Shown in pieces: positions 1 to 64,000 of a DNA stretch of 64,000 bases; positions within the stretch are counted from its first letter, which is position 1; every line of letters begins with the position of its first letter. Below the pieces are notes generated by a model, which did no database searches, had not been told where the DNA came from, and saw only the letters and a list, made by a program, of their open reading frames with translations. The translations under genes were made by a program, and so were the position numbers. Source of the stretch: Paracoccus aestuarii (GTDB lineage: Bacteria > Pseudomonadota > Alphaproteobacteria > Rhodobacterales > Rhodobacteraceae); contig NZ_CP067169.1 in NCBI RefSeq assembly GCF_028553885.1, positions 2,127,501 through 2,191,500 on the forward strand, in the 5' to 3' direction.

Positions 1-622
1 GGGTCGAGACATGCAGCGCGACCTCGTCATCCTCGCCCGGAATGGCCAGGGCGATCTGCCCCTCCAGATAGAAGTGGTCCTGCCCACCCACGGCGAAACG
101 CCCCTCGATCCGGCGCGGCGCATCGGCCATGGCCGCCGCCGCATCGCCACGCTTCAGCGTCAGCGGGTCGGTCACATAGCCCATCCCGGCGTCGCGCGCC
201 GCGATCGGGTCCAGCGCATGGGGAGCCGCGTCATAGTCGATCCGCGCCTTATGCGCCGCGCGGCGGGCCTGGTCGCGTGTTTCCGCGATCACGGCAAAGA
301 CCGGCTGGCCCCAGAAATGCACCGTGCCGTCGGCAAAGATCGGATCGTCGTTCTTGCCGTTGGGCGAGACATCGTTGACGCCCGGCAGGTCATCGGCGGT
401 CAGCACGCCCAGCACGCCGGGCTGGGCCAGCGTCTCGGTGAAATCCATCCCCGTGATGCGCCCATGCGCGCAGGTCGAGAGGCCCAGATAGGCGTGGATC
501 GTGCCGGTGGGCTCCACCAGATCGTCGGTATATTCGGCGCGGCCCGTGACATGCTTGATGGCGCTGTCATGGATGGTGTCCTGATGGGCCTGGCCGGTGA
601 TGGGGGCGGTGTCGTACTTCAT
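1..622 (-). CDS. xdhB: xanthine dehydrogenase, molybdopterin-binding (large) subunit, 3' part missing
   Basis: The first about 207 residues of a molybdenum hydroxylase large subunit; the rest lies beyond the left edge. It starts at the ATG at 622-620, three bases after the xdhA stop, so the two are co-transcribed and probably coupled. The translated N-terminus has the family's opening pattern: HVTGRAEYTDD, then LGLSTCAHGRI, a TADDLPGVND stretch and GQPVFAVIAET. In the family this subunit carries the Moco site and oxidises hypoxanthine/xanthine to urate, with electrons passing to the Fe-S/FAD subunit. The Moco-binding residues lie outside the window, so substrate specificity is inferred only from the xdhA partner. 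Confidence 0.85.
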   Translation of the reverse strand, partial: MKYDTAPITGQAHQDTIHDSAIKHVTGRAEYTDDLVEPTGTIHAYLGLSTCAHGRITGMDFTETLAQPGVLGVLTADDLPGVNDVSPNGKNDDPIFADGTVHFWGQPVFAVIAETRDQARRAAHKARIDYDAAPHALDPIAARDAGMGYVTDPLTLKRGDAAAAMADAPRRIEGRFAVGGQDHFYLEGQIALAIPGEDDEVALHVST

Positions 623-625
623 GGC

Positions 626-2074
626 TCAGACTCCTTCGGTCAGGCGCAGCCGCACGGGCAGGCCGGGTTCGGATTGCTCCAGCCAGAAGCGGCGGATCAG
701 GTTGCGCGCGACCGTGGCCCGGTATTCGGCGCTGGCGCGCATGTCGGTCATCGGCTGAAAGTCGCCCGTGATGGCGCGGGCGGCAGCATCAAAAGCAGCC
801 TCGGCAAATGGCTGGCCCTCCAGCGCCGCTTCGGCCGCGCGGGCGCGTTTGGGCGTGCCGGCCATACCGCCGAAGGCCAGCCGGGCGGCGGTGATGGTGC
901 CGTCCGCCACATCGACACGAATCCCCGCCGCCACCGCCGTGATGTCGCTGTCGCGGCGCTTGGTGATCTTGTAGGCGGCGATGCGCGCCTGGCGGTGGAT
1001 GGGGATGACGATCTCCTCGACGAATTCGCCGGGATGGCGGTCCTGCTTGCCGTAGTCGATGAAGAAATCCTCCAGCGGCATCTCGCGGCGGTCCGCGCCC
1101 CGGCGCAACACGATCCGCGCATCCAGCGCGATCAGCAGGGGCGGCGTGTCTCCGATGGGCGATCCGTTGGCGATGTTGGCGCCGATGGTGCCCGCGTTCC
1201 GGACCTGCCAGCCGCCGATGCGCTGCCAGTATTCCGCCGCTTGCGGGATGTGGCGGGCGATCACCGGCGCGGCCTCGGAATAGGTGACGCCCGCGCCGAG
1301 GCGGATCACGTCGCCCTCGACCGAGATCTCCTTCATCAGATGGCCGATGAAGATGGCGGGGCTGATGTCGCGCATGAACTTCGTGACCCACAGGCCCACA
1401 TCGGTGGCCCCCGCGACCAGCGTGGCCTGCGGCTCGTCGATCAGGGCGGCGGCCAGGTCGTCCGTATCCGCCGGGATCAGCGCCCGGTCCGCCCCGCGCG
1501 CGACGGTGATCCGCCCGCCCCGCATCGCGGCCAGCCGTTCGGCCACCGCCGCGCGTTCGCGGGCCAGCGCGTCCTGCGCCTGACCGCCCGCCGCGCCCGC
1601 GGCCTGGGCCGCGCGGATGATCGGCGCATAGCCGGTGCAGCGGCAGATATTGCCCTGCAGCGCGGTCTTGATCGCGGCCTCGTCCGCACCCGGATCGGTC
1701 ATCCACAGACCGTAGAGCGCCATGACGATGCCCGGCGTGCAGAAGCCGCATTGGCTGCCATGGTGATCGACCATCGCAGCCTGGATCGGGTGCAGCCCGC
1801 CATCCGGGCCGCGCAGATGCTCGATCGTGACGATATGGGTCGCGTGACAGGACGCCATCAGCCGGATGCAGGCGTTGATCGGCTCATAGACCAGGCCATC
1901 CCCCGTCAGGCGGCCCGCCAGCACGGTGCAGGCGCCGCAATCGCCCTCGGCGCAGCCCTCCTTGGTGCCGGTCATGCGCCGCGTCAGGCGCAGATGGTCC
2001 AGCAGCGTATCCGATGCCCCCACCTCGGTCAGGGTCACAGGGGTGTCGTTCAGCAGAAACTGCAGCTGGGTCAT
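626..2074 (-). CDS. xdhA: xanthine dehydrogenase small subunit (2x[2Fe-2S] + FAD)
   Basis: Protein of 482 residues. The N-terminal plant-type ferredoxin domain has Cys41, 46, 49 and 69, and the second cluster uses Cys109, 112, 144 and 146 (CGFC and ICRC motifs). From about residue 200 there is a CO-dehydrogenase-type FAD domain with the AGATDVGLW and TIGANIANGSPIGD signatures, followed by the C-terminal domain. This is the two-subunit XdhA form used in alphaproteobacterial purine catabolism. It transfers electrons from the Moco subunit to NAD. A GGAAAG ribosome site precedes the ATG. It diverges from the LysR gene across about 100 bp, so that regulator is a candidate controller. Confidence 0.93.
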   Translation of the reverse strand: MTQLQFLLNDTPVTLTEVGASDTLLDHLRLTRRMTGTKEGCAEGDCGACTVLAGRLTGDGLVYEPINACIRLMASCHATHIVTIEHLRGPDGGLHPIQAAMVDHHGSQCGFCTPGIVMALYGLWMTDPGADEAAIKTALQGNICRCTGYAPIIRAAQAAGAAGGQAQDALARERAAVAERLAAMRGGRITVARGADRALIPADTDDLAAALIDEPQATLVAGATDVGLWVTKFMRDISPAIFIGHLMKEISVEGDVIRLGAGVTYSEAAPVIARHIPQAAEYWQRIGGWQVRNAGTIGANIANGSPIGDTPPLLIALDARIVLRRGADRREMPLEDFFIDYGKQDRHPGEFVEEIVIPIHRQARIAAYKITKRRDSDITAVAAGIRVDVADGTITAARLAFGGMAGTPKRARAAEAALEGQPFAEAAFDAAARAITGDFQPMTDMRASAEYRATVARNLIRRFWLEQSEPGLPVRLRLTEGV

Positions 2075-2178
2075 GATGGCTTTCCTTGCATGGCGCCGAT
2101 GCTAGGCCCGAACTTGCGGTCAGGAAATCGTCCGTGGCATAGAAGACTTTACACGAAACGTTGAAAGCGGGCCATCTC

Positions 2179-3126
2179 ATGTCGTATCTGGAAAGCCTGC
2201 GGGTCTTCGTGCGTGTCGTCGAACTGGGCTCGATCACCGCCGGAGGCAGGGATCTGCGGCTTTCCCCGGCAGTTGCCTCGAACCGCATCAAGGATCTTGA
2301 AAATCGCTTCGGGCTGCGGCTGCTGAACCGCACCACCCGCAAGCTGACCCCAACCGAGATCGGGCGCGCCTTCTATGACCATGCCCGCCGCGTCATCGAG
2401 ACCCTGGACGAGGCCGAGGCGCTGGTCAGCAGCTTTTCGGGCAAGCCCCAGGGGGTGATCCGGCTGACCGCGCCCCTGGGTCTGGGGCGGCGGCTGATCG
2501 CGCCGCTGATCCCGGGCTTCTGCGCCGACAATCCGGGGGTCGAGATCCGCCTGCGCCTGTCGGACCGCAACGTCAACATCGTCGAGGATGCGATCGACCT
2601 GGCCTTCTTTCTGGGCGAGCCCGCGGATTCGGCCCTGAAATGGCGCAAGATCGCGGATTGCCCGCGCCTGCTGGTCGCGGCGCCCGCCTATCTGGCGCGG
2701 GCGGGGATGCCCGCCGTGCCGGACGATCTGGCGGATCACAACTGCCTGCTGCTGCGCTATCCGCGATCCCCCGAATATTTCTGGGTGCTGCAGACCCCGG
2801 ACGGGCCGCGAAAGCTGACCGTGGCGGGGCGGTTCGACACGGATGACGGCGATGTGCTGCGCGATTGGGCCTTGGCCGGGCATGGCATCGCGAACCGGCC
2901 GCTCTACGAGGTCGCGGCGGATCTGGCGCGCGGCGACCTGGTCGAGGTCATGCCCGACCACCGCCCCCTGCCCGCCCAATTCGGCTGCCTGACGCCGCAT
3001 CGACGGCTGCAGGACCCCAAGGTGCGCATGTTCGCCGAATTCGCCGCGCGCGAGCTGCGCCCGCATTTCGGCGAAGCTGCAGTGGTAGGCCCGGCAGGAC
3101 TTGAACCCGCAACCAAGGCGTTATGA
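2179..3126 (+). CDS. LysR family transcriptional regulator
   Basis: Protein of 315 residues from the ATG at 2179; a TTG 18 bases upstream would add six residues and is less likely. The N-terminal winged HTH spans about residues 1-60 (LRVFVRVVELGSITAGG, then LSPAVASNRIKDLE). A type 2 periplasmic-binding-like effector domain follows, of the CrgA/DmlR-like subgroup. It is divergent from xdhAB, a usual arrangement for a LysR target, but the effector is unknown. Oddity: the last dozen codons (GPAGLEPATKAL) are the antisense of the tRNA gene at 3083-3159, and the stop codon lies inside that tRNA. The natural C-terminus may once have been shorter. Confidence 0.88.
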   Translation: MSYLESLRVFVRVVELGSITAGGRDLRLSPAVASNRIKDLENRFGLRLLNRTTRKLTPTEIGRAFYDHARRVIETLDEAEALVSSFSGKPQGVIRLTAPLGLGRRLIAPLIPGFCADNPGVEIRLRLSDRNVNIVEDAIDLAFFLGEPADSALKWRKIADCPRLLVAAPAYLARAGMPAVPDDLADHNCLLLRYPRSPEYFWVLQTPDGPRKLTVAGRFDTDDGDVLRDWALAGHGIANRPLYEVAADLARGDLVEVMPDHRPLPAQFGCLTPHRRLQDPKVRMFAEFAARELRPHFGEAAVVGPAGLEPATKAL

Positions 3127-3159
3127 GCGCCCTGCTCTGACCAATTGAGCTACAGGCCC
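3083..3159 (-). tRNA. tRNA with CAT anticodon, probably tRNA-Ile2 (lysidine-modified)
   Basis: A complete 77-nt cloverleaf on the minus strand. The acceptor is GGGCCTG/CGGGCCT with an encoded CCA, the D stem is GCTC/GAGC, the anticodon stem is GGGCG/CGCCT with loop CTCATAA, and the T arm is GCGGG-TTCAAGT-CCTGC. The anticodon CAT could be Met or Ile2. The body (AGCAGG...CTCATAA...TTGGTTGC) resembles bacterial tRNA-Ile2 more than elongator tRNA-Met, so Ile2 is preferred; this is a judgement by eye. TilS would modify C34. Its 3' half is antisense to the end of the LysR gene. Confidence 0.9.
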
Positions 3160-3172
3160 CCGCAGCAGGGTC

Positions 3173-3201
3173 TGGGTAATGCGCGGGCGCGGTCAGGTCA
3201 A
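3173..3201 (-). promoter_or_regulatory. candidate promoter of the tRNA gene
   Basis: On the minus strand TTGACC (3201-3196) and TACCCA (3178-3173) are separated by 17 bp. The predicted start is only about 7 nt before the mature tRNA 5' end. The -35 is strong and the -10 is weak, as is common for alphaproteobacterial stable RNA promoters. Confidence 0.5.
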
Positions 3202-3265
3202 GCTTGGGCGTTGCCCCGAGGGCGGGCTTCGGCTATCGGGGGGCCGACATCAGCCGGGGGCCGCC

Positions 3266-4306
3266 ATGACACAGAACGGGATCAGCTATCGCGATGCGGG
3301 CGTCGATATCGACGCCGGAAACGCGCTGGTCGAACGCATCAAGCCGGCCGCCGCCGCCACGCAGCGGCCCGGCGTCATGGATGCGCTCGGCGGCTTCGGC
3401 GCGCTGTTCGATCTGAAGGCCGCGGGCTATGACGACCCGATCCTGGTCGCGGCCACCGACGGCGTGGGCACCAAGCTGCGCATCGGCATCGACACGGGCC
3501 ATCTGGACGGGCTGGGCCAGGACCTGGTCGCCATGTGCGTGAATGACCTGGTCTGCCAAGGGGCCGAGCCTTTGTTCTTCCTGGACTATTTCGCGACCGG
3601 CAAGCTGTCCGTCGACGAGGGCGCCCGCGTGGTCGAGGGCATTGCCCGCGGCTGCAAGGCCGCCGGCTGCGCCCTGATCGGCGGCGAGACGGCCGAGATG
3701 CCGGGCATGTATCACGACGGCGATTTCGACCTGGCGGGCTTCGCTGTGGGCGCGATGAACCGCGGCGCCTCTCTGCCCTCGGGCGTGGCGCAGGGCGACG
3801 TGCTGCTGGGCCTGGCCTCCGATGGGGTGCATTCCAACGGCTATTCGCTGGTCCGTAAGGTCGCCGAGCGCGCGGGCCTGGCCTGGTCCGACGCAGCCCC
3901 CTTTGCCGATGCGACCCTGGGCGAGGCGCTGCTGACGCCGACGCGCCTCTACGTCAAGCCCGCGCTGGCGGCGATCCGTTCGGGCGGCGTGCGTGCGCTG
4001 GCCCATATCACCGGCGGCGGGCTGACCGAGAACCTGCCCCGCGTCCTGCCCAAGGATCTGGGCGCCGATATCGACCTGGCCGCCTGGTCGCTGCCCCCGG
4101 TCTTCGCCTGGCTGGCCCAGGCTGGCGGGATCGACCAGCCCGAGATGCTCAAGACCTTCAACAGCGGCATCGGCATGATCCTGGTCGTCGCCCCCGACCG
4201 GGCCGAGGCGCTGGCCGCGCTGCTGGACGAGATGGGCGAGACGGTCCACCGCCTCGGCACCGTGACCCCGGGTGCGGGCATCCGCTATTCCGGCGCGCTT
4301 GCGTGA
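3266..4306 (+). CDS. purM: phosphoribosylformylglycinamidine cyclo-ligase (AIR synthetase)
   Basis: Protein of 346 residues that closes FGAM to 5-aminoimidazole ribonucleotide with ATP, the fifth step of purine synthesis. It begins at the ATG at 3266 ([13 protein letters not shown]), and the family motifs are clear: TDGVGTKL, the metal/phosphate loop [11 protein letters not shown], the conserved [11 protein letters not shown] and [15 protein letters not shown]. An upstream in-frame start would only add non-conserved sequence. The stop overlaps the GTG start of purN (GTGA), so the two genes are translationally coupled. The usual AIRS plus AIRS_C length is present with no anomaly. Confidence 0.97.
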
Positions 4307-4890
4307 AACGCGTCGCCATCCTGATCTCGGGCGGGGGGTCGAACATGATCCGCCTCGTCGAGGACATGACCGGCGATCACCCCGCCCGTCCCGTGCTGGT
4401 GGCCTCGAACGACCCGCAGGCGGGCGGGCTGGCCCGCGCCGCCGATCTGGGCGTACCCATCGCCGCCGTCGATCACCGCGCCTTTCCGCGTGACCGCGCG
4501 GGGTTCGAGGCCGCGCTGTTGGAACCGCTGCTGGCGGCGCGCCCCGACATCATCTGCCTCGCGGGTTTCATGCGGATCCTGACGCCGGATTTCGTCCAGC
4601 GCTTCGCCGGGCGGATGCTCAACATCCACCCTTCTCTTTTGCCCAAATACCCAGGACTGGACACCCATGCCCGGGCCATCGCGGCGGGTGACGCTCAGGC
4701 GGGATGCACGGTCCACCTGGTCACACCGGAGCTGGATGCAGGGCCCGCCCTGGGCCAGGCGCGGGTGCCGGTCCTGCCGGGCGACGATGCCGCCAGCCTG
4801 GCCGCGCGGGTGCTGGTGCAGGAACACCGGCTCTATCCGGCGGTCCTGCGGCGCTTCGCCGCGGGCGACCGGACACCCGTGATCCTCTAG
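4303..4890 (+). CDS. purN: phosphoribosylglycinamide formyltransferase (10-formyl-THF dependent)
   Basis: Protein of 195 residues. It transfers a formyl group from 10-formyl-tetrahydrofolate to GAR, two steps before PurM. The GTG start lies inside the purM stop (GTGA overlap of four bases). The N-terminal Rossmann-like segment reads [10 protein letters not shown]. The catalytic set is visible as Asn107 and His109 in [12 protein letters not shown] and Asp145 in [10 protein letters not shown], matching the N-H-D triad of the E. coli enzyme. It converges on the ThiE-like gene, and the two TAG stops share one CTAG. Confidence 0.96.
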
Positions 4891-5489
4891 CCCCAGAGCT
4901 GCGCCAGCGCCGCTTGCGGGTCGTCCTGGGTCCAGATCTCGGCGCCGATGGCGATGAAGTCCGACACGGGCGACAGCTGGTTGATCAGCTCGCGCGTCAG
5001 CGCGCCTTCGGCGACGACGGGCACCTCGATCATCTCGGACCACCACTGGAACAGCTCCAGCTCGGCCGGCTCGTTGCGATAAAGCGCGCTGTCGCCCGCC
5101 GGGCCGAAGGACACGTAATCCGCCCCCGCCTCGGCCGCGTTCATCCCCTCGTGGCGCGACCCGCCGCAGAAGGCGCCGACGATCGCATCATCGCCCAATT
5201 CCTTGCGGGCGAAACGCACGGCCTTGGCCCCGTCGGTCAGATGCACCCCGTCCAAGCCATGGCGCAGGGCCAGCTTGACATGGTCGTCGATGACCACGGC
5301 CACGTCGCGGGCATGGGCGATCTCGCGCGCGAGGTCCGCCAGGCGGCCCAGCTCGTCCTCCTCGGCGCCGCCGCGGATGCGCAGGCAGGCGGTGGGAAAG
5401 CGGTCCATCACCTCGGTCAGGATCGGCCCCAGCACCGAGGCCTGGGCGCCGGCGGGGGTCATCAGATAGAGTTGCGGGGCGTCGGTCAT
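4887..5489 (-). CDS. thiE: thiamine phosphate synthase-like protein
   Basis: Protein of 200 residues with a TMP-synthase/TenI-type TIM barrel. Visible features are LYLMTP at the start, the VVIDDHVKLAL-to-GVHLTDG segment, GAFCGGSRHEGM (family pattern S-x-H-[DE]), AGADYVSFGPA and the C-terminal phosphate-binding region around IAIGAEIW. ThiE joins HMP-PP and thiazole phosphate to form thiamine phosphate. It is shorter and more divergent than classical ThiE and is not beside other thi genes. A TenI-like or related role is possible, and the symbol is tentative. It converges with purN and diverges from trmJ. Confidence 0.75.
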   Translation of the reverse strand: MTDAPQLYLMTPAGAQASVLGPILTEVMDRFPTACLRIRGGAEEDELGRLADLAREIAHARDVAVVIDDHVKLALRHGLDGVHLTDGAKAVRFARKELGDDAIVGAFCGGSRHEGMNAAEAGADYVSFGPAGDSALYRNEPAELELFQWWSEMIEVPVVAEGALTRELINQLSPVSDFIAIGAEIWTQDDPQAALAQLWG

Positions 5490-5556
5490 GGCGGTCTCCT
5501 TTCTGTCGCAGATAGCGCAGCTTGCCCGCCGCCGCCAGACGGACTAGATCGCCCCC

Positions 5557-6283
5557 ATGCAGATCGAACGCCAGCCCGTCATCATCCTCGTGCGCCCGCA
5601 GATGGGCGAGAACATCGGTGCCGCCGCGCGCGCCATGCTGAATTTCGGCCTGACCGAGATGCGGCTGGTCGAACCGCGCGACGGCTGGCCGAACCCCAAG
5701 GCCGTCGCCATGGCATCGGGCGCCGCGGGCCGCGTGCTGGACGCCGCGCGGGTCTACCCAACGCTGGCCGCCGCGATGGAGGGGATCGACTATGCCTATG
5801 CCACCACCGCGCGGGGGCGCGAGCTGACCAAGCCCGTCTTCACCCCCGCCACCGCCATGGCCCAGGCCCGCGCGCATGAGGGGCGCTCGGCGATCATCTT
5901 CGGTCCCGAACGCACGGGGCTGGAGAATGACGACATCGCGCGGGCCAACGCCATCGTGACGGTGCCGGTGAACCCCGATTTCCCGTCCCTGAACCTGGCC
6001 CAGGCCGTGCTGCTGATGGGCTATGAATACGGGCGCGAGATCCTGCCCCCGAACCCGCCCCCTGGCCCGCCGGTCCGAGGCCGAGACCCCCGCCGACCGC
6101 ACCGAGATCGAGCGCTTGGGCGATCATTACGACGACCAGCTGTCGCAGGCGGGGTTCTTCTTTCCCGAAACCAAGGCCGCATCGATGCGGCTGAACATGC
6201 GCAACATGTGGGCGCGGCTGGCCTTGACCAAGGGCGATGTCCGCATCCTGCACGGCGTCCTGCGGCAGTTGACCCGCCGCTAG
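5557..6283 (+). pseudogene. trmJ: tRNA (cytidine/uridine-32-2'-O)-methyltransferase TrmJ, frameshifted
   Basis: An SPOUT methyltransferase expected to modify position 32 of tRNAs. The N-terminal 160 residues read in one frame: VRPQMGENIGAAARAM, the SAM-binding knot pieces IIFGPERTGLENDD and VPVNPDFPSLNLAQAV. The C-terminal part (ETPADRTEIERL, then FFPETKAASMRLNMRNMWARL) continues in the +1 frame. Removing one C from the C5 run at 6058-6062 restores a 241-residue protein reading PLARRSEAETPADR across the joint. So the sequence carries one extra base, either a true mutation or a homopolymer miscall. As written the product would run to 6294 with a nonsense tail. Confidence 0.85.
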
Positions 6284-6320
6284 GCGCCCCCTAACCTCCG
6301 CCCGAAAAAGGAGCCCCGCG

Positions 6321-7466
6321 ATGGCCAAGCGCCCTGTTTTCCAGGAAGTCTCGGACCCGACCGCAGCCCGTCCCGTCCAGACCACCGGCATGATCGACGC
6401 CCGCCCCCGCGGCGCGCGCCGTGCGATCCGGGCCTGGCTGGCGGTGCTGTTCCTGCTGGTCCTGGCGATGATCGTCGTGGGGGGCGCCACGCGCCTGACC
6501 GGGTCGGGCCTGTCCATCACCGAATGGCGGCCCGTGACCGGGGCCATCCCGCCCATGAACGCCGCCGATTGGGACCGGGAATTCGACCTCTACCGCCAGA
6601 TCCCCCAGTATCAGGAGCTGAACCGCGGCATGTCGCTGTCGGAATTCCAGTTCATCTATTGGTGGGAATGGGGGCATCGCCTGCTGGGCCGCGTCGTGGG
6701 GCTGGTCTGGGCCCTGGGCTTCGTCTTCTTCTGGGCCACCTCGCGCATCCCCGCGGGCTGGACGCCGCGCCTCTTGGGCCTGGGCGCGCTTGGCGGGCTG
6801 CAGGGCGCGATCGGCTGGTGGATGGTCAGCTCCGGCCTGAACGAGGGGATGCTGCGCGTCGCCTCCTATCGCCTGGCCACGCATCTGGGCATCGCCTTCC
6901 TGATCCTGGGCCTGATCACCTGGTATGTCCTGCAGCTTTCGCGATCCGAGGCCGAGCTGATGCGGTCCCGCCGCGCGGGCGAGGCCAAGCTGTTCCGCAT
7001 GTCCACCGGGTTGATGCACCTGACCTTCGTGCAGATCCTGCTGGGCGCGCTGGTCGCGGGGATCGATGCGGGCCGCACCTATACCGGCTGGCCCACCATG
7101 GGCGGGGAATGGATTCCCGCCGCCATCTGGGACGGCACCCTGGGCTGGCGCAACTTTTTCGAGAACCCGGCGCTGGTTCAGTGCATCCACCGCATGACCG
7201 GCTATCTGCTGGCGATCTTTGCGGTGGTCGTGTGGCTGCGGGCGCGCCGCTCGCCCCATCCGGTGACGCGCGGCGCCTTCGGCGTGATGATCGTCGCCAT
7301 GGCCGCGCAGATCGGGCTGGGCATCCTGAACGTCATCCATGCCTCGCCGCTGCATCTGGCGCTGGCGCATCAGTTCGGCGCGGTGGTGCTGTTCGCGATG
7401 ATCCTGCGGGCGCGGCACTACGCCCGCTATCCCATTGAAACCTCGATCCGAGGAGCGAGCCGATGA
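6321..7466 (+). CDS. ctaA: heme A synthase (Cox15/CtaA, alphaproteobacterial type 2)
   Basis: Protein of 381 residues that oxidises the C8 methyl of heme O to heme A for aa3-type cytochrome oxidase, in the inner membrane. Eight membrane segments can be read. The heme-ligand histidines of the family appear in WWEWGHRLLGR, TGLMHLTFVQ, CIHRMTGYL and LALAHQFGAV. The signature GGATRLTGSGLSI lies after the first helix. An AAGGAG site precedes the ATG. The stop overlaps the start of the carboxypeptidase gene (ATGA), indicating one transcript. Confidence 0.95.
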   Translation: MAKRPVFQEVSDPTAARPVQTTGMIDARPRGARRAIRAWLAVLFLLVLAMIVVGGATRLTGSGLSITEWRPVTGAIPPMNAADWDREFDLYRQIPQYQELNRGMSLSEFQFIYWWEWGHRLLGRVVGLVWALGFVFFWATSRIPAGWTPRLLGLGALGGLQGAIGWWMVSSGLNEGMLRVASYRLATHLGIAFLILGLITWYVLQLSRSEAELMRSRRAGEAKLFRMSTGLMHLTFVQILLGALVAGIDAGRTYTGWPTMGGEWIPAAIWDGTLGWRNFFENPALVQCIHRMTGYLLAIFAVVVWLRARRSPHPVTRGAFGVMIVAMAAQIGLGILNVIHASPLHLALAHQFGAVVLFAMILRARHYARYPIETSIRGASR

Positions 7467-8932
7467 CCGCCCTGACCGACCTGCTGGCCTTCCAGCGCCA
7501 GACCGAAGCCCTGTCCTCGATAGCCGAGCGCCTTGGCTGGGACCAGGAGACGGTGATGCCCCGCGGCGCCACCGACCAGCGCGCCGAGGAGATGGGCGCC
7601 ATGGAGGAGGTCCTGCACGAGCGTCGCACCGATCCGCGCATCGGCGAATGGCTGGACCGCGCCGAGCCGCAGACCCCCGCCGACATCCGCGCCGTGGCCC
7701 TGATCGCGCGCGATTACGCCCGCACCAGCCGCATCCCCGCGCGTCTGGCCTCCGAACTGGCGCGGCTGACCTCGCTGGCCCAAGGCATCTGGGCCGAGGC
7801 CCGCGCCAAGGACGCGCCCGAGGATTTCCTGCCGACCCTGGACCAGGTCCTGATGCTGAAGCGCGAGGAGGCCGCCTGCCTGGCCGATGGCGGCGACCTC
7901 TATGACGCGCTCTTGGAGGATTACGAGCCCGGCATGACCGGCGCGCGTCTGGCGTCGCTGTTTGACGCGATGCGCCCGCGCCTGGTCGCGCTGCGCGACG
8001 ACGTGCTGGGCGCGGACCAGCCGCAGGCCTTGACCGGCCATTTCCCGCAGGAGACCCAGCTGCGTCTGGCCCGCGCCTGCGCCACCGCCTTCGGCTATGA
8101 CTGGTCGCGGGGGCGGATCGACCTGGCCGTGCATCCCTTCAGCTCCGGGCGCTGGCAGGACAGCCGCATCACCACGCGTGTGGTGGAGACCGATCCGTTC
8201 AACTGCCTCTATTCCACGATCCACGAGGTCGGCCATTCCAGCTATGAGCTGGGCATCGACCCCGATTACGCCTTCACCCCTCTGGGCCGCGGCGTGTCGA
8301 TGGGCGTCCATGAAAGCCAGAGCCGCATCTACGAGAACCAGATGGGCCGGGGCCGCGCCTTCACCGGCTGGCTGTTCGAACGCATGTCCGAGGCCTTCGA
8401 CGGGCTGAACATCGCCGATCCCGATGCCTTCTACGCCACCGTGAACCGCGTGACGCCGGGCTTTATCCGCACCGAATCCGACGAGGTCCAGTACAATCTG
8501 CATGTCATGCTGCGCTTCGATCTGGAACGCGACCTGATCTCGGGCCGGCTGGATACCGAGGACCTAGTCGGGGCCTGGAACGCCCGCTTCCTCAAGGATT
8601 TCGGCGTGGCGGTGGACCGCCCGGCCAATGGGCTGCTGCAGGATGTGCATTGGTCGGTGGGGCTGTTCGGCTATTTCCTGACCTATGCCTTGGGCAATGT
8701 CTATGCGGGCTGTCTGGACGGCGCGCTGCGGGCGGCGGTGCCGGATCTGGACACGGCGCTGGCGCGCGGCGATGCGACCCCCGGCACGGAATGGCTGCGC
8801 GAGAACCTGCAGCGCCATGGCGGGCTGATGCCCCCGACCGAGCTGATCGAGACCGCCTCGGGCGGCCCGATCAGCCCGGAGCCGCTGCTGGACTATCTGG
8901 AGACCAAGTTCCGCGGCATCTACGGGCTGTGA
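7463..8932 (+). CDS. M32 family metallocarboxypeptidase
   Basis: Protein of 489 residues, mostly helical, close to the usual M32 length of about 500. The zinc site is HEVGH (His254, Glu255, His258), followed about 25 residues later by GVHESQSRIYEN carrying the third ligand glutamate. Other family segments are LGWDQETVMP near the N-terminus and TRVVETDPFNCLYSTIHE. These enzymes remove C-terminal residues from peptides, probably for peptide turnover in the cytoplasm. It starts within the ctaA stop codon (ATGA) and converges with phnE. Confidence 0.93.
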   Translation: MTALTDLLAFQRQTEALSSIAERLGWDQETVMPRGATDQRAEEMGAMEEVLHERRTDPRIGEWLDRAEPQTPADIRAVALIARDYARTSRIPARLASELARLTSLAQGIWAEARAKDAPEDFLPTLDQVLMLKREEAACLADGGDLYDALLEDYEPGMTGARLASLFDAMRPRLVALRDDVLGADQPQALTGHFPQETQLRLARACATAFGYDWSRGRIDLAVHPFSSGRWQDSRITTRVVETDPFNCLYSTIHEVGHSSYELGIDPDYAFTPLGRGVSMGVHESQSRIYENQMGRGRAFTGWLFERMSEAFDGLNIADPDAFYATVNRVTPGFIRTESDEVQYNLHVMLRFDLERDLISGRLDTEDLVGAWNARFLKDFGVAVDRPANGLLQDVHWSVGLFGYFLTYALGNVYAGCLDGALRAAVPDLDTALARGDATPGTEWLRENLQRHGGLMPPTELIETASGGPISPEPLLDYLETKFRGIYGL

Positions 8933-8947
8933 CGCCGCGGGGCCATG

Positions 8948-9748
8948 TCAGATGATGGCATGGCGCACCCGGGCAGACACCCATTCCGACACGACCACGG
9001 TGCCCAGGATCACCAGGATGATCAGCGTCACCTGCGGCCAGGCCAGCACGTTCAGGCTGGCTTGCAGCTGCGATCCGATCCCGCCCGCGCCGACCAGCCC
9101 CAGGATCGCGCTTTCGCGGATGTTGATGTCCCACCGAAAGACCGAGATGCCGTAGAAGGTCGGCAGCACCTGCGGCACGATCCCGTAATTCAGCACCTGC
9201 AGGCGGCTGGCGCCGGTGGCGGTGACGGCCTCGATCTGGGTGACGTCCGTCTCCTCGATCGCCTCGTAGAGCAGCTTACCGATGAAACCGATCGAGCGGA
9301 ACGCGATGGCCAGGATCCCCGCCAAGAGCCCCGGCCCCAGGATCGACACCAGCAGCAGCGCCCAGATCAGCGAGTTGATCGAGCGCGACGCCACGATCAG
9401 GAACAGCGCCACCGGCCGGGCGATCATCCGCGAGGGCGTGGTGTTCGACGCCGCCAGGAATGCCAGCGGCACGGCCAGCACGATGCCCAGGAGCGTGCCC
9501 AAGGTCGCGATGTTGATCGTGTCGATCAACGGCTGCCACAGACGCTCCAGATAGGACCAGCGCGGCGGCAGGGCGCGGCCGATCAGATCGGCGGCGGCAT
9601 TGGGCGCGTCATAGACGAAGACCCACATCGTGCGTTTCGTCATCAGGTTCCAGCACCAGACGAAGAGCGCGACCAGCCCCAGCCACCCGGCCCAGAGCGC
9701 CAATTGCCCGCGCGGCGTGCGGTGACGCCAGGTTTCCGCATGGGTCAT
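8948..9748 (-). CDS. phnE: phosphonate/phosphite-type ABC transporter permease (second PhnE)
   Basis: Protein of 266 residues with about six membrane helices and the BPD permease domain. The EAA loop region reads EAIEETDVTQIEAVTATGASRLQ and the C-terminal GxGGIGSQLQ pattern is present. It is the last gene of phnD-phnC-phnE-phnE, overlapping the preceding permease by four bases (ATGA). Two PhnE-type permeases probably form a heterodimeric channel. The transported compound (phosphonate, phosphite or phosphate ester) cannot be told from the permease. No C-P lyase gene is in the window. Confidence 0.9.
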   Translation of the reverse strand: MTHAETWRHRTPRGQLALWAGWLGLVALFVWCWNLMTKRTMWVFVYDAPNAAADLIGRALPPRWSYLERLWQPLIDTINIATLGTLLGIVLAVPLAFLAASNTTPSRMIARPVALFLIVASRSINSLIWALLLVSILGPGLLAGILAIAFRSIGFIGKLLYEAIEETDVTQIEAVTATGASRLQVLNYGIVPQVLPTFYGISVFRWDINIRESAILGLVGAGGIGSQLQASLNVLAWPQVTLIILVILGTVVVSEWVSARVRHAII

Positions 9749-10542
9749 TTCAGCATCCTCCGCAGATGGCCCGAGGCATATTCCGCGATCATCACGATCA
9801 CGATGATGATCAGCAGGATCGCCCCCGCGCTGTTATACTCATAGCGGTTCAGCGCCGTGTTCAGCGTGCCGCCGATGCCGCCCGCGCCCACGATCCCGAT
9901 CACCGCCGATTCCCGGAAATTGATGTCCAGCCGATAGAGGCTGAGGCCCAGCAGGCGCGGCATCACCTGCGGCTGAACGGCATAGTTCACCACCTGCCAC
10001 CAGCTGGCGCCGGTGGCACGCACGGCCTCGGCCTGGGCCTCGTCCATATCCTCGATATCCTCGGCCAGCAGCTTGGCGATGAACCCGATGGTGGCGAAGG
10101 TCAGCGTCAGGAACCCTGCAAACGCCCCGAAGCCGAAGAGGGCGACGAAGAAGATCGCCACGATGATCTCCTGCAGGGCCCGGCTGGCGGCGATGATGCT
10201 GCGACAGACCGCATAGACCCAACGCGGCGCCAGGTTGCGCGCCGCCCCCAGCCCGACGGGGATCGAGATCAGCACCCCCACCACGGTCGAGGTCAGCGTC
10301 ATCGTCAGGCTCTCGACCAGCCCGGTCGAGATGTCGCGCCAGCGGGTGGTGAAATCGGGCTGCAGAAAGCCGCCGACGAAACGCGCGCCGCGCTCCCACC
10401 CCTCGGCCATGCGGGCCCAGTTCACGTCGACGCTGCCGATGGCCAGGATCAGATAGAGGATCGCGCCCACAGCCAAGATGATGCGCCACGGGCGCGACCG
10501 GATCATCTGTGGCGGGCGGGACCAGGTCGTGGGATGCGCCAT
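9745..10542 (-). CDS. phnE: phosphonate ABC transporter permease (first PhnE)
   Basis: Protein of 265 residues starting at the ATG at 10542-10540, which overlaps the phnC stop by one base (TGATG). It has about six helices, an EAA loop around EDIEDMDEAQAEAVRATGAS and the shared IVGAGGIGGTLNTAL motif of PhnE proteins. It is clearly paralogous to the downstream permease but diverged. An in-frame region upstream of this start has no family similarity and overlaps phnC. It acts in the inner membrane with PhnC and the periplasmic PhnD. Confidence 0.92.
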   Translation of the reverse strand: MAHPTTWSRPPQMIRSRPWRIILAVGAILYLILAIGSVDVNWARMAEGWERGARFVGGFLQPDFTTRWRDISTGLVESLTMTLTSTVVGVLISIPVGLGAARNLAPRWVYAVCRSIIAASRALQEIIVAIFFVALFGFGAFAGFLTLTFATIGFIAKLLAEDIEDMDEAQAEAVRATGASWWQVVNYAVQPQVMPRLLGLSLYRLDINFRESAVIGIVGAGGIGGTLNTALNRYEYNSAGAILLIIIVIVMIAEYASGHLRRMLK

Positions 10543-11369
10543 CACAGCGCCTCCAGCAGGCGGTCGGCATCGGCGCGGGCCTGCGCCTCGTCCTCGGCAT
10601 CGTCGGCTGCGCATTTCTGCATCGCGGCCCAGTCCTCGGCGCCGTAGATGCGGGTCAGCACGTCGTCGGTCAGCTGGGATGGCGGGCCGTCAAAGACCAC
10701 GCGCCCGGCCTGAAGCCCGATGATCCGGTCGGCGAATTGCCGGGCCAGCAGCACGTCATGGATGTTGATGATCGCGGGCAGGGCGTCCTCGCGGCAGATC
10801 TCGGTGATCAGGCGCATGATCTGGCGGCTGGTGCGCGGGTCCAGGCTGGCCGTCGGCTCGTCGATCAGCAAAAGCTCCGGCTCCTGCTCCAGCGCGCGGG
10901 CGATGCCGACCCGCTGGCGCTGGCCGCCCGAGAGCGCATCGGCGCGCTTGTCCACATGCGCCGACAGGCCCACCCGGTCCAGCAGGCGATAGGCGCGCTG
11001 GATGTCCGCGCCCGGAAAGCGCCGCGTGAAGGACCGCCAAAAGGGCACATAGCCCAAGCGCCCCGACAGCACGTTCTCCATCACTGTCAGGCGTTCGACC
11101 AGGGCGTATTCCTGAAAGATCATCCCGATGCGCCGCCGCGCCCGACGCAGGTCGCGCGCATTGAGGCCCGTCACGTCCATGTCGTTCAGCATGACCCGGC
11201 CCGATGTCGGCTCGACCAGCCGGTTCAGGCAGCGGATCAGCGTCGATTTCCCCGCGCCCGACGGTCCGATCAGCCCGACCACCTGCCCCTTGGGCAGGTC
11301 GAAGGACACATCCGACAGAGCCTTGTCGCCGGTTTTGTAGGTCTTGGTCAGGTTCCGGATGCTCAGCAT
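10542..11369 (-). CDS. phnC: phosphonate ABC transporter ATP-binding protein
   Basis: Protein of 275 residues. Walker A is GPSGAGKST, the Q loop is [16 protein letters not shown] (the LVxRLxVxxNVLxGRLG pattern is typical of PhnC), the signature is [15 protein letters not shown] and Walker B is [13 protein letters not shown]. The ATG at 11369 follows a GAAAGGGG ribosome site at good spacing; a GTG six bases upstream is possible but too near that site. It powers uptake by the two PhnE permeases downstream. Confidence 0.94.
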
Positions 11370-11438
11370 CGCCACCCCTTTCGCAAATGAGTTCGGGCGG
11401 GGTCATCCCCCGCCCGTCGCCCGAAGGCCGGTCGCGGA

Positions 11439-12383
11439 TCAGTTGCAGTCGTAGCTGACGCCCATCGCCGCATCGATGTCGCGCACGACCGACCAATGCT
11501 CAGCAAAGGTGATCGGGATGAACTGCGATTCGCCCGATTTGCTGAACTCCTCCGCCAGCGAGGTGCCCTCCCAGTCAAAGCTGAAGAAGGCGTCGCGGAT
11601 CGCCTCCTGCAGTTCGGGGGTCAGGTTATGGGCCGTGCCGTAGCCGGTCGTCGGGAAGGTCTCGGATTTGTAGATCGAGGTGATCTGATCCATCGACACC
11701 ACGCCCCGGTCCACCATCCGCGTCAGCACCGAATTGGCGATGGCGGCGGCGTCATAGTCGCGGTTGGCGACGCCCAGGATCGAATTGTCATGCGCGCCCG
11801 AAAAGGCGGGGGTGAAGTCGGTGCCCGCTTCCATGTCGTATTCGGCGGCCAGCAGGGCCGAGGGCGCCTTGAAGCCGGAATTCGAGGTTTCCGAGGTGAA
11901 GGCCATGGTCTTGCCGCGGATATCCTCGACCGATGCGATGCCGCTTTCGGGATGCGTGATGAACTCCATCTCATAGCCGAAGCTGCCGTCATCGGCGGCC
12001 ATCATCGCGAAGGGGCGAAAGCCCGCGCAGGCAATGGCCAGCGGGTTCGAGCCGGTGTTGAAGCCCGCGACATGCAGGCGGCCGGCGCGCATCGCCTCGA
12101 TCTGGGCGGCGTTCGACTGGACGGGGAAGAACTGGACGGGCTTGCCGGTGACCTCTTCCATATGGGCGAGGAAGTCCGACCAGGCCTCGGCATAGACGGC
12201 GGGATCCTCGACCGGGGTATAGGCAAAGATCAGCTGGGCGGGATCGACCAGCTGGGCCGGATCGGTGGGGATGTCGGCCACCATGTCGCCGTCATCGTCG
12301 GTATAAGGCGCGTCCAGCTGGAAATCGGCGAAGGCTGCGGTGCCGGCAAAGGTGAAGGCGGCGGTGATCAACAGATGTTTCAT
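11439..12383 (-). CDS. phnD: phosphonate-type periplasmic substrate-binding protein
   Basis: Protein of 314 residues with a Sec signal peptide (residues 1-19, cleavage near AFA-DFQ) and a PhnD-like binding domain. Recognisable parts are IEAMRAGRLHVAGFNTGS, the DIRGKTMAFTSETSNSGFKAPS segment read in pieces, and the HDNSILGV loop. It is the first gene of the operon, consistent with the high amounts needed for a binding protein. A three-unit Pho-box-like array lies 45-73 bp upstream. Ligand could be a phosphonate, phosphite or a phosphate ester. Confidence 0.92.
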   Translation of the reverse strand: MKHLLITAAFTFAGTAAFADFQLDAPYTDDDGDMVADIPTDPAQLVDPAQLIFAYTPVEDPAVYAEAWSDFLAHMEEVTGKPVQFFPVQSNAAQIEAMRAGRLHVAGFNTGSNPLAIACAGFRPFAMMAADDGSFGYEMEFITHPESGIASVEDIRGKTMAFTSETSNSGFKAPSALLAAEYDMEAGTDFTPAFSGAHDNSILGVANRDYDAAAIANSVLTRMVDRGVVSMDQITSIYKSETFPTTGYGTAHNLTPELQEAIRDAFFSFDWEGTSLAEEFSKSGESQFIPITFAEHWSVVRDIDAAMGVSYDCN

Positions 12384-12427
12384 GACGGGTCCCTTCCGTG
12401 AAGTCGAGGCCCGCCTAGCCTGCCCGG

Positions 12428-12456
12428 ATGACAGCGGGGTGACGGTCGGATGTCAG
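12428..12456 (-). promoter_or_regulatory. Pho box array upstream of phnD
   Basis: On the minus strand there are three heptamers CTGACAT, CCGTCAC and CTGTCAT, separated by CCGA and CCCG. This is exactly 11-bp periodicity, the known geometry of PhoB sites (CTGTCAT-N4-CTGTCAT). It ends 45 bp before the phnD start. PhoB control under phosphate limitation is inferred from the match. Confidence 0.75.
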
Positions 12457-12499
12457 TTCGGGGACGTTGCGCCCCCTGCGACAACCCGCCCCGCCCCGG

Positions 12500-13564
12500 T
12501 CACCCGGCCAGCGCCGCCACCAGCCGGTCGGCGAAGGCGCGTGTGCCCAACGGGCCGCCCATGTCGCCCGTGCGCCATTCGGGAACGGCGATGACGCGGG
12601 CCAGCGCGGCCTCGGTCCTGTCGGCGGCGGCGGTCAGGGCGGGATCGCCGCGCCGCTCGCCCAGCCAGCGCAGCAGCATGGCCGCCGATCCCACCAGCGA
12701 TGCCGGGTTCGCCCGGTCCCGCCCCGCGATCGAGGGGGCCGATCCGTGCTGGGCCTGCGCCATTGCGTGATCCGTCCCCGCATTCAGCGACGCGGCCAGG
12801 CCGATGCTGCCCGCGATCTCGGTCGCCTGATCCGACAGGATGTCGCCGAACATGTTCGTCGTCACGATCGTGTCGAAGGCCGACGCGTCGCGGACCAGCA
12901 GCGCGGCCATCGCGTCGACCAGGACCTCCTCGACCGCGACATCGGGAAAGGCGCGGGCGACCTCGCGCGTGCAGGACAGGAACAGCCCGTCGGTGATGCG
13001 CAGCACATTGGCCTTGTGCACGACGGTCAGGCGGCCGCCGCGCTGGCGGGCGATGCGGAACCCGGCCTCGGCGATGCGCATCGACCCTTGGCGGGTGACC
13101 TTGCGCATGGCGATGGCGACATCCTCGGTCGGCATGAATTCCCCGGTGCCCGCGACCATGGTGCGGTCGGCATAGAAGCCTTCGGTATTCTCGCGCACGA
13201 TGACCAGATCGACGGGCACGCCGCAGCGGGCCGGGAAATCCGGATGCGATTTCGCGGGCCGGATATTTGCGAACAGGTCCAGATGCTTGCGCAGATGGCC
13301 GGACGGGTTGATCCCGCCCCGATCCGCTGGCGGATAGTCATTGTGCGAGACCGGCCCCAGGATCACCCCATCCGCCGCCCGCGCCCGGTCCAGCAGCCCG
13401 TCGGGAAAGGTCGTGCCCGCGGCGGCCAGCGGGCGCAGGCCGACCTGGGCCTCCTCCAGCCGCAGGGGCAGGTCCAGCGCCTGCAGGACGCGGGTCGTGG
13501 CGCGGGTGATCTCGGGGCTGATGCCGTCGCCGTCGAGGATCAGCAGGTGGATCGGGTCGGTCAT
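12500..13564 (-). CDS. isocitrate/isopropylmalate-type dehydrogenase (decarboxylating, NAD-dependent)
   Basis: Protein of 354 residues of the beta-decarboxylating dehydrogenase family (IDH/IPMDH/tartrate dehydrogenase). It shows LLILDGDGISPEI at the start, the substrate loop VIVRENTEGFYADR, the catalytic K region VVHKANVLR, the metal site FDTIVTTNMFGDILSD and the NAD-binding HGSAPSIAGRDRANP. The RENTEG form is closer to NAD-isocitrate and tartrate dehydrogenases than to LeuB. Its start overlaps the AbrB-like gene stop (ATGA), so the pair is one unit. Beside tcu/tct genes it probably acts on a tri- or dicarboxylic 2-hydroxyacid. The true substrate is unknown. Confidence 0.88.
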   Translation of the reverse strand: MTDPIHLLILDGDGISPEITRATTRVLQALDLPLRLEEAQVGLRPLAAAGTTFPDGLLDRARAADGVILGPVSHNDYPPADRGGINPSGHLRKHLDLFANIRPAKSHPDFPARCGVPVDLVIVRENTEGFYADRTMVAGTGEFMPTEDVAIAMRKVTRQGSMRIAEAGFRIARQRGGRLTVVHKANVLRITDGLFLSCTREVARAFPDVAVEEVLVDAMAALLVRDASAFDTIVTTNMFGDILSDQATEIAGSIGLAASLNAGTDHAMAQAQHGSAPSIAGRDRANPASLVGSAAMLLRWLGERRGDPALTAAADRTEAALARVIAVPEWRTGDMGGPLGTRAFADRLVAALAG

Positions 13565-14637
13565 GGGCGGTTCCTGGGGCTGCGGGCGCGGCGGCCCGGT
13601 TTCGGGGGCGGCTTGACCCCCATGAATCGGGCGACAATGGGCGCGCCGGTGATGACGACGACGATCCGCGTCAGGTGATGCAGCACGACGAAGCCCAGAT
13701 CGGCGCCAACGACGATGGCCATAACGGTCAGCTCGGCTTGGCCGCCCGGGGCGAAGGCCAGAAACCCCTCCAGCGGGCGGGCAAGGCCGGTCAGCACCAC
13801 GAATTCGGTGAAGGCCGCCGCCAGCACCGCCAGGATCAGCACGAAGGCCAGGCCCGACAGCACGAAGACGCGCAGCTCGCGCAGGGTGACGCCGACGTAA
13901 TGGACGCCGATGCCGATGCCGATGAACAGCTGGGCCAGCATGATCGCCTCGGCCGGGGGGCGCTGCGTGATGATGCCCGCCAGGGACAGCGCGCCGGTGG
14001 TGATCATCGGCCCCAGGATCGAGGCGCCGAAAAGGCCCACCGCCTCGCCCCCCTTCCAGCCGACAAGCGCGGCGGCGACCATCCAGGCCAGCTGGTCCCA
14101 TCCGATGCTGGACAGGGGCGCGCCCATCGACCCCGACAGGGGCGCGTCATAGAGCCAGACCAGGATCATCGGCGCCAGCGTCACCAGCACCGCGACCCGC
14201 GTGACATGGATCAGCGACAGGGCGCGGACATCGGCCCCCGCCTCCTGCCCGAAGACGACCATGTCCTGCAACCCCCCCGGCATCGCGGCGTAATAGGACG
14301 TCGCCGGATCGAAGCCGAGCCTGCGAAAGAACGGCACCCCGACCAGCCCGATGATCAGGACATAGAGGGGGACCAAGGCGACGCTCATCGCCATCTGGGG
14401 GATCTGGCCGACCACGGCGGGGGTGATCGAGGCGCCCACCGCCACCCCCAGGATCGTGCGCGCGCCGACCGAGATCTGGCCCAGCCCGCGCAGCCGCGCC
14501 CCCATCAGCGCCGCGACCAGGCAAAAGGCCATCGGCCCGAACAAAAACGGCAGCGGCAGGCCCATCGCGTGAAAGACCCCCGCCCCGGCCAAGGCCAGCA
14601 GGACGGTTCCGATCCGGGGCAGAAGGGCGTGGCGCAT
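13561..14637 (-). CDS. AbrB-like (AmoA-like) membrane protein, putative transporter
   Basis: Protein of 358 residues, almost entirely hydrophobic, with about ten membrane segments. It carries the internal repeat of PF05145 proteins: MGLPLPFLFGPMAF near the N-terminus and LFGASILGPMITTGALSL in the second half, with PGGLQDMVVFGQEAGAD and FAPGGQAELTVMAIVVGAD. These proteins are often misnamed ammonia monooxygenase or AbrB regulator; an integral-membrane carrier is more likely. It starts at the ATG at 14637 after GGGAAG (an ATG at 14661 is an alternative). It overlaps the dehydrogenase by four bases and diverges from gntR-tcuAB. Confidence 0.82.
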   Translation of the reverse strand: MRHALLPRIGTVLLALAGAGVFHAMGLPLPFLFGPMAFCLVAALMGARLRGLGQISVGARTILGVAVGASITPAVVGQIPQMAMSVALVPLYVLIIGLVGVPFFRRLGFDPATSYYAAMPGGLQDMVVFGQEAGADVRALSLIHVTRVAVLVTLAPMILVWLYDAPLSGSMGAPLSSIGWDQLAWMVAAALVGWKGGEAVGLFGASILGPMITTGALSLAGIITQRPPAEAIMLAQLFIGIGIGVHYVGVTLRELRVFVLSGLAFVLILAVLAAAFTEFVVLTGLARPLEGFLAFAPGGQAELTVMAIVVGADLGFVVLHHLTRIVVVITGAPIVARFMGVKPPPKPGRRARSPRNRP

Positions 14638-14652
14638 CGTGGTCTTCCCGTG

Positions 14653-14690
14653 TTGACGCATCCTGTATCCAACTGTATGCACCCGGATGC
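14653..14690 (+). promoter_or_regulatory. divergent abrB-like/gntR promoter region with candidate GntR operator
   Basis: On the plus strand TTGACG (14653-14658) and TATGCA (14676-14681) are 17 bp apart. On the minus strand TTGCAT (14692-14687) and GATACA (14669-14664) are also 17 bp apart, so two promoters overlap. Direct repeats TGTATCCA and TGTATGCA (14664, 14674) and inverted arms GCATCC (14658-14663)/GGATGC (14685-14690) cover both -10 regions. This is a plausible binding site for the adjacent GntR protein. Confidence 0.45.
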
Positions 14691-14709
14691 AAGAGGCAAG
14701 CGAGGGCCC

Positions 14710-15375
14710 ATGACCGAAGATTCCGACACGCCGCAGGGACAGTCCGCCTATCGCCGCCTGCTGGCCGAGATCCGGGCGGGCCATCTGATCCCCGGCGCCC
14801 GCCTGCGCGAGACCGAGCTGGCCGAACGCTTCGGCATCTCGCGCACGCCCATCCGCGAGGCGATCCGCCAGCTGGAGGCTGACGGGCTGGTGACCCATCA
14901 GGCCCGCCAAGGCGCGACGATCCGCAGGCTGGACTATGCCGAGGTGCTGGAGCTCTACGAGATGCGGCTGGTCTTGGAGGGCACGGCCGCGCGGCTGGCC
15001 GCCCGCATGGCGCAGCGCGTCGAGCTGAACGAGCTGACCGAGATCAACGACGCCTTGGCCGGCGCCACCCCCGGCGCCGCCGCGCAGGAGCTGAACCGCC
15101 AGTTCCACCGCACCCTGCTGGACGCCGCCCGCAACCGCTTTCTGGTCAAGACCATGAGCGCGCTGCAGAAGACCCTGCTGATCCTGGGCCCCACCACCCT
15201 GTCCGAGACCGAACGCCACGAATCGGCCGCCATCGAGCATCGCGCCGTGATCGAGGCCATCGCCGCCCATGACGGCGACCGGGCCGAGGCCGCGATGCGC
15301 GCCCATGTCGAGGCCGCCCTGAACGCCCGCGTCCGCGGCATGCGCGGGCGCGAGATCCCCTTGGAGGACGAATGA
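14710..15375 (+). CDS. GntR family regulator (FCD/FadR subfamily)
   Basis: Protein of 221 residues. The N-terminal GntR winged helix (residues about 12-75) includes LIPGARLRETELAERFGISRT read in parts, PIREAIRQLEADGL and ARQGATIRRL. The C-terminal FCD ligand-binding domain has the metal-binding pattern, with ELNRQFHRTLLDAARNR and HRAVIEAIAAHDGDRAEAAMRAHVEAA in segments. FCD regulators usually sense carboxylic acids. It is the first gene before tcuA (ATGA overlap) and divergent from the abrB-like pair. It probably represses both and responds to the tricarboxylate substrate or a product. Confidence 0.92.
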   Translation: MTEDSDTPQGQSAYRRLLAEIRAGHLIPGARLRETELAERFGISRTPIREAIRQLEADGLVTHQARQGATIRRLDYAEVLELYEMRLVLEGTAARLAARMAQRVELNELTEINDALAGATPGAAAQELNRQFHRTLLDAARNRFLVKTMSALQKTLLILGPTTLSETERHESAAIEHRAVIEAIAAHDGDRAEAAMRAHVEAALNARVRGMRGREIPLEDE

Positions 15376-16757
15376 CCGAGACCTATGACATCGCGGTGGT
15401 GGGGGGCGGCAATGCCGCGCTCTGCGCCGCCATCACCGCAGCCGAGGCCGGTGCCCGCGTCATCATCCTGGAGGGCGCGCCCGAACCCTATCGCGGCGGC
15501 AATTCGCGCCATACGCGCAATTTCCGCTGCATGCATCGCGGGCCGATGTTCCCCCTGACCGGCAGCTACGAGGAGGAGGAATATCTCCACGACCTGATGC
15601 TGGTCACCAAGGGCAAGACGGACGAGCATCTGGCCCGTCTGGCGATCCGCACATCCGAGGAATGCCTGCCCTGGATGCAGGCGCATGGGGTGCGCTTTCA
15701 GCCCTCGCTGTCGGGGACGCTGTCGCTGTCGCGCACCAACGCCTTCTTTCTGGGCGGCGGCAAGGCGCTGGTGAACGCCTATTACAACACCGCGACCGAT
15801 CTGGGCATCGACATCCGCTACGAGGCCCAGGTCCGCCATGTCCATCGCGAGGGCCAGCGGATCACCCATCTGGAGGTCGAGATCGCCGGCGCCCCCGCGC
15901 AGACGATCAATGCGCGCGCCTTCGTGCTGGCCTCGGGCGGGTTTCAGGCGGATCTGGACTGGCTGGCGCGGGCCTGGGGACCCTCGGCGCGGAACTTCCT
16001 GATCCGCGGCACACCCTATAATCGCGGCGTGGTGCTGAAGGACATGCTGGATCAGGGCGCCGACAGCGTGGGCGATCCGACCCAGTGCCATGCTGTGGCC
16101 ATCGACGGGCGCGCGCCGCAATATGACGGCGGGATCGTGACGCGGCTGGACTGCGTGCCCTTTTCGGTCGTCGTGAACCGCGACGGCCAGCGCTTCTATG
16201 ACGAGGGCGAGGATACCTGGCCCAAGCGCTATGCGATCTGGGGCCGCCTGGTCGCGGCCCAGCCCGATCAGGTCGGCTATGCGCTGATCGACGCCAAGTC
16301 GATCGACCTGTTCATGCCCTCGGTCTTTCCGCCCATCGTGGCGGACACGATCCCGGAACTGGCGTCCAAGCTGGGCCTGGATCCTGCCGCGGTCAAGGCG
16401 ACGGTCGCGCAGTTCAACGCCGCCTGCCGCCCCGGCACCTTCCACCCGACCGAGCTGGACGGGCTGGCCACCGAAGGGTTGCAGACGCCCAAGACCAACT
16501 GGGCGCGTCCCTTGGACACCCCGCCCTTCTATGGCTACCAGCTGCGGCCCGGCGTGACCTTCACCTATCTGGGGCTGAAGGTGTCGGACCGCGCCCAGGT
16601 CCATTCCCCCGAAGGACCCATCACCAATCTCTGGGCCGCCGGAGAGATCATGGCAGGCTCGATCCTGGGCCAGGGCTATCTGGCGGGCTTCGGAATGACC
16701 ATCGGAACCGTCTTCGGACGCATCGCCGGCAAGGAGGCCGCCGCCCATGTCGCTTGA
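15372..16757 (+). CDS. tcuA: FAD-dependent tricarballylate dehydrogenase
   Basis: Protein of 461 residues in the fumarate reductase/succinate dehydrogenase flavoprotein family. The Rossmann FAD motif is VVGGGNAALCAA, followed by GGNSRHTRNFRC, where the family has its flavin-contact region. The capping domain region FFLGGGKALVNAYY and the C-terminal GEIMAGSILGQGYLAGFGM motif match the TcuA-type subgroup. In Salmonella TcuA oxidises tricarballylate to cis-aconitate and TcuB reoxidises the flavin; the same role is inferred here from the adjacent TcuB. It overlaps gntR by four and tcuB by eleven bases. Related flavoproteins act on other tricarboxylates, so the substrate is a family inference. Confidence 0.9.
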   Translation: MTETYDIAVVGGGNAALCAAITAAEAGARVIILEGAPEPYRGGNSRHTRNFRCMHRGPMFPLTGSYEEEEYLHDLMLVTKGKTDEHLARLAIRTSEECLPWMQAHGVRFQPSLSGTLSLSRTNAFFLGGGKALVNAYYNTATDLGIDIRYEAQVRHVHREGQRITHLEVEIAGAPAQTINARAFVLASGGFQADLDWLARAWGPSARNFLIRGTPYNRGVVLKDMLDQGADSVGDPTQCHAVAIDGRAPQYDGGIVTRLDCVPFSVVVNRDGQRFYDEGEDTWPKRYAIWGRLVAAQPDQVGYALIDAKSIDLFMPSVFPPIVADTIPELASKLGLDPAAVKATVAQFNAACRPGTFHPTELDGLATEGLQTPKTNWARPLDTPPFYGYQLRPGVTFTYLGLKVSDRAQVHSPEGPITNLWAAGEIMAGSILGQGYLAGFGMTIGTVFGRIAGKEAAAHVA

Positions 16758-17835
16758 CCTCGCACCCCCCCTGACCGCCACCGAGGATGCCCGCCGCCAG
16801 ATCGAGATCTGCAATGCCTGCCGTTACTGCGAGGGGTTCTGTTCGGTCTTTCCCGCCATGACCCGCAACAAGGCCTTCGCGGATGGCGACCTGACGCATC
16901 TGGCGAACCTGTGCCACAACTGCCGCGGCTGTCACTACGCCTGCCAATACACGCCGCCGCATGAATTCGCGCTGAACATCCCCGCCGTCCTGGCCGAGGT
17001 GCGCCAGGACAGCTGGGAACGGCTGGCCCGACCGCAGGCCCTGGCGCGGATGTTCCATGAACGCGGCGTCGCCATGGCGGGGCTGCTGGTCGTCGCGCTG
17101 ACGCTGTTCTTCGCGCTGATCGCCGCCGCCCGCCCCCCGGGGGGCGAGGGCTTCTATGCCTATATGGCCCATAACCTGATGATCGCGATCTTCATTCCCG
17201 CCTTCGTCGCGCCGCTGGCGCTGATCGGCCTGTCGCTGCGCGATTACTGGCGCGAGGTCGGCGGCGGCCGCATCCGCCTGCGCCATCTGCTGAAGGCGGG
17301 CGACATGGCCGGGCGGATGCGGAACCTGAACGGCGGGCATGGCGACGGCTGCAATTTCGAGGATGGCGACCGCTTCAGCCAGAAGCGCCGCATCGCGCAT
17401 CAGCTGATGATGTGGGGGTTCCTGGCCTGTTTCGCGGCGACCTCATCGGGGACGATCCTGCATTACGTCTTTGGCTGGCACGCGCCCTATCCGATCTGGG
17501 CGCCGCCCAAGCTGTTCGGCGTGCCGGGCGGCATCGCGATGGTCGCGGGCGCCGCGGGCCTGATCGCGCTGAAGCTGCGCGCGGACCCGGACCTCGGCGC
17601 GCGCCGGGTCTGGGGGGGCGAGATGGCCTTCATCCTGCTTCTGGGCGCGGTGGCGGCCACCGGGCTGGCGCTGTGGCTGGCGACCGGGACGGGGGCGGTC
17701 GGGCCGCTGCTGGCGGTGCATCTGGCCACGGTGATGACGCTGTTCCTGCTGATGCCGTTTTCCAAGATGATCCACGGCTTCTTCCGCTTCACCGCCCTGC
17801 TGGCCGAGGCCGGAAAGCAGGACACCGCCCGCTGA
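16747..17835 (+). CDS. tcuB: tricarballylate utilisation Fe-S membrane protein
   Basis: Protein of 362 residues. Two 4Fe-4S clusters near the N-terminus are formed by CNACRYCEGFC and CHNCRGCHYAC. A membrane domain with about six helices follows from about residue 110, with histidines (HQLMMW, HYVFGWH, KMIHGFFRF) that could bind heme. This is the TcuB architecture, which passes electrons from reduced TcuA to the quinone pool or respiratory chain. It starts inside tcuA, and a strong hairpin follows its stop, so gntR-tcuA-tcuB is a complete operon with no tcuC transporter; the tct carrier nearby probably fills that role. Confidence 0.92.
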   Translation: MSLDLAPPLTATEDARRQIEICNACRYCEGFCSVFPAMTRNKAFADGDLTHLANLCHNCRGCHYACQYTPPHEFALNIPAVLAEVRQDSWERLARPQALARMFHERGVAMAGLLVVALTLFFALIAAARPPGGEGFYAYMAHNLMIAIFIPAFVAPLALIGLSLRDYWREVGGGRIRLRHLLKAGDMAGRMRNLNGGHGDGCNFEDGDRFSQKRRIAHQLMMWGFLACFAATSSGTILHYVFGWHAPYPIWAPPKLFGVPGGIAMVAGAAGLIALKLRADPDLGARRVWGGEMAFILLLGAVAATGLALWLATGTGAVGPLLAVHLATVMTLFLLMPFSKMIHGFFRFTALLAEAGKQDTAR

Positions 17836-17841
17836 GACGCG

Positions 17842-17877
17842 ACAGGCCCCCGGCATCGCTGCCGTGGGCCTGTTCTT
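17842..17877 (+). terminator. rho-independent terminator after tcuB
   Basis: Stem ACAGGCCC/GGGCCTGT stacked on inner stem CGGCA/TGCCG with loop TCGC, followed by TCTT. It lies just after the tcuB stop and could also serve the converging prpF-like gene. Confidence 0.7.
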
Positions 17878-17886
17878 GCCCTTGGG

Positions 17887-17917
17887 CCGGTCAGGCGCCG
17901 GTCAGGCGCCGGTCAGG
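17887..17917. repeat. short tandem repeat over the prpF-like stop codon
   Basis: The 11-mer CCGGTCAGGCG is present twice in full and once as the first nine bases. The middle copy contains the stop codon of the PrpF-family gene. Loss or gain of one unit would change the C-terminus by a few residues. Confidence 0.7.
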
Positions 17918-18996
17918 GCTGCGGCGGGCACGAAGACCTCGCCCGTGACCAGCTTGCGCGCGGTGCGGATCGCGCCCGCGCTGACCACCTGCAGATCCGC
18001 GCCCTGCCCCGTCGTCCGCAGCGCCACGTCGATCAGCCCGCTCGGATGTTCGATCAGGATCTCGCGATCCTCGCCGTCAGGGCGCCGGGCGATGCCGTCG
18101 GATACCGACCCCTCCAGCACCGCGACCGTCGCCACGCACAGCGCGCCGGTCACCGCGAAGGCGGCATGGGTCTTCTGCGGCACGAAATAGCGCGCGGCGA
18201 TATGGCCCTCGCCCCGGGCGGGGGCCAGGATGGCGACCTTGGGGATGACCTTGCCGGTCACGTCGCCCAGGCCCATGCGGCGCCCGGCCTCCTGCCGCAT
18301 CGCCTCCAGCCGGGCGAAGAAGTCGCGATCGGCATCCAGCTCGGCCGGGGTCTCGTGGCCGGTCTTGCCCATATCGGCGGCGCGCAGGATCATCATCGGC
18401 ACGGCCACATCGATCAGCGTCACGGGGACGCCGTCGATATCCTCCTGCACTTGCCCCGAGGGCAGCAGCCCCGAGGTCTTGGACCCCACGATGTCCATGA
18501 AGTTCAGCCGCACCGCCGCCGCCGTTCCCGGCACGCCCGCGATGGCCTGATCGCCGTCGTAATCGACGCCTTGGCCATCGGTCCGGACCACCGCCTCGAT
18601 CCGGCTGGCGGTGTTTTCGTTGAAGATCACCACGCGGGTTTCCTCGCCGGTCACGGGGACCATGCCGCGTTCGATGGCAAAGGGCCCCACCCCCGACAGG
18701 ATGTTCCCGCAGGAGGGCGAGGTGTCCACCACCGCCTCGGTCACCGAGACCTGGGCGAAGAGGTAATCCACATCCACCCCGTCCCGCGCCGAGGGCCGCA
18801 CCATCGCCACCTTGGAGGTCAGCGTGTCCGCCCCCCCGATCCCGTCGATCTGGCGCGCATCGGGCGATCCCATCGCGGCCAGCAGGACGCGGTCGCGCGC
18901 GGCCTCGTCGGCGGGCAGGTCGTCGGTGCGGAAATACGGCCCCTTCGAGGTGCCGCCGCGCATGATGATGACCGGGATGCCATGTTGTCTGGCCAT
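17902..18996 (-). CDS. PrpF/GalD family isomerase (4-oxalomesaconate tautomerase-like)
   Basis: Protein of 364 residues with the PrpF fold (two diaminopimelate-epimerase-like halves). The start IPVIIMRGGTSKGPYF is the family signature. Catalytic cysteine regions are visible as DTSPSCGNILSGVGPFAIE, and the second half carries a conserved SGLLPSGQ segment. Members isomerise double bonds in tricarboxylates: PrpF (aconitate/2-methylaconitate) and GalD (4-oxalomesaconate). Next to tcuAB and a tct transporter the likely job is isomerising an aconitate-like product so that aconitase can use it. It is the last gene of the tctC-tctAB run. Confidence 0.88.
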   Translation of the reverse strand: MARQHGIPVIIMRGGTSKGPYFRTDDLPADEAARDRVLLAAMGSPDARQIDGIGGADTLTSKVAMVRPSARDGVDVDYLFAQVSVTEAVVDTSPSCGNILSGVGPFAIERGMVPVTGEETRVVIFNENTASRIEAVVRTDGQGVDYDGDQAIAGVPGTAAAVRLNFMDIVGSKTSGLLPSGQVQEDIDGVPVTLIDVAVPMMILRAADMGKTGHETPAELDADRDFFARLEAMRQEAGRRMGLGDVTGKVIPKVAILAPARGEGHIAARYFVPQKTHAAFAVTGALCVATVAVLEGSVSDGIARRPDGEDREILIEHPSGLIDVALRTTGQGADLQVVSAGAIRTARKLVTGEVFVPAAALTGA

Positions 18997-19023
18997 GTCG
19001 TTTCTCCGTTCGTCAAGGAAGAT

Positions 19024-19047
19024 GGCCCGCGCCTTGCGGTGCGGGCC
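19024..19047 (-). terminator. hairpin between tctAB and the prpF-like gene
   Basis: Stem GGCCCGC/GCGGGCC with a 10-nt loop lies in the 60-bp gap. It has no T-tract, so it may lower read-through or stabilise mRNA ends rather than terminate fully. Confidence 0.4.
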
Positions 19048-19056
19048 AGGGGTTCG

Positions 19057-21057
19057 TCAGGACACCAGGGGCCAGGGCAGGCTGTCATAGAACATGTCCT
19101 GCAACAGCCCCTCGGGCAGGATCAGGTTCAGCGCCGATGTCATCACCAGCAAGAGCCCCGCCCCCATCGCCGTCAGGATCAGCGTCTGCACCCAGCCCGC
19201 CTTGGCGACCGTGCGCAGGAAGACCAGGAAGAAGGTCACCACCGCCAGGAAATAGCCGACCAGCGCGATGGTGGCCACGAAGCCCACCAGCCAGCCGATA
19301 TATTTCAGCGGCGTCAGCGTGCCCAGCTGTTCCGCGACCTCCTTGGATTCGCTGTCGAAGACCGCCCCGCTGGCGCGGTTGCCGCGGATCTGGGGCCACA
19401 GCACCATCAGCCCCGCGCCCAGACCCACCAGCGCCACGCTGACCGGGAAGATGCGGCCCAGCTGGGACAGGTTCACCGTCTCGAAGAAGGTGAAGACGAA
19501 CAACCCCATCATCGCCAGGGTGAAGGCGATCTGCGGCCACATGGGCTGGGTCAGGGTGGCGGCGGATTTGCCCTCGACCTCGATCTTGGTGCCGGATTTG
19601 CGCTGCGAATACATGCTCAGCCCGACCGACAGCACGATGATCGCGCCGATGACCAGGACGATGGGCCGCTGAAAGAAGCTCCAGCCCGAGAATTGCAGCG
19701 CCTGGTAGAGGTAACGCTCGGACTGCGTGGCCAGCACGAAGCCGATCAGGAAGGCCGGGCGCGGCCAGCCGAAGCGGCGTAGCAGGATCCCCACGATGCC
19801 CAGCACCACCAACGCCACCAGGTCATAGAGCGACCGGTTCGGCTGGAAGGCCGCGAAGGTGATGACCAGGATCATGAAGGGCGCGACCAGCGGATAGCGC
19901 ACGATGGTGATCTTGGCGATGCCCGGCGCCAGCAGGATGCAAAGCGCGGTGCCCAGCACGTTGGCGATCGCCAGCGACCAGACGATCGTATAGGTCACGT
20001 CCAGGTTCGTGCTGACCATGGACGGCCCCGGCTGCAGGCCGATCAGCACCATGCCCGCCAGAAAGATCGCCATGGCCCCCGAACCGGGGATCCCGAACAG
20101 CAGCGTCGGCACCAGCCCGCCGCCATCCTTGGATGCGGTGGTCGATTCCACCGCGATCACGCCGCGGATGTCGCCCTTGCCGAACTGGCTCTTGTCGCGC
20201 GAGGTCTGCACGACATGGCCATAGGCGATCCAGTCCACGACCGATCCGCCGAGGCCCGGGATCATCCCCAGGATCGCGCCGATCCCCGCCAGGCGCAGCG
20301 ACATCCATTTGTAGAGCCAGGTATCCTTCAGCCCCTGCTTCCAGCCGGCGCCGAGTGCGCTGCCCTTTTCCGCGATGGAGCTGTTGCGGCGCAGCAGGTC
20401 GCCGATCTCGGGCACGGCGAACAGCGCCAGGCCCACGATGACCAGCGGCAGGCCGTTCATCAGGTAGAGCGTGCCGAATTCCATCCGGTATTCGCCGGTG
20501 GCGGGCGCGGCGCCCACCGCCCCGAGCGCGAGGCCCGCGGCGCAGGCCGCGACCCCCTTGGCCAGGCTGCTGCCCGACAGCACGCCCACCATGGACAGGC
20601 CGAACATGGTCAGCATGAACAGCTCGGCCGCGCCGAAGGACAGGATCAGCGGCCGCGCGACCAGCACGCTGACTGTCAGGACCAGCGCGCCGAAAAGGCC
20701 CCCGATGAAGGACGCCGAAAACGCCGCGCTGAGCGCCCGCGCCGCCTGGCCCTTCTTGGCCAGCGGGAACCCGTCCAGGATCGTCGCCTGCGACGCCGAG
20801 GAGCCCGGGATCCCCATCAGGATCGAGGCGAAGGTGTCGGATGTGGACAGGACCGGCAGGATGCCGATCAGCATGGCCAGGGCCAGCGTCGGCTCCATCC
20901 CGTAGACGAAGGGCAGAAGCAGCGACATGCCGACGATCCCGCCCAGGCCCGGCAGGACGCCGACGACCAGGCCGACCACGACGCCGATCATCAGGTATTG
21001 GATATGTTGGAACGTCAGCACGGTGCCGAGCGCGGAGAGAATGGCTTCAGTGACCAT
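19057..21057 (-). CDS. tctA: fused tripartite tricarboxylate transporter TctA-TctB
   Basis: Protein of 666 residues. Residues 1 to about 495 are a complete TctA membrane subunit with twin family repeats: VVGVLPGLGGIVGMSLLLP and LGMIPGLGGSVVDWIAYGH, and the TLLFGIPGSGAMAIFLAGM segment. From about residue 510 there is a second hydrophobic domain of four helices (PMWPQIAFTLAMM, IFPVSVALVGLGAG, LVGFVATIALVGYF, LILTAMGAGLLLVMTS) that matches the size and layout of TctB. TctA is usually about 500 residues with TctB as a separate gene, and no separate TctB occurs here. The ATG at 21057 begins the conserved MVTEAIL; an upstream in-frame extension is unsupported. Confidence 0.9.
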   Translation of the reverse strand: MVTEAILSALGTVLTFQHIQYLMIGVVVGLVVGVLPGLGGIVGMSLLLPFVYGMEPTLALAMLIGILPVLSTSDTFASILMGIPGSSASQATILDGFPLAKKGQAARALSAAFSASFIGGLFGALVLTVSVLVARPLILSFGAAELFMLTMFGLSMVGVLSGSSLAKGVAACAAGLALGAVGAAPATGEYRMEFGTLYLMNGLPLVIVGLALFAVPEIGDLLRRNSSIAEKGSALGAGWKQGLKDTWLYKWMSLRLAGIGAILGMIPGLGGSVVDWIAYGHVVQTSRDKSQFGKGDIRGVIAVESTTASKDGGGLVPTLLFGIPGSGAMAIFLAGMVLIGLQPGPSMVSTNLDVTYTIVWSLAIANVLGTALCILLAPGIAKITIVRYPLVAPFMILVITFAAFQPNRSLYDLVALVVLGIVGILLRRFGWPRPAFLIGFVLATQSERYLYQALQFSGWSFFQRPIVLVIGAIIVLSVGLSMYSQRKSGTKIEVEGKSAATLTQPMWPQIAFTLAMMGLFVFTFFETVNLSQLGRIFPVSVALVGLGAGLMVLWPQIRGNRASGAVFDSESKEVAEQLGTLTPLKYIGWLVGFVATIALVGYFLAVVTFFLVFLRTVAKAGWVQTLILTAMGAGLLLVMTSALNLILPEGLLQDMFYDSLPWPLVS

Positions 21058-21210
21058 CGGGGGACCCTTGAACCTTCTGCTGGGGGTGACGGCGCCTTGC
21101 GGCACGCATGTCGACAGGCAGCGGCATGCCGCCGGGGGCGATCACCCTGGGAATTGCGGGACGGGCCCATCGGCGCGGGACGGCAGGTCGCGGCGCGGCG
21201 GCGGGCATGG

Positions 21211-21241
21211 GGCCGCGCCACCCCATCGGGGCGGCGCGGCC
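21211..21241 (-). terminator. attenuator hairpin between tctC and tctAB
   Basis: Stem GGCCGCGCC/GGCGCGGCC with inner CCCC/GGGG pairing and an ATC loop, located just past the tctC stop within a 198-bp gap. There is no clear T-tract. It fits partial termination that gives more binding protein than membrane subunit. I see nothing else in the rest of the gap. Confidence 0.5.
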
Positions 21242-21255
21242 GGGTCAGGGCCGGA

Positions 21256-22356
21256 TCAGTCCAGCATGACGCTGTGGTTCTCGCTCAGATAGGTGCGGAC
21301 CCATTCGCGGGCCTCGGGGTCGATCGTGGTCGCGACCTCGTAGAGCCGCACGACCTCGTCGCCCACGGCCTGGTCGTATTCGCCCAGAACCTCGCCCGAT
21401 GCGGCGATCAGGTCGGGATCGGCCACGGCCGCGGTGAAGGCGTCGCGATAGGCCTGGACGATGTTCTCGGGCGTGCCGTTCGGCAGCATCGCGGGCTTTT
21501 GCGCGGCAAAGCCCGAGCTGAAGAAGGCCATGTAGGCGTCGAAGGCCACGCCCGAGGGCGCCTCGCCATGCATCATCTCATAGGCTTCGATGAAATGCGG
21601 GATCTCGGGGAAGGAGGGGTCGCGCTGGACGTTGCCCTCGGCATCCAGGACGCCATAGGAGAACAGCGGCACCGCGGTCCCCGCCTCGACCAGCGGCACG
21701 ACGTTGGTCAGATAGGCCGAGGAGGTCTGATAGTCGATCGTCGCCTCGCCGCGTTCGAAGGCCAGGCGGCCGTCGCCGCGCCCGGTCATGCCGAAGACGT
21801 GGCGCACGTTCAGGCCCATCACCTCGAAGGCCAGCATCGGCACCAGGTCCAGCGAGGTCGCGCCCTGGCTGGCATAGACCAGCTCCTGCCCGTCCAGCTG
21901 GCCCAATTCGGACGCATCGGCGATGCCCATGCTGGCGGGGATGTAGACCACGCCGCCCGTGGGAGAGACCAGCACCGGCTCGAAATCGGCATAGTCATAG
22001 CGCACGCGCGTGTCGCCCAAGAGGAACGGGAACTGGGTCGAACCGGAGGTGCCCAGCAGTTGCAGCCCGTTGGGGCGCGCGCGGGCGGCGAATTCGTTGG
22101 TCCCGGTGATCGAGCCGCCGCCGGGGACGTTGCGGATGATCACGTTGGGATTGCCCGGCAGGTGCTTGGCCAGATAGGGGGCGAAGAACCGCGCCCAGAC
22201 ATCGGACCCGCCGCCTTCCGAGAAGGGGATCCACCATTCGATCGTGCGGCCCGCGAAATCCACGTCCTGCGCGGCGGCGGGGGCCGCCACGGTCAGGCTG
22301 GCTGCGGTCAAGGCGGCGGCGACGGCGCCCTTCAGACGCCGGGTGATTGCTTGCAT
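21256..22356 (-). CDS. tctC: TctC family tricarboxylate-binding protein 1
   Basis: Protein of 366 residues with a Sec signal peptide (AASLTVAAPAAAQ, cleavage near residue 30) and a Bug-type binding domain. It shows IEWWIPFSEGGGSDVWARF, NVPGGGSITGTNEFA, LGTSGSTQFPFLLGD and SQGATSLDLVPMLAFEVMG. The GGGSD loop is the usual carboxylate-binding segment. It starts at the ATG at 22356, nine bases after GGAGG, and precedes tctAB in the same direction. It is a close paralogue of the TctC at 24656-25759. An 11-bp-spaced direct repeat lies about 70 bp upstream, a likely TctD site. Confidence 0.92.
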   Translation of the reverse strand: MQAITRRLKGAVAAALTAASLTVAAPAAAQDVDFAGRTIEWWIPFSEGGGSDVWARFFAPYLAKHLPGNPNVIIRNVPGGGSITGTNEFAARARPNGLQLLGTSGSTQFPFLLGDTRVRYDYADFEPVLVSPTGGVVYIPASMGIADASELGQLDGQELVYASQGATSLDLVPMLAFEVMGLNVRHVFGMTGRGDGRLAFERGEATIDYQTSSAYLTNVVPLVEAGTAVPLFSYGVLDAEGNVQRDPSFPEIPHFIEAYEMMHGEAPSGVAFDAYMAFFSSGFAAQKPAMLPNGTPENIVQAYRDAFTAAVADPDLIAASGEVLGEYDQAVGDEVVRLYEVATTIDPEAREWVRTYLSENHSVMLD

Positions 22357-22425
22357 GTTTTTATTCCTCCCATTGGTCCGGCACGCGGTGGCACCGGGCG
22401 AACGGGGCAGTCTTCGCATATGAAC

Positions 22426-22445
22426 CTGTCAGAAGACTGTCAGAA
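22426..22445. promoter_or_regulatory. direct-repeat operator upstream of tctC (candidate TctD site)
   Basis: Two identical 9-mers CTGTCAGAA begin at 22426 and 22437, an 11-bp period. Such tandem half-sites are typical of OmpR/PhoB-type regulators. They lie between the end of tctE and the tctC start. TctD is the nearest such regulator; PhoB is an alternative because CTGTCAG-N4-CTGTCAG also resembles a Pho box. Confidence 0.55.
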
Positions 22446-22455
22446 ACCGGCGGGG

Positions 22456-23874
22456 TCAGTTTTTTCTGCCCGTTTCCGCGCCAGCCTCTGCCAATGGCAG
22501 GGTCAGAAGGATGACGCAGCCGCGATCCGAGGGCTCGACCCGCGCATCCCCGCCCGCTCGGCGCGCGATGGTGCGCACGATGGGCAGGCCCAGACCGGAC
22601 CCGCCGTCATCGGCGGTGCTGATGCGGAAGAACCGGTCGAACACCGCCTGATGCAGGTCGGGGGGGATGCCGCAGCCTTGGTCGCGGACCCGCAGCGTGG
22701 CCATGCCCCCGTCGCGGCCCAGCTCCAGCCGCAGGGCGCTGCCCTCGGGGGTGCCGTATTTCAGGGCATTGTCGATCAGGTTGTCGACGGCCTCCTCCAG
22801 CAGGACGGGATTGGCGCGGACCGGCAGGGGGGCGTCCGCGCCCTCCAGCGACAGCTCCAGGTCGCGGCGCAGGGCGGCGGGGACGTGGCGGCGCGCGACA
22901 TCGGCCACCAGATGGGACAGGTCCACCACGCCCTGCCCGGCCCGCGCATCGCCCGGCCCGTCGCTGGCCGCGTCCAGCCGCAGCAGCTGCTGGGTCAGGC
23001 GCGACAGGCGGCGGGCCAGTTCCTGCAGGTCGGTCAGGCGCTGCTGGCGGTCCTGGGGCGCATGGGCGTTCAGCGCCGAATCGGCCTGGGCCTGGATCGC
23101 CGCGACCGGGTTGCGCAGCTGATGCGCCGCGTTCGAGATGAAGGCCCGCCTGCGGTCCAGCTCGTCCGACAGGCGCTGGAACAGCCCGTTGATCGTGGCC
23201 ACCAGCGGCACGACCTCGCGCGGGACGGGGCGGCGGATCGGGCGCAGCTCGCGCGAGTTGCGCAGCGCCACCGCGTCGCGCAGATCGGTCAGGGGCGACA
23301 GGCCGCGATTGATCCCGAACCAGACCAGCGCCGCGCTCAGCGCGACCATCAGCGACAGGACCGCCGCCGCCTGGCCCAGCATCTGCAGGGTCAGCGCCTC
23401 GCGCCGGCTGACGGTCTGCCAGACGCGCACCGTGGTCCAGCCGTCCAGATCCGGGTCCACGATATATTCGCGCAGCACCACCGCCCGGACCGGCTGGCCG
23501 TTGAAGGTCGCGCTGTAGAAGACCGGCACCGCCTCCGGATATTCCAGACCGGCGGGCATGGGCGGGGCGTCGGTGCGCCCGACCACGAACCGCCCCCCCG
23601 CGGCATGGACCTGATAGAACAGCGGATCGCCGATCGCCCCCTCCAGCGAGGTCAGCAGCGATTCCGCGATCAGATCGCCCTTGGTCACCATGACCTCGCG
23701 CGCGACGGCATGGGCCACGACCTTCAGCGTGTCGTCATAGAGGTTGCGCGACATGTCCCGCGCCATCCAGTGCAGCACCACGCTGGCCAGCACCGCCAGC
23801 ACCAGCTGCGGCACCACGATCAGCACGAAGAGCCGCGTGCGCAGGCTGACCGCGCGGCCGTCCGGGGCGCTCAT
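22456..23874 (-). CDS. tctE: sensor histidine kinase TctE
   Basis: Protein of 472 residues. Two membrane helices (about 13-36 and 166-188) enclose a TctE-type periplasmic sensor domain. The dimerisation/H-box has His251 in NAAHQLRNPVAAI. The ATPase has the N-box EEAVDNLIDNALKYG, the G1 box VRDQGCGIP, an F-box FDRFFRI and G2 GGSGLGLPIV. The start overlaps the tctD stop (ATGA). In the family TctE senses citrate or related tricarboxylates and phosphorylates TctD, which activates tctCBA. Its immediate downstream neighbour tctC fits that. Confidence 0.93.
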   Translation of the reverse strand: MSAPDGRAVSLRTRLFVLIVVPQLVLAVLASVVLHWMARDMSRNLYDDTLKVVAHAVAREVMVTKGDLIAESLLTSLEGAIGDPLFYQVHAAGGRFVVGRTDAPPMPAGLEYPEAVPVFYSATFNGQPVRAVVLREYIVDPDLDGWTTVRVWQTVSRREALTLQMLGQAAAVLSLMVALSAALVWFGINRGLSPLTDLRDAVALRNSRELRPIRRPVPREVVPLVATINGLFQRLSDELDRRRAFISNAAHQLRNPVAAIQAQADSALNAHAPQDRQQRLTDLQELARRLSRLTQQLLRLDAASDGPGDARAGQGVVDLSHLVADVARRHVPAALRRDLELSLEGADAPLPVRANPVLLEEAVDNLIDNALKYGTPEGSALRLELGRDGGMATLRVRDQGCGIPPDLHQAVFDRFFRISTADDGGSGLGLPIVRTIARRAGGDARVEPSDRGCVILLTLPLAEAGAETGRKN

Positions 23875-24542
23875 CCGCCGTCCTGCTGCAGGATGTAGCC
23901 CAGGCCCCGGATCGCGCGGATCTGGACCGCGGCCCCCTCGATCTTGCGCCGCAGCCGCGAGACCAGCAGCTCGACCGCGTTCACGTCCACATCCGCGCCG
24001 GTGCCATAGATGCTGTCGCAGAGCGCGGATTTGTCGACCACCCGTTCGGCATTGTCGAAAAGCGCCTCCCACAGGGCCAGCTCGCGGCGCGACAGCTCGA
24101 TCACGCCGCCGGGGCCGGACAGGCGGCGGCCCGCGCGGTCGAAGGACAGCCGGCCCACCGTCTCGACCATCTGGCCGCGCTTGCCGCGGCGCCGGCCCAA
24201 GGCGCGCACCCGCGCACAGAGTTCCGCCATCTCGAAGGGCTTGGTCATATAGTCGTCGGCGCCCGCGTCCAGGCCCGCCACCCGGTCCTCCAGCCCGTCG
24301 CGGGCGGTCAGGACCAGGACCGGGATGTCGGACCCCATCGCGATCAGGCGGCGGATCACGTCCAGCCCGGCCAGCCGCGGCAGGTTCATGTCGACGATGG
24401 CCAGATCCGCCCCATCGCGGGTCAGGAACTCGATCCCGTCCTGGCCGTCGGCCAGCCAATCGACGGAATGACCCTCCTGGCGCAGGGCCTGCTCGACCGC
24501 GCGGGCCAGCATCTGGTTGTCTTCGATCAGCACGATCCGCAT
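23871..24542 (-). CDS. tctD: response regulator TctD (OmpR family)
   Basis: Protein of 223 residues. The receiver domain has the acidic pocket LIEDNQ, phosphoacceptor Asp51 (AIVDMNLP), Thr79 and Lys101 (MTKPFE). The C-terminal trans-reg winged helix (about 128-220) includes LSRREL, VNAVELLVSRLRRKI and IRGLGYIL. It is transcribed with tctE and divergent from the second tctC gene. Expected target: the tandem CTGTCAGAA repeat before tctC. Confidence 0.94.
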   Translation of the reverse strand: MRIVLIEDNQMLARAVEQALRQEGHSVDWLADGQDGIEFLTRDGADLAIVDMNLPRLAGLDVIRRLIAMGSDIPVLVLTARDGLEDRVAGLDAGADDYMTKPFEMAELCARVRALGRRRGKRGQMVETVGRLSFDRAGRRLSGPGGVIELSRRELALWEALFDNAERVVDKSALCDSIYGTGADVDVNAVELLVSRLRRKIEGAAVQIRAIRGLGYILQQDGG

Positions 24543-24587
24543 GACGGGCCTGGGATGAGGAATTCCGGGATAGGGGCTGGATCGGCG

Positions 24588-24615
24588 AAGATACAGCCTT
24601 TAGAAAGGATCACAA
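24588..24615 (-). promoter_or_regulatory. candidate tctDE promoter
   Basis: On the minus strand TTGTGA (24615-24610) and TATCTT (24593-24588) are 16 bp apart. The spacer contains an inverted repeat CCTTT-AG-AAAGG (24597-24608). The match is moderate. Confidence 0.35.
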
Positions 24616-24655
24616 GGGGAAGGCGGCGCGCATCCGCCCGTCGAGGGAGGCATTC

Positions 24656-25759
24656 ATGCAAGACCCATCGCCCGCCCGGCGCATCGTCGGGGCGGTCCTG
24701 TCGCTGGTCATCGCCGCGCTGCCGGCAGGAGCGCAGGATCTGGGGGCGCAGGACTTTCCGTCCGGCCCGCTGCGCATGGTCATCCCGTTTTCCGAGGGCG
24801 GCGGGTCCGATGTCTGGGCGCGGTTCCACGCCCCGATCCTGTCGCGCCACCTGCCCGGCCAGCCACCCATCACCGTCCAGAACGAACCCGGCGGCGGCGG
24901 CACGCGCGGATCGAACGCCTTCGCGACCCAGGCCGCGCCGGACGGGACGACGCTGCTGGGCACGTCGGGATCATCGCTGTTCGCTTGGCTGCTGGGCGAT
25001 TTCCGGGTCCGCTACGATTTCGCGGATTGGACGGTGCTGATGGCCTCGCCCACCGGCGGGGTGGTCTATGTCTCGGACGAGCTGGGCCTGTCCTCGTGGC
25101 GCGACATCGACCGGCTGCAGGACCAGCGGCTGGTCTTTGCCAGCCAGGGGATCACCTCGCTGGACCTGGTGCCGATGCTGGCCTTCCGCCTGCTGGGCTT
25201 CGACGCGCATTACGTCTTCGGCTATACCGGCCGCGGCGACGGGCTGGAGGCGATGCGCCACCGCGAGGTGAACATCGACTATCAGACGACCTCGGCCTAT
25301 CTGCGCAACGTGGCCCCCATGGTCGCGGCGGGCGAGGCCGTGCCGCTGATGACCTGGGGCGTGGTCGATGCCCAGGGACAGGTCCGGCGCGACCCGACCT
25401 TCCCCGACCTGCCGACGCTGGAGGAGCTCTACGAATTCCGCCACGGCCACCCGCCATCCGGGCCGGAATACGACGCCTATCGCGTCTTCGCCTCGGCGGG
25501 GTTCGCGGCGCAGAAGATGCTGGTCCTGCTCGGCGATACGCCCGCGCCCATCCGCGACACCTGGCTGGAGGCGATCCGCGCCGCCCGCACCGATCCCGAA
25601 TATCTGGACCGCGCGCCCGAGGTGCTGGGCGCCTATCAGACGCTGGTGGGCGAGGAGGCCGAGGCCTTGGCCCGCAGCGTCATCCGCATCGACCCCGGGA
25701 CGCGGGCCTTCGTGCTGGACCTGCTGGCCAGCGAATATTCGGTCAGGTTGACGGAGTAG
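24656..25759 (+). CDS. tctC: TctC family tricarboxylate-binding protein 2
   Basis: Protein of 367 residues with a signal peptide (VLSLVIAALPAGAQ) and a Bug-type domain: LRMVIPFSEGGGSDVWARF, NEPGGGGTRGSNAFA, LGTSGSSLFAWLLGD and SQGITSLDLVPMLAF. It is clearly paralogous to the protein at 21256-22356 over its full length. It is alone on the plus strand, divergent from tctDE and away from the carrier gene. It could be a second binding protein for the same carrier, or an extracytoplasmic signal partner for TctE as proposed for some Bug proteins. It converges and overlaps by 17 bp with the hydroxyacid dehydrogenase gene. Confidence 0.9.
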   Translation: MQDPSPARRIVGAVLSLVIAALPAGAQDLGAQDFPSGPLRMVIPFSEGGGSDVWARFHAPILSRHLPGQPPITVQNEPGGGGTRGSNAFATQAAPDGTTLLGTSGSSLFAWLLGDFRVRYDFADWTVLMASPTGGVVYVSDELGLSSWRDIDRLQDQRLVFASQGITSLDLVPMLAFRLLGFDAHYVFGYTGRGDGLEAMRHREVNIDYQTTSAYLRNVAPMVAAGEAVPLMTWGVVDAQGQVRRDPTFPDLPTLEELYEFRHGHPPSGPEYDAYRVFASAGFAAQKMLVLLGDTPAPIRDTWLEAIRAARTDPEYLDRAPEVLGAYQTLVGEEAEALARSVIRIDPGTRAFVLDLLASEYSVRLTE

Positions 25760-26726
25760 CCTGCCGCCCCACCGCGATCACCCGGATCGGGCGGCCCGCG
25801 CGCCAGGCCTCGATCGCCTCGACCGTCTGGCGGTAGAACAGGCGGAAGGTCTGTTCGCTGACATAGCCCAGATGCGGCGTCACCAGCAGCCGCCCATCCG
25901 CGATCAGCGCGGGGTCCAGGACCGGCGCGCCCGCAGGCAGCGGCTCGATGTCATGCACGTCCAGCGCCGCACCGCCCAGCCTGCGCGCATGCAGCGCCTC
26001 CAGCAGCGGGGCGGTCTGGACGATGGGGCCGCGCGCGGCATTCACGATCAGCGCATCGGGCCGCATCAGCGCCAGTTCCCGCGCCCCGATCAACCCGCGC
26101 GTCTGATCCGACAGGACCAGGTTCACCGACAGCACATCCGCCCCCGCCATCACCTCGTCCAGCGTGGCGGCGTGGCGCAGGCCCTCGGCAGCGGCGCGAT
26201 CGGCGGTCAGGCTGCGGGACCAGGCCAGAATCTCCATCCCGAAGGGGCGAGCCAGATCCGCCAGCCGCCGCCCGATCCGGCCATAGCCGGCGATGCCCAA
26301 GGTCAGGCCCGACAGGTCGCGGCCCAGCCCCTGCTGCCAATGACCGGCGGCTGCGGCATTCGCCTCGGGCAGGATGCGGCGCGACAGGGCCAGGATCGCG
26401 GTCATCACGAATTCCGCCGTCACCGATCCGCGCGATTCCGTGCCGCAGACGGGAATGCCCCGCGCCTCGGCCGCCGCCACGTCGATCGAGAGGTTCCGCG
26501 CCCCCGTGGTCACGATCAGCCGCAGATCGGGCAGCGCCCGGATGATGTCGCCCGTCAGCGGCGTGCGTTCGCGCATCACGCAAATGATGTCGAAGGGCCG
26601 CAGCCGCCGGATCAGCGCCTCGGGGTCGGACAGCGTGTCGTGAAAGACGGTGACGGTGCAATCCGCCGGCCAGTCGGCCAGCCGCCGGGCCGCATCGGCG
26701 TAATCGTCCAGGACCGCGATGCGCAT
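25743..26726 (-). CDS. D-2-hydroxyacid dehydrogenase, NAD(P)-dependent
   Basis: Protein of 327 residues. The nucleotide-binding domain has GIAGYGRIGRRLADLARPFG. The catalytic Arg-Glu-His set is visible as NAARGPIVQ, ALDVHDIEPLP and LLVTPHLGYVSEQT. The N-terminal catalytic half includes IICVMRERTPL and LIVTTGARNLSID. It belongs to the SerA/glycerate dehydrogenase-like superfamily; the substrate is not determined. Its ends overlap the second tctC (17 bp, convergent), so it may be read with the sdh region or alone. A role in the tricarboxylate island is possible but unproven. Confidence 0.88.
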   Translation of the reverse strand: MRIAVLDDYADAARRLADWPADCTVTVFHDTLSDPEALIRRLRPFDIICVMRERTPLTGDIIRALPDLRLIVTTGARNLSIDVAAAEARGIPVCGTESRGSVTAEFVMTAILALSRRILPEANAAAAGHWQQGLGRDLSGLTLGIAGYGRIGRRLADLARPFGMEILAWSRSLTADRAAAEGLRHAATLDEVMAGADVLSVNLVLSDQTRGLIGARELALMRPDALIVNAARGPIVQTAPLLEALHARRLGGAALDVHDIEPLPAGAPVLDPALIADGRLLVTPHLGYVSEQTFRLFYRQTVEAIEAWRAGRPIRVIAVGRQATPST

Positions 26727-26749
26727 GATCCACCCCCCGGCAGGAAAGA

Positions 26750-26780
26750 GGCCGGGCGGGGGTCGCCCCCCTGCCCGGCC
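26750..26780 (-). terminator. terminator of the sdh operon
   Basis: Stem GGCCGGGC+GGGGG pairs with CCCCC+GCCCGGCC around loop TCG, a few bases past the sdhB stop. In the minus direction CTCTTTCC follows. Confidence 0.7.
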
Positions 26781-26786
26781 CGGTCG

Positions 26787-27566
26787 TCAGACGGCGCGTT
26801 CGACCATCATATGCTTGATCGAGGCGATCGCCTTGGCGGGGTTCAGACCCTTGGGGCAGGTATTGGTGCAGTTCATGATCGTGTGGCAGCGATAGAGCTT
26901 GAAGGGATCCTCCAGCTCGTCCAGCCGCTCGCCCGTGGCCTCGTCGCGGCTGTCGATGATCCAGCGATAGGCATGCAGCAAGGCGGCCGGCCCCAGATAG
27001 CGGTCGCCGTTCCACCAATAGGACGGGCAGGCCGTCGAACAGGAGGCGCAGAGGATGCATTCATAAAGACCGTCCAGCTTCTTGCGGTCCTCGATCGACT
27101 GCTTCCATTCCTTGCCGGGCGTGGGCGACTTGGTCTGCAGATAGGGGTTCACCGAGGCGTGCTGCGCGTAGAAATGCGTCAGGTCCGGCACCAGGTCCTT
27201 GACCACCGGCATATGCGGCAGCGGATAGATGGCCACGTCGCCCTTCACCTCGTCGATGCCAAAGATGCAGGCCAGGCGGTTGCCGCCGTCGATGACCATG
27301 GCACAGGACCCGCAGATCCCCTCGCGGCAGGACCGGCGGAAGGACAGGGTCGGGTCGATGTCGGACTTGATCTTGATCAGCGCGTCCAGGACCATCGGGC
27401 CGCATTTGTCCAGGTCGACGAAATAGGTGTCCAGCCGCGGGTTTTCCCCATCCTCGGGGTTCCAGCGATAGATCTTGAATTTCTTGACATTGGTCGCGCC
27501 CTCGGGCTTGGGCCAGGTCTTGCCGACCCGGATCTGGCTGTTCTTGGGCAGGGTAAACTGGACCAT
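26787..27566 (-). CDS. sdhB: succinate dehydrogenase iron-sulfur subunit
   Basis: Protein of 259 residues. Cysteines for the [2Fe-2S] cluster lie in [15 protein letters not shown] with a later GGNRLAC, for the [4Fe-4S] in [16 protein letters not shown], and for the [3Fe-4S] in [17 protein letters not shown]. It carries electrons from the SdhA flavin to ubiquinone at SdhCD. It is the last gene of the operon but is separated from sdhA by three genes that are not sdh components. A GAAAGGAGC ribosome site precedes the ATG. Confidence 0.97.
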
Positions 27567-27578
27567 GGGATGCTCCTT

Positions 27579-28403
27579 TCAGAGAGTGCCTTCGGACGGC
27601 GCTTGGGCCGCGAACAGGGATTGCGACCGGGCGACCAGACCGGCCACCTTGTCACGCGCATGGGGGTTGAGCGCCAGAGCGTTCAGGCGCCGCAGGAATT
27701 CGGTCGAGCCGGCGTTCAGCCGCTCCATCGCGCGACCCTCCAGCGGCGGCAGGGATGCGGCGCGCGCGGGATCCAGCCCCGCAAGGGCCAGCAGCTGCAG
27801 GCCGGGGCGGTCGGGATCGGTCTCGCCGGACAGGCGCAGGCGGGTCACGCGATCGGCGCCAAGCGCGCCCTGCAGGCGCCGGATCAGGTAGCCCCAACCG
27901 GGCAGATCAGCGGTCTGGTCGCGGAAATGGCTCAGGTCATGGGCATAACCGTCGGTCCGCACCGCCTGCGCCCAGACCGAGGGCAGCCAGTCGGCCATGC
28001 GCCGGGTATAGATCGCCAGATGCGGCGCAAAGCCCCGCGCCTCGGCCAAGGGGAACAGCTGGGTCATCAGCCCGGGCAGCGCAGGGAACAGCCGCGTCTC
28101 GCCGCCATTGCCGGGCATGGCACCGGCCAGGTTCTCATGGCTGATGATCACCGGCTGCGGCCCGGGGGGCAGCCTGTCCAGCACATCGGAAAACGCATCG
28201 GCCAGGCGGCGGCGCGCATCGGGGCCGTCATCCAGACTGCAGGCGATGGCCGCGCGGCCCAGGGGGCGCATGGGCGTGCCCTCCTCCGGAGTGCGGATCA
28301 CCAGCCGGTCGGCCAGCGCGGGCGCGGACAGGCGCAGAAAACGTTGCAGCGAGGTCGTGCCGGTCTTCTGGACCCCCGCATGCAGGATCAGCGGGCGGGT
28401 CAT
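27579..28403 (-). CDS. sulfotransferase-like protein (PAPS-binding fold)
   Basis: Protein of 274 residues starting MTRPLILHAGVQKTGTTSLQRF. The KTGTTSLQ segment matches the 5'-phosphosulfate loop of sulfotransferases (P/K-x-x-GTT), and the later VIISHENL and YTRRMADWLPSVW regions fit the 3'-phosphate-binding part. No acceptor can be predicted. Similar proteins in Rhodobacterales are annotated only as hypothetical or sulfotransferase family. It sits between sdhA and sdhB in the same direction, overlapping the upstream lipoprotein gene by four bases (ATGA) and 12 bp before sdhB, so it should be co-expressed with succinate dehydrogenase. Confidence 0.72.
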   Translation of the reverse strand: MTRPLILHAGVQKTGTTSLQRFLRLSAPALADRLVIRTPEEGTPMRPLGRAAIACSLDDGPDARRRLADAFSDVLDRLPPGPQPVIISHENLAGAMPGNGGETRLFPALPGLMTQLFPLAEARGFAPHLAIYTRRMADWLPSVWAQAVRTDGYAHDLSHFRDQTADLPGWGYLIRRLQGALGADRVTRLRLSGETDPDRPGLQLLALAGLDPARAASLPPLEGRAMERLNAGSTEFLRRLNALALNPHARDKVAGLVARSQSLFAAQAPSEGTL

Positions 28404-28720
28404 CGGACGCTCCGCCAGCCGGGTTGTTGCGACAGCGGCCGGGTGGGCATCTGGCCGGACCGGCGCTGGACGCATTGATCGAAGACATCCGCGGGATCGC
28501 GCCCGCGGATGAAGGCGCCGCTCATCTCCAGGCTGATCGCGCCATAGCTGCGCGTCCCCCCGGAGCCGGTGCCGATGCCGACCGCCGCGCTGCCGCGCGG
28601 GCGTTCGGCCAGTTCGGCGTCGCGCAGACAGGACCGCTCGGCCTGGTCGACCGTGACCGGGCCGCAGGCCGCCACCGCCATCAGCGGCAGCAGGCACAGG
28701 CGATATGTCCACGCGCCCAC
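28400..28720 (-). CDS. small lipoprotein of unknown function
   Basis: Protein of 106 residues with a GTG start. A signal peptide ending LMAVAACG has the lipobox Cys19, so it should be a lipoprotein. The mature part contains SAAVGIGTGSGGTRSYGAISLEM-like sequence (read in pieces) and a C-terminal FDQCVQRR segment. I do not recognise a family. It lies inside the sdh operon, four bases after the preceding lipoprotein gene and overlapping the sulfotransferase-like gene by four bases. Confidence 0.7.
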   Translation of the reverse strand: MGAWTYRLCLLPLMAVAACGPVTVDQAERSCLRDAELAERPRGSAAVGIGTGSGGTRSYGAISLEMSGAFIRGRDPADVFDQCVQRRSGQMPTRPLSQQPGWRSVR

Positions 28721-28724
28721 CGGA

Positions 28725-29096
28725 TCAGGCCGTGCGCGCCGCCGCGGCGATGCACTGCGTCGTCGCGGGGCGCGAGACGATGGCCGCCACGCTGTCGGCC
28801 GAACCCGCGATGCCCGCGCGCGAGGCCTGGGCGATGTCGATCAGCTCGGCCGTGGTGGCGTTGTTGACCACGCAATCGGTATAGGGTGACACGTTCACGC
28901 CCGGCAGGCGGCGCTGCATCTCGGTGTTGACGGTGTTGCGCGCGATCTGGCGCGAGGCGGCGTCCAGAACGGTCGGCGCGGGCGCCGCGGTGGCGGGGGC
29001 CGAGGGCACGGCGGGCGCCGCGACGGGAACGGGCGCCACGCAGCCAGCCAAGGTGACAGCGGACAGGCCGAAGGCGGCGATGAGGTTGAAGCGCAT
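28725..29096 (-). CDS. small lipoprotein, succinate dehydrogenase operon protein
   Basis: Protein of 123 residues. The signal peptide [19 protein letters not shown] has lipobox LAGC (Cys19). An Ala/Pro-rich linker (residues about 20-45) follows, then a compact domain with two cysteines (YTDCVVNN and TTQCIAAA) that could form a disulfide. The ATG overlaps the sdhA stop by one base (TGATG). A small hypothetical gene between sdhA and sdhB is, as I recall, common in Rhodobacteraceae, so this one is probably ancestral to the operon. Function unknown. Confidence 0.75.
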   Translation of the reverse strand: MRFNLIAAFGLSAVTLAGCVAPVPVAAPAVPSAPATAAPAPTVLDAASRQIARNTVNTEMQRRLPGVNVSPYTDCVVNNATTAELIDIAQASRAGIAGSADSVAAIVSRPATTQCIAAAARTA

Positions 29097-30898
29097 CAAT
29101 AAACCCTTTTCTTAGGAGCGATCTTCTGCAGGTCGATCCCGCCTTCCTCGGCCTTGGTCAAAGGCTCCAGGTGGACGGGGCGGTAGGCCAGTTTAACCGT
29201 GTTGCCGTCGACCCAGGCAAGCGAATGCTTGCGCCAGTTGGCGTCATCCCGCTCAGGGTAGTCCTCGTGCGCATGCGCGCCGCGGCTTTCCTTGCGCGCT
29301 TCGGCCGCCACGATGGTGGTCAGGGCGTTGGGCATCAGGTTCGTCAGCTCCAACGTTTCCATGAAGTCCGTGTTCCAGATCAAACCACGATCCGTCACTT
29401 TCAGGTCATCGAGCTTGCCCGCGATGGCCTCCATCTTGCCCATGCCCTCGGCCAGGGTCTTGTCGGTGCGGAAGACCGCGGCATCCGCCTGCATGGTGCG
29501 CTGCATCTCGTTGCGCAGCTCGGCCGTGCCGGTGGTGCCGTTCGCATGGCGCAGCCCGTCGAAGCGGTCCAGCGCGCGGTCCACCTCGGCCTTGTTGGTC
29601 GAGGGCACGGCGCCGTCGCGGTCCACGACCTCGCCCGCCCGGATCGCGGCGGCGCGGCCAAAGACCACAAGGTCGATCAGGCTGTTCGAGCCCAAACGGT
29701 TCGCGCCATGCACGGATGCGCAGCCCGCCTCGCCCACGGCCATCAGGCCGGGGAAGACCGCGTCGGGATTTTCCGGCGTCGGCGCAAGCACTTCGCCCCA
29801 ATAGTTCGTGGGGATGCCACCCATGTTGTAATGCACGGTCGGGATGACCGGGATCGGCGCGCGGGTCACGTCGACGCCGGCGAAGATCTTGGCGGATTCG
29901 CTGATGCCCGGCAGACGCTCATGCAGCGTCTCGGGCGGCAGGTGCATCAGGTTGAGGAAGATGTGGTCCTTTTCGCCGCCGACGCCGCGACCCTCGCGGA
30001 TCTCCAGCGTCATGCAGCGGCTGACCACATCGCGGCTGGCCAGGTCCTTGTAGGTGGGCGCATAGCGCTCCATGAACCGCTCGCCCTCGGAGTTGGTCAG
30101 ATAACCGCCCTCGCCCCGCGCCCCTTCGGTGATCAGGCAGCCCGAGCCATAGATGCCGGTCGGGTGGAACTGGACGAATTCCATGTCCTGCAGGGGCAGG
30201 CCCGCGCGGGCGACCATCCCGCCGCCGTCGCCGGTGCAGGTATGGGCGCTGGTCGCGCTGAAATAGGCGCGGCCGTAACCGCCCGTCGCCAGCACCACCA
30301 TCTTGGCGTTGAAGACATGCATCGTGCCGTCGTCCAGCTTCCAGCAGACGACGCCGGTGCAGCGGCCATCGGTGATGATCAGGTCAAGCGCGAAATATTC
30401 GATGAAGAATTCCGCGTTGTTCTTGAGCGACTGACCGTAGAGCGTGTGCAGGATCGCGTGGCCGGTGCGGTCGGCCGCGGCGCAGGTGCGCTGCACCGGG
30501 GGGCCTTCGCCATATTCGGTGGTGTGGCCGCCGAAGGGGCGCTGATAGATGCGGCCATCCTCGGTGCGGCTGAAAGGAACGCCGTAATGCTCCAGCTCAT
30601 AGACGGCCTTGGGGGCCTCGCGCGCCAGGTATTCCATGGCGTCGGTGTCGCCCAGCCAGTCCGAGCCCTTGACGGTGTCGTACATGTGCCACTGCCAGCT
30701 GTCGGGGCCCATGTTGGACAGGGACGCGGCGATGCCGCCCTGGGCGGCGACGGTGTGGCTGCGGGTCGGAAAGACCTTGGTCACGCAGGCGGTGCGCAGC
30801 CCCTGTTCGGCCATGCCGAGCGTCGCGCGCAGACCCGCGCCACCCGCTCCGACGACGACCACGTCATAGTCATGAATTTGGGTATCGTATGCGGCCAT
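29096..30898 (-). CDS. sdhA: succinate dehydrogenase flavoprotein subunit
   Basis: Protein of 600 residues, the usual length. The FAD-binding Rossmann motif is [12 protein letters not shown], and the covalent flavin histidine lies in [10 protein letters not shown]. Active-site regions include [25 protein letters not shown] (in parts), [18 protein letters not shown] and [12 protein letters not shown], and [18 protein letters not shown] is present. It oxidises succinate to fumarate in complex II. The ATG at 30898 starts [12 protein letters not shown]; the preceding in-frame codons overlap the sdhD end region and are not conserved. Confidence 0.98.
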
Positions 30899-30905
30899 GT
30901 CGTCC

Positions 30906-31295
30906 TCAGATCGCAGGAAGGGTGAAGGCCATCTTGGCCAGCGCAAAGACGGCGGCGGCGATCACGCCCCAGCCAAAGATCGCGACCGCGACCATCGTCA
31001 GCTGCTGGGCGGTGCCGTGCAGGTAATCCGCGATCGCGCCGCCTTGGGATCCCTTGATGAAATGCAGCATGCCCACGATGATGAACAGCGCGGTGATGAT
31101 GCCCGGGAAGGGCCGTCCGAAATGCGCGACGACCTGGTCCTGGGGCAGGCCGATCGCGCCGCCCACGGCGATCAGGAACAGCGGCGTCAGCACGATCAGC
31201 GCATAGCTGCTCAGCGTGATGTTCCAGTGATGCTGGGTGCCGGACCGGGCCGAGCCCAGCCCCTGCGCGGCCTTGCGGGGGGTGATGTAACGCAT
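30906..31295 (-). CDS. sdhD: succinate dehydrogenase membrane anchor subunit
   Basis: Protein of 129 residues with three membrane helices (about 28-49, 62-80 and 100-123). It has the alphaproteobacterial SdhD pattern: a basic N-terminus ([20 protein letters not shown]) and [13 protein letters not shown]. Candidate heme or quinone-site residues lie in GMLHFIKG and IADYLHG. It anchors SdhAB with SdhC and binds ubiquinone. It follows sdhC by seven bases. Confidence 0.93.
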
Positions 31296-31302
31296 GATGC
31301 CC

Positions 31303-31695
31303 TCAGCCGATGAAGAAGATGATCAGGCTCAGCACGGTCAGCGCGACCGAACCGATGACGATGCCCCAGGAGGCGCGCTTGGCGTCCTCGATCTCGAGCC
31401 CCATGCCGTTGTCATAGAACAGGTGCCGCACGCCCGACAGCGCGTGGAACCACAGCGCCCAGGTCGAGGCCGTCATGATCAGGAAACCCAGCCAGGACCG
31501 CATGACCCAATCGGCAGTCGCGAAGGCGCCCGGGCTGGTGACGGCGGCGACCAGCCACCAGACCAGCAGCATCAGGCCCGCGGCCATCGCGTGGCCCGTG
31601 ATGCGCGTCAGGATCGAGGTGATCGCCGGCATGGGCAGGCGATAGACCTGAAGATGGGGGGAAAGCGGCCGGTTACCCCGGTTCACATCGGCCAT
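31303..31695 (-). CDS. sdhC: succinate dehydrogenase cytochrome b556 subunit
   Basis: Protein of 130 residues. The signature NRPLSPHLQVYRLPMPAITSI near the N-terminus (read in parts) and the heme-ligand region FHALSGVRHLFYDNG identify SdhC. There are three membrane helices. It starts at the ATG at 31695 (MADVNRGNRPLSPH), ten bases after GGAGGG. It is the first gene of the sdh operon, and a paired palindromic operator lies about 166-196 bp upstream. Confidence 0.95.
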   Translation of the reverse strand: MADVNRGNRPLSPHLQVYRLPMPAITSILTRITGHAMAAGLMLLVWWLVAAVTSPGAFATADWVMRSWLGFLIMTASTWALWFHALSGVRHLFYDNGMGLEIEDAKRASWGIVIGSVALTVLSLIIFFIG

Positions 31696-31860
31696 TGGCG
31701 GCCCTCCTTGTGTCGGTTCAGCATGTCCCGGCGCGAGGGTCCCGAAAGGCATGGGCTGGCCCGCGCGGGCTGGCGATTGGTGCCGTGTCTGGCGTTACAA
31801 ATGCCATCTGTCATCCGCAGATGCCACCCCGCGCGCGCAAATGACGCGGAAAACGCGCTT

Positions 31861-31891
31861 TGTGATCACAGTCACGGCGGCTGTGATCACA
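31861..31891. promoter_or_regulatory. paired palindromic operator upstream of sdhCDAB
   Basis: Two perfect TGTGATCACA palindromes at 31861-31870 and 31882-31891 lie exactly 21 bp apart, two helical turns. The left copy is preceded by GCGCTT. The same pair with the same spacing occurs before sucC (36714-36744), the only other place I see GTGATCAC. The 10-bp palindrome without a spacer is not a CRP or FNR site. A dimeric regulator, perhaps GntR-like, binding cooperatively is inferred. The rest of the 240-bp gap holds an inverted repeat CATCTG-N7-CAGATG at 31805-31823. Confidence 0.75.
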
Positions 31892-31935
31892 AGCCCCGCG
31901 CCGTTAGCGCAGGACAAGCGCCCATGCGCCGCCGG

Positions 31936-32970
31936 TCACAGCGGCATCAGCGCCCAATAGTCCAGGTCCAGCAGGATTTCGGGCAGATAGCGGCCGTCGG
32001 AATCGCGCAGCCCCGCGGCGGGGCCACAGCCCTTGGTCGCGACCAGGCGCAGGCGGATCGCGCCGATGCCGGGGGCGTCCGTGGGGGCCTTGTCCAGCAC
32101 CTCGGACCAGGCGCGGACCGTATCGCCCGCAAAGCAGGGATTGGCATGCGCGCCCGCGTTCAGCGCCACGATCATCTGGGCATTGGCCAGCCCGTTGAAG
32201 GACAGCGCGCGGGCCATGCTGATGACATGGCCGCCATAGATCAGCCGCCGCCCGTCGCGGCGGTGGGTGGCGTCGAAATGCACCTTGGCGGTGTTCTGCC
32301 ACAGGCGGGTGGCCAGCATGTGCTCGGCCTCCTCGATGGTGACGGCATCGACATGGTCGATGACCTCGCCCACCGCGTAATCGCCCCAACGATGGGTTTC
32401 CCCAGCCAGATCAAAATCGTAGCCGGTGAAGTTCAGGCCCTCCGGAACCACCAGGTCGGCGGGATCCACCACCGCGGGCAGGTCGGGGACCACGGGCTCG
32501 GGCGCGGGGGATGCGGCGTCGCGCTTGCGCACCATCACCCATCGCACATAATCCAGCACCACGTCGCCCACCTGGTTCAGGCCCCGCGTGCGCACCCAGA
32601 CCACGCCCGACTGGCCGTTCGAATTCTGGCGCAGCCCGATCACCCGGCTTTCCGCGCGCAGCGTGTCGCCCGGCCAGACCGGCAGCAGCCAGCGCCCCTG
32701 CGCATAGCCCAGATTGGCCACCGCGTTCAGGCTGACATCCGGCACCGTCTTGCCGAAGACCGTGTGAAAGCCCAGCAGGTCGTCCATCGGGCTGCCGTCC
32801 AGCCCGCAGGCGATCGCGAATTCATCCGAGGAATAGATCGCGTGCCGCGCCGGATAGAGCGCGTGATAGAGCGCGCGTTCCCCCTCGGCCACGGTGCGGG
32901 GCACGGCGTGGCGGATGGTCTGGCCGATGGCGTAATCCTCGAAGAAGCGGCCCGGATTGGTCTTGGTCAT
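31936..32970 (-). CDS. mch: mesaconyl-CoA hydratase (MaoC double hot-dog), ethylmalonyl-CoA pathway
   Basis: Protein of 344 residues with two MaoC-like hot-dog domains (about 1-155 and 185-340). FEDYAIGQTIRHAVPRTV at the start, GLLGFHTVFGKTVPD-like sequence and RLIYGGHVISMARALSFNGL are typical of the Mch group rather than single-domain enoyl hydratases. Mch hydrates mesaconyl-C1-CoA to beta-methylmalyl-CoA in acetate assimilation without isocitrate lyase. The neighbouring citE-like gene fits the next step. It overlaps the upstream DUF1737 gene (ATGA). Confidence 0.88.
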   Translation of the reverse strand: MTKTNPGRFFEDYAIGQTIRHAVPRTVAEGERALYHALYPARHAIYSSDEFAIACGLDGSPMDDLLGFHTVFGKTVPDVSLNAVANLGYAQGRWLLPVWPGDTLRAESRVIGLRQNSNGQSGVVWVRTRGLNQVGDVVLDYVRWVMVRKRDAASPAPEPVVPDLPAVVDPADLVVPEGLNFTGYDFDLAGETHRWGDYAVGEVIDHVDAVTIEEAEHMLATRLWQNTAKVHFDATHRRDGRRLIYGGHVISMARALSFNGLANAQMIVALNAGAHANPCFAGDTVRAWSEVLDKAPTDAPGIGAIRLRLVATKGCGPAAGLRDSDGRYLPEILLDLDYWALMPL

Positions 32971-33173
32971 TGCTGCCCCAGTTTCATGTCAGGGTGATAG
33001 TCGTCGGGGATGTGCTTGGTCACGGCCTGGGCCATGCGCATGACGCCCGTGGCCGGGTCATGGGCCATGGCCGGGTTGCCATGCAGCGACCAGCCGTTCG
33101 ACAGCGCCTCGCTGACGCGGTGGCAGAAGCGGCTGGTGTCATCCTCGGTGATGCAGCGATAGATCAGGCCCAT
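32967..33173 (-). CDS. DUF1737 small protein
   Basis: Protein of 68 residues: MGLIYRCITEDDTSRFCHRV and NGWSLHGNPAMAHD are the compact DUF1737 pattern. No signal peptide or membrane helix. Function unknown. It is sandwiched by overlaps: its ATG shares one base with the NnrU-like stop (TGATG) and its TGA overlaps the mch start (ATGA), so it is part of a translationally coupled nnrU-like-DUF1737-mch unit. Confidence 0.82.
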   Translation of the reverse strand: MGLIYRCITEDDTSRFCHRVSEALSNGWSLHGNPAMAHDPATGVMRMAQAVTKHIPDDYHPDMKLGQQ

Positions 33174-33730
33174 CACGCCCCCCCGCCGAAGGGCCAGGGA
33201 CCGATCCAACCATGGATTACGCCGATGACCAAGGTCACGATGACGGCGCCGGCCACGGCCATCGCCTCCTTGCGGGCGGGAAAGGGGCCGGTCGGGCGGC
33301 GCCAGGGCGACGCGCGGTTGATCACCACCATCTCGACCAGGGCCCAGGCCAGCAGGCCGCCGAACAGCACGAAGGAGGGCACGTCGCCATTGACCAGCAG
33401 ATGCGCAAAGGCCCAGAGCGCGAAGCCCCACAGCATCGGGTGGCGGGTATGGGCGGTCACCCGCGTCTTCATCCCGCTGGCCGCGAACAGATAGACCGCG
33501 ATCAGCACCAGCAGGTTGTTGATGCCCACCAGCGCCGGATGCGGTCCCCAGAAGAACGCGCCGCTCGCCCCGCGATAGCCGATGACCATCAGGATGATCG
33601 ACAGGACCAGAAGGCCCGTGACCATGCCCTTGGCCCGGTCGTCGCCCATCGCGGCGCGGTTCGCGGGCGCCATGCGCTTGAAGAGATGCGCGGCCCACCA
33701 CAGGGCCACGCCAAGGATCAGGATCAGCAT
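33173..33730 (-). CDS. NnrU family membrane protein
   Basis: Protein of 185 residues with five to six membrane helices. The NnrU signature is visible around TRVTAHTRHPMLWGFALWAFAHLLVNGD (read in segments), with HPMLWG resembling isoprenylcysteine methyltransferase-like proteins. NnrU was named for nitrite/NO reductase regulons, but many homologues, like this one, are not beside nir/nor genes. It is the first gene of the unit with DUF1737 and mch. Role unknown. Confidence 0.85.
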   Translation of the reverse strand: MLILILGVALWWAAHLFKRMAPANRAAMGDDRAKGMVTGLLVLSIILMVIGYRGASGAFFWGPHPALVGINNLLVLIAVYLFAASGMKTRVTAHTRHPMLWGFALWAFAHLLVNGDVPSFVLFGGLLAWALVEMVVINRASPWRRPTGPFPARKEAMAVAGAVIVTLVIGVIHGWIGPWPFGGGA

Positions 33731-33773
33731 CTGGCTTTCCTATTGCTGGACGGAGTTCGCGGCAAGACTGCCC

Positions 33774-34616
33774 CTATTGCGCCAGTTCCGCAATCGCCTG
33801 CGCCCGGTCCAGCAGCTTGCGCGCGGTGTCGACATGCAGATTCTCGACGATCCGGCCGTCGAGGACCGCCACGCCCCTGCCTTGGTCCTGTGCCTCGCGG
33901 AAGGCCTCGATCTGGCGGCGGGCCAGGTCGATCTCGGCCTCAGAGGGGGCGAAGACCGCGTTCGTGACCTCCAGCTGCAAAGGGTGGATCAGGGTCTTGC
34001 CGTCAAAGCCCATGTCGCGGCCCTGTTCGCATTCGGCGCGCAGCCCGTCATCGTCCCTGAAGGCGTTGAAGACCCCGTCCAGGATCACCCGGCCATGCGC
34101 CTTGGCGGCCAGCAGGCACAGGCCCAGCCCGGTCATCATCGGCAGGCGGTCGGCGCGGAAGCGGCAGCCCAGCTCCTTGGCCAGGTCGTTCGTGCCCATG
34201 ACCATCCCCTCCAGCCGGGGATGGGCGGCGATGGCGGCGGCGTTCAGCATGGCCAGCGGCGTCTCCATCATCGCCCAGAGCGGGATGCCGGGCAGCGCCT
34301 CGGCCACGCGGTCCAGATCGGCGGGGCCGTCCACCTTGGGCACCAGCACCGCATCCATCGGCAGATCGGCGCAGGCGCGCAGGTCGTCGGCCCCCCATTC
34401 CGTGGACAGCGCGTTGATTCGCACGATCCGGGTGCGGGGGCCGTAATCCTGCGCCAGCGCCTCGGCCAGGGCGGTGCGGGCCTGGGCCTTGGCATCGGGG
34501 GCGACCGCATCCTCCAGATCGAAGATGATCGCATCGGCGGGCAGGCCGCGGGCCTTGTCCATCGCGCGCGGATTGGCGGCGGGCATGTAGAGGACCGAAC
34601 GGAACGGGCGGGTCAT
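33774..34616 (-). CDS. mcl2: (3S)-malyl-CoA thioesterase / malyl-CoA lyase homologue (CitE family)
   Basis: Protein of 280 residues. FRSVLYMPAANPRAMDKA and the metal/CoA site DAIIFDLEDAVAPDAK define the HpcH/CitE family. Further family parts are MMETPLAMLNA, MGTNDLAKELG and GFDGKTLIHPLQ. The length and YMPA-N-R start fit the Mcl2 type, which in Rhodobacter sphaeroides hydrolyses malyl-CoA to malate, better than the about 320-residue Mcl1 lyase. With mch next door it places part of the ethylmalonyl-CoA cycle here. GGAGG sits before the ATG at 34616. The exact enzyme type is an inference. Confidence 0.82.
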   Translation of the reverse strand: MTRPFRSVLYMPAANPRAMDKARGLPADAIIFDLEDAVAPDAKAQARTALAEALAQDYGPRTRIVRINALSTEWGADDLRACADLPMDAVLVPKVDGPADLDRVAEALPGIPLWAMMETPLAMLNAAAIAAHPRLEGMVMGTNDLAKELGCRFRADRLPMMTGLGLCLLAAKAHGRVILDGVFNAFRDDDGLRAECEQGRDMGFDGKTLIHPLQLEVTNAVFAPSEAEIDLARRQIEAFREAQDQGRGVAVLDGRIVENLHVDTARKLLDRAQAIAELAQ

Positions 34617-34698
34617 GGAAAACCTCCGGGCAACAATGTTGCGCATTGGTGGCGCGTGGCGCCAGAAATGGCAAGCGCAAAATGCCGCAGCGCGGCGA

Positions 34699-36569
<1,871 letters not shown>

Positions 36570-36597
36570 TCCGCCCGGAACCGATATCCTGACATGC

Positions 36598-36624
36598 GGC
36601 GCGCCCGGACCATCCGGGCGCGCC
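36598..36624 (+). terminator. terminator after mdh
   Basis: A perfect 12-bp stem GGCGCGCCCGGA/TCCGGGCGCGCC with loop CCA, followed by GTTTGC. The short T-tract is weak but the stem is very stable. Confidence 0.65.
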
Positions 36625-36713
36625 GTTTGCATCCGCCCCCCGCGGCGATTTGCGCCCTTTGCCCCCCTGTGCCCGCGTCGAATCGACCTGCTTGCGCTAT
36701 CGGCCGGGCGCTT

Positions 36714-36744
36714 TGTGATCACAGCAATTCCGGGCGTGATCACA
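36714..36744. promoter_or_regulatory. paired palindromic operator upstream of sucCD
   Basis: TGTGATCACA at 36714-36723 and CGTGATCACA at 36735-36744, starts 21 bp apart, about 110 bp before the sucC ATG. Sequence and spacing match the pair before sdhC; both left copies sit in GCGCTTTGTGATCACAG. The remaining part of this 284-bp gap has the mdh terminator and no further gene. Confidence 0.75.
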
Positions 36745-36853
36745 TTCAGCGACTTCCCGCCGGTTTTGGGCATTTTACGGGGAATTCGTTTCATCGGACC
36801 GTCACGACATGGCACAAGGCCGCAAATCTGTCGAACCGAACGAGGGGGTCGAG

Positions 36854-38047
36854 ATGAACATCCACGAATACCAGGCCAAGGCGCTGCTGCGTCAATACGG
36901 CGCGCCCGTCAGCGACGGCCGCATCGTGATGAAGGCCGACGAGGCGAAAACCGCCGCAGGCGAGATGGACGGCCCGCTCTGGGTCGTGAAGGCCCAGATC
37001 CATGCGGGCGGCCGCGGCAAGGGCAGCTTCAAGGAAGCCGAAGCCGGTGAAAAAGGCGGCGTCCGCCTGGCCAAGTCGGTCGAAGAGGCCGAGGAGCTGA
37101 CCCGCCAGATGCTGGGCCGCACGCTGGTCACGCATCAGACCGGCCCCGCCGGCAAGCAGGTCAACCGCATCTATATCGAAGACGGCAGCGACATCGCGCG
37201 CGAGCTGTATCTGGCGCTGCTGGTGGATCGCCAGACCTCGCGCGTCAGCTTCGTCGCCTCGACCGAGGGCGGCATGGACATCGAGGAGGTGGCCGAGCAC
37301 ACGCCCGAGAAGATCGTCAGCTTCAGCGTCGATCCGGCTTCGGGCCTGTCGGATTTCCACGGCCGCCGCGTGGCCTTTGCCCTGGGCCTCGAAGGCGCGC
37401 AGGTCAAGCAATGCGTGGCCCTGGTCAAGAACCTGTATCGCATGTTCATCGAGAAGGACATGGAGATGCTGGAGATCAACCCGCTGATCGTCACGCCCGA
37501 AGGCCAGATCAAGTGCCTGGACGCCAAGATGGGCTTCGACAACAACGCCCTCTATCGTCAGCCCGACATCATGGCGCTGCGCGACGAGACCGAGGAGGAC
37601 AGCAAGGAGTTGGCCGCCTCGAAGTTCGACCTGAACTATATCGCGCTGGATGGCGAGATCGGCTGCATGGTGAACGGCGCGGGTCTGGCCATGGCGACCA
37701 TGGACATCATCAAGCTGTTCGGCGCCGAGCCGGCGAACTTCCTGGATGTCGGCGGCGGCGCCACGACCGAAAAGGTCACCGAGGCGTTCAAGATCATCAC
37801 CTCGGACCCGAACGTCAAAGGCATTCTGGTCAACATCTTCGGTGGCATCATGCGCTGCGACATCATCGCGGAGGGCATCATCGCCGCCGTGAAGGAGGTC
37901 GGCCTGCAGGTCCCGCTGGTCGTGCGTCTGGAAGGCACGAATGTCGAGCTGGGCAAGGAGATCATCGCCAATTCCGGCCTGAACGTCATCGCCGCCGATG
38001 ACCTCAAGGACGGCGCGCAGAAGATCGTCAAGGCGGTCAAGGGCTGA
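36854..38047 (+). CDS. sucC: succinyl-CoA synthetase beta subunit
   Basis: Protein of 397 residues with an ATP-grasp domain: [34 protein letters not shown] and [11 protein letters not shown]. The C-terminal flavodoxin-like ligase part has [17 protein letters not shown]. It gives GTP/ATP from succinyl-CoA with SucD. It starts at the ATG at 36854 after GAGGGGG. An in-frame ATG 45 bases earlier adds non-conserved residues. It is the first gene after the paired operator. Confidence 0.98.
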
Positions 38048-38054
38048 TCCATCC

Positions 38055-38075
38055 GGGCGCGCGATGGGCGCGCCC
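38055..38075 (+). terminator. hairpin between sucC and sucD
   Basis: Stem GGGCGCGC/GCGCGCCC with loop GATGG followed by TCCTCT. Because sucCD must be made together, it more likely protects mRNA or tunes read-through than ends transcription. Confidence 0.4.
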
Positions 38076-38125
38076 TCCTCTGGAACATCGCGGCGCATGG
38101 GCGTCGCTTACGCAAGGAGGCCATG

Positions 38126-39010
38126 ATGGCCGTTCTCGTTGACAAGAATACCAAAGTCATCTGCCAAGGGATCACCGGATCCCAGGGCACCTTCCACACC
38201 GAGCAGGCGATCGCCTATGGCACGCAGATGGTCGGCGGCGTGACCCCCGGCAAGGGCGGGTCCGAGCATCTGGGCCTGCCGGTCTTCAACTCGGTCCACG
38301 AGGCCGTGGCCAAGACCGGCGCAAATGCCAGCGCGATCTATGTCCCGCCCCCCTTCGCGGCGGATTCGATCCTCGAGGCCATCGACGCCCAAGTGCCGCT
38401 GATCGTCTGCATCACCGAAGGCATCCCGGTCCTCGACATGATGCGCGTCAAGCGCGCGCTGGCTAACAGCAAGTCGCGCCTGATCGGGCCGAACTGCCCG
38501 GGCATCATGACGCCTGACGAATGCAAGATCGGCATCATGCCGGGCAGCATCTTCCGTCGCGGCAGCGTGGGCGTCGTGTCGCGCTCGGGGACGCTGACCT
38601 ATGAGGCGGTCAAGCAGACCTCGGATGTGGGCCTCGGCCAGTCCTCGGCGGTCGGCATCGGCGGCGACCCGATCAAGGGGATGGAGCATATCGACGTGCT
38701 GCAGATGTTCCTGGACGACCCCGAGACCGAGTCCATCATCATGATCGGCGAGATCGGCGGCAGCGCCGAGGAGGAAGCCGCGGAATTCTTGGCCGAGCAG
38801 AAGCGCAAGGGCAAGTGGAAGCCCACCGCGGGCTTCATCGCGGGCCGCACCGCCCCTCCGGGCCGCCGCATGGGCCATGCCGGCGCGATCGTGTCGGGCG
38901 GCAAGGGCGATGCGGAATCCAAGATCGAGGCCATGAAGAAGGCCGGCATCATCGTCGCCGACAGCCCCGCCGGCCTGGGCGAGGCCGTTCTGAAGGCGAT
39001 CAAGGGTTGA
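38126..39010 (+). CDS. sucD: succinyl-CoA synthetase alpha subunit
   Basis: Protein of 294 residues. The CoA-binding Rossmann part is [19 protein letters not shown]. The phosphohistidine region is [18 protein letters not shown] (His about residue 252). [20 protein letters not shown] and [11 protein letters not shown] are family motifs. Two adjacent ATG codons exist; the second (38126) stands five bases from AAGGAGG and is preferred over the first, which is only two bases away. It is followed by a promoter-like region before the lipoprotein-sucA unit. Confidence 0.98.
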
Positions 39011-39014
39011 TGAT

Positions 39015-39056
39015 TTGACCCGCTGCCGCCCGTGCCTATGTAGAGGGGGCGGCAGC
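39015..39056 (+). promoter_or_regulatory. candidate promoter within an inverted repeat before the sucA unit
   Basis: TTGACC (39015-39020) and TATGTA (39037-39042) are 16 bp apart. A 10-bp inverted repeat GCTGCCGCCC (39022-39031)/GGGCGGCAGC (39047-39056) brackets the -10. It could be an operator, or a terminator for sucCD with a 15-nt loop. Confidence 0.45.
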
Positions 39057-39078
39057 AGGTGCCAGGGAGGATCGAACA

Positions 39079-39459
39079 GTGAACGGATCGCGGGCCGAAC
39101 AGCCCCAGCCAGCACCAAGCAGGGGCCGTTCCGCGCCCCTGGCTCTGGCGGCGATCCTGGCGCTGTCCGCCTGCGGGGACAGGATGACGACCGACATCCT
39201 GCCCGGCGGCATCCCCGCCCGCACCGACCTGCACCAGGCCAGCGGCCTGCCCGCGGCATCGGTGCGCACCGTCGCCCGCCGGGATTTCGGCTGGCGGGTG
39301 ATCTATCAACCCTCGGCCGCGCCGCCCAATGCCGAAAGCCGCGCGGCCGTCGCGCTCTGCGGTCTGGAACGGCGCGCCCCGCTGCGGATTGAACAGCAGC
39401 CCCGCACCGACCCCATCGCCGATCCCGGCGCCCGCATCTTCGACATCTACTGCGCCTGA
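39079..39459 (+). CDS. small putative lipoprotein upstream of sucA
   Basis: Protein of 126 residues with a GTG start eight bases after GGGAGG. A hydrophobic stretch ALAAILALSACG ends in a lipobox-like cysteine (about residue 32) after a long Arg/Pro-rich leader, so export is likely but the start is uncertain. The mature part has one further pair of cysteines (VALCGLE and the C-terminal DIYCA). No family recognised. It lies between sucD and sucA, in the same direction, and should be co-transcribed with sucA. Confidence 0.65.
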   Translation: MNGSRAEQPQPAPSRGRSAPLALAAILALSACGDRMTTDILPGGIPARTDLHQASGLPAASVRTVARRDFGWRVIYQPSAAPPNAESRAAVALCGLERRAPLRIEQQPRTDPIADPGARIFDIYCA

Positions 39460-39495
39460 CCCAAACCCTTCCTTTGCCCTGAACGGGGACCAGCC

Positions 39496-42462
39496 ATGAC
39501 CGACCAGCCAAAGAATTCCGATTTCCACGATTCCTCGTTCCTGCAGGGCCATAACGCGGCCTATGTCGAACAGCTCTATGGCCAGTGGGCCAAGGACCCG
39601 GCCGCGGTCGACCAGGCCTGGGCCGAGTTCTTCCAGGGTCTGGGCGATGACGGCGCCGATGCCGTGCGCGAGGCCGAGGGCGCCAGCTGGGCGCGCGCCG
39701 ACTGGCCCCCCGTCCCCGGCGACGAGATGACCGCCGCCCTGACCGGCGAATGGCCCCAGGCCACCAAGGCCGATGCCGGCGCCGCGATGAAGAAGATCGC
39801 CGCCAAGGCCGAGGAGAAGGGTGTCAGCCTGACCACCGACCAGATGCGCCAGGCGGTGCTGGACAGCATCCGCGCGCTGATGTTGATCCGCGCCTTCCGC
39901 ATCCGCGGCCATCTGCATGCGAACCTGGACCCCCTGGGCCTGCGCGAATTCCCTGACCACGGCGAGCTGAACCCGGCCACCTACGGCTTCGGCCCCGGCG
40001 ATCTGGACCGCCCGATCTTCATTGACAACGTGCTGGGCCTCGAGGTCGCCTCGATCCGCCAGATCACCGATCTGATGACCCGCACCTATTGTGGCACCTT
40101 CGCGCTGCAATACATGCACATCTCGAACCCCGAGGAAGCCGCCTGGCTGAAGGAGCGGATCGAGGGTTACGGCAAGGAGATCGCCTTCACCCGCGAAGGC
40201 CGCCGCGCCATCCTGAACAAGCTGGTCGAGGCCGAGGGCTTCGAGAAGTTCCTGCATGTGAAATACATGGGGACCAAGCGCTTCGGTCTGGATGGCGGCG
40301 AGGCGCTGATCCCCGCGATGGAGCAGATCATCAAGCGCGGCGGCGCCCTGGGCGTCAAGGAGATCGTGTTCGGCATGCCCCACCGCGGCCGCCTGTCGGT
40401 CCTGGCCAATGTGTTGTCGAAACCCTATCGCGCGATCTTCCACGAATTCCAGGGCGGCAGCTTCAAGCCCGAGGATGTGGACGGGTCGGGCGACGTGAAA
40501 TACCACCTCGGCGCCAGCGCCGACCGCGAGTTCGACGGCAACAGCGTCCACCTGTCGCTGACCGCCAATCCCAGCCACCTGGAGGCCGTGAACCCGGTCG
40601 TGCTGGGCAAGGCCCGCGCCAAGGGCGACCAGCTGGGCGATCTGACCGACCGGACCTCGGTCCTGCCGATCCTGCTGCATGGCGACGCGGCCTTCGCGGG
40701 TCAGGGCGTCGTGGCCGAATGCTTGCAGCTGTCGGGCATCCGCGGGCACCGCACCGGCGGCTGCATCCATATCGTGGTGAACAACCAGATCGGCTTCACC
40801 ACCGCCCCGCATTTCAGCCGCACCTCGCCCTATCCCACCGATATCGCGCTGATGGTCGAGGCGCCGATCTTCCACGTGAACGGCGATGACCCGGAGGCGG
40901 TCGTCCATGCCGCCCGCGTGGCCATCGAGTTCCGGCAGAAGTTCAAGAAGGACGTGGTTCTGGACATCATCTGCTATCGCCGCTTCGGTCACAACGAAGG
41001 CGACGAGCCGATGTTCACGAACCCGGCCATGTACACCAAGATCAAGGCGCAGAAGACCACGCTGCAGCTGTACACCGAACGTCTGGTCGCCGACGGGCTG
41101 ATCCCCGAGGGCGAGATCGAGGACATGAAATCCGCCTTCCAGGCCCATCTGGCCGAGGAATTCGAGATCGGCAAGAACTACAAGCCGAACAAGGCCGACT
41201 GGCTGGACGGCAAGTGGTCGGGCCTGGACCGCGAGGGCACCGACTACATCGCCGGCGAGACCGGCATCGCCCCCGAGGTGATGACCCAGGTCGGCCGCGC
41301 CCTGACCACCGTCCCCGAGGATCTGAGCCTGCACAAGACCGTCGGCCGTCTGGTCGAGGCGAAGAAGCAGATGTTCGAGACCGGCAAGGGCTTTGACTGG
41401 GCCACCGCCGAGGCGCTGGCCTTCGGATCGCTGCTGACCGAGGGTCATGGCGTCCGCCTGTCGGGCCAGGACAGCACCCGCGGCACCTTCAGCCAGCGCC
41501 ATTCGGCCTTCATCGACCAGAAGTCCGAGGACCGCTATTACCCGCTGAACAACATCGCCGAGGGTCAGGCCCGCTATGAGGTCATCGACAGCATGCTGTC
41601 GGAATACGCGGTGCTGGGCTTCGAATACGGCTATTCGCTGGCCGAGCCCAACACCCTGACCCTGTGGGAGGCGCAGTTCGGCGATTTCGCAAACGGCGCG
41701 CAGATCATGTTCGACCAGTTCATCTCCTCCGGCGAGAAGAAATGGCTGCGCATGTCGGGCCTGGTGATGCTGCTGCCGCACGGCTTCGAAGGTCAGGGCC
41801 CCGAGCACAGCTCGGCCCGTCTGGAACGCTTCCTGCAGGGCTGCGCCGAGGATAACTGGATCGTCGCGAACTGCACGACGCCGGCGAACTATTTCCACAT
41901 CCTGCGCCGCCAGCTGAAGCGCCAGTTCCGCAAGCCGCTGGTCCTGATGACGCCGAAATCGCTGCTGCGCCATCCGCAGGCGATCAGCACCGCCGAGGAG
42001 TTCCAGACCGGCAGCACCTTCCACCGGGTGCTGTGGGACGATGCGGAGCGCGGCACCTCGCAGACCCAGCTGGTTGCGGATGACCAGATCAAGCGCGTCG
42101 TCGTCTGTTCGGGCAAGGTCTATTACGACCTGCTGAAGGCCCGTGACGAGGCCGGGCTGACCGACACCTATCTGCTGCGCCTGGAACAGTTCTATCCCTT
42201 CCCCGCGCAGGCGATGGTCAAGGAGCTGGGCCGCTTCAAGCAGGCCGAGGTCGTCTGGTGCCAGGAGGAGCCCAAGAACCAGGGCGGATGGACCTTCGTC
42301 GATCCCAACCTGGAATGGGTCCTGGAACGGATCGGCGCCAAGCATACCCGCGCGCGCTATGCGGGCCGCAGCGCCGCCGCATCGGTGGCCACGGGCCTGG
42401 CCTCGCGCCACAAGGCCGAACAAGAGGCGCTGGTCGCCAATGCCCTGAACCTCGAAGGATGA
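39496..42462 (+). CDS. sucA: 2-oxoglutarate dehydrogenase E1 component
   Basis: Protein of 988 residues, thiamine-diphosphate dependent. The N-terminal E2-binding segment reads [18 protein letters not shown]. The ThDP site has [15 protein letters not shown] and [19 protein letters not shown], with [13 protein letters not shown] and [13 protein letters not shown]. The transketolase-like and C-terminal domains include [22 protein letters not shown] (in parts) and [10 protein letters not shown]. It decarboxylates 2-oxoglutarate and transfers succinyl to the SucB lipoyl groups. It is four bases upstream of sucB. Confidence 0.98.
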
Positions 42463-42466
42463 TCCG

Positions 42467-43984
42467 ATGACCACCGAAGTCCGCGTACCCACCCTGGGCG
42501 AATCCGTCACCGAGGCCACGATCGCCACCTGGTTCAAGAAGCCCGGCGACCGCGTCGAGATCGACGAGATGCTGTGCGAACTGGAGACCGACAAGGTCAC
42601 CGTCGAGGTGCCCAGCCCCGCCGCAGGCACCCTGGCCGAGATCGTCGCCGCCGAGGGCGAGACGGTCGGGCCCGACGCGCTGCTGGCCCAGATCAGCGAG
42701 GGTGGCGAAGCCGCCGCCCCCGCCCCGAAACCTGCCAAGGCCGAAGCACCGGCCGAAAAGACCGAGGAACAGAAGACAATGAGCGGCAATTCCGTGGACG
42801 TGATGGTCCCGTCCCTGGGCGAAAGCGTGACCGAGGCGACCGTCGCCACCTGGTTCAAGAAGCCGGGCGACCGCGTCGAGGCCGACGAGATGCTGTGCGA
42901 GCTGGAGACCGACAAGGTCTCGGTCGAGGTCCCGGCCCCCGCCGCGGGCGTCCTGGCCGAGATCCTGGCCGAGGAAGGCGCGACCGTCGATGCCAAGGCG
43001 CGCCTGGCGATCATCACCGAGGGTGCCGCCGGCACCGCCGCGCCCAAGGCGTCGGATGCGCAGGAGACCGTCCTGCCGAATGCCGGCCCCGAGGAGACCA
43101 AGCCGCGCGACGTCGAGGATGCACCCTCGGCCAAGAAGGCCATGGCCGAAAAGGGCGTCAGCCGCGACCAGGTCCACGGTTCGGGCCGCGACGGCCGCGT
43201 GATGAAGGAGGACGTGGCCAAGGCCAAGGCGGCCCCCTCGCCCGCCGCGAAGGCCCCCGCCGCCCCCCGCCCGGCCGAGGATGCCGCGCGTGAGGAGCGG
43301 GTCAAGATGACCCGCCTGCGCCAGACCATCGCCCGCCGCCTGAAGGACGCGCAGAACACCGCTGCGATGCTGACGACCTATAACGAGGTCGACATGTCCG
43401 CGATCATGGGCCTGCGCAACGAGTACAAGGACGCCTTCGAGAAGAAGCACAAGGTCAAGCTGGGCTTCATGTCCTTCTTCGTGAAGGCCTGCTGCCACGC
43501 GCTGAAGGAGGTCCCCGAGGTCAATGCCGAGATCGACGGCACCGACGTGGTCTACAAGAACTACGTCAACATGGGCGTCGCGGTGGGCACGCCATCGGGC
43601 CTGGTCGTGCCGGTCGTGCGCGACGCCGACCAGAAGGGCTTTGCCGCGATCGAGAAGGAGATCGGCGAGCTGGGCCTGAAGGGCCGCGACGGCAAGCTGT
43701 CCATGGCCGAGATGCAGGGCGGCACCTTCACCATCTCGAACGGCGGGGTCTACGGCTCGCTGATGTCGTCCCCGATCCTGAACCCCCCGCAATCGGGCAT
43801 TCTGGGCATGCACAAGATCCAGGAACGTCCCGTGGTCGTCGGCGGCCAGATCGTGATCCGCCCGATGATGTATCTGGCGCTGTCCTATGATCACCGCATC
43901 GTCGACGGCAAGGGCGCCGTGACCTTCCTCGTCCGCGTCAAGGAGGCGCTGGAGGATCCGCGCCGCCTGCTGATGGATCTCTGA
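42467..43984 (+). CDS. sucB: 2-oxoglutarate dehydrogenase E2 with two lipoyl domains
   Basis: Protein of 505 residues. Two lipoyl domains in tandem (about 2-77 and 109-184) have lipoyl lysines Lys43 and Lys150, each in ELETDKV. They are joined by an Ala/Pro/Lys/Glu-rich linker. The peripheral subunit-binding domain (about 205-245, [20 protein letters not shown]) and the catalytic acyltransferase core follow, with [16 protein letters not shown] bearing the catalytic histidine. E2 proteins of this complex commonly have one lipoyl domain and about 400 residues; the extra length is the second domain. It transfers succinyl to CoA. Confidence 0.97.
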
Positions 43985-43991
43985 TCCTGCC

Positions 43992-44009
43992 GGGGCCCTT
44001 CGGGGCCCC
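43992..44009 (+). terminator. hairpin after sucB
   Basis: Stem GGGGCCC/GGGCCCC with a UUCG-type loop TTCG, eight bases past the sucB stop, no long T-tract. Probably a partial terminator or RNA 3'-end stabiliser before the genes leading to lpdA. Confidence 0.5.
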
Positions 44010-44081
44010 TGCCACCACACGGGCTTGCAATGGCCGCCGCGCAGGCACAAAGCTGGGCCGTCACGAACCGGAGCCTGACCG

Positions 44082-44336
44082 ATGCAGCTGATCATCCGCT
44101 ATGCCCATGCCGACCGCGCGGCCTTCCGCACGGCCTTCGATGCCGATGCCGAGGATCGCGGCCGCAACGGCATGACCCTGCTGCAGCTGTGGCACGAGGA
44201 TGCGGGCCATAGCTGGGCGCTGTTCCAGGTCTCGAACCCCAAATCGGCGCGCAACTACCTGTCGGGGGCGGCCGCGACCTTCAACGCGCAGGCGGGCGTC
44301 ACCGCCGCCGATGCGCATTTCCTGGAAACCGCCTAG
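44082..44336 (+). CDS. small protein of unknown function
   Basis: Protein of 84 residues: an antibody-like small alpha/beta sequence with MQLIIRYAHADRAAFRTAF, LLQLWHEDAGHSWALFQVSN and a C-terminal FLETA. No signal peptide or membrane helix. The general look is that of small dimeric alpha/beta-barrel proteins, but I cannot assign a family. It lies between sucB and the MAPEG gene in the same direction, ending one base before the MAPEG ATG. Confidence 0.65.
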   Translation: MQLIIRYAHADRAAFRTAFDADAEDRGRNGMTLLQLWHEDAGHSWALFQVSNPKSARNYLSGAAATFNAQAGVTAADAHFLETA

Positions 44337-44337
44337 G

Positions 44338-44739
44338 ATGGGCGCGGAACTCACCGTGCTCGCGCTGGCGGGCCTGCTGCAGACCGTGCAGTTCGGCATC
44401 TTCTCGGTGCTGGCCCAGAAGCAGGTCGGCCGCCGCACCGCCATGGGCCCGCGCGACAATGTCTCGACCGCGCTCTCGGGCCGGGCGGGCCGGTTCCAGC
44501 GCGCCTTCGACAACCATTTCGAAGGGCTGATCATGTTCACCCTGGCGGTGGTGGTGGTGACCTTGGGCAATGCCGGTTCCGCCTTCACCGCGACCTGCGC
44601 CTGGATCTATCTGGCCGTGCGCATCCTCTATGTGCCCGCCTATGTGCTGGGCTGGGTGCCGGGTCGCTCGATCATCTGGATCATCGGCTTCGGCGCGACC
44701 GTGCTGATGATCCTCGCCGCTTTGGCTTCTTCATTGTGA
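44338..44739 (+). CDS. MAPEG family membrane protein
   Basis: Protein of 133 residues with four membrane helices. The MAPEG pattern is seen in [21 protein letters not shown], where N-H-x-E is the glutathione/eicosanoid-binding segment of the family. [18 protein letters not shown] follows. Bacterial members are mostly uncharacterised. The ATG at 44338 is one base past the preceding stop. The gene end is within a REP-like hairpin region. It stands between sucB and lpdA and may share their transcript. Confidence 0.85.
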
Positions 44740-44744
44740 AAATA

Positions 44745-44777
44745 CCCCGCGGGGGTCCGGGGGCGCGAAGCCCCCGG
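44745..44777. repeat. GC-rich hairpin element (REP-like) before lpdA
   Basis: Palindrome CCCCGCGGGG (44745-44754) followed by stem CCGGGGGC/GCCCCCGG (44757-44764, 44770-44777) with loop GCGAA, immediately after TTCATTGTGAAAATA at the end of the MAPEG gene. I recall similar AAATACCCC...GGGGGC...GCCCCC elements as frequent intergenic repeats in Rhodobacterales; only this copy is seen here. Confidence 0.5.
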
Positions 44778-44803
44778 TCCGCGGCCAGACGAAAGGACCA
44801 CCC

Positions 44804-46192
44804 ATGTATGACCTGATCGTGATCGGCGCCGGCCCCGGCGGCTATGTCTGCGCCATCCGCGCCGCCCAGCTTGGCCTCAAGGTCGCCTGCGTCGAGGGCC
44901 GCGAGACGCTCGGCGGCACCTGCCTGAACGTGGGCTGCATCCCCTCCAAGGCGCTGCTGCACGGCACCCACATGCTGCATGAGGCGCATGAGAACTTTGC
45001 CAAGATGGGCCTGATCGCCCCCGAGGTGACGGTCGATTGGGACAAGATGCAGGGCTACAAGGCCGAGACGGTGACCGGCAACACCAAGGGCATCGAATTC
45101 CTGTTCAAGAAGAACAAGATCGACTGGCTGAAAGGCTGGGCCTCGATCCCCGAGGCGGGCAAGGTCAAGGTCGGCGATCAGGTGCATGAGGCCAAGGCCA
45201 TCGTCATCGCCACCGGCTCGACCCCCGCGCCGCTGAAGGGCGTCGAGGTCGATAACGAGGCCGGCCGCATCGTCGATTCGACCGGCGCGCTGGCGCTGAA
45301 GCGCATCCCGAAATCCATGGTCGTGATCGGCGCGGGCGTCATCGGGCTGGAGCTGGGCTCGGTCTATGCGCGCCTCGGCGCTGAGGTCACGGTGCTGGAA
45401 TATCTGGACGTCATCACCCCGGGCATGGATGGCGAGGTCCAGAAGCAGTTCCAGAAGATGCTGGCCAAGCAGGGCCTGAAATTCACCCTGGGCGCCGCGG
45501 TGAAATCGGCCGAGGTCTCGGGCGATCAGGTCACCGTCGACTACGCGCTGAAAAAGGACGACAGCAGCCAGCAGATCACCGCGGATGTGGTGCTGGTCGC
45601 CACCGGCCGCCGTCCGCATGTCGAAGGCCTGGGCCTCGACGCGCTTGGCGTCAAGATGACCGATCGTGGTTTCGTGCAGGTGGACGATCACTGGGCGACC
45701 AGCGTCAAGGGCGTCTATGCGATCGGCGACGCGGTGCCCGGCCCGATGCTGGCCCACAAGGCCGAGGATGAGGGCATGGCGGTGGCCGAGGTCATCGCGG
45801 GCAAGCATGGCCATGTGAACTACAACGTCATCCCCGGCGTCATCTACACCACCCCCGAGGTGGCCAATGTCGGCCTGACCGAGGAACAGGCCAAAGAGGC
45901 CGGCCACAAGGTCAAGATCGGCAAGTTCCCCTTCATGGGCAATGCCCGCGCCAAGGCGCAGTTCCTGGGCGAGGGCTTCGTCAAGCTGATCGCCGATGCG
46001 GAAACCGACCGGATCCTCGGCTGCCACATCATCGGGCCGTCGGCGGGCGATCTGATCCACGAGGTCTGCGTGGCGATGGAGTTCGGCGCCTCGGCGGAGG
46101 ATCTGGCGCTGACCTGCCACGCGCATCCGACCGTGTCCGAGGCCGTGCGCGAGGCCGCGCTGGCCTGCGGCGGCGGCGCCATCCATGCGTGA
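44804..46192 (+). CDS. lpdA: dihydrolipoamide dehydrogenase (E3)
   Basis: Protein of 462 residues. The FAD motif is [19 protein letters not shown], the redox disulfide is [16 protein letters not shown], the NAD motif is [20 protein letters not shown], the second FAD contact is [22 protein letters not shown], and the catalytic His-Glu pair is [16 protein letters not shown]. It reoxidises lipoyl groups of SucB with NAD. GAAAGGACC precedes the ATG. It overlaps the following transglycosylase gene by eight bases. Confidence 0.98.
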
Positions 46193-46697
46193 GGGCGCCC
46201 TGCCCGGCGTGGCGGGCACCCCCGCCACCTTCGCCCGGCGCGGATTGCTGCTGGGCGCGCTGGCCTTGGCCGCCTGCGGGCGGTCGGGCGGCGGCGCGCG
46301 CGGCGGCGGTTCGGTCGGACAGGCGGGCCTTTATCCCAACGAGACGCCCGAGCTGCGCCAGCGCATCAATTACTGGTCGCGGCATTACCAGGTCCCCAAC
46401 AGCCTGGTCCAGCGGGTGATCGTGCGGGAATCCAGCCACCGGCCGGATGCCCGCAACGGTCCCTATTACGGGCTGATGCAGATCAACCCGACCACCGCGC
46501 GGACCATGGGCCATCGCGGCCCGGCATCCCAGCTGCTGGATGCGGATACGAACCTGCGCTATGGCGTGAAATACCTGCGCGGCGCCTATATCGTGGCCGA
46601 TGGCGATCCGGACGGGGCGATCAGCTGGTATTCGCGGGGCTATTACTACGAGGCGCGGCGGCGGGGCCTGCTGCGCGTCACCGGCCTTCGGTCCTGA
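46185..46697 (+). CDS. lytic transglycosylase lipoprotein (SLT domain)
   Basis: Protein of 170 residues. The hydrophobic segment [12 protein letters not shown] ends in a lipobox Cys, after a long N-terminus. The SLT domain has the catalytic glutamate in [22 protein letters not shown] (in parts) followed by NPTTARTMG and [10 protein letters not shown]. It cleaves the glycan strand of peptidoglycan to form 1,6-anhydromuropeptides. The C-terminus is short, so this is a minimal MltE/Slt-like enzyme. It overlaps lpdA by eight bases and converges with a second SLT gene across a shared hairpin. Confidence 0.87.
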
Positions 46698-46703
46698 CGA
46701 GCG

Positions 46704-46725
46704 CGCCGGGGGTCAGCCCCCGGCG
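46704..46725. terminator. shared terminator of two convergent transglycosylase genes
   Basis: Stem CGCCGGGGG/CCCCCGGCG with loop TCAG. The loop contains the stop codon of the minus-strand gene, and the stem is seven bases past the plus-strand stop. Confidence 0.55.
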
Positions 46726-47339
46726 ACGATCCGGACATAGTTGCGCGTCTCGCGATAGGGCGGGATGCCGCCATATTTCTGCACCGCGCCCGGCCCGGCA
46801 TTATAGGCGGCCAATGCCAGGGTCCAGTTGCCGAACTGGTTGTACATCATCCGCAGATAGCGCGCCCCGCCGTTCAGGTTCTGGACCGGATCGTTGGGAT
46901 TGACGCCCAGTTTGGCCGCCGTGCCCGGCATCAGCTGCGCCAGCCCCATCGCGCCCTTGTGGCTGCGCGCATTGGGGTTCCAGCCGGATTCCTGCTGGAC
47001 CAGGCGCAGGAACAGATCCTCGGGGATGCCGTGGCGCTGCGCCGCTTGGCGCGCGACCGGCAGGTATTCGCTGCGCCGTCCGGTATAACGGGGGATGTTC
47101 GGCGCGGGCTCCAGCGCCACGGTCTCCTCGCGGCCGCCGGGCTGCAGGCGGGCCGATGACTGGTATTGCGTGGACAGGCGCGAATCCATCAGGCGGGTCT
47201 GGCGGGCGAACTGTTCGGCGCGGGATTTGGACGAGCTGCCCGACAGGCGCAGCCCCTGGGCGTCGGCGGGGTCGGGCAGCGTGAAGCTCAGCATCATCGC
47301 CGCGCAAAAAGATGCCGTCAGGGTTTGACCGATCCGCAT
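46713..47339 (-). CDS. secreted lytic transglycosylase (SLT domain)
   Basis: Protein of 208 residues with a Sec signal peptide ([21 protein letters not shown]). A low-complexity Arg/Ser/Gln-rich linker is followed by an SLT domain (about 90-205): [21 protein letters not shown] with the catalytic Glu, [28 protein letters not shown] and [24 protein letters not shown] (in parts). The full AYNAGP signature is present, unlike in the neighbouring short SLT protein. It acts in the periplasm on peptidoglycan. Its stop lies in the shared hairpin. Confidence 0.9.
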
Positions 47340-47394
47340 GTTGTCCGCCCTCGTTCTTGTGCCTAGGCCGCTTGCGGGCCTTCTTTTGTCAGGG

Positions 47395-47423
47395 ACTATA
47401 CATCAAAATCGCCCCTCTGCCAG
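47395..47423 (-). promoter_or_regulatory. candidate promoter of the minus-strand transglycosylase
   Basis: CTGGCA (47423-47418) and TATAGT (47400-47395) are 17 bp apart on the minus strand, in the 193-bp gap between the divergent transglycosylase and ssb genes. The match is moderate; nothing else was recognised in the gap. Confidence 0.3.
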
Positions 47424-47532
47424 CGCGGCGGCGCAGGGCGGGGCGCCGAGCGGGGGGCGATGGGCGCGATGTTGCCTGCGCCCGCGCGCTGCGATACACC
47501 CGGGGCCAACGAACATGGAAGGAAATGGGATC

Positions 47533-48024
47533 ATGGCGGGCAGCGTCAACAAGGTCATCCTGATCGGCAACCTGGGCCAGGACCCGGAGGTGCGCAGCTT
47601 TCAGAACGGCGGCAAGGTGGTGAACCTGCGCATCGCCACCTCCGAGACCTGGAAGGACCGCAATACCGGCGAACGGCAGGAGCGGACCCAGTGGCACACG
47701 GTCGCGATCTTCTCCGAGCCTCTCGGCAAGGTCGCCGAGCAGTATCTGAAGAAGGGCAGCAAGGTCTATATCGAGGGCCAGCTGGAGACCCGCAAGTGGC
47801 AGGACCAGTCCGGCGCCGACCGCTACAGCACCGAGGTCGTGCTGCGCCCCTTCCGCAGCGAACTGACCCTGCTGGACGGCCGCAGCGGCGGTCAGGGTGG
47901 CGGCATGGGCGGCGGCCGTGACGGCGGCTATGACGATTACAACCAAGGCGGCGGCGGTTCGTCGTCGCGCGGCGGCGGGGCACCCGCGGGCCGGGCCGAT
48001 TACGACGACGAGATCCCGTTCTGA
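47533..48024 (+). CDS. ssb: single-stranded DNA-binding protein
   Basis: Protein of 163 residues. The OB fold (about 1-110) has [38 protein letters not shown] and [26 protein letters not shown] (in parts). A Gly-rich disordered linker ([20 protein letters not shown]) ends in the acidic tip DYDDEIPF that recruits DNA metabolism partners. It starts at the ATG at 47533 (MAGSVNKV); an upstream in-frame ATG at 47514 is less likely. A strong hairpin follows. Confidence 0.97.
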
Positions 48025-48057
48025 TCCCCGCGGGGGCCATGGGCGAATCACCGGCAG

Positions 48058-48075
48058 GGCGGCCTTCGGGCCGCC
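48058..48075 (+). terminator. terminator after ssb
   Basis: Stem GGCGGCC/GGCCGCC with loop TTCG followed by TTGTGCG, 33 bases past the ssb stop. I see no gene in the rest of this 216-bp gap. Confidence 0.6.
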
Positions 48076-48240
48076 TTGTGCGTTTCTGCGACGCAGCGTT
48101 TCGAAATGTCCCGCCGGGGGGCCGGGACGTGCCATCCGTTGCGCCAAGGCGGGCCGGGCTTTGCGAATGATCCTGTGCTTGATTCGCGCGCAGGCCGGCG
48201 CTTTCTGGGGGCAATGACAGACCGCAGGAAGGTTTCGCCC

Positions 48241-49287
48241 ATGGCTCTCGACATCACCGATCTGACCCCTCCGCCGGGCTTCGAACGCCTGGTCCTGGCC
48301 CAGGACCCCGAGGCGGGGCTGCGCGCGCTGATCTGCCTGCATTCGACCAGGCTGGGGCCGGCGGCGGGGGGATGCCGGATGTGGGCCTATGACGACGACC
48401 GGGCGGCGATCCATGACGTGACCCGGCTGGCGCGGGGCATGACCTACAAGAACGCGATGGCCGATCTGGGCCTGGGCGGCGGCAAGGCCGTGATCATCGG
48501 CGATGCGCGCCGTGACAAGACCCCGCGCATGATGCAGGCCTTCGGGGCTGCGGTCGATGCGCTTGGCGGGACCTACTGGACGGCCGAGGATGTGGGCATC
48601 TCGCCCGCCGACATGGCCCATGCGGCGACCCGGACCGGTTTTGCGGTGGGGCTGTCGGGGGCCTCGGGCGATCCCTCGCCCTGGACGGCCGAGGGGGTGT
48701 TCCGCTGCCTGCGCGTGGGCGCGGCCCATGCCTTCGGCACCGAGGACCTGTCCGAGCGCCGCGTGCTGGTCCAGGGCCTGGGCCATGTCGGCCTGTCGCT
48801 TGCCGAAAAGCTGGCCGCGGCGGGGGCGCGCCTGATCGTGACCGACATCAACGAGGCCGCGCTGCAGGACGCCCGCGACCGGCTCGGCGCGCAGGTCTGC
48901 GCGCCCGAGGCGGTCTTCGACCAGCCGATGGACATCTTCGCGCCTTGCGCCCTGGGCGGAGTGCTGACGCAGCGGACGGCGGCGATGCTGGGCGCGCGGC
49001 TGGTCTGCGGGGCGGCGAACAACCAGCTGGCCGACGAGGACGTGGCGGCGGCGCTGGCCGCGCGGGGGGTGACCTATTTGCCCGATTACGTGGTCAATGC
49101 CGGAGGCATCATCAGCGTCGCCAGCGAGATCCACGGCCAGTCCGACGCCTGGCGGCTGGACCGCCTCGGGGCCATCGCCGACCGGGTGGCGCGGATGCTG
49201 CACCAGGCGCGCCAGACCGACGCGCTGCCCGCGCAGGTCGCCGACCGGATGGTCGAGGAGATGCTGGCCGCCCCCCGCGCCGCCTGA
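48241..49287 (+). CDS. Glu/Leu/Phe/Val dehydrogenase family protein
   Basis: Protein of 348 residues, a size typical of leucine/phenylalanine/valine dehydrogenases rather than glutamate dehydrogenases. The substrate-binding lysines lie in GPAAGGCRMWAYDDD and RGMTYKNAMADLGLGGGKAVI (in parts). The NAD-binding domain has VLVQGLGHVGLSLAEKLAAAG and DINEAAL. The PDYVVNAGGIISV segment near the end is typical. It deaminates a branched or aromatic amino acid to its 2-oxo acid; which one is not determinable. It is a single gene converging on aroB. Confidence 0.9.
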   Translation: MALDITDLTPPPGFERLVLAQDPEAGLRALICLHSTRLGPAAGGCRMWAYDDDRAAIHDVTRLARGMTYKNAMADLGLGGGKAVIIGDARRDKTPRMMQAFGAAVDALGGTYWTAEDVGISPADMAHAATRTGFAVGLSGASGDPSPWTAEGVFRCLRVGAAHAFGTEDLSERRVLVQGLGHVGLSLAEKLAAAGARLIVTDINEAALQDARDRLGAQVCAPEAVFDQPMDIFAPCALGGVLTQRTAAMLGARLVCGAANNQLADEDVAAALAARGVTYLPDYVVNAGGIISVASEIHGQSDAWRLDRLGAIADRVARMLHQARQTDALPAQVADRMVEEMLAAPRAA

Positions 49288-49309
49288 GGGCCTTGCGCCG
49301 GCGACAGCC

Positions 49310-49346
49310 AGCGCCGCGGCCCCCCTCAATGGGGGGTCGCGGCGCT
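49310..49346. terminator. bidirectional terminator between the amino-acid dehydrogenase and aroB
   Basis: Stem AGCGCCGCG+CCCCCC pairs with GGGGGG+CGCGGCGCT, with a G/T mismatch and loop TCAAT-like. It lies between convergent genes. Confidence 0.6.
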
Positions 49347-49373
49347 TGCCCCTTCCCTCAGCGGGCCCCCAAC

Positions 49374-50480
49374 TCAGCGGGCGTCGCGCAGGACCTGTTC
49401 TAGGACCGGCCCTTGGACCGCGTCGCTGACGAAGGCATCCCCGATCGCCCGCGCCAGGACAAAGCGCAGCCGGCCGTCCACGACCTTCTTGTCCTGCCCC
49501 ATCAGCGCGATCAGCCCGGCATCGTCGGGCAGATCGCCCGGGATCTCGGACAGGCGGGCGGGCATGCCCATGGCGCGCAGATGCTCCAGCACGCGCCCCG
49601 GCTCCTCCTGGGCGCAAAGGCCCATCCGCGCCGACAGATCGAAGGCCAGCGCGCAGCCGATCGCCACCCCCTCGCCATGCAGCAGGCGATCGCCATAGCC
49701 CGTCGCGGCCTCCAGCGCATGGCCGAAGGTATGGCCCAGGTTCAGCAGCGCGCGTTCGCCCTGCTCGGTCTCGTCGCGGGTCACGATGCCCGCCTTCATC
49801 GCCACGGAATGGGCCACCGCATGCTGGCGCAGCGTCGGATCGTCGCGCAGCGCCGGGCCGTGGCGTTCCAGCCAGGCGAAGAAATCCGCATCCCCCAGCA
49901 GCCCGTATTTCACCACCTCGCCATAGCCCGCGCGGAAATCGCGTTCGGACAGGCTGTCCAGCAGGTCGATATCGGCCAGGACCAGCGCGGGCTGGTGGAA
50001 CGCGCCGATCAGGTTCTTGCCATGGCTGCTGTTGATGCCGGTCTTGCCGCCCACGCTGCTGTCCACCTGCGCCAGCAGCGTCGTGGGCATCTGCACGAAC
50101 CGCACCCCGCGCCGCAGGATCGCCGCCGCGAGTCCCACCAGATCACCGATCACGCCGCCGCCCAAGGCCAGGACCACGTCGCGACGCTCGACCTGGCGGT
50201 CCAGCAGCCAGTCGACGCAGGCGGTCAGATGCGGCCAGGATTTGGTCCCCTCGCCCGCGGGCAGGGTCAGCGCCTCGCTCTCGATGCCGGCGGCGCGCAG
50301 GGCGGCGCGCAGCGGCGCCAGGTGCAGGGCCGCGACATTGGCATCGGTGACGATGGCCACGCGCGGGCGCGACAGCAGCGGCGCCACCTGCGCCCCCGCA
50401 TCCGCCAGCAGGCCGCGGCCGATCCGCACGTCATAGGCGCGCGCGCCCAAGGGAACATGGACGGTGACGGGGTCGGTCAT
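49374..50480 (-). CDS. aroB: 3-dehydroquinate synthase
   Basis: Protein of 368 residues. It converts DAHP to 3-dehydroquinate with catalytic NAD and a divalent metal. The NAD site includes LALGGGVIGDLVGLAAA and PTTLLAQVDSSVGGKTGIN. Metal ligands lie in GYGEVVKYGL, ALLNLGHTFGHALE and LHGEGVAIG. It overlaps aroK by four bases (ATGA) and is the second gene of aroK-aroB, an arrangement widespread in bacteria. Confidence 0.97.
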   Translation of the reverse strand: MTDPVTVHVPLGARAYDVRIGRGLLADAGAQVAPLLSRPRVAIVTDANVAALHLAPLRAALRAAGIESEALTLPAGEGTKSWPHLTACVDWLLDRQVERRDVVLALGGGVIGDLVGLAAAILRRGVRFVQMPTTLLAQVDSSVGGKTGINSSHGKNLIGAFHQPALVLADIDLLDSLSERDFRAGYGEVVKYGLLGDADFFAWLERHGPALRDDPTLRQHAVAHSVAMKAGIVTRDETEQGERALLNLGHTFGHALEAATGYGDRLLHGEGVAIGCALAFDLSARMGLCAQEEPGRVLEHLRAMGMPARLSEIPGDLPDDAGLIALMGQDKKVVDGRLRFVLARAIGDAFVSDAVQGPVLEQVLRDAR

Positions 50481-51025
50481 GATGTCTCCTCGATCAGGTC
50501 GGGATCGGCGCGGCGCAGGGCCGCCAGCAGCCGCCCGGCGGATGCCTCGATGCTGTCATGGCCGCGCGACAGGAATTCCAGGTCGGCCTTGGCATAGACC
50601 GGCGCGCGTTCCGCCAGCAGGCGCAGCAGCGTGCCCTTGGGGTCGGCGGTCTGCAGCAGCGGACGCGTCGGGCGCTGGCGCACCCGCGCCCACAGCACCT
50701 CCGGGTCGCAGTTCAGCCAGACGGACAGGGCGCGCCCCTCGATCAGCGCGCGGGTCTCGGCGCGCATCCACGCCCCGCCGCCGGTCGAGATGACCCCCAC
50801 CGGTCCGGCCAGCAGCCGCGCGATCACCTGTTCCTCGCGGGCGCGAAAGAAGGCCTCGCCGTCGCGGGCGAAGATCTCGCTGATGGTCATGGCGGCGGCG
50901 GCCTCGATCTCGGCATCGGAATCGCGGAAGGGCACGCGCAGCCGCCGGGCCAGTTCCGACCCGAGCGCCGTCTTCCCGGCGCCCATCATCCCGATCAGCA
51001 CGACATGGCGCGTCAGGCGCTTCAT
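50477..51025 (-). CDS. aroK: shikimate kinase
   Basis: Protein of 182 residues from the ATG at 51025 (an ATG at 51037 would add four residues). The P-loop GMMGAGKT is at residues 12-19. The shikimate-binding DSDAEIE and FRAREEQVI motifs, the ISTGGGAWM loop and the lid RPTRPLLQT are all present. It phosphorylates shikimate at the 3-OH. It is transcribed with aroB and diverges from a small membrane protein gene. Confidence 0.96.
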   Translation of the reverse strand: MKRLTRHVVLIGMMGAGKTALGSELARRLRVPFRDSDAEIEAAAAMTISEIFARDGEAFFRAREEQVIARLLAGPVGVISTGGGAWMRAETRALIEGRALSVWLNCDPEVLWARVRQRPTRPLLQTADPKGTLLRLLAERAPVYAKADLEFLSRGHDSIEASAGRLLAALRRADPDLIEETS

Positions 51026-51094
51026 GATCCCCGTCATCCCCCGATCTGGTCCGGCCCGTCGCATGCGGCCCGCACGGTCGGGTGACTGAATGAC

Positions 51095-51123
51095 GTGATC
51101 TTTCGGAAATTGCCATATATATT
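51095..51123 (+). promoter_or_regulatory. candidate promoter for the small membrane protein gene
   Basis: GTGATC (51095-51100) and TATATT (51118-51123) are 17 bp apart in the 163-bp gap between divergent genes. This is the most AT-rich stretch nearby. The -35 is poor. Confidence 0.35.
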
Positions 51124-51188
51124 CGCCCCGAGCCGGCCCCAGACCGGCACCCGAGGACAAGAACGACTGTCGAGCAAAGGCAAAAAGC

Positions 51189-51371
51189 ATGCGGAAGTTG
51201 AAACTGCTGGTGGCGCTGATTCTGATCGGGCTGATCGGCCTGGCGGGGTATGCCTTCTTCGGCGACATGACCCCCGACCGCCAGGAGGTCCGGCGCCCGC
51301 TGGACCTGAACGCCGCGGCACCCGAACCCGTCACCGCCCCTGCGGGCGACGATGTGCCCGATGCGGATTGA
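51189..51371 (+). CDS. small single-pass membrane protein of unknown function
   Basis: Protein of 60 residues: a basic MRKLK start, one hydrophobic helix LLVALILIGLIGLAGYAFF (residues about 6-24), then a Pro/Ala/Asp-rich tail ending DDVPDAD. It could be a membrane anchor or an uncleaved signal. The stop overlaps the next gene's start by eleven bases, so the two are co-translated. No family recognised. Confidence 0.65.
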   Translation: MRKLKLLVALILIGLIGLAGYAFFGDMTPDRQEVRRPLDLNAAAPEPVTAPAGDDVPDAD

Positions 51372-52829
51372 CCGGCCCCTGGGACCGATCCTGGCCGTGA
51401 TCGCGGCCTTGGCCGCCGCGCCCGGCGCCGCGCAGCAGCCCCTGTCGGCCAGCGACTGGCTGTCGGGCAGCGTGCGCGGCCCGCAGCGCGAAAGCTCGGC
51501 CTGGCGGCCCGGCGACCAGCCGCCCCCGGCCGCCCCCGGCCCGCCCCCAGCCCGTCGCCGAAAGCGGCGAGGTCGGGCGCGTCCAGGTGACGCGGCTGGA
51601 CCAAGGCGATCCCGACCATACCGGCACCCAGAGCCCGCGCCGTGCGGGCCTGCCGGTGGACCTGTGGCAGGGCAGCGACCCGGAGGAGCTGTCGCGCCTG
51701 GTCCTGGCCACACCCGCCCGGCTGACCGCGATGCAGGACCTGATGCGCCGCGTGCTGACCGCCCAGCTGACCCCGCCTTCCAAGCCCGACGGGCGGCGGG
51801 GCCAGCTGTTCCTGGCCCGCGCCGACCGCCTGCTGGACATGGGCGCGCTGTCGGATGCCCAGGCCCTGCTGGTCGCAGCCGGTCCGGGCGAGCCCGAGAT
51901 CTTCCGCCGCATGTTCGACATCGCCCTGCTGGAGGGCGACGAGGGCCGCGCCTGCGCCATCATGAACGGCACCCCCGGCATCGCCCCCAGCTTTGCCGCG
52001 CGGATCTTCTGTCTGGCCCAGACCGGCGATTGGGCCGCCGCCGCCGTCAGCCTGCACGGGGCCGAGGCCTTGGGCCTGATCGACGAACGCCAAGCGATCC
52101 TGCTGACCCATTTTCTGGACGACGCCTTCGTGGACGGGACCGAGCTCTTGGAACCCGCCGAGCGCATGACGCCCCTGGAATTCCGCATCCACGAGGCCGT
52201 GGGCCAGCCCATGCCCACCCTGACCCTGCCCGTGGCCTTCGCGCAATCGGACCTGCGGCTGAACAGCGGCTTCAAGGCCCGGCTGGAGGCGGCCGAGCGT
52301 CTGGCCCGTGCCGGCGCCCTGCCCCCCCAGCAGCTGCGCCAGATCTATGGCGAACAGCGCCCCGCCGCATCGGGCGGGGTCTGGGAACGCGCGGGCGTGA
52401 TGCGCACGCTGGAGGCCGCCTTGGCGGGCGGCGACCTGGCCCAGGCCCTGCCCCGCGCCTTTGCCGAATTCCGCGGCGCGGGCATGGCCGACCTGCTGGC
52501 CGGGATGGTCGCCGCCGACCTGCCCCAGACCGCCACCGACCCGGAGGTCGCGCGCATCGCGGATCTGCTGCGCGCATGGCAGGGCCTGCCCGTCGCGGGC
52601 GATCCCCCCGCCATCCCCCCGAGATGGAGGCCCCCGTCCCCACGCCCCCGCCACGCAGCGCGGCGAGGCGATGCTGGCCGCCATGGCCGATATCGACGCC
52701 GCGCTGGAGGGCGATCTGGCCCGCGCGGGCCGGGGCGTGGCGATGCTGCGCGCCCTGGGCCTGGGCCAGGATGCCGACCGCACCCAGACCCAGATCGCGC
52801 TGCTGTCGCAGATGACCGCCCAGCCATGA
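51361..52829 (+). pseudogene. secreted protein of unknown function, two frameshifts
   Basis: If two extra bases are removed this is a 488-residue protein. It has a signal peptide (AVIAALAAAPGAAQQ), a Pro-rich segment and a long helical domain that looks like tetratricopeptide/SEL1-type repeats (LFLARADRLLDMGALSDAQALL and IALLEGDEGRACAIM read in parts), and ends LLSQMTAQP. The frame changes first among the C5 runs at 51521-51548 and again among the C6/C5 runs at 52606-52655; each restores with one base less. Both lie in homopolymers, so sequencing error is likely. It overlaps xerD by four bases (ATGA). I do not recognise the family. Confidence 0.7.
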
Positions 52830-53841
52830 CGACCGATCACGCCGCCATCTCGGCGTTTCTGGAGGCGCAGGTCGCCGAATCGGGGGCCGCGCGCAACACC
52901 GTGCTGGCCTATGGCCGCGACCTGCGCGACCTGTCGGACTGGCTGGCCCGGCGCGGCCTGGCCCTGCCCGCCCTGACGCGCGAGATGGTCGAGGATTACC
53001 TGTCCCATTGCGACGCCCAAGGCCTGTCGCGCGCGACGCGGGCGCGGCGGCTGTCCTCGATCCGGCAATTCACCCGCTTCGCGCTGGAGGAGGGGTGGCG
53101 CGGCGACGACCCTGCCATCCGCATCGCGGGGCCGGGCCGCGCCAAGCGCCTGCCCCGCACGCTGGAACGCCCCCAGATCGAGGCGCTGCTGACCGCCGCG
53201 CCCTTGGTCGGCCGGACCGAGGCCGATCGCGCGCGCAACCGCTGCCTGATGGAGCTGCTCTATGCCACCGGGATGCGCGTCAGCGAGCTGGTCGGCCTGC
53301 CCGTCTCGGGCTGCCGGGGCGATCCGGCGGTGCTGGTGGTGCGCGGCAAGGGGGGCAAGGACCGCATGGTGCCCTTGGGCGGCCCGGCGCGGCGGGCGCT
53401 GGCCGATTGGCTGGTCCTGCGCGACGGGGCGCCCGAGGCCAGCCCGCTCGGCCGTCTGGTGGCGGGGCGCGGGGGCGGTGGCTCTTTCCCGGGCCGGGGG
53501 CTGCGGGACATCTGCCGCGGACCAGTTTCTCGCGCATCCTGGGCCAGATCGCGCTGCGGGCCGGGATCGATCCCGGCACGGTGACGCCCCATGTCATCCG
53601 CCACGCCTTCGCGACCCATCTGCTGGAGGGCGGGGCCGATCTGCGCAGCATCCAGATCCTGCTGGGCCATGCCGATCTGGGCACGACCGAGATCTATACC
53701 CATGTGATGGATGCCCGGCTGCGCGACCTGGTGCTGAACCATCATCCCTTGGCGCGCGTTCGCGCAGCCGAACCCCCTGAACAGGACGAACCGGAAGAAC
53801 CATGGACGCCTCTGCCACCTTCGACGCCGCCGCCTGGCTGA
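52826..53841 (+). pseudogene. xerD: tyrosine recombinase XerD, frameshifted
   Basis: Site-specific recombinase that resolves chromosome dimers at dif with XerC. The N-terminal SAM-like domain ([27 protein letters not shown], in parts) and the first catalytic Arg ([16 protein letters not shown]) are in one frame. [43 protein letters not shown] (HxxR, His, Tyr) and the XerD-like HHPLA are in another. A missing base at the G5 run 53471-53475 explains it, since 1016 nt plus one gives 339 codons. Whether this is real or a miscall is open. The corrected end overlaps the corC-like gene by 40 bp. Confidence 0.85.
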
Positions 53842-55124
53842 CCATCGGCGCGATCTTCGTGCTTTTGCTGCTGTCGGGGTTCTTTTCGGGGTCCGAGACC
53901 GCGCTGACGGCGGCCAGCCGCGCCAAGCTGCGGTCGCGCGCCGACAAGGGCGATCCGGGCGCGCAGGCGGCGCTGAACGTCACCGCCGACAGCGAAAGGC
54001 TGATCGGGGGCATCCTGCTGGGCAATAACGTGGTCAACATCCTGTCGGCCAGCCTGGCGACGGCGCTGTTCACGCGGCTGTTCGGCGCGTCGGGGGTGGC
54101 GATGGCCACGCTGGTGATGACGCTGCTGGTCCTGATCTTCGCCGAGGTGATGCCCAAGACCTATGCCATATCGGCCCCCGAACGGGTGGCCAGCCTGGTC
54201 GCGCGCCCGATCCGCATCGTCACCGTGATCCTGTCGCCCGTCGTCACCGTCGTGCGGCTGATCGTGCGCGGCATCCTGTCGGTCTTCGGCCTGAAGACCG
54301 ATCCCGATTCGCACATGTTCTCGGTCGAGGAGGAGATCCAGGGCGCGCTGTCGATCGGACATGCCTCGGGTGCGGTGCAGAAGGAGGATCGCGACCGCCT
54401 GCTGGGCGCGCTGGACCTGGGCAACCGCATGGTCGAGGAGATCATGCGCCACCGCTCCGAGATCCAGATGATCGATGCCGACCTGCCTGCCGAAAAGATC
54501 CTGGAGACGGTGCTGGCCAGCCCCCATACCCGCCTGCCCGTCTATCGCGGCGAACGCGAGAATGTCGTGGGCGTGATCCATGCCAAGGACCTGCTGCGGG
54601 CGATGAACCGGGCGGTGCGCGATGCGGGCGACGCGGCGGCGGCGCGGCGCTTCGACGTGATGGCGGTGGTCATGCCGCCCTATTTCGTCCCCGAGACCAG
54701 CGCCCTGGACGAACAGATGCGCGAGTTCCTCAAGCGCCGCACCCATTTCGCCCTGGTCGTCGACGAATACGGGTCCTTGCGCGGCCTGATCACCCTGGAG
54801 GACATCCTGGAGGAGATCGTGGGCGAGATCGCCGACGAGCACGACACCGAGGAGGACCAGACCCTGCGCCCGAACGCCCAGGGCGATTACCTGGTCGAGG
54901 GCGGCATGACCATCCGCGATCTGAACCGCCAGCTGGACTGGACCCTGCCCGACGAGGAGGCCAACACCGTCGCGGGCCTGGTCATCCACATGGCGCAGTC
55001 GATCCCCGACCAGGGCCAGGTCTTCAGCTTTCACGGCTACCGCTTCGAGGTGGTGACCCGGCGCGAGAACCGCATCACCCGGCTGCGCGTGCGCCCCCTG
55101 GCCCCGCGCGACGCCGCGGGCTGA
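53802..55124 (+). CDS. CNNM/CorC-HlyC family membrane protein
   Basis: Protein of 440 residues. The DUF21 (CNNM) domain has about three to four helices ([23 protein letters not shown] at the start, in parts, and [19 protein letters not shown]). A CBS pair follows at about 200-330 ([43 protein letters not shown] in segments). The C-terminal CorC_HlyC domain (about 345-430) ends the protein. Members take part in magnesium/cobalt homeostasis; the hemolysin name is historical. It follows xerD with overlap. Confidence 0.92.
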
Positions 55125-55197
55125 CGACCGGGCGGCTTGCAACCACGGCCCCGACCCCCTAACAGTTCGCCCAAATCCCCATGCCCAGGAGGCCGTC

Positions 55198-57216
55198 ATG
55201 GATATCGCCGCCCGCCGCACCGCCAACCCCGACCACTGGAACCTGGCCAGCGCGATCCGCGTGCTGTCCATGGACGCGGTCGAGGCCGCCAATTCCGGCC
55301 ATCCCGGCATGCCGATGGGCATGGCCGACGTGGCGACCGTCCTGTTCCGCAACCACCTGAAATTCGACGCCAGCGCGCCGCATTGGTTCGACCGCGACCG
55401 CTTCATCCTGTCGGCGGGCCACGGCTCCATGCTGATCTATTCGCTGCTGCACCTGACCGGGTACGAGCAGATGACCCTGGATCAGGTCCGCAACTTCCGC
55501 CAGCTTGGCGCGATCACCGCGGGCCATCCCGAATACGGCCATGTCGAGGGGGTCGAGACCACCACCGGCCCCCTGGGTCAGGGCATCGCCACCGCCGTGG
55601 GCTTCGCCATCGCCGAGGAGGCGCTGCGCGCCGAATACGGCCAAGCCCTGTGCGATCACCGCACCTGGGTCATCGCTGGCGACGGCTGCCTGATGGAGGG
55701 CATCAGCCACGAGGCCATCGCCCTGGCCGGCCATCAGAAGCTGAGCCGTCTGGTTGTGCTGTGGGACAATAACGACATCACCATCGACGGCCGCGTCAGC
55801 CTGTCGGACGCCACCGACCAGCATGCGCGCTTTGCCGCCGCGGGCTGGCGCGTGCTGTCCTGCGACGGCCATGACGCCGCCGATATCGACCGCGCCTTGA
55901 CCGAGGCCGCGCAGGATGACGGCCGCCCGACCTTGGTGGACTGCAAGACCATCATCGGCTTTGGCGCGCCCAACAAGGCCGACAGCAGCAAGGTCCACGG
56001 GTCCCCCCTTGGCAAGGACGAGATCGCGGCCACCCGCGAGGCCTATGGCTGGAGCCACGAGCCCTTCATGATCCCCGAGGAGATCCTGGCCGAATGGCGC
56101 CGGATCGGCCAGCGCGGCGCCCAGGCCCGCGCGGAATGGAACGAACGCGTGGACGCCCTGACCGGCGATCACCGCGACGATTTCGCCCGCCGCATCGGCA
56201 ACGAGGTCAGCCCCGCGCTGGAAGGCGCGATCCGCGACTTCAAGGGCCGGACCCTGCAGGACAAGCCCAAGGTCGCAACCCGCAAGGCCTCCGAGAACGT
56301 GCTGGAGGCGCTGAACGCCGTCATGCCGGAAAACTTCGGCGGATCGGCCGACCTGACCGGGTCGAACAACACCAAGACCGGCGGTCAGGGCATCTTCGAC
56401 GCCGATAACCGCAAGGGCCGCTATCTGCATTACGGCATCCGCGAACATGGCATGGCCGCCGCGATGAACGGCATCTGGCTGCATGGCGGCTTTCGCCCCT
56501 ATGGCGGGACCTTCCTGACCTTCACCGATTACGCCCGCGGCGCGATGCGCCTGTCGGCGCTGATGGGGGTGCCGGTCGTCTATGTCATGACCCATGACAG
56601 CATCGGTCTGGGCGAGGACGGCCCGACCCACCAGCCGGTGGAACATCTGGCCATCTGCCGCGCGACGCCCAACACCCTGACCCTGCGCCCCTGCGACCAG
56701 ATCGAGACCGCCGAGGCATGGGAAATCGCGCTGTCCCAGGACGCCACGCCCTCGGTCCTGGCCCTGTCGCGCCAGAACCTGCCGCTGCTGCGCCAGGATT
56801 CGGGCGAGAACCTGACCGCCAAGGGCGCCTATGTCCTGCGCGAGGCGACGGCGGATGCCAAGGTCGTGCTGATGGCCACCGGGTCCGAGGTCGAGATCGC
56901 CGTCGCCGCCCGCGACGCGCTGGAGGCGGACGGCATCCCCACCCGCGTCGTCTCGGTCCCGTCGATGGAGCTGTTCCGCGACCAGCCGAAATCCTACCGC
57001 GAGGAGGTCCTGCCCGCAGGCACCGTCCGCATTGCCATCGAGGCGGCCGTGCGCCAGCCCTGGGACTGGCTGCTGCTGGGGGAACGCGGGACCGAGGACC
57101 GTTCGGCCTTCATCGGGATGGAGGGCTTCGGCGCCTCCGGCCCCGCGCCCGAGCTTTACCGCGATTTCGGCATCACCGCCGAGGCCGTGACCGAACGCGC
57201 CAAAGCCCTGCTGTGA
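55198..57216 (+). CDS. tkt: transketolase
   Basis: Protein of 672 residues. The N-terminal ThDP domain has [37 protein letters not shown] and [18 protein letters not shown]. The GDG metal site reads [13 protein letters not shown] and is followed by [10 protein letters not shown]. The second domain has [26 protein letters not shown] and [20 protein letters not shown]; the C-terminal domain is complete. It moves two-carbon units in the pentose phosphate (and possibly Calvin) cycle. AGGAGG precedes the ATG. Confidence 0.98.
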
Positions 57217-57252
57217 TGCCGGCCTTCGGCGCGTGATCGCCCCTGCCCGCCC

Positions 57253-58164
57253 ATGAGGGTTCTGGCACGGGCCTTTGCCCTGATGGGGCGCGAACGGGAC
57301 GGGTTGCGCCGTCCCGGCTCCGACCAGGCGCGCGGCATCGCGCTGCTGCTGGGCGCGATCCTGGGCTTCACGCTGATGGATGCGACCGCCAAGCACCTGA
57401 CCCAGACCTATCACCCGGGTCAGGTGATCTGGGCGCGCTTCATCGGCAACCTGCTGATCTTTGCGGTGATCTTTCGCGCGGCGATGCTGCCCTTGCTGCG
57501 CACCCGCCAGCCGGGGACGCAATTCGCCCGTGCGCTGATGCAGCTGGGATCGGTGGCGCTGTTCTTCACCTCGCTGCAATATATCGGGCTGGCCGAGGCG
57601 ACGGCGATCATGGACCTGAACCCGGTCCTGATCACGCTTGGCGCGGCGCTGTTTCTGGGCGAACGGATCGGGCCGCGCCGCATCGCCGGGATCCTGGCGG
57701 CGCTGGTCGGCGCGATGCTGATCATCCGCCCCGGCATGGGGGTGTTCCAGCCCGCCGCCCTGCTGCCCTTGGCCGGGGCCTTCACCTATGCGGCGGGCGC
57801 CCTGCTGACCCGGATCGTGCGCAGCGATTCGGTGGCGACCTCGGTCATGTGGTCCGCCGTGGTGGGCAGCGTCGCATCGACCCTGGTCCTGCCTTTCGTC
57901 TGGCAGCCGATCGCCTTGGGCGACCTCTGGGCCTTTGCGGCCCTGGCGGGGTTCGGGACGGCCAGCCAATACCTGCTGGTCCGGGCCTTCAGTGCGGCCG
58001 AGGCCGGGGCGCTGGCGCCCTTCGGCTATACGGGGCTGCTCTGGGCGGGGGTCTGGGGCTGGCTGTTCTTCGGCCAGCTGCCCGATTGGTGGACCATCTG
58101 GGGCGCGGCGATTATCGTGGGCGCCGGATTGTATGTCTGGTCGCGCGAAGCCCGCGCCGCCTGA
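57253..58164 (+). CDS. DMT superfamily (EamA) transporter
   Basis: Protein of 303 residues with ten membrane helices in two EamA repeats. The first has GIALLLGAILGFTLMDATAKHL and ATAIMDLNPVLITLGAALFLGERIGPRR (in parts); the second has LPLAGAFTYAAGALLTR and AEAGALAPFGYTGLLWAGVWGWLFFGQLPD (in parts). Substrate unknown. A later ATG at 57283 is also possible. It lies between tkt and the acyltransferase gene in the same direction, ten bases before the latter. Confidence 0.88.
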   Translation: MRVLARAFALMGRERDGLRRPGSDQARGIALLLGAILGFTLMDATAKHLTQTYHPGQVIWARFIGNLLIFAVIFRAAMLPLLRTRQPGTQFARALMQLGSVALFFTSLQYIGLAEATAIMDLNPVLITLGAALFLGERIGPRRIAGILAALVGAMLIIRPGMGVFQPAALLPLAGAFTYAAGALLTRIVRSDSVATSVMWSAVVGSVASTLVLPFVWQPIALGDLWAFAALAGFGTASQYLLVRAFSAAEAGALAPFGYTGLLWAGVWGWLFFGQLPDWWTIWGAAIIVGAGLYVWSREARAA

Positions 58165-58173
58165 AGGGGGATC

Positions 58174-59043
58174 ATGGCCGAAGACCGACCCAGCCTGACC
58201 GACCGCCTGGCCAATGGCGCCTTTCTGGCGGTGATGGGCCTGGCGCGGCTGCTGCCCTATGACCGGCGCATCCCGGCCATGGGCTGGGTCTTTTCGCGCG
58301 TCATCGCCCCCGTCGCGGGCTGGCGCCGCCGCATCCGCGAGAACCTGTCCCTGGCCCGTCCCGACCTGACCGGGGAGGAGGCCGAGGCCCTCGTCCTGGC
58401 CATTCCCGACAATGCCGGCCGGTCCTTGGCCGAGATCTATGCCGGCGATGAATTCACCGCCCGCATCCATGCCTCGGACCCGCTGGAGGGGCCGGGCCTG
58501 CCCGCGCTGGAGGCCGCGCTGGAGGCCGGGCGCCCGGTCATCCTGGCCTGCGCGCATTTCGGCAATTACGACGCGATGCGGGCGGCCTTGGCGGGGCGCG
58601 GCTGGCCGGTCGGCGCGCTCTATCGTCCGATGAACAACGAGGCGTTCAACCGCCATTACGTCCCCGCCATCACCGCCATCGCGGAACCCCTGTTCCCGCG
58701 CGGCCGGTCCGGGCTGGCCGCGATGCTGCGCTTTCTGAAGGGCGGCGGCTGGCTGGCGCTCGGCTTTGACCAATATGACCATGACGGGGTCGAGCTGCGG
58801 TTCTTCGACCTGCCCACCCGCACCGTGCTGACCCCGGCCGAGCTGGCCCGCCGCTATGACGCGGCCTTGGTCCCCATCGCCGGGATCCGCCAGCCCGACG
58901 GGCTGCGCTTTCGCGTCCATGTCGGCGCGCCCATCGCCCATGACGAGCCGCGCGCCATGATGCAGGCGCTGAACGACGATCTGGAGATGCTGGTCAGGCG
59001 CCACATGGACCAGTGGTTCTGGATCCACCGCCGCTGGAAATGA
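58174..59043 (+). CDS. lysophospholipid/lauroyl acyltransferase (LpxL/HtrB-like)
   Basis: Protein of 289 residues of the lipid A biosynthesis acyltransferase family. The H-X4-D motif is His128-Asp133 in CAHFGNYDAM. A second family region is PLFPRGRSGLAAMLRFLKGGGWLALGFDQYDHDG (in parts), and the C-terminus QWFWIHRRWK is the classic end of these enzymes. It is likely to add a secondary acyl chain to lipid A; ornithine-lipid type acyl transfer is an alternative. A strong bidirectional terminator follows the stop. Confidence 0.88.
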   Translation: MAEDRPSLTDRLANGAFLAVMGLARLLPYDRRIPAMGWVFSRVIAPVAGWRRRIRENLSLARPDLTGEEAEALVLAIPDNAGRSLAEIYAGDEFTARIHASDPLEGPGLPALEAALEAGRPVILACAHFGNYDAMRAALAGRGWPVGALYRPMNNEAFNRHYVPAITAIAEPLFPRGRSGLAAMLRFLKGGGWLALGFDQYDHDGVELRFFDLPTRTVLTPAELARRYDAALVPIAGIRQPDGLRFRVHVGAPIAHDEPRAMMQALNDDLEMLVRRHMDQWFWIHRRWK

Positions 59044-59069
59044 AACGGGCCCCGCTTTGGGGCCCGTTT
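59043..59069. terminator. bidirectional terminator between the acyltransferase and aroF
   Basis: A perfect 11-bp stem AAACGGGCCCC/GGGGCCCGTTT with loop GCTTT. The A/T ends give a T-run in both directions, which suits convergent genes. Confidence 0.75.
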
Positions 59070-59073
59070 CCGT

Positions 59074-60480
59074 TCAGATCGCCTGCGACAGGGCGGGGGC
59101 CGCGTTCTCGCGCCGGTCGCGCAACTCCTCGGCCACCAGGAAGGCCAGTTCCAGCGACTGGCTGGCATTCAGCCGCGGATCGCAGGCGGTGTGGTAGCGG
59201 TCGGACAGATCCTCGTCCGTGACCGCGCGCACGCCGCCGGTGCATTCGGTCACGTCCTTGCCGGTCATCTCAAAATGGACGCCGCCGGGGATGGTGCCCT
59301 CGGCCTTGTGGATGGCGAAGAATTCCCGGACCTCGCGCAGGATCGAATCGAAGGCCCGCGTCTTGTAGCCGGTCGAGGATTTGATGACGTTGCCGTGCAT
59401 CGGGTCGCAGGACCAGACGACATTCGCGCCTTCGGCCCGCACCGCCTCGATCAGGCGCGGCAGGTGATCGCCGACCTTGCCCGCGCCGAAGCGCGCGATC
59501 AGGGTCAGACGACCCGCCTCGTTCTCGGGGTTCAGCTTTTCCATCAGGACCTTGAGGTCGTCGGCCGTGGTGGTGGGGCCGCATTTCAGGCCGATCGGGT
59601 TCTGGACGCCGCGGCAGAATTCGACATGCGCCCCGTCGGGCTGGCGCGTGCGGTCGCCGATCCAGATCATGTGGCCCGAGCCGGCCACCGGCAGGCCGGT
59701 GGTCGAATCAATGCGGGCCAGCGCCTCTTCGTATTCCAGCAGCAGCGCCTCGTGGCTGGTGTAGAAATCGACCTTGGAGAGCTGATGCGCGGTATCGGAA
59801 TTGACGCCCGCCGCCTGCATGAAGGCCATCGCATCGCTGATCCGGCCCGCGATGTCGCGGTATTTCGCGGCCTCGGGGCCGCCCACGAAATCGGCGATCC
59901 AGCTCTGGACGCGGTGCATGTCGGCGAAACCGCCGGTCGAAAACGCGCGCAGCAGGTTCAGCGACGCCGCCGCCTGCGTATAGGCCGCCAGCATCCGCTG
60001 CGGATCGGGGATGCGCGCATCCGCGGTGAAATCGAAGCCGTTGATGATGTCGCCGCGATAGGAGGGCAGCTCGACCCCGCCGATGACCTCGGTGGGCGCG
60101 CTGCGCGGCTTGGCGAACTGGCCCGCCATGCGGCCGACCTTGACCACCGGCATCTGCGCGCCCCAGGTCAGCACGACCGCCATCTGCAGCAGCACCTTGA
60201 ACGTGTCGCGGATGTTGTCGGCGCTGAATTCGCTGAAGCTTTCGGCGCAGTCGCCCCCCTGCAGCAGGAAGGCCCGGCCCGCCGCCGCATCGGCCAGCTG
60301 GGCGCGCAGGCGTCGCGCCTCGCCCGCGAATACCAGGGGCGGATAGCGGCGCAGCTGATCCTCGACCGCGGCCAGCGCGGCGGGGTCTGTATAATCCGGC
60401 ATCTGGACGCGCGGATAGGCGCGCCAGCCGGCCTTGTCCCAGCTTTGGGTGGAGGCGGTCTTGCGGTTCTCCTGCGTCAT
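59074..60480 (-). CDS. aroF: 3-deoxy-7-phosphoheptulonate synthase, class II
   Basis: Protein of 468 residues that joins PEP and erythrose 4-phosphate, the first step of aromatic synthesis. It is the plant-like class II type: [14 protein letters not shown], the PEP site [55 protein letters not shown] and [13 protein letters not shown]. The cysteine and histidine metal ligands fall in these motifs. A GGGAGC site lies before the ATG. It is monocistronic by appearance. A -10-like TTATAC lies upstream, without a clear -35. Confidence 0.97.
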
Positions 60481-60618
60481 GTCCTGATGCTCCCTCGGAA
60501 AATGGTCGGGCCGGTATAAACGCTAACATCGCGCAGGGAAAGGGTCTGACGCGGCCCCTTGCCGCGCGCGCGATTCCCTGTTTGGGTGCCGGGCGGACAC
60601 CCTTGCAAAGACCGCATC

Positions 60619-61602
60619 ATGGCCGCTGACCGCCCCCGCCGTTTCACCTTCCTGCTGCTGGACCGCTTCACGATGCTGCCCTTCACCGCGGCGATCGAGC
60701 CGCTGCGCCTGGCCAATCGCGCATCGGGGCGGGCGCTCTACGACTGGCGGCTGGTGGGGCCGCGGGGCGACATGGCGATCTGTTCCAACGGCAGCCGGGT
60801 GCTGGTCGATGCGGGGCTGGATGCCGAGGCCGCGGGGCGCGACGACGTGGTGATCGTCTGCGGCGGCACCGAGATCGCGCGCGAGGCGACGCGGGCCAGC
60901 CTGGCCTGGCTGCGGCGCCAGGCGCGGGGCGGGGCCGCGATGGGGGCGGTCTGCACCGGCGCATGGGTCCTGGCCGAGGCGGGCCTGCTGGACGGGCGCA
61001 AGGCCACCATCCACTGGGAGAACCATGACGGCTTCGCCGAGGCCTTTCCCAAGGTCGACCTGTTCCGGTCGGTCTTTGTCCATGACGGCAACCGGCTGAC
61101 GGCGGCGGGGGGGACCAGTTCCATCGACCTGATGCTGCATCTGATCGCCGAGGGGCATGGCGATGCCTTGGCCGCCGATGTGGCCGACCAGATGCTGCAT
61201 ACCGCGATCCGCACCGACCAGGACCGCCAGCGCCTGTCCATCCCGACCCGCATCGGCGTGCGCCACCCGCGCTTGGCCGCCGTGATCGCCCGGATGGAGG
61301 CCAATCTGGAGGATCCGATCAGCCCCGCGCAGCTGGCGCTGGATGCGGGCATGTCCACCCGCCAGCTGGAGCGGCTGTTCCGCCGTTATCTGAACCGCAG
61401 CCCGAAGCGATATTACATGGAGACGCGCCTGGCACGGGCGCGCAACCTGCTGATGCAGACCGAGCTGCCGATCATCGAGATCGCCTTGGCATCGGGGTTT
61501 TCCAGCCCGTCGCATTTCTCGAAATGCTACCGCGCGCAATATGGCAGCACCCCTTATCGCGAGCGCGGGGTCTCGGGCGGGGCGTCGATCACGGAATCTT
61601 AA
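60619..61602 (+). CDS. GlxA family AraC-type transcriptional regulator
   Basis: Protein of 327 residues. The N-terminal DJ-1/PfpI-like domain (about 10-185) has FTFLLLDRFTMLPFTAAIEPLRLANR (in parts) and the nucleophile-elbow-like MGAVCTGAWVLAEAG. The C-terminal AraC HTH domain (about 225-320) has LALDAGMSTRQLERLFRRYL and IALASGFSSPSHFSKCYR. Such regulators (GbdR, CdhR, ArgR types) control catabolism of betaine, carnitine or arginine; no target lies next to it here. It starts at the ATG at 60619, the only well-placed start. Confidence 0.92.
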   Translation: MAADRPRRFTFLLLDRFTMLPFTAAIEPLRLANRASGRALYDWRLVGPRGDMAICSNGSRVLVDAGLDAEAAGRDDVVIVCGGTEIAREATRASLAWLRRQARGGAAMGAVCTGAWVLAEAGLLDGRKATIHWENHDGFAEAFPKVDLFRSVFVHDGNRLTAAGGTSSIDLMLHLIAEGHGDALAADVADQMLHTAIRTDQDRQRLSIPTRIGVRHPRLAAVIARMEANLEDPISPAQLALDAGMSTRQLERLFRRYLNRSPKRYYMETRLARARNLLMQTELPIIEIALASGFSSPSHFSKCYRAQYGSTPYRERGVSGGASITES

Positions 61603-61608
61603 GCTGTG

Positions 61609-61624
61609 TTAACGGCAGGTTAAC
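61609..61624. promoter_or_regulatory. CtrA-type binding site upstream of the Hint-domain gene
   Basis: TTAA-CGGCAGG-TTAACC: two TTAA half-sites with exactly 7 bp between them, the alphaproteobacterial CtrA consensus (TTAA-N7-TTAAC). It ends 58 bp before the ATG at 61683. A third TTAA lies at 61599. This is inferred from the motif only. Confidence 0.6.
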
Positions 61625-61682
61625 CATTTCGCCTTAGCTGGGATGGGGCCGCGGGTGTTGCGGCGTGTCACCAGGGGGAAGA

Positions 61683-62675
61683 ATGCTGTTCACCATCACC
61701 GTCCTGTCGGTCGCAAGCCCCATCAACGGTCATCCCAACAGCGCCGACATGGCCTTCTTCGTCCGCCGGTTCGGCGAGGTCTTCTTCGACGATCCGCAGG
61801 TCTCGCAGCTGATCATCGCCAATGACGACGATCAGCTGCGCGGCAGCCTGCCCTTTCCGGACGCGACCGGCCAGCATGTCCATCAGGACCTGCAGATCGG
61901 CCAGACCACCATCGCGGCGGGAACCCGGATCGACCTGGTCAGCGGATCGGTGTTGCAGGACGAGGACGGGGACAGCTTCATTGTCATCTTCCCCTATGCC
62001 TTCGACCCGACCCGCCTGCCATGGGAGGGCACGCCCCTGATCGCGGACCGGACCGCCGTCCTGGTCCTGCCCGTCGCGCGCGAGGATGGGGTCTTTCCGG
62101 TCTTCGACCCTGCCAAGCGCTTCAACTATGCGGGTGATTTCAGTGTCGGGGGCACGACCCTCTCGGTCACGATGCAGCCAAGCGCGGCCGATGACGGCCC
62201 GTGGTGCTTTGCCCATGGCACGCTGATCCACAACGATCGGGGGCTGCGCCCGGTCGAGGCGCTGCGTCCCGGCGATCTGGTCCTGGCCCGCGATGCGGGG
62301 TTCCAGCCGCTGATCTGGGTCGGGGGGCGGCACCTTTCGGCCGCCGATCTGGACCTGACGCCAAACCACCGCCCCGCGCGCCTGCTGGTCGGCCTGCCCG
62401 GCGTCACGGTGCTGCGCGATACAGCCTGCGTCACCTATCGCCACCTGCTGCTGGATAAGCATCACCTGATCCGGTCCGAAGGTGCCTGGACGGAAAGCCT
62501 GCTGCCCGGACCGATGGCGCTGCGGGCGCTCGGGCCCGTGAACCGGGCGGCGGTGCTGGCGCTGGTCGATCCGGCGCGGATGCCGCCCGCCCGGCCCCTG
62601 CCGCGCGGACATGCGCTGCGCCGGCTGGTGGATCGGCGGGCGGCCAATCCCCGCCGCCAGCCGGTCGAGGCCTAG
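61683..62675 (+). CDS. Hint-domain (intein/hedgehog-like) protein
   Basis: Protein of 330 residues. Residues 1 to about 170 form a beta-rich domain without recognisable family (SVASPINGHPNSADMAFF, FPYAFDPTRLPWEGTP). From about residue 175 a Hint_2-type domain begins with the self-splicing block A cysteine CFAHGTLIHNDRGLRPVEAL, then PGDLVLARDAGFQPLIWVGG. The block B-like region is TPNHRPARLLV, with YRHLLLDKHHLI further on. No C-terminal Asn-plus-nucleophile splice end is visible, so autocleavage rather than splicing is possible. AGGGGGA precedes the ATG. The stop shares CTAG with ftsY. Confidence 0.8.
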   Translation: MLFTITVLSVASPINGHPNSADMAFFVRRFGEVFFDDPQVSQLIIANDDDQLRGSLPFPDATGQHVHQDLQIGQTTIAAGTRIDLVSGSVLQDEDGDSFIVIFPYAFDPTRLPWEGTPLIADRTAVLVLPVAREDGVFPVFDPAKRFNYAGDFSVGGTTLSVTMQPSAADDGPWCFAHGTLIHNDRGLRPVEALRPGDLVLARDAGFQPLIWVGGRHLSAADLDLTPNHRPARLLVGLPGVTVLRDTACVTYRHLLLDKHHLIRSEGAWTESLLPGPMALRALGPVNRAAVLALVDPARMPPARPLPRGHALRRLVDRRAANPRRQPVEA

Positions 62676-63728
62676 CCCGCCGCGTCCAGCCCGACCAGCG
62701 CGCGGGCGAAGTCACCGGCATCGAAGGCGTCCAGATCGTCGATCTGTTCGCCCACCCCGATCGCATGGATCGGCAGGCCGAAGCGGTCGGCCAAGGCGAC
62801 CAGCACCCCGCCCCGCGCCGTGCCGTCCAGCTTGGTCATCACCAGCCCCGAGATATCGGCCAGCTTGCGGAAGGTCACGACCTGGCTCAGCGCGTTCTGG
62901 CCGGTGGTGGCGTCCAGGACCAGCAGGGTGTTGTGCGGCGCCTCGGGGTCCTTCTTGCGGATGACGCGGACGATCTTGGCCAGCTCCTCCATCAGGTCCT
63001 GGCGGTTCTGCAGCCGGCCCGCCGTGTCGATCATCAAGAGGTCCGCGCCCTCGGCCTCGGCCCGCACCATCGCGTCCCAGGCGAGGCTGGCGGGGTCGCT
63101 GCCCTGCGGCGCGACCATCACCGGCACGCCCGCGCGCTGGCCCCAGACCTGCAGCTGTTCGACCGCCGCCGCGCGGAAGGTGTCGCCCGCCGCGATCACC
63201 ACCGATTTCCCCGCGGCGCGGAACTGGCTGGCCAGCTTGCCGATGGTGGTGGTCTTGCCCGCGCCGTTGACGCCCACGACAAGCACGACCTGCGGCTTTT
63301 TCGGATAGATCGGCAGGGGGCGGGCGACCGGGGCCATGATGCGCGCGATCTCATCCGCCAGCAGGGTCTTGAGTTCCGATGACGAGACGCGCCGCCCCAT
63401 CCGACCCTCGGCGATATTGGCGGTGACGCGCAGCGCGGTCTCCACGCCCAGATCGGCCTGGACCAGCATGTCCTCCAGCTCCTCCAGCATGTCGTCGTCC
63501 AAGGCGCGGCGCGGCTCCTCCGGGCGGGCGGCGGCGCCGCGACCGAAGAGGCGGCCGACCAGGCCCGGCTGGACAGGCTGGGGCGCGGGGGTCGCTGCGG
63601 GGGCGGGCATCTCCTCCCGCGGGGGGGGCGTGTTCGGCGGCGGCATCGCCCACGATATCGTCCAGCCCCGAGCCGATCTTGGAGGACGACCGCGTCAGCC
63701 GCTCGCGCAGTTTCGAGAAGAATGCCAT
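62672..63728 (-). CDS. ftsY: signal recognition particle receptor FtsY, N-terminal frameshift
   Basis: SRP-receptor GTPase that brings ribosomes to SecYEG. The N and G domains are intact in one frame down to the stop: ALDDDMLEELEDMLVQADLG, VLVVGVNGAGKTTTIGKLA, AAGDTFRAAAVEQL, DTAGRLQNRQDLMEEL and VMTKLDGTARGG. The true N-terminus (MAFFSKLRERLTRSSSKIG, ATG at 63728) is in another frame, and the two join at a G8 run (63621-63628). One base less gives a 351-residue protein. The gene is normally essential, so a miscall, a slippery site or internal initiation at 63646 or 63609 must be considered. Confidence 0.9.
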
Positions 63729-63782
63729 GATCAGACCTTTCCGTGTCGGCCGGACCCTACAGCCAAGCGCGGGCAAGGAAAA

Positions 63783-63803
63783 GCCGCCCCGTCAGGGACG
63801 GCC
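63783..63803 (-). terminator. weak terminator after pgi
   Basis: In the minus direction the stem CCGTC/GACGG with loop CCT is followed, after GGCGG, by CTTTTCC. Located 10-20 bases past the pgi stop, before ftsY. Confidence 0.35.
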
Positions 63804-63813
63804 CGCCCCTGTT

Positions 63814-64000
63814 TCAGCCGCGCATCCCCCGGATCAGCGCGGCCAGCGCCTCGGTCGATGCATCATGGCCGGGCGCGTCCTCGCCCTTCAGCAGGGGTTC
63901 GACCTGCAGCGCCAGTTCCTTGCCCAGCTCCACCCCCCATTGGTCGAAGCTGTTGATCCCCAGGATCACCCCCTCGACGAAGACACGGTGTTCATAAAGC
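63814..64000 (-). CDS. pgi: glucose-6-phosphate isomerase, C-terminal end only
   Basis: The last 61 codons; the rest lies beyond the right edge. The translated end reads [20 protein letters not shown], then [10 protein letters not shown], and stops after [20 protein letters not shown] is the second PROSITE-type signature of PGI, containing the C-terminal catalytic lysine. It interconverts glucose 6-phosphate and fructose 6-phosphate. It is upstream of ftsY in the same direction. Confidence 0.93.

Follow-up and report, generated by a model that had tools for sequence, protein, structure and literature searches.

The operon of an ABC importer in Paracoccus aestuarii is preceded by a three-unit Pho box, and its best reading, which we consider probable, is that of a PhoB-activated gpx operon for the scavenging of glycerol phosphates. 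The locus lies in a stretch of 64,000 nucleotides analysed here as a whole (hereafter, the window). Predicted control by PhoB is well supported by the repeats and their spacing, by a layout shared with the Pho-type promoters of the same genome, and by conservation in relatives; the residues of the ligand pocket indicate that the importer is probably one for glycerol phosphates, not phosphonates, and that gpx should replace its present label. An earlier sequence-only reading had proposed phosphate-starvation control of a phnDCEE phosphonate transporter: the control by PhoB is upheld as a prediction, and the phosphonate label is not supported.

The Pho box and the operon

The sequence-only reading had described three heptamers with exact 11-bp periodicity on the phnD strand, and these are indeed present on the minus strand at 12456-12428, separated by the spacers ccga (units 1-2) and cccg (units 2-3). 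With 18 of 21 positions identical to CTGTCAT repeated three times at a strict 11-bp period, they also bear out the match to PhoB geometry (at least two direct 7-bp repeats at 11-bp spacing) that had been recognized. The box is located inside a 116-nt intergenic gap between a codirectional upstream gene, the stop codon of which ends at 12500, and the ATG (12383) of the first gene of the operon, 44 nt from the box end. Absent from the sequence-only reading was a candidate -10 element, TAGGCG, which begins exactly 10 nt past the last unit and would place the transcription start near 12405. The features are as follows:

12450..12456, minus: Pho-box unit 1, CTGACAT (sequence)
12439..12445, minus: Pho-box unit 2, CCGTCAC (sequence)
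12428..12434, minus: Pho-box unit 3, CTGTCAT (sequence)
12412..12417, minus: putative -10 element, TAGGCG (TA at +10 as at the organism's own pstS, ugpB and phnC; TA peak in relatives)
12390..12397, minus: putative ribosome-binding site, GGAAGGGA (from sequence only)
11439..12383, minus: binding-protein gene, annotated as phnD type and read here as gpxB (314 aa)
10542..11375, minus: ABC ATPase gene, PhnC family (334 bits; cut-off 266.1)
9745..10542, minus: permease gene 1, PhnE family (probable start 10542; listed open reading frame from 10614)
8948..9748, minus: permease gene 2, PhnE family

At low phosphate, phosphorylated PhoB would bind the tandem repeats of 7 bp (12456..12428), these serving in place of a -35 element, and the bound PhoB would recruit RNA polymerase to the -10 element at 12417..12412; the operon would be switched on and glycerol phosphates would be imported as a phosphorus source.

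Identity of the importer

Control by PhoB of a true phosphonate importer, phnDCEE, would fit the ATPase and both permeases, which exceed the PhnC and PhnE cut-offs, the annotation of relatives as phnD in public records, and the frequent Pho control of PhnD-type transporters, but we regard this alternative as unlikely. The binding protein reaches 142.8 bits against the PhnD model (TIGR03431), under the curated cut-off of 261.1, and, for the broad family TIGR01098, 231.3 bits against a cut-off of 112.05. Among solved structures its best relative is PDB 9LF9/9LFB, GpxB (TC 3.A.1.9) of Marinobacter sp. DSM11874 with glycerol phosphates G1P and G3P (PMC12718374), and its identity to 9LF9 is 72.8% over 313 positions. 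The coordinating residues of 9LF9 are T111, G112, Y138, S168, N169, S170, H199, R223 and T247 (PMC12718374); all nine are found in the window protein (TGYSNSHRT; 9LF9 numbering checked), including the Arg223/Thr247 pair that in GpxB replaces the Glu177/Asp205 pair of PhnD (PMC12718374). Furthermore, a separate phnCDEE lies beside the organism's own C-P lyase (phnJ at C1:2026631, PhnD at C1:2020214; names from translations), and the window binding-protein gene, at about C1:2138942, is not located with the C-P lyase genes. PhnD cut-off, pocket and location together rule out that the window operon is the C-P-lyase transporter.

The same nine ligand residues are carried by 95 of 105 aligned rows, and seven have Ser for Thr247; the remaining three, with another pocket, are the organism's own C-P-lyase PhnD, its own third PhnD and a Sinorhizobium meliloti protein. 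The seven rows with Ser are from Rhodobacterales (L091, L093, L110, L112, L117, L119 and L126). In a tree, the window protein groups with 9LF9 among 102 rows that stand apart from three outgroup rows on long branches, the C-P-lyase PhnD among them.

An importer mainly for inorganic phosphate or another small phosphorus (or arsenic) oxyanion, likewise under PhoB, is improbable. Escherichia coli PhnCDE can take up phosphate (PMC6469041), and close relatives of the window operon sit in arsenic islands, but the nine listed pocket positions are identical to those of GpxB, for which the Kd for G1P/G3P is 1-2 uM (PMC12718374), and much lower similarity is seen for the organism's own third PhnD and for PtxB-like relatives.

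That third PhnD-like binding protein is encoded at L043 5000-8255 (own genome C3:134000-148000), together with a 512-aa open reading frame resembling two fused permeases and an adjoining one resembling formate dehydrogenase (read from translations); the system is possibly a selenate-type importer.

The genome also encodes UgpB (515 vs. 411 bits for NF008211, which we take to be the UgpB model). With ugp and gpx, each preceded by a Pho box, the organism probably possesses two importers of glycerol phosphates.

Promoter core and Pho-type promoters of the genome

Three-unit sites were scored by a simple weighting to CTGTCAY in which T1, A4 and G6 earn partial credit, and the score was applied upstream of genes in this genome that are under Pho control in other organisms. 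The pstS promoter reads ATGTCAT-CTGTCAC-GCGTTGC-CTGTCAC, 10 nt, then TATCCG; the ugpB promoter, CCGTCAC-CTGTCAC-GCGTTGC-CCGTCAT, 10 nt, then TAGGCG; and that of the C-P-lyase phnC, CCGTCAC-CCGTCAC-CCGTCCG-AGGTCAC, 10 nt, then TAGACG. The window box shares their layout of 11-bp units, 10 nt and TA. A fixed spacing between Pho box and -10 element, a feature by which PhoB promoters are recognized, is present at the window box, at 10 nt, with respect to its predicted -10. As a positive control, the S. meliloti pSymB locus, presumably phoCDET, scored 16.6 with TA at +10. A site of 13.9 lies near phnG (ATG crudely chosen), and no site in this genome reached a weighted score of 13 before phnF or the third PhnD-like gene. 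The pstS (L040, about 2374-2413) and ugpB (L146) promoters share the core CTGTCAC-atgN-GCGTTGC, in which the third unit, GCGTTGC, is far from consensus and kept in both.

E. coli promoters of this type generally have the Pho box in place of the -35 element (PMC4971064), at a strict spacing from the core promoter (PMC10294691). Counting against the proposed promoter, neither a sigma-70-consensus promoter nor a terminator was found near the window box, and read-through from the upstream gene is therefore possible.

Candidate regulators

PhoB is encoded at C1:769211 (TIGR02154, 342.6 bits; cut-off 296.2), with pstSCAB-phoU as neighbours (named from reading of translations). Counting against the proposed control, the best PhoR candidate reaches 277.2 bits for TIGR02966, under the cut-off of 334.2, and is unlinked to phoB. 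The window itself encodes, on the minus strand, a PhoB-family response regulator (23889-24539; 142.6 bits, below the PhoB cut-off) and a histidine kinase (22537-23157; 114.8 bits, below the PhoR cut-off).

The genome has 39 matches to the PhoB model, of which 12 are nearly full-length, and the box might be bound by another regulator of the OmpR/PhoB family, or else by PhoB to no effect, as many PhoB sites of E. coli are transcriptionally inert (PMC10294691). Against either possibility, for which we see little probability, stand the intergenic position, the fixed TA at +10 and the layout common to pstS, ugpB and phnC.

A chance resemblance devoid of function can be dismissed, even though a looser pattern of two units plus TA recurs elsewhere: the pattern CTGTCAT-N4-CTGTCAT-N4-CTGTCAT with at most three mismatches has one match in the window and none in each of 100 dinucleotide shuffles, the whole genome of 3,675,213 bases contains no second match (and none at all to the reversed-pattern control), and the box is conserved in relatives. 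The two-unit pattern was rejected as a specific Pho detector, with two exact genome sites and 13 at no more than one mismatch vs. four for the reversed control. The exact sites are those of the window and C1:453203, the latter preceding an open reading frame that resembles an HNH endonuclease (from its translation), and one of the 13 lies in the pstS promoter.

Conservation of the box among relatives

Close orthologues of the operon occur patchily in the genus, in 6 of 36 congeners at 69-77% identity, one of them on a plasmid (NZ_CP040761.1 of P. liaowanqingii). A plain match count finds a three-unit site of at least 14/21 in four of the six orthologues, and the weighted score places all six between 14.3 and 18.3, the lowest exactly at the threshold. 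Plain counting was rejected as a detector in congeners: L013 and L015 escape it but are picked up by the weighted score (L047 14.3, L049 16.2). Together with the layout of the organism's own promoters and a PhoB above its cut-off, these box-like units uphold the predicted PhoB control.

The wider comparison covered 96 loci: the window, eight chosen plasmid loci, the best 80 of at least 572 matches and seven more (a duplicate, L044, was left out of 97). Sites were sought in 200 bases upstream of starts chosen by script. At 14.3, a threshold moved from 14.5 after the scores were seen, sites are present on the sense strand of 56 of the 96 loci and on the antisense strand of 12; the sense score is the higher in 67 loci and the antisense score in 26 (Wilcoxon p 3.0e-8), related loci among the 96 not being independent. 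For the 80 named loci alone (the best 80 of at least 572), the counts are 47 sense vs. 10 antisense (p 4.8e-7).

Downstream of the 56 sense sites, TA is commonest at +10 (22 sites) and +21 (13 sites), against a mean of 1.6 for the remaining 28 offsets (highest, nine at +1 and six at +17). The second peak lies one 11-bp unit past the first, the pattern that an additional unit behind the three best would produce. At +10, TA follows three of the best sites in 26 low-scoring loci and three of 96 antisense sites.

Counting against the PhoB reading, 40 of the 96 remain below 14.3, including a Paracoccus metagenome-assembled genome (L134, 13.9) and Ketogulonicigenium (L054, 12.6), and the Nitrincola/Oceanospirillales loci L107, L120 and L129 score higher antisense than sense. 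Mapped on the protein tree, presence of the box takes 16 changes vs. 35.2 for shuffled labels: the box follows lineage, yet it has been gained or lost repeatedly or is missed by the score.

Regulatory variants

Neighbouring genes were compared in 78 loci with enough flanking DNA. The box is present in 0 of 6 loci with a DeoR/GlpR-type gene nearby vs. 45 of 72 without (Fisher p 0.004), one GlpR query having been taken from a locus within the tested set. All six (L059, L114, L124, L127, L131 and L132, usually with a HAD hydrolase gene too) belong to one 12-row clade of the tree, and absence of the box may therefore be a single event. As a marker of box absence, the HAD gene itself was set aside as a tendency only (box in 6 of 18 loci with HAD and 39 of 60 without, p 0.028; at a threshold of 14.5 and with the duplicate locus included, 5 of 20 vs. 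39 of 67, p 0.011). Distant marine loci (L060 and L141-L144, about 52% identity) have no site of at least 14.3, and DeoR/GlpR neighbours are annotated at L142 and L144.

In Phaeobacter, G1P and G3P supplied as carbon sources induce GpxBCD components (PMC12718374), a signal other than phosphate starvation that counts against the proposed reading. UgpB and the C-P-lyase PhnD of Phaeobacter MED193 are listed in a phoB-dependent table (PMC10132767); the main text of that paper does not contain MED193_19449, the tag of the GpxB of this strain.

Operons in arsenic islands

Genes resembling ars/aio are present in the flanks of 8 of the 80 named loci (best 80 of at least 572; at least 60 bits, some possibly paralogues) and near the operon on plasmids of Sinorhizobium sp. 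M14, NT-26, Martelella AD-3 and Agrobacterium CFBP6626. Plasmid operons in D-C-E-E order beside ars/aio/pst genes span L055 9941-13440, L056 9941-13434, L057 7941-11389 and L145 7941-11440.

These arsenic-island phn1 operons have been termed phosphonate operons, and phn1 and phn2 may differ in function (PMC3834237). The GpxB pocket is found in all 13 listed phn1-type rows; ars-like flanking genes accompany 12 of these and were not seen for the other one (L092). Judged by this pocket, arsenic-island phn1 operons may be glycerol-phosphate importers. Among 11 arsenic-flanked loci, L057, L066, L070 and L088 fall short of 14.3 and the other seven reach it (L120 with a higher antisense score); the score of L145 is 15.3.

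Significance and comparison with known systems

The PhoB-activated promoter type is textbook knowledge. The substrate of the Gpx importer was published only in December 2025, and its regulation was left by the authors to further work (PMC12718374); in the open-licence literature, as far as titles and opening abstracts go, we found no link of a Pho box to gpx. A routine label of phosphonate uptake becomes a testable claim of PhoB-driven glycerol-phosphate scavenging, and a second examination seems warranted for other operons labelled phnDCEE, some of those in arsenic islands included.

We tentatively propose, as a possibility that we would not yet favour, that members of the Gpx family are coupled to different regulators: to PhoB, where the importer serves phosphorus scavenging (the window type), or to a neighbouring DeoR/GlpR regulator, frequently accompanied by a HAD hydrolase, where it serves carbon supply (some marine roseobacters). 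Arsenic-island phn1 would be the same family, giving arsenite oxidizers ester phosphorus without arsenate competition at the phosphate transporter.

Compared with known systems, the window box resembles those of E. coli pstS, ugpB and phnC in its tandem 7-bp direct repeats, 4-bp spacers and adjoining -10 element with the -35 replaced (PMC4563254, PMC4971064, PMC10294691), and differs from E. coli Pho-box promoters in its GC-rich -10 (TAGGCG); the operon, being gpx-like, is not among the E. coli Pho transcripts given in PMC4563254. The presumed PhoCDET of S. meliloti is likewise an importer of the PhnDCE family, with a box-like site (16.6, TA at +10) before the ATPase gene, but its binding protein is 20.6% identical with a different pocket (GYYSTSHKG), which rules it out as an orthologue, and its gene order is another. 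Arsenic-island phn1 operons share the D-C-E-E order and, in Sinorhizobium M14, NT-26, Martelella AD-3 and Agrobacterium CFBP6626, the GpxB pocket; unlike in these, no ars/aio genes adjoin the window operon among the open reading frames read. The published GpxB systems differ from the window operon in the Pho box of the latter, the text of PMC12718374 naming neither PhoB nor a Pho box; the window operon is like GpxB of Marinobacter DSM11874 and Phaeobacter MED193, with 72.8% identity (to Marinobacter), nine of nine ligand residues and partners of the PhnC/PhnE type.
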